Of a stretch of 13,146 nucleotides of DNA, positions 1 through 13,146 are shown piece by piece; positions within the stretch are counted from its first letter, which is position 1; every line of letters begins with the position of its first letter. The stretch spans positions 1 through 13,146 of the forward strand of contig JAGLYR010000205.1 in NCBI GenBank assembly GCA_023132135.1. Direction: 5' to 3'. Made by a program: the position numbers and the translations under genes. The DNA is from Candidatus Eiseniibacteriota bacterium (GTDB lineage: Bacteria; Arandabacterota; Arandabacteria; JAGLYR01). Under the pieces are notes generated by a model that made no database searches, had not been told where the DNA came from, and worked only from the letters and a program-made list of their open reading frames with translations.

Positions 1-57
1 GGGTGCCGGAGGTGGCGGTGGGGGTGGCGGAGCGGGTGGTGGTGGGGGAGGAGCCGG
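1..57 (-). terminator. C-rich, G-poor stretch downstream of the methyltransferase gene (Rho-type terminator candidate)
   Basis: Read in the direction of the methyltransferase transcript, the bases just after its stop codon are very rich in C and poor in G, with CCACC and CCCCCA-like runs. Such C-over-G bubbles are typical of Rho loading sites. No U-tracted hairpin is visible here. The plus strand carries many GG and GGGGG runs and could form two-tier G-quadruplexes. Both roles are inferred from composition only. Confidence 0.25.
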
Positions 58-61
58 CTAG
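2..61 (+). CDS. Possible Gly/Ala-rich C-terminal tail of a gene entering from the left (partial)
   Basis: One plus-strand frame reads as 19 codons that are nearly all Gly with a few Ala, followed by TAG at 59-61. It has no start inside the window. Such low-complexity glycine tails occur at the ends of some secreted or nucleic-acid-binding proteins. Its stop shares the tetramer CTAG (58-61) with the stop of the methyltransferase gene on the other strand, so two genes would converge with no gap. The alternative is simple GGN-repeat sequence that happens to be open in this frame. Only upstream sequence can decide, so confidence is low. Confidence 0.25.
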   Translation, partial: GAGGGGGGGGAGGGGGGAG

Positions 62-1344
62 GGACTGTCCTTGCTCAGTTCTTGCTCCAGTGCTGCCACA
101 CACTCCACATGCGCGGTCTGCGGAAACAGATCGACGATCTCGAGGGAACGCAGGGTATAGCCGTTCTCTCCCAGTCGCGCAACGTCTCTTGCCAGTGTCG
201 CTGGATCGCAGGAAACGTAGATGATGCGTTGGGGACGGAGGTCGGTCAGGAGCGGCACGGCCTTGTCCGCAATGCCCGTCCGCGGAGGATCGGCAAGCAC
301 GGTCACAGGGGCGCCCGGGGGAAGACCGGCGATGATCCCGGGGAGCATTTCCTCGGCCGGGCCTTCGACGAGATCCACATTAGAGACCTCGTTAAGCTCG
401 ATATTGTTTTTGAAATCCCGCACGGCGGAGCGGGCGATCTCGACTCCCACGACACGCTCGAACTCCCCGGCCAGCGCGATCGATAAGGTTCCCACACCCG
501 CGTGGAGATCAATCAGCGTCCCGCCGGACGACTCACCGGCAATTCGGCCGACCACTTCAACGAGTTTCTCCGCACCCGCGTAGTTGACCTGAAAAAACGA
601 CGTGGCATGGACACGGAACCGGTGGCCGGCGAGATTCACCTCGAACTCGGCTGTTCCCTTGATGGGCTTGGCGTTGAAGAGAACCCCCAGTGCACCCGGG
701 AAGGGCGCTTCCCCCTTCCCCAGGGCGGACATCCGCTTCATCACACGGTTTCGTGCTCCAGTGTGCCCCATCAGCGAGGCAATCATCCGGCCATCCGTGT
801 CTATCCGAAATGATGCCTTGTCTGCGGCGGGAAGCGTTTTGAGCCAGGGAAGTGCGGCTTTGTTCCAGGCCTCGGGCATCAGGAGACAGGCGTCGATGCC
901 GATCACCTGGTTGGAACCTCGGCGAACCAGCCCCACCAGTTCACCCGGTGCGTAGGAGAGTCGAATCCGGTTCCTGTACCTGAATTCCGGACAGACGGAT
1001 CCCGGCTCCTCCACGATGCCCTCGACGTCCAGTTTCCCGATCCGCCGGAAGGCGTCGACGACCATTCCCTTCTTGATAGCCAGCTGTTCCTCGTGGGGAA
1101 GATGCTGGAAGTCGCATCCCCCGCATGCGCCGAAGTAGGGACAGGGCGCCTCCCGGCGCTTGGGGTGGGGTTCCAGAATCTTCAAGAGCCGGGCTTTCAT
1201 GTATCGGCGGTGCTCCTCGGTCGGAATGACGCGCACGCGTTCACCGGGAGCAACCAGCGGCACAAGAACGCGCTTGCCTTCGACCTGGCCCAGCCCCAGC
1301 CCGCCGTGGACAATCTTCTCTATGGTGAGGTCAAATGTCTGCAT
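58..1344 (-). CDS. rlmD: 23S rRNA (uracil-5-)-methyltransferase, RlmD/RumA type
   Basis: SAM-dependent enzyme that methylates C5 of a uridine in 23S rRNA; TrmA/RlmD family, 428 aa, close to the usual length. An N-terminal TRAM-like RNA-binding domain covers about residues 1-60. The iron-sulfur cysteines follow CX5CX2C (C68, C74, C77), with C153 as the likely fourth ligand. The C-terminal Rossmann methyltransferase has the SAM loop at 279-286 (DLHAGVGT), DPPRTG at 352-357, the catalytic cysteine C379 in VSCDPATLARD and the base E414 in HVEC. The cluster argues for RlmD or RlmCD over TrmA; the exact target uridine cannot be told. The ATG at 1344 begins directly at the TRAM domain; the open frame extends 41 codons further upstream into the promoter region. 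No Shine-Dalgarno precedes the ATG, so a leaderless transcript is possible. The last three codons and stop coincide with a 12-nt piece of a heptamer repeat found at 9290-9301. Confidence 0.85.
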   Translation of the reverse strand: MQTFDLTIEKIVHGGLGLGQVEGKRVLVPLVAPGERVRVIPTEEHRRYMKARLLKILEPHPKRREAPCPYFGACGGCDFQHLPHEEQLAIKKGMVVDAFRRIGKLDVEGIVEEPGSVCPEFRYRNRIRLSYAPGELVGLVRRGSNQVIGIDACLLMPEAWNKAALPWLKTLPAADKASFRIDTDGRMIASLMGHTGARNRVMKRMSALGKGEAPFPGALGVLFNAKPIKGTAEFEVNLAGHRFRVHATSFFQVNYAGAEKLVEVVGRIAGESSGGTLIDLHAGVGTLSIALAGEFERVVGVEIARSAVRDFKNNIELNEVSNVDLVEGPAEEMLPGIIAGLPPGAPVTVLADPPRTGIADKAVPLLTDLRPQRIIYVSCDPATLARDVARLGENGYTLRSLEIVDLFPQTAHVECVAALEQELSKDSP

Positions 1345-1352
1345 CGTCGCGC

Positions 1353-1381
1353 ACTCTACTCGCTTGGACCACATTGCGCAA
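1353..1381 (-). promoter_or_regulatory. Candidate promoter of the methyltransferase gene
   Basis: On the minus strand TTGCGC (1381-1376) is followed after 17 bp by TAGAGT (1358-1353). Transcription would start within a few bases of the ATG at 1344. That agrees with the missing Shine-Dalgarno and suggests a leaderless mRNA. The hexamers match the sigma70 consensus only weakly. Confidence 0.35.
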
Positions 1382-1410
1382 GGGAATCCGCCGCGCGAGG
1401 AAATTCCTTG
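1379..1410. repeat. Imperfect inverted repeat between two divergent promoters
   Basis: The arms CAAGGGAAT (1379-1387) and ATTCCTTG (1403-1410) are complementary except for one bulged G. The arms overlap the putative -35 boxes of both divergent promoters. This is where a regulator would have to bind to control both genes. No specific protein is implied; it could also be chance in a GC-rich gap. Confidence 0.35.
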
Positions 1411-1436
1411 CCCCCGATGGTTCTCTCGACTATTAT
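1408..1436 (+). promoter_or_regulatory. Candidate sigma70-type promoter of the OPT transporter gene
   Basis: TTGCCC (1408-1413), a 17-bp spacer and TATTAT (1431-1436; five of six consensus bases) lie upstream of the transporter. The expected start near 1443 would give a leader of about 50 nt before the ATG at 1494. It is the best -10 match among the promoter candidates I found in this window. Confidence 0.6.
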
Positions 1437-1493
1437 CGCCGCTATCTATCGTCTGTCGAGTCCACACCGAGTTTCCATCACCCGGGAGGATCC

Positions 1494-3638
1494 ATGTCGG
1501 ACCCGTTGGCAGGTTTCAAGCCCTATGTTCCCGATGATTCCACAATGCGGGAGCTCTCCTTCAAGTCCATCCTGTTCGGGACCCTGTTCGGACTCCTGTT
1601 CGGAGCTGTCACCGTTTACCTGGGTCTCCGCGCCGGACTCACCGTCACGGTGAACATTCCCATCGCCATCATCGCCATGGCCGTGTTCCGGGCCCTGTAC
1701 AAGATGAAGATAGCGGAGAAGGCGACGATCCTGGAGATCAACACAGCGCAGACCGTGGGAGCCGCGTGCGAGTCCATTGCCGCCGGCTCCATCTTCACGT
1801 TGCCGGCCCTCTTTTTCCTGGGATACAAGCTGTCCATGCTCCATGCCTTCGCCGTTGCCCTGGCGGGCGGACTCCTGGGGGTGTGCTATCTGGTTCCGCT
1901 CCGCGCCTACCTTATTGAGAAGGAGCACGGCATTTTGCCGTATCCCGAGGGCGTGGCCTGCGCCGAGGTGATCAAGAGCGGGGAAACGGGTGGGGCGTCG
2001 GCGGCCATGGTGTTCTGGGGCGCCGGGCTTGGAGCCGTCTACAAACTCCTGGGCAGCGCGGTTCGCCTCTGGCGGGAAAAGCCTTTCTGGACTCCGGACT
2101 TCTACAAGGGCTCGACCCTGGTCGCGGAGACCTCGCCCGAGATGCTGGGTGTCGGATACATCATCGGTGTGCGCACCTCCTGCATCATGGTCGCTGGTGG
2201 TCTTCTTTCCTGGATGGTTCTCATCCCGATGATCTACTTTTTCAAGCACGTGGTGCCGGGCACCGAACCGGACCTGGCCCAGTACGGCGGCATGTATGGC
2301 TATGCCAAGGTTCTCTGGAATCAGTACATCCGCTACATAGGAGCGGGCGCCGTGGCGGCCGGGGGACTCATCAACCTGGCCCGGGCGATGCCGACCATTA
2401 TCGGCAGCTTCAAGGCCAGCGTGGGGGATCTGCGGTCCTCCGGGCGGGCTGGGGAGACCCGGGAGGTTCCCCGGACCCGGCAGGACATGTCTCTGAAGAT
2501 CGTGCTGGCCGGAATGATTCTGGCCATCATTGTTACTTGGGTCGTTCTCTCCATCGTGATCATGCCCGGGGCTTACCTGTCCAACTTCGTCGCCGCGATC
2601 ATGGTCGCAGTCTTCGGATTTTTCTTCGCCACCGTTTCCGCCCGGCTGGTCGGGGAGATCGGGGTGTCTTCCAACCCGACTTCCGGAATGACCATTGCAA
2701 CGCTCATGGCCACCTGCCTGATTTTCCTGGCCATCGGATGGACGGGGGGCGCGTACGCTGCCATTGCTCTCTCGATTGGCGCCGTGGTCTGCATCTGCGC
2801 TTCCAACGCCGGAAACGTGGGGCAGAGTCTGAAAACGGGTTTCTTCCTTGGATGCACGCCACGCAAGCAGGAGTTTGCATACACGATTGGCGCCATGACT
2901 TCGATTCTTGCCGTCGGCTTTACCCTGATTGCTGTTCACCAGTGGACGTACCGGGCCGAGGAGATTCAGCCCCTGGCCGCGCCGGTGGAAGCTCGTGTGG
3001 TGGATGAATACAAGTACCACGGCGCGGAGTATGATGTGATCCAGGTTCGGGAGACCACGGACGATCTCGCTGCCGGAAACTACCTGGTGGATCCTGTGAC
3101 CGGACAGGTGACCCATGCACTGGACGGCGGAATCGGGAGCGAGTATCTGCCGGCGCCGCAGGCACGATTGATGGCCACCGTTATCGACGGGATGCTGAAA
3201 CAGCAGCTGCCGTGGGAACTCATCTTCATCGGCATCATGATCACGGTTGTTCTTGAGCTGGGCAAAGTCAAGGGCCTCCCCTTCGCCGTGGGGGTATACC
3301 TGCCGCTCTACACATCGGCCCCCATCTTCCTCGGGGGCATGATTCGGTGGCTCGTGGAGCGAAAGATGAAGAAAAAGAAGGTGCTGGACAAGGCCCAGGC
3401 CATTGCCGAAGAGGAATCCGGGCCCGCGATGCTGGCCTCCGCCGGGCTCATCGCCGGCGGCGCGCTGGCCGGTCTGGGCATTGCCGCACTGACGGGCTTT
3501 GAACTGGACGAGACCGTGGCCGTGGGGTCCAGGATTCTTGGTCCCCTGGCGACCAGCCATCTGTTCGCCGTGGCGGTGTTTGCGGTGTTGTGCTTCTGGT
3601 TGTTCCGGGTGGGGACGAAGAAGGAGAAAGATGCATAG
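1494..3638 (+). CDS. OPT-family oligopeptide (or metal-chelate) transporter
   Basis: Integral membrane transporter of the oligopeptide transporter (OPT) superfamily, 714 aa, of the prokaryotic type. The family moves small peptides or metal-siderophore complexes by proton symport; the substrate cannot be read from sequence. Many hydrophobic helices span residues 25-480 and 570-705. Family-typical segments are the early EINTAQTVGAACESIAAG (81-98), PLRAYLIEKEHGILPYPEG (135-153), GEIGVSSNPTSGMT (387-400) and YLPLYTSAPIF (602-612). A hydrophilic stretch at about 483-556 lies between helices, a usual position for a loop in this subfamily. The ATG at 1494 is preceded by GGGAGG four bases away, and the protein starts as family members do; the frame is open further upstream, but those codons lie in the promoter. 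It stands alone as a transcription unit, so any link with the downstream starch enzymes is only positional. Confidence 0.9.
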   Translation: MSDPLAGFKPYVPDDSTMRELSFKSILFGTLFGLLFGAVTVYLGLRAGLTVTVNIPIAIIAMAVFRALYKMKIAEKATILEINTAQTVGAACESIAAGSIFTLPALFFLGYKLSMLHAFAVALAGGLLGVCYLVPLRAYLIEKEHGILPYPEGVACAEVIKSGETGGASAAMVFWGAGLGAVYKLLGSAVRLWREKPFWTPDFYKGSTLVAETSPEMLGVGYIIGVRTSCIMVAGGLLSWMVLIPMIYFFKHVVPGTEPDLAQYGGMYGYAKVLWNQYIRYIGAGAVAAGGLINLARAMPTIIGSFKASVGDLRSSGRAGETREVPRTRQDMSLKIVLAGMILAIIVTWVVLSIVIMPGAYLSNFVAAIMVAVFGFFFATVSARLVGEIGVSSNPTSGMTIATLMATCLIFLAIGWTGGAYAAIALSIGAVVCICASNAGNVGQSLKTGFFLGCTPRKQEFAYTIGAMTSILAVGFTLIAVHQWTYRAEEIQPLAAPVEARVVDEYKYHGAEYDVIQVRETTDDLAAGNYLVDPVTGQVTHALDGGIGSEYLPAPQARLMATVIDGMLKQQLPWELIFIGIMITVVLELGKVKGLPFAVGVYLPLYTSAPIFLGGMIRWLVERKMKKKKVLDKAQAIAEEESGPAMLASAGLIAGGALAGLGIAALTGFELDETVAVGSRILGPLATSHLFAVAVFAVLCFWLFRVGTKKEKDA

Positions 3639-3718
3639 GGGCGTTGCCACGTGCCCGGAACAGAGCAATGGAGCAGTCGATCAATAGAGTCAGGATAAAG
3701 GCATCGTAGAAGAGGCAA

Positions 3719-3739
3719 GGGCGGCCCGGTGGGTCGCCC
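3719..3739 (+). terminator. GC-rich hairpin between the transporter and pullulanase genes
   Basis: GGGCGGCCC, a GGT loop and GGGTCGCCC form a 9-bp stem with one G-U pair on the plus strand. GCTGTCTT follows, a poor U-tract. It sits 80 bases after the transporter stop and 27 bases before the pullulanase ATG. It could end the transporter transcript, or act as a leader hairpin if the pullulanase is read through from upstream. I found no convincing promoter in the 128-bp gap. Confidence 0.45.
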
Positions 3740-3766
3740 GCTGTCTTGATGAGAACGGGAGAGGAC

Positions 3767-6676
3767 ATGGAGAGAGCAGTCAGGATTCCCCTTGTGGCTC
3801 TGACCCTCATGATGATGTGCTTCGGTTGTGCCGGTCAGGCACCGCAGCCGGAGTCCGAGGCGCAGCCGTCGGTCCGGATTGAAGAGGGCCGGTTCCTTGT
3901 TCACTACCACCGGCACGGCGGAGACTACGATGGCTGGACTCTCTGGACATGGGACGACAAAACGGACCAGGACTCCCGCGAGCTGGAGTCCACAGGCCGG
4001 GACGACTACGGCCTGATCTTCGTCGTGGACCGGTCCCTCTATGGTGCCGGGCTCCAGATCGGTATCCTTCCGAAGTTCGGCAACTGGGAGAACAAGGATG
4101 CCCCGGACCGGATCTGGACACGCGAACTGGGGAGCGAGGTCTGGATCCTGTCCGGGCACCCGAAGCTCTTCGGCGAGAAGCCTGATGTTGCACCTGCCGC
4201 GGCCGGGGCGGCCACGCTCACGGTTCACTATCATCGTCCAGCGGAGGACTACCGGGGCTGGACGTTATGGTGCTGGGATGAGAAGACCGACGAGGATTCG
4301 GGAGAACTTCGACCGGTGGACTCCGACGACTACGGCTTGGTCTTCAAGGTGACCAGGGCGCGCTACGGAGACGGGACGCAGGTCGGCCTTCTTCCCAAGT
4401 ACGGAAACTGGGATTCGAAGGACCCCCCGGACCGGACGTGGTTCCCCTTCATGGGGGACGAGGTCTGGATTCTGGGCGGAAAGGAGGATCTGTTCACTGA
4501 GATGCCCGACATTTCCCCCTGGATTCAGAAGGGATTGATTGATCAGGCGGACAAGGTTACAGCGGCTCTGTCCAGGCCAATGCCGGTGGAAGACATCGGC
4601 CCTTCGGTGTTCGGAATCCGGGATCATCGGGGCCGCAAGCGGGAGATTGCATCCGCCAGGGCAGTGCGGCCCGTCGGGGGCAAAGTTCTGAACGTGGAGC
4701 TGAGTCTCCATGAACCCTTGGATCTGACGGAACCCATCGGCGAGTTCTCCATCACGGCCAAGGGTTACAAGCCGGGGAACCTGGTTCTCGGCGCCATCCT
4801 GGATTCGGAGGCGTACGTGTCGGATGTCCCGCTGGGAGCGATCTACTCGCCGGAGAAAACCGTTTTCCGTGTCTTTGCCCCCACGGCCGCTTCTGTGACG
4901 CTTCTTGTGTATGACGCTCCCCGGGGAGGTACTGCGCGCGAGACTGCCATGAGACCTGCCGGAAAAGGCGTGTGGGAGGCGCGGATCGACGATGACCTCC
5001 GGGGCAGGTACTACATGCTCAAGGCGGATGGGTCCGATCCCCGCTTCAGGCCGGACCGGGAACTCATCGACCCCTATTCCCGGTGTAACACGGCGCATGA
5101 CGGGAGAGGCATGATCATCGACGATCACACTCCTGTGGCGGATCGCCCGGACTTCCCCATTGAAGAGGCCGTTATCTACGAGCTCCACGTTCGCGACTTC
5201 ACGATCGATCCGGAGTCGGGAATTCAGAACAGGGGGAAGTTCCTGGCCTTCACAGAGACCGGGACTACGCTCCTCGGACACAGCGACATCAAGACGGGCG
5301 TGGATCACCTGGTGGAGCTGGGCGTGAACGCGGTCCAGATCATGCCGGTCCAGGATTTTGATAACGACGAGTCCGACGAGCAGTACAACTGGGGTTACAT
5401 GCCCGTCCACTTCAACTCGCCCGACGGCTGGTACGCGACCCGGATGGACGACGCCACCCGGGTTGTAGAGTTCAAGGAATTGGTGGACGCGCTTCACCGG
5501 CGCGGGATCCGAGTCATCATGGACGTGGTGTACAACCACACGGCGGAGACTTCCCCGGCCAGGGTGTTCAGCTTCAACGGCCTCGCTCCCGGGTACTACT
5601 ACCGTCTGAGGGAGGATGGCAGCTTCTGGAACGGGTCGGGCACCGGGAATGAGACGCGGTCGGAAGCACCCATGATGCGGCGGTTCATCATCGAATCATG
5701 CAGGTACTGGGTCACGGAGTACAAGGTCGACGGTTTCCGTTTTGATCTGATGGGACTGCACGATCTGAAGACAATGACCCAGCTGGTCAATGAGCTCCGG
5801 GCTATCGATCCCAACCTTCTCATCCACGGCGAGCCGTGGAGCGGGGGGGATACTCCGATCAGGAAGACGGAAAAGGGATCGCAAAGGGGAAAGCGGTTTG
5901 CGGTTTTCAATGATCACTTCCGGGACGCAGTGAAGGGCGGCGTTTTCGACCAGAATCCGGCCTTTGTGCAGGTGGGCAGCCACATTGACCGGATTAAGGC
6001 CGGGATCCGCGGCGCTGTCACGGACTTCGCCGACAATCCGCTGGAAGCCATCGGCTACGTGGCGTGTCACGACAACCACACCTTCTGGGACCGGTTGTTC
6101 CTGACCACGCGGAACCGCCCGGATGTCACGGACGAAGACCGGAAGAGGATGGACCGGATGGGCGCGGTGCTGGTCCTGACCTCCCAGGGAATCCCGTTCC
6201 TGCACTCCGGCCAGGAGATGTTGAGAACCAAGGGTGGAAACGAGAACAGCTACAACGTTCCGGATTCGGTCAACATGATCCGCTGGCGATGGAAGATGGA
6301 GAACCGGGACATATTCGAGTATTACAAGGGTCTCATTGCTCTCCGGAAGGCGCATCCGATGTTCCGGATGACATCCCGGCGGGCGGTGATGGGCAACCTC
6401 AAGTTCCTCGATGACGATCTGGGTTTCCCCGTCCCTCCGAGGTGTGTGGGGTATCACCTCAACGGGAAGAATGCGGGCGATGAGTGGGATGAGGGGGTGG
6501 TGCTTTACAACGCGGACACCCGGAGCGCAGAGTTCAGGATCCCGCCGGGAGGGCAGTGGACCATCGTTGTGGATGAAGATGAGGCGGGGGTGGCGCCGGT
6601 GGAGACGGGGCCCTCGACTGTGTCCGGTTTGACGGTGAGTGTTCCGGGCCGCTCTGCCATGGTGCTATACAGGTAG
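3767..6676 (+). CDS. Exported type I pullulanase (GH13) with two CBM41 modules
   Basis: Debranching enzyme that hydrolyses alpha-1,6 bonds in pullulan, starch or glycogen; 969 aa. Order of parts: signal sequence 1-20 with a possible lipoprotein Cys at 21 (CFG|C, an imperfect lipobox); two CBM41 starch-binding repeats at about 43-140 and 150-247, both with the VHYHR...GWTLW pattern; a linker/N domain at about 260-350; CBM48 at about 356-430; GH13 barrel at about 460-860; C-terminal beta domain. The pullulanase hallmark YNWGYMP is at 540-546, with Met where Asp is usual (YNWGYDP). Catalytic regions: DVVYNH 586-591, nucleophile D660 in DGFRFD, acid/base E689 in HGEPW, and HDN 768-770. The ATG at 3767 was chosen because GGGAG lies five bases upstream; TTG 3746 and ATG 3749 lack a site. 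It converges on the amylase gene, completing a starch-degradation pair. Confidence 0.93.
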   Translation: MERAVRIPLVALTLMMMCFGCAGQAPQPESEAQPSVRIEEGRFLVHYHRHGGDYDGWTLWTWDDKTDQDSRELESTGRDDYGLIFVVDRSLYGAGLQIGILPKFGNWENKDAPDRIWTRELGSEVWILSGHPKLFGEKPDVAPAAAGAATLTVHYHRPAEDYRGWTLWCWDEKTDEDSGELRPVDSDDYGLVFKVTRARYGDGTQVGLLPKYGNWDSKDPPDRTWFPFMGDEVWILGGKEDLFTEMPDISPWIQKGLIDQADKVTAALSRPMPVEDIGPSVFGIRDHRGRKREIASARAVRPVGGKVLNVELSLHEPLDLTEPIGEFSITAKGYKPGNLVLGAILDSEAYVSDVPLGAIYSPEKTVFRVFAPTAASVTLLVYDAPRGGTARETAMRPAGKGVWEARIDDDLRGRYYMLKADGSDPRFRPDRELIDPYSRCNTAHDGRGMIIDDHTPVADRPDFPIEEAVIYELHVRDFTIDPESGIQNRGKFLAFTETGTTLLGHSDIKTGVDHLVELGVNAVQIMPVQDFDNDESDEQYNWGYMPVHFNSPDGWYATRMDDATRVVEFKELVDALHRRGIRVIMDVVYNHTAETSPARVFSFNGLAPGYYYRLREDGSFWNGSGTGNETRSEAPMMRRFIIESCRYWVTEYKVDGFRFDLMGLHDLKTMTQLVNELRAIDPNLLIHGEPWSGGDTPIRKTEKGSQRGKRFAVFNDHFRDAVKGGVFDQNPAFVQVGSHIDRIKAGIRGAVTDFADNPLEAIGYVACHDNHTFWDRLFLTTRNRPDVTDEDRKRMDRMGAVLVLTSQGIPFLHSGQEMLRTKGGNENSYNVPDSVNMIRWRWKMENRDIFEYYKGLIALRKAHPMFRMTSRRAVMGNLKFLDDDLGFPVPPRCVGYHLNGKNAGDEWDEGVVLYNADTRSAEFRIPPGGQWTIVVDEDEAGVAPVETGPSTVSGLTVSVPGRSAMVLYR

Positions 6677-6695
6677 CCTGAATAACCCAGGCTAC
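6673..6695. terminator. Shared hairpin across two convergent stop codons (bidirectional terminator candidate)
   Basis: GTAGCCTG (6673-6680) and CAGGCTAC (6688-6695) are a perfect 8-bp inverted repeat around a 7-nt loop. The TAG of the pullulanase (6674-6676) lies in the left arm and the TAG of the amylase (complement of 6692-6694) in the right arm. Because it is symmetric it folds in both transcripts. Neither side has a U-tract, so its strength as an intrinsic terminator is uncertain. Confidence 0.5.
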
Positions 6696-9154
6696 TCCAG
6701 GATCAGTACGATTCCCTCATGCCGCCCCAGCTTCTTCGGCAGGGACAGACCAAAACTGCCGTCCTCCTGCACGCGGATCTTCATGAATTGCTCTGAACCG
6801 GGGAAGATTTCCGAGAGACGGTAGTCGCCGGGCTTCACGTTGGAGAGGGGACACTTGAGAGAGGTGCCCCCGATCTCCCACTTGGACATGTTCCCGATCA
6901 CCAGTACGGGGGTTTCTCCTTCCGAGCTCCTCAGGTACGCGTAGATGTCCATGTTGTCCGTCATCAGTCGACGGTACGAGATCCTGCGGGAATCGTGACG
7001 GGCGCTCAGGGCCGGGTACTGCTTCCTCAGCTGGATCAACCGCCGGTGCCGGCTCAGAAGAGAGCCGGGATCGTCCATCTGGCGTTCGACCTTCTTCCAC
7101 TCCATGGGGCGGCGGACCCGTTGGTCCGGGGGATTGCTACCGACCATCCCGATTTCTTCGCCGTAGTACAGCATGGGCGTGCCGGGGAGGGTGAGGAGGA
7201 ACAGGGTCCCGAGGCGGTTCAGACGCTCATCTTCGCCGAGCGCGCTCAGGGTGCGATCATTGTCGTGGTTGTCCAGGAAGCGGCAGATCTGCGCCTCGGG
7301 CGGGAAGGTGGTCCGCTCCTCTTCCAGCATCCAGTCGAAGTCGTCGATAGCGCCGTTGTTGAGAAGGTCCAGGAATCTGTAGTACAGCGGGTAGTCGAAC
7401 TGCATGTCGTACTCTTCGTCGAAGTACTCATCCAGCACATCCGGTGAGCCGTCCCAGACCTCGCCGAAGAGCAGGAAATCTTCCCGCTTGGACTTGACAC
7501 TTCTCCGCAGTTCCTTCCACCATTCGTGGGGCGGGCCCTTTGCCACATCGCACCGGAACCCGTCGACGCCATCGGCAAAATCCCCGTCTCCATCCGGGTC
7601 CATCCAGTAGAATGCCATCTCAATGATGTAGTCGCGCATCTCCCGGGTTTCGAAGTTCAGAAGCGGCATGCCATCCCAGCCTGCAAAGCCTTCGTAGCTT
7701 GTCTGCTCACGATTGGTGAACCTGTACCAGCTCGAGTACCTGGAATCCGGGTTGCCGTAGGCATCCTGGAGGAAAGGATGGGCCTTGGCCGAGTGATTCA
7801 CGACGTAGTCGAACACGACCCGGATTCCGCGACGATGAGCTTCGCGGCAGAGATCAAAGAAGTCCTCGTTGGTCCCGTAGTCCGGCTCGATCCGGTAGTA
7901 ATTCGTGATGTCGTAGCCGTGGTAGGAGGGGGATTCGCAGATGGGCATCATCCAGATTACATCGATCCCTAGATCGTTGTCCGTGTCCGGATCGCCGTCA
8001 TTCAGGTAATCGAGTTTCTCGATCAGCCCCCTGAGATCTCCCTCGCCGTCTCCATCGGAGTCGAGGAAAGACCGGACGAAGATTTCGTAGACCACGGCGG
8101 TGTCATAGAAATCAGGAGATTCGAAGACGGGAGGGACCCGATCCAGGGTAAATCTCGACGTCGTCCGGCCCTCTTCCTGGGAGTCGACAGCGCGGGCTGT
8201 GAACGTGACGCGGTGCTCCCCGTCCGGGAAGTCATCGGGAACAGGCGCGTGAACTTCCCCTGTAGACGGATCGTACCGATGATCCAGCCTCGTGTCGTTC
8301 AGAGAAACCTGCACAGACGAGGGATCGATCCTGTCCTTGTAGCACATCAGTGTGGCGGTGATGGGGGTGACTATCTTGGCCCGGGATCCGAACGCCGGGT
8401 GGACGCGGACAGCGTAGGGTACCCCGGCCGGTAGAAACGTGTACACACCGTTGTTGAAATTCTGCCGATTCGTCTCGGGAGCATTGGGATCCGTAACCCA
8501 CTCACCTCCGTTGACGACGAACTTGTACTCGTAGCGGTGTCCAACCTCCAGTGGATACATGAGTCGCCAGATACCGTCACCATCGTTATCCATCATGGCG
8601 TCCCGGGTCATGCTCCACTGGTTGAACTCGCCGGCCAGGTGGACCGAGCGGGTACCGGCAGGCGCTTCATAGGAGAACAGGACGCCTCCGCCGACGGGGT
8701 GGGGAGCCAGCAGCGAGTCGTCCTTCCAGTCGCTGTCGGATTGATGGGAGGTTGCCGGTTCCGGCCGGGGAATTCCGATGAAAACGATCCCGTTGTTGAA
8801 GCCCCGGGGATCGGTGTCGTGGGCATGGGGGTCCGTGACCCATTCCTCGCCGTCGACGACGAACTTGTATTCCCAGCGGCCGTCCTCGAGGTCGATGGCC
8901 ACGGTCCAGATTCCGTCTCCATCCTCATCCGACATCGGGACAGCGATCATGCTCCACTCGTTGAATTCCCCGGCCAGGTGGACGGTCTTCGCGCCCGGCT
9001 TCGCCTCGTATGAGAACAGGACCTTGCCGTCCGTGAGGTGGGGAGTAAGGAGAGACTCCTCGGCAAGGGAGGGGAGTGATGCAAGTGCAGCGAGACAGCC
9101 GATGACTCCCGAAACGCAGACGAGGAGACGATAGCTGGGTTTTCTCAATTTCAT
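6692..9154 (-). CDS. Exported GH13 alpha-amylase with tandem glycogen/starch-binding domains
   Basis: Endo-acting alpha-1,4-glucanase of the alpha-amylase family, 820 aa. A Sec signal ends near residue 31 (SLA|EE); VIGC at 17-20 resembles a lipobox, but the following residues stay hydrophobic, so signal peptidase I is favoured. Two similar CBM48/AMPK-GBD-like modules follow (about 33-127 and 146-241). Each has VHLAGEFN(E/Q)WSM, a D-(E/N)-DGDGIW calcium-like loop and YEYKFVV or WEYKFVV. An Ig-like spacer lies at about 245-338 and the catalytic barrel at about 345-670. Catalytic regions: DYVVNH 449-454, nucleophile D536 in GFRCD, acid/base E565 in FGEVWD and H630-D631 in DNHDN. Asp-rich motifs at 365-373 and 519-526 probably bind calcium. 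The ATG at 9154 has AGGAGG six bases upstream. Exact product specificity (amylase or neopullulanase-like) is open. Confidence 0.93.
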   Translation of the reverse strand: MKLRKPSYRLLVCVSGVIGCLAALASLPSLAEESLLTPHLTDGKVLFSYEAKPGAKTVHLAGEFNEWSMIAVPMSDEDGDGIWTVAIDLEDGRWEYKFVVDGEEWVTDPHAHDTDPRGFNNGIVFIGIPRPEPATSHQSDSDWKDDSLLAPHPVGGGVLFSYEAPAGTRSVHLAGEFNQWSMTRDAMMDNDGDGIWRLMYPLEVGHRYEYKFVVNGGEWVTDPNAPETNRQNFNNGVYTFLPAGVPYAVRVHPAFGSRAKIVTPITATLMCYKDRIDPSSVQVSLNDTRLDHRYDPSTGEVHAPVPDDFPDGEHRVTFTARAVDSQEEGRTTSRFTLDRVPPVFESPDFYDTAVVYEIFVRSFLDSDGDGEGDLRGLIEKLDYLNDGDPDTDNDLGIDVIWMMPICESPSYHGYDITNYYRIEPDYGTNEDFFDLCREAHRRGIRVVFDYVVNHSAKAHPFLQDAYGNPDSRYSSWYRFTNREQTSYEGFAGWDGMPLLNFETREMRDYIIEMAFYWMDPDGDGDFADGVDGFRCDVAKGPPHEWWKELRRSVKSKREDFLLFGEVWDGSPDVLDEYFDEEYDMQFDYPLYYRFLDLLNNGAIDDFDWMLEEERTTFPPEAQICRFLDNHDNDRTLSALGEDERLNRLGTLFLLTLPGTPMLYYGEEIGMVGSNPPDQRVRRPMEWKKVERQMDDPGSLLSRHRRLIQLRKQYPALSARHDSRRISYRRLMTDNMDIYAYLRSSEGETPVLVIGNMSKWEIGGTSLKCPLSNVKPGDYRLSEIFPGSEQFMKIRVQEDGSFGLSLPKKLGRHEGIVLILE

Positions 9155-9246
9155 CGATGACCTCCTGAACCGAATGGATGCGGATTGCGTATTGTCAAGG
9201 ATACCCGGGAAGCGCGGAAGAACCAAGGAGGAAGTGTGAGGAACCG

Positions 9247-9331
9247 GTGCTTCGTGCCCCGTGCTTCGTGCAAGGAGAAGGGCATTAGAGACAGTCCCTA
9301 GTCCGTAGTCCCTAGTCCAAGGAGAAGGGCA
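9247..9331 (+). repeat. Heptamer repeat cluster, left copy (modules B-C-A-C)
   Basis: The cluster has four parts. Module B: tandem heptamers GTGCTTC, GTGCCCC, GTGCTTC and partial GTGC (9247-9271). Module C: CAAGGAGAAGGGCA (9271-9284). Module A: AGTCCCT, AGTCCGT, AGTCCCT and partial AGTCC (9293-9318). Module C again at 9318-9331. The same modules occur in inverted orientation at 10453-10567, on the other side of the Cys-rich gene. Periodicity is exactly 7 with substitutions at the last few positions of each unit. The array does not encode protein. Confidence 0.8.
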
Positions 9332-9336
9332 CTTAA

Positions 9337-9393
9337 GCCCCCGGAGGGGGCGGCTCAATGCGAGCCCCGGGTGAAGCGAAGCGGAACCCGGGG
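9337..9393. repeat. REP-like block of three consecutive hairpins
   Basis: Three perfect stems follow one another: GCCCCC/GGGGGC with a 3-nt loop (9337-9351), GGCTC/GAGCC with a 5-nt loop (9352-9366), and CCCCGGGT/ACCCGGGG with a 13-nt loop containing GAAGCGAAGCG (9365-9393). The compact palindromic build resembles repetitive extragenic palindromes. The second and third stems share two bases, so they are alternatives or stacked. Copy number elsewhere is unknown. Confidence 0.6.
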
Positions 9394-9432
9394 GGACAGA
9401 ACAACAACGCCCACCCCTGTCGCGCCTTCACC

Positions 9433-9467
9433 CTATTTCCTATTTCCCATTTCCTATTTACTATTTC
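9433..9467 (+). repeat. Heptamer array of consensus CTATTTC, five units
   Basis: Five adjoining 7-nt units (CTATTTC twice, CCATTTC, CTATTTA, CTATTTC) lie without gaps. An 11-nt piece, CCCTATTTCCT, recurs at the right edge of the window (13124 onward). AT-rich relative to the flanks. Confidence 0.75.
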
Positions 9468-9509
9468 CTGTGGGTACCTGGCGACGCCATCGGCCGCTGG
9501 CGAGTACCA

Positions 9510-9540
9510 GTGAATGGGAAATCGTGAATCGGAAATCGGG
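9510..9540 (+). repeat. Heptamer array of consensus G(G/T)(A/G)AATC, four units
   Basis: Units GTGAATG, GGAAATC, GTGAATC and GGAAATC follow without gaps. The array is related to the reverse complement of the CTATTTC array at 9433-9467: ATTTCCCATT (9442-9451) and AATGGGAAAT (9513-9522) form a perfect 10-bp inverted repeat 61 nt apart. Confidence 0.7.
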
Positions 9541-9549
9541 CTAACTTCC

Positions 9550-9572
9550 GGCCGCTCCTGAGAAAAGCGGCC
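9550..9572 (-). terminator. Hairpin at the stop codon of the Cys-rich gene
   Basis: GGCCGCT (9550-9556) and AGCGGCC (9566-9572) form a perfect 7-bp stem with a 9-nt loop, beginning inside the stop codon of the Cys-rich gene. No U-tract follows on the minus strand. It may end or stabilise the transcript. Confidence 0.35.
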
Positions 9573-10411
9573 TACCTGTACAGCGCCTTGATCTCCGACC
9601 AGCTGGCGTCTTCGGTTGCCGTCGGTCCCTGGCAGCTGATGTAGCAGTCGATCAGCCATTCGGTGAAGAAGCCCGTATTGTAGGAGTAGTTGTGACAGCC
9701 GGGCGGGATCGACGGGTAGTTTGTGCAACCGTAATCGGAACCCTGTCGCCACATAGGCCCGGGCGCGCCATAGAGATCGCAGTAAGAAACGACATTGCGA
9801 TACACGTAGGAATGGCCCCCGCAACGCCACTCGGTTTCACAGCCGGCAGCGATGTTGTAGGAGTTCACGTCCGAGTAGGGTGCGAAGTGAGGACCCCAGC
9901 CGGGATACTGGTAGTACGTGGTGATCATCACGATGAACTTCCCAGTCCCCCGCTCCTCACAGATGCACAGAGGAACACCACCGAAATGGAACGGCCCCCA
10001 CCCTGGAATCTGAGGTATGTACCCATAGATCCCGGCAATCGGCTCCCCCACCGGACAGCAGTCATGATCGGCGCAGTATATCTCCACATCGAGCGATCCG
10101 CGGTAGTGGTAGTGGTTGTACGCCCACCAGACATCCTCCAGGTGGCGGCAGTCGCCGGGGCAGTCGGCCAGGTCAAAGCACGTGCCATACATCGGGGGCA
10201 ACGGTGCGTCCTCATACTGCCCGAAACAGTAACCGAGCCAGTAGAACGTCCAACCTGAGCAGCAGTTGAAGTACATGAGATGGCACTGATCCTGCCGCTC
10301 CGAGTATTCGCGGGCCGGAACTTCCCCGTATTGGGCCGTGCCCATTGGAGTGGCGAAGCTCGCCTGCGGCAACAGCGTGAGCAGCGCAACTGCTAACAGT
10401 AGCCTCTTCAT
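9572..10411 (-). CDS. Secreted cysteine- and tyrosine-rich protein of unknown function
   Basis: I do not recognise this 279-aa protein. A clear Sec signal (MKRLLLAVALLTLLPQ, cleavage near ASFA|TP) precedes a mature chain with 19 cysteines, including two CC pairs (NCC, DCC) and one CIC, and unusually many Tyr, Trp and Gly. Such content suggests a disulfide-stabilised extracellular or envelope protein. Two short segments resemble each other: GYIPQIPGWGPHF-like (IPGWGPFHF) and YPGWGPHF, hinting at an internal duplication. No catalytic motif or membrane anchor is visible. The ATG at 10411 was chosen because GAGGAGG lies 11 bases upstream and the signal peptide begins there; the 80 codons open upstream are translation of repeats. 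It is bracketed by inverted repeat clusters and lacks an obvious promoter, so it could be a mobile or recently acquired gene. An in-frame-unrelated small ORF ends over its start (ATGA). Confidence 0.8.
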   Translation of the reverse strand: MKRLLLAVALLTLLPQASFATPMGTAQYGEVPAREYSERQDQCHLMYFNCCSGWTFYWLGYCFGQYEDAPLPPMYGTCFDLADCPGDCRHLEDVWWAYNHYHYRGSLDVEIYCADHDCCPVGEPIAGIYGYIPQIPGWGPFHFGGVPLCICEERGTGKFIVMITTYYQYPGWGPHFAPYSDVNSYNIAAGCETEWRCGGHSYVYRNVVSYCDLYGAPGPMWRQGSDYGCTNYPSIPPGCHNYSYNTGFFTEWLIDCYISCQGPTATEDASWSEIKALYR

Positions 10412-10527
10412 GCCAGCCACACCTCCTCGACAACTCTCACGGGCCGCTCCGTGCACGAAGCACGGGGCACGTAGCACGGAGCACCGCTTCTCATGCCCTT
10501 CTCCTTGCACGTAGCACCGCCTCTCAT
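10408..10527 (-). CDS. Possible small repeat-derived ORF coupled to the Cys-rich gene
   Basis: A 39-codon frame starts at ATG 10527, with an internal in-frame ATG at 10494 that has AAGGAG six bases upstream. It ends with TGA at 10410-10408, overlapping the ATG of the Cys-rich gene (ATGA). Both ATGs and their Shine-Dalgarno-like sequences come from copies of repeat module C. The peptide (MRGGATCKEKGMRSG...) is mostly translated repeat and resembles nothing I know. If translated it would couple to the next gene; it may equally be chance. Confidence 0.2.
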   Translation of the reverse strand: MRGGATCKEKGMRSGAPCYVPRASCTERPVRVVEEVWLA

Positions 10528-10567
10528 GCCCTTTTCCTTGGACTAGGGACTTCGGACTAGGGACTTG
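10453..10567 (-). repeat. Heptamer repeat cluster, right copy, with a 27-nt direct repeat
   Basis: Read on the plus strand there are three elements. Heptamers of consensus GCACGNN come first: four full units plus GCACC (10453-10485). A near-identical 27-nt direct repeat follows (10481-10507 and 10514-10540, two mismatches), each copy ending in the complement of module C. Last come four heptamers of consensus GGACTNN (10540-10567). These are the reverse complements of the modules in the left cluster (9247-9331). The array stops seven bases before the trpS stop codon. It fills the 163-bp gap between trpS and the Cys-rich gene. Confidence 0.8.
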
Positions 10568-10574
10568 TGTCTGC

Positions 10575-11540
10575 TCAGTAGTTGATCCCCACCGCTTCGC
10601 GGACTTTCCTGATGGTGATCTCGGCTTCGGCCCGAGCTTTCTCGGCGCCATCCTTCAGGACCTTCCGGATGTGCGTCTCGTCGGCCAGGAGGCGCTCTCT
10701 CTCTGCGCGGTGAGGGCGGAAGTGCTCGAGCAGGAGTTCGTAAAGATCCTTCTTGGCATGGCCGTAGCCGTACCCGCCCGAGATGTACTTCTGTCTCATC
10801 TCTTCGGTCTGCTCCGGCGTGGCGAAGAGGCGATAGATGGCGAACACGTTGTCCTTGTCCGGATCCTTCGGCTCTTCCAGCGGTGTGCTGTCGGTGACGA
10901 TGCTCATCACCTTCTTCTTGAGGGCCTTCTCATCGGCGAAGATCTCGATGGTGTTGTCATAGGACTTGGACATCTTCTGTCCATCGATCCCCAGCACCGT
11001 GGCGAGGTCCTTTTCGATCTCCGGCTCCGGCAGGGCGAAGACATCCCCGTACGCATTGTTGAACTTGATGGCGATATCCCGGGCCACCTCCACGTGCTGC
11101 TTCTGGTCCTTGCCCACGGGCACGATGTTGGCCTGGTAGAGGAGGATATCCGCGGTCATAAGCACCGGGTATGCGAACAGGCCGTGGTTCGCCGAGACTC
11201 CCCTGGCTACCTTGTCCTTGAAGGAGTGACACCTCTCCAGGAGCCCCATCGGGGTATGGTTCGACAGGTACCAGCTGAGCTCCGTCACTTCCGGAACGTC
11301 CGACTGCACCCAGAAGATGGATTTCTCGGGATCCAGTCCCAGAGCAAGGAAGTCCGCAGCAGCCTCGAGAGTGCTTTTCCTGAGAAACTCGCCGTCGGTC
11401 ACGGTCGTCAACGCGTGAAGATTCACGAGGAAAGCGAACAGGGTGGAGCTCTCCTGGTACTCGATCATGCGCTTCATCATGCCGAGGTAGTTACCCAGGT
11501 GCAGTCGACCCGAAGGTTGAATTCCCGACAGTACTCTCAT
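10575..11540 (-). CDS. trpS: Tryptophanyl-tRNA synthetase
   Basis: Class I aminoacyl-tRNA synthetase that charges tRNA-Trp in the cytoplasm; 321 aa, within the normal bacterial range. The start MRVLSGIQPSGRLHLGNYLG carries the HIGH-equivalent HLGN (14-17). KMSKS is at 189-193. The segment MTADILLYQA (128-137) and VPVGKDQKQH (140-149) are typical of TrpS. The ATG at 11540 overlaps the stop of the upstream SHMT-like gene as ATGA, with GGAG seven bases before it, so the two are translationally coupled. No separate promoter is needed. Downstream is only the heptamer cluster, with no hairpin terminator seen. Confidence 0.95.
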   Translation of the reverse strand: MRVLSGIQPSGRLHLGNYLGMMKRMIEYQESSTLFAFLVNLHALTTVTDGEFLRKSTLEAAADFLALGLDPEKSIFWVQSDVPEVTELSWYLSNHTPMGLLERCHSFKDKVARGVSANHGLFAYPVLMTADILLYQANIVPVGKDQKQHVEVARDIAIKFNNAYGDVFALPEPEIEKDLATVLGIDGQKMSKSYDNTIEIFADEKALKKKVMSIVTDSTPLEEPKDPDKDNVFAIYRLFATPEQTEEMRQKYISGGYGYGHAKKDLYELLLEHFRPHRAERERLLADETHIRKVLKDGAEKARAEAEITIRKVREAVGINY

Positions 11541-12991
11541 TTGATGGCTCCAGAAGCGGCAACAGCCAGATTGTCCGCAAAGGCCTTCGCGTAGTCCGAC
11601 TTCGGAAACACGGACGACAGAACCTGGGCCGCGAGCGACAGAGACGTCTCCGGCGGGAGGCAGTACTGCATCCCCAGGAACTGCTCGCGGTAGCGGGCGA
11701 CCTCTTCCTTCACGTCCTTGCTGCGGATGACCACATCGGCGACGAGCTCTGCCAGGTGATCGAAATCCTTTTCCTTCATGCCGAAGCGGGTCATCTCCTG
11801 GACGCCTGTCCGGATTCCCGACGCATCCAGAAACGTCTCGTCGTCCGGCAGCGCCTGGTAGTTGGTCACTATGGAGCTCTCTTCCAGACGGCGGGCGACG
11901 GTAGCGCCATCGCCGTGCTTGCGGACCCGCAGGAGAACCTGGTGCGTCTGCGTGTATCCGTCGGCGGGATCACCCTCCACATCAATCCCGCGGTCCGCGA
12001 GAGCCTTGGCAAATGCCTTGGCGTTCCTGCAAACCTGGTTCTGGTACTCGTCCTTGAAAGCGTTCATTTCCATGGCGGCCATCAAGAGTCCGAGGAGTGT
12101 TCCGAGGTGATGGTTGCTCGTCGAACCCGGGAAGGTGCGCCCCTTGATTTCTACCCACAGCGGCCGGAGTGGGGTTTTCTTGGGTATGTTGCCTGCGACA
12201 ACGCCTCGCTGTGGCCCGAAGAAGGTCTTGTGCGTGCTACCCGTGACCAGGTCCGCGCCTTCCTCCAGGGGTTTCTGAAATGCCCCGTAGAGGCCGAGGA
12301 CATGGGCCATGTCGAACATCATCACCGGCTTCGGGTCCATGTCCTTGATCATCCCGGCCACCTCGCGCACGGGCTCGGGGTAGATGAACATGCTCTTTCC
12401 GAAGACGATCAACTCGGGCTTGTGTTTCTCGAGGAGATCCGGGATCGGGCCGGTGTCAATCCGGTACGGATTGTCCTTCCGGACAGGAAAGTTGACCACA
12501 TTCTCCTTGCCCGTGTCGGGATTGGTCTCGATGTAGTTGAAGAGCGCCCCCATCGGCTGGGAACTCAGGTGGCCTCCGAGCGACAGGTCGTTGTTCATCA
12601 CCGCTCGCATCCGGCGGAAGGGTACACCTTCGCCCCGCCCGCGATTGATGAACTTGGCCATGCCCTTGAACACGACCTCGTTGGCCATCTGGCCGCTGAT
12701 GGTCCGGAGTTCGGCCTCCGAGGCCCCGAAGAACTTCCGGACCTCGTCGCGCGCCTGTTCTTCTATGTCCCGGATAAAATCGATACCCTGGTAGAAGTAG
12801 ATTTCCTTGCCCTTCATGGTGCGATGCTCGGCATAGCGCCCGGCCGGGTCAGAGATCTCCAGCATCTTGACCAGGAGGCTGGGTGTGGTCTCGGACGGGA
12901 TCAGGTTGAACGAGCGGCGCTGGCGCCACAGGTTGTTCTCTACCGTGCGCCGGACGAGATCCCGGGCATTCTGTTCCAGTGAGTTCGACAT
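11537..12991 (-). CDS. glyA: Serine hydroxymethyltransferase-like PLP enzyme (divergent GlyA family)
   Basis: Fold-type I PLP enzyme, 484 aa, longer than the roughly 420 aa of common bacterial GlyA. Expected reaction: interconversion of serine and glycine with tetrahydrofolate. Retained SHMT residues: LIPSE (30-34), YAE (53-55), GGHLS (139-143), D227 and H230 in FDMAH, the PLP lysine K255 in GSTHKT, and the carboxylate-binding R394 in SGIRTG. Differences: EIYFYQG (63-69) where YYGG-type sequence is usual, GPQRGVV after the lysine loop instead of GPRGG, and extra C-terminal helices. These could mark a distinct clade or altered substrate, for example another beta-hydroxy amino acid. The ATG at 12991 has GGGAGG nine bases upstream. 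It heads a two-gene unit with trpS. The glyA symbol is by family only. Confidence 0.82.
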   Translation of the reverse strand: MSNSLEQNARDLVRRTVENNLWRQRRSFNLIPSETTPSLLVKMLEISDPAGRYAEHRTMKGKEIYFYQGIDFIRDIEEQARDEVRKFFGASEAELRTISGQMANEVVFKGMAKFINRGRGEGVPFRRMRAVMNNDLSLGGHLSSQPMGALFNYIETNPDTGKENVVNFPVRKDNPYRIDTGPIPDLLEKHKPELIVFGKSMFIYPEPVREVAGMIKDMDPKPVMMFDMAHVLGLYGAFQKPLEEGADLVTGSTHKTFFGPQRGVVAGNIPKKTPLRPLWVEIKGRTFPGSTSNHHLGTLLGLLMAAMEMNAFKDEYQNQVCRNAKAFAKALADRGIDVEGDPADGYTQTHQVLLRVRKHGDGATVARRLEESSIVTNYQALPDDETFLDASGIRTGVQEMTRFGMKEKDFDHLAELVADVVIRSKDVKEEVARYREQFLGMQYCLPPETSLSLAAQVLSSVFPKSDYAKAFADNLAVAASGAIK

Positions 12992-13032
12992 TCCAGACTA
13001 CCTCCCTGTCTCTGCGTTATGATGTCCGGATG

Positions 13033-13061
13033 ACTGTAGTGGATTTCGGCGCCGGGTTCAA
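13033..13061 (-). promoter_or_regulatory. Candidate sigma70-type promoter of the SHMT-trpS unit
   Basis: On the minus strand TTGAAC (13061-13056), a 17-bp spacer and TACAGT (13038-13033) each match four of six consensus bases. The predicted start near 13026 leaves a leader of about 35 nt containing the GGGAGG site. This is the best candidate in the 155-bp region upstream of the gene. Confidence 0.5.
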
Positions 13062-13111
13062 CACGAAGAAGCCCCTTGCCGCGGGATAAACACGGTGGAG
13101 GGTGGAAGGGT

Positions 13112-13123
13112 GCGGAATTCCGC
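13112..13123. repeat. Perfect 12-bp palindrome GCGGAATTCCGC
   Basis: A self-complementary 12-mer lies about 50 bp upstream of the putative -35 box of the SHMT-trpS promoter. It could be a dimeric regulator site or part of the adjoining repeat region. No regulator family is indicated. Confidence 0.4.
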
Positions 13124-13146
13124 CCTATTTCCTCGACACTCGACAC
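13124..13146 (+). repeat. Start of another heptamer array at the window edge
   Basis: CCCTATTTCCT repeats the beginning of the array at 9432 onward. It is followed by two exact TCGACAC heptamers (13133-13139 and 13140-13146) that run off the window. The truncation prevents judging the array's length. Confidence 0.45.

Follow-up and report, generated by a model that had tools for sequence, protein, structure and literature searches.

Filamentous cyanobacteria carry STRR heptamers, several families per genome, alongside small dispersed repeats. The locus described here is alike in that several heptanucleotide families occur in one genome, mostly between genes, together with small dispersed repeats, while the STRR unit sequences and linker are presumably different from those reported here. 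Heptameric simple sequence repeats were found to be over-represented across bacteria in a 2007 survey, as cited in PMC4692102 and PMC4679880, and both papers also cite the proposal that slippage in bacterial heptamers favors a 7-nt step. An excess of heptamer repeats has already been described in cyanobacteria, Xanthomonas, Beggiatoaceae and bacteria generally (PMC4692102, PMC4679880), and Calothrix heptanucleotides are cited in PMC4692102. The closest described cases are the GGGANTN arrays of Xanthomonas and the TAACTGA arrays of Beggiatoaceae. The GGGAATC/GGGANTN arrays of Xanthomonas and the GGGGA(C/T)T arrays of Nostoc (PMC4692102) are intergenic, with heterogeneous units, fixed and variable positions within the unit and varying unit number, as are the arrays studied here. 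However, each of those lineages has one G-rich unit type, whereas here we found several unit families without G-quadruplex-type runs, and a fixed linker between arrays. The TAACTGA direct repeats of marine Beggiatoaceae and some cyanobacteria (PMC4679880) likewise form many short intergenic arrays per genome, but they repeat a single unvarying unit, often ahead of start codons, while the units here drift and the arrays lie in either orientation. Our arrays share with bacterial heptameric repeats the excess of 7 nt over neighboring periods and the variation by whole units (here between paralogues), and differ in that many of them belong to dispersed modules that contain a fixed linker and are copied as blocks. 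The heptamer excess is already known; the new part is the linker-array grammar, and no description of such a module was found in the open-licence papers searched.

The window, i.e., the whole stretch of 13,146 nt that was analysed, is an entire contig (C119) of a draft genome of 3.40 Mb in 345 contigs. Tandem Repeats Finder (TRF) placed gap-free period-7 arrays at every position where the preliminary description had reported them, including a TCGACAC array near 13133. On the forward strand there is a GTGC-type array at 9247-9271 (GTGCTTC.GTGCCCC.GTGCTTC.GTGC, TRF unit GTGCTTC) and an AGTCC-type array at 9293-9318 (AGTCCCT.AGTCCGT.AGTCCCT.AGTCC, TRF unit AGTCCCT), the unit order of which was found again elsewhere in the genome. 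The reverse strand carries a GTGC-type array at 10453-10484 (GTGCTCC.GTGCTAC.GTGCCCC.GTGCTTC.GTGC, TRF unit GCACGGA), a short GTGC array at 10507-10517 (GTGCTAC.GTGC) and an AGTCC-type array at 10540-10566, for which TRF gave a period of 14, twice 7, and which lies 8 nt beyond the stop codon of TrpRS. Two further arrays on the forward strand, at 9432-9469 (TRF unit CCTATTT) and at 9513-9540 (GGAAATC heptads, TRF unit AATCGGA over 9513-9539), are the left and right arms of one hairpin, the right arm being the reverse complement of the left-arm family. The four mutually unrelated families that had been counted within 1.3 kb are accordingly three, since CTATTTC and GGAAATC are one family read on opposite strands, while their lack of gaps and period of seven stand. 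The fifth heptad family, the TCGACAC array (13132-13146, forward strand, TRF unit CTCGACA), is located where the contig ends, within the start of another dispersed repeat (..CCTATTTCCTCGACACTCGACAC.., 13113-13146, forward strand) that is cut by the contig end. No Rfam family matched the window at its gathering score. An open frame of 277 aa separates the window's two repeat clusters (9572-10405, reverse strand); its product is apparently secreted and rich in Cys, Tyr and Gly, and a Pfam search found no match for it. A composite transposon around this gene, with the inverted arrays about 1.2 kb apart, was considered and rejected, as linker pairs elsewhere vary in distance and orientation.

The GTGC and AGTCC arrays are connected by a fixed 14-nt linker, AAGGARAAGGGCAT, which is not heptad and had been overlooked in the preliminary description. 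With up to one mismatch it has 89 copies in the genome, compared to one match for the reversed control. In the window it is found as AAGGAGAAGGGCAT at 9272-9285 (forward strand) and 10493-10506 (reverse strand), as AAGGAAAAGGGCAT at 10526-10539 (reverse strand), and, with one mismatch (AAGGAGAAGGGCAC), at 9319-9332 (forward strand), where it forms the junction between the array block and the dispersed hairpin module that comes next. The modules of the window, at 9247-9332 (forward) and 10453-10566 (reverse), follow one general order: the linker, a spacer of 7-8 nt, an AGTCC or GTGC array with a truncated last unit, and then the next linker. The spacer at 9286-9292 (forward strand) is the purine-rich TAGAGAC, and others include CAGAGAC, TAGAACA and GAGAAGCG. 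Such blocks stand one to three in succession, and the last linker often directly joins a hairpin repeat. Most linkers are preceded by AGTCC (31) or CGTGC (17) and followed either by spacer and array or by a hairpin module. In tandem intergenic regions the linkers oppose the direction of transcription in a ratio of 12:3, a small sample. The linker was also considered as a ribosome site with an ATG start; this was rejected, as CAT is often followed by C or T, so that no ATG is left that would be in frame with a constant product, and the spacer that follows varies too. Arrays or linkers were found at 22 of 204 contig ends, where 3.3 were expected, as would be expected of repeats that break an assembly, and since the modules coincide with assembly breaks, the genome probably has more of them than this draft shows.

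The second kind of module is a hairpin. The element at 9427-9568 (forward strand) contains an imperfect palindrome and has a paralogue at L040:57-205 that is 86% identical; the hairpin itself (9425-9545), with CTATTTC and GGAAATC arms, has a minimum free energy of -43.7 kcal/mol (z = -4.05). The module joined by the mismatched linker, at 9333-9395 (forward strand; AAGCCCCCGGAGGGGGCGG...CCCGGGTGAAGCGAAGCGGAACCCGGG), also has other copies in the genome, and in hairpins of the type ACCCTCACCCTACCC... the linker was found immediately upstream in all six copies sampled. Other dispersed repeats were noted as well. Palindromic repeats with the ends CTAGCCTG...CAGGCTAG are abundant on many contigs of this genome (e.g., L034, L051, L066 and L075) and look like MITEs, and their cores GTGAGAAATGCAGGCTAG and AATAATCCAGGCTAG have 60 and 39 matches, respectively, in about 1 Mb. 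On L034, near C17:3198-3261, a hairpin repeat TAGTAGGGGCGACCC...GGGTCGCCCCTACTA lies between two inverted linkers, so that the whole is one long palindrome.

Gap-free arrays were counted by period in 1.04 Mb of the genome, comprising the window and contigs C1-C109, each of which contributed no more than about 20-40 kb; genes were taken from simple ORF calls, which makes the division into coding and intergenic arrays approximate. There were 82 arrays of period 7, 61 of them intergenic, compared to 18 of period 6 (one intergenic, the others coding) and 15 of period 8 (seven intergenic), while shuffled sequence gave about two arrays per period. When similar units were merged, eight families remained at period 7, one at period 6 and four at period 8. 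Period 7 is therefore a genuine genome-wide preference, with several distinct unit families as had been proposed, yet its raw count largely reflects copying. Period 8 is mildly enriched as well, which indicates that the process is not strictly confined to seven; this smaller excess includes intergenic arrays of the GCGAGGGG type (e.g., L072:3142-3175 and L076:14236-14261).

Array length changes in exact steps of 7 nt. Among segments that bear an array, 37 of 38 linker-to-linker distances belong to the series 33/40/47/54 or to the series 32/39/46/53/60, in which the spacer is one base shorter; the exceptions are one segment of 55 nt and one pair of linkers without an array. The hairpin element of the window differs from its L040 paralogue by one exact 7-nt indel, located in a heptad arm, with the extra unit in L040. 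Both results, which come from paralogous copies, point to gain and loss of whole units. The units drift while the register is kept: in the continuous array at L060:17764-17886 they pass from ACAGAAA to ACCGAGA and ACTGAGA and then to GAAAATA and GGAAATA, bearing out the drift that had been suggested from the window. In L060 and in the metagenomic contigs L243, L268 and L272, units grow less similar the farther apart they lie, as local duplication followed by mutation predicts, and L268 and L272 switch family within a single register. Two other long arrays were recorded: the 30 drifting units of L272:4764-4976, which change in register from AGAATTC-type to CAGGTTA units, and the 19 units of L177:85-221 (TTTCGGC/TTTTGCA), which show a marked periodicity of 21 nt, i.e., of three units.

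Identical unit orders were found in different AGTCC arrays, which indicates that these arrays were copied as blocks. Identical adjacent units are rarer in them than expected by chance (4 of 62, compared to 19.5 expected). This scarcity may be due to common descent of the arrays, and it does not favor ongoing slippage of single units in AGTCC arrays. It had been suggested that one process makes or spreads 7-nt units. The excess, the several families, the drift and the 7-nt steps agree with this. Independent events of one such process, and its strict limitation to seven, are not supported, as a good part of the array count is due to block copying, seen in the 89-copy linker and the recurring unit orders, and period 8 is mildly enriched too.

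Among the genomes searched, no other one contained the linker-array modules. A search for the GTGC pattern gave 54 matches in its own genome and none in seven other genomes of the phylum, while for the AGTCC pattern two other phyla were searched, with 1 of 392 genomes positive in one and 3 of 384 in the other. Two relatives from the same phylum gave no period-7 array in the 109 kb scanned. The possibility that the linker is a widespread element was rejected, as a collection of 84,980 species yielded, apart from its own genome, 31 single scattered matches that resemble chance hits.

Taken together, the intergenic DNA of this region is probably built of non-coding dispersed modules in which arrays change and drift by steps of 7 nt and from which blocks are copied to new intergenic sites. 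One type of module consists of the linker AAGGARAAGGGCAT, a spacer of 7-8 nt and an AGTCCNT or GTGCNNC array with a truncated core as its last unit; one to three of these stand in a row, and a hairpin repeat often comes directly after them. The other type is a hairpin, the arms of which are heptad arrays. Within the arrays whole 7-nt units would be gained and lost, most likely via replication slippage or misaligned recombination, and point mutations would then shift the unit sequence with the register of seven retained. Finished blocks, including the linker, would be copied into new intergenic sites, so that modules would accrete side by side. Slippage as the mechanism of the steps, the route of copying and the lack of a dedicated function are what we infer for these modules.

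A broader reading, which we consider possible but rather doubtful, is that a single process with a 7-nt step, indifferent to sequence, makes unrelated heptad arrays in scattered bacteria, that the register is kept through the drift between families, and that a modular dispersed repeat joined by linkers has captured this process here. Such a process might reflect a bias in how DNA is replicated or repaired, or might be the work of a dedicated enzyme.

It is unlikely that the heptads are binding sites of a DNA- or RNA-binding protein that recognizes four to five fixed bases in every seven, with the arrays being selected regulatory elements. The variation in GTGC units falls mainly at positions 5-7 and that in AGTCC units mainly at positions 4, 6 and 7, consistent with such sites, and a translational role was proposed for the TAACTGA heptamers of Beggiatoaceae (PMC4679880). 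However, the concentration of variation over all arrays is slight (0.80 compared to 0.75 expected, p = 0.03), and the patterns within families reflect shared ancestry. Moreover, the arrays have no clear preference for a type of intergenic region, and several unrelated unit sequences have the period alone in common.

We give slightly less weight still to REP/REPIN-type elements mobilized by a RAYT (Y1) transposase, although the modules are reminiscent of REPs and REPINs (PMC3116915 for REPINs) in being dispersed and intergenic, REP-like hairpins abound in the genome, with linkers joined to some of them, and the genome contains one Y1_Tnp gene. The imperfect palindrome characteristic of REP/REPIN elements is present in the 9425-9545 hairpin, whereas the linker-array block is not a clear hairpin: the two blocks fold only modestly better than shuffled sequences (z of -1.9 and -1.6). 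The Y1_Tnp gene scores weakly (29.7 bits), no linker or hairpin among those tested was found in the 3.2-kb locus of this sole Y1 gene detected in the draft genome, and no RAYT was tied to the block. Least probable of all is a dedicated enzyme that writes 7-nt units (e.g., a polymerase that is templated or telomerase-like, or a transposase that duplicates 7 nt on insertion), whose differing template or target would account for families that share nothing but their period and for a register that survives the family changes in L060, L268 and L272, but the decay of similarity along long arrays fits local duplication and mutation, period 8 is also mildly enriched, and a search within the Y1 transposase family found no candidate.

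The prevalence of 7-nt steps in bacterial tandem repeats has been noted since 2007 as something still to be explained. With several unit families, paralogues that differ by one unit and transitions between families within a register, this genome offers cases on which slippage can be weighed against a dedicated process.
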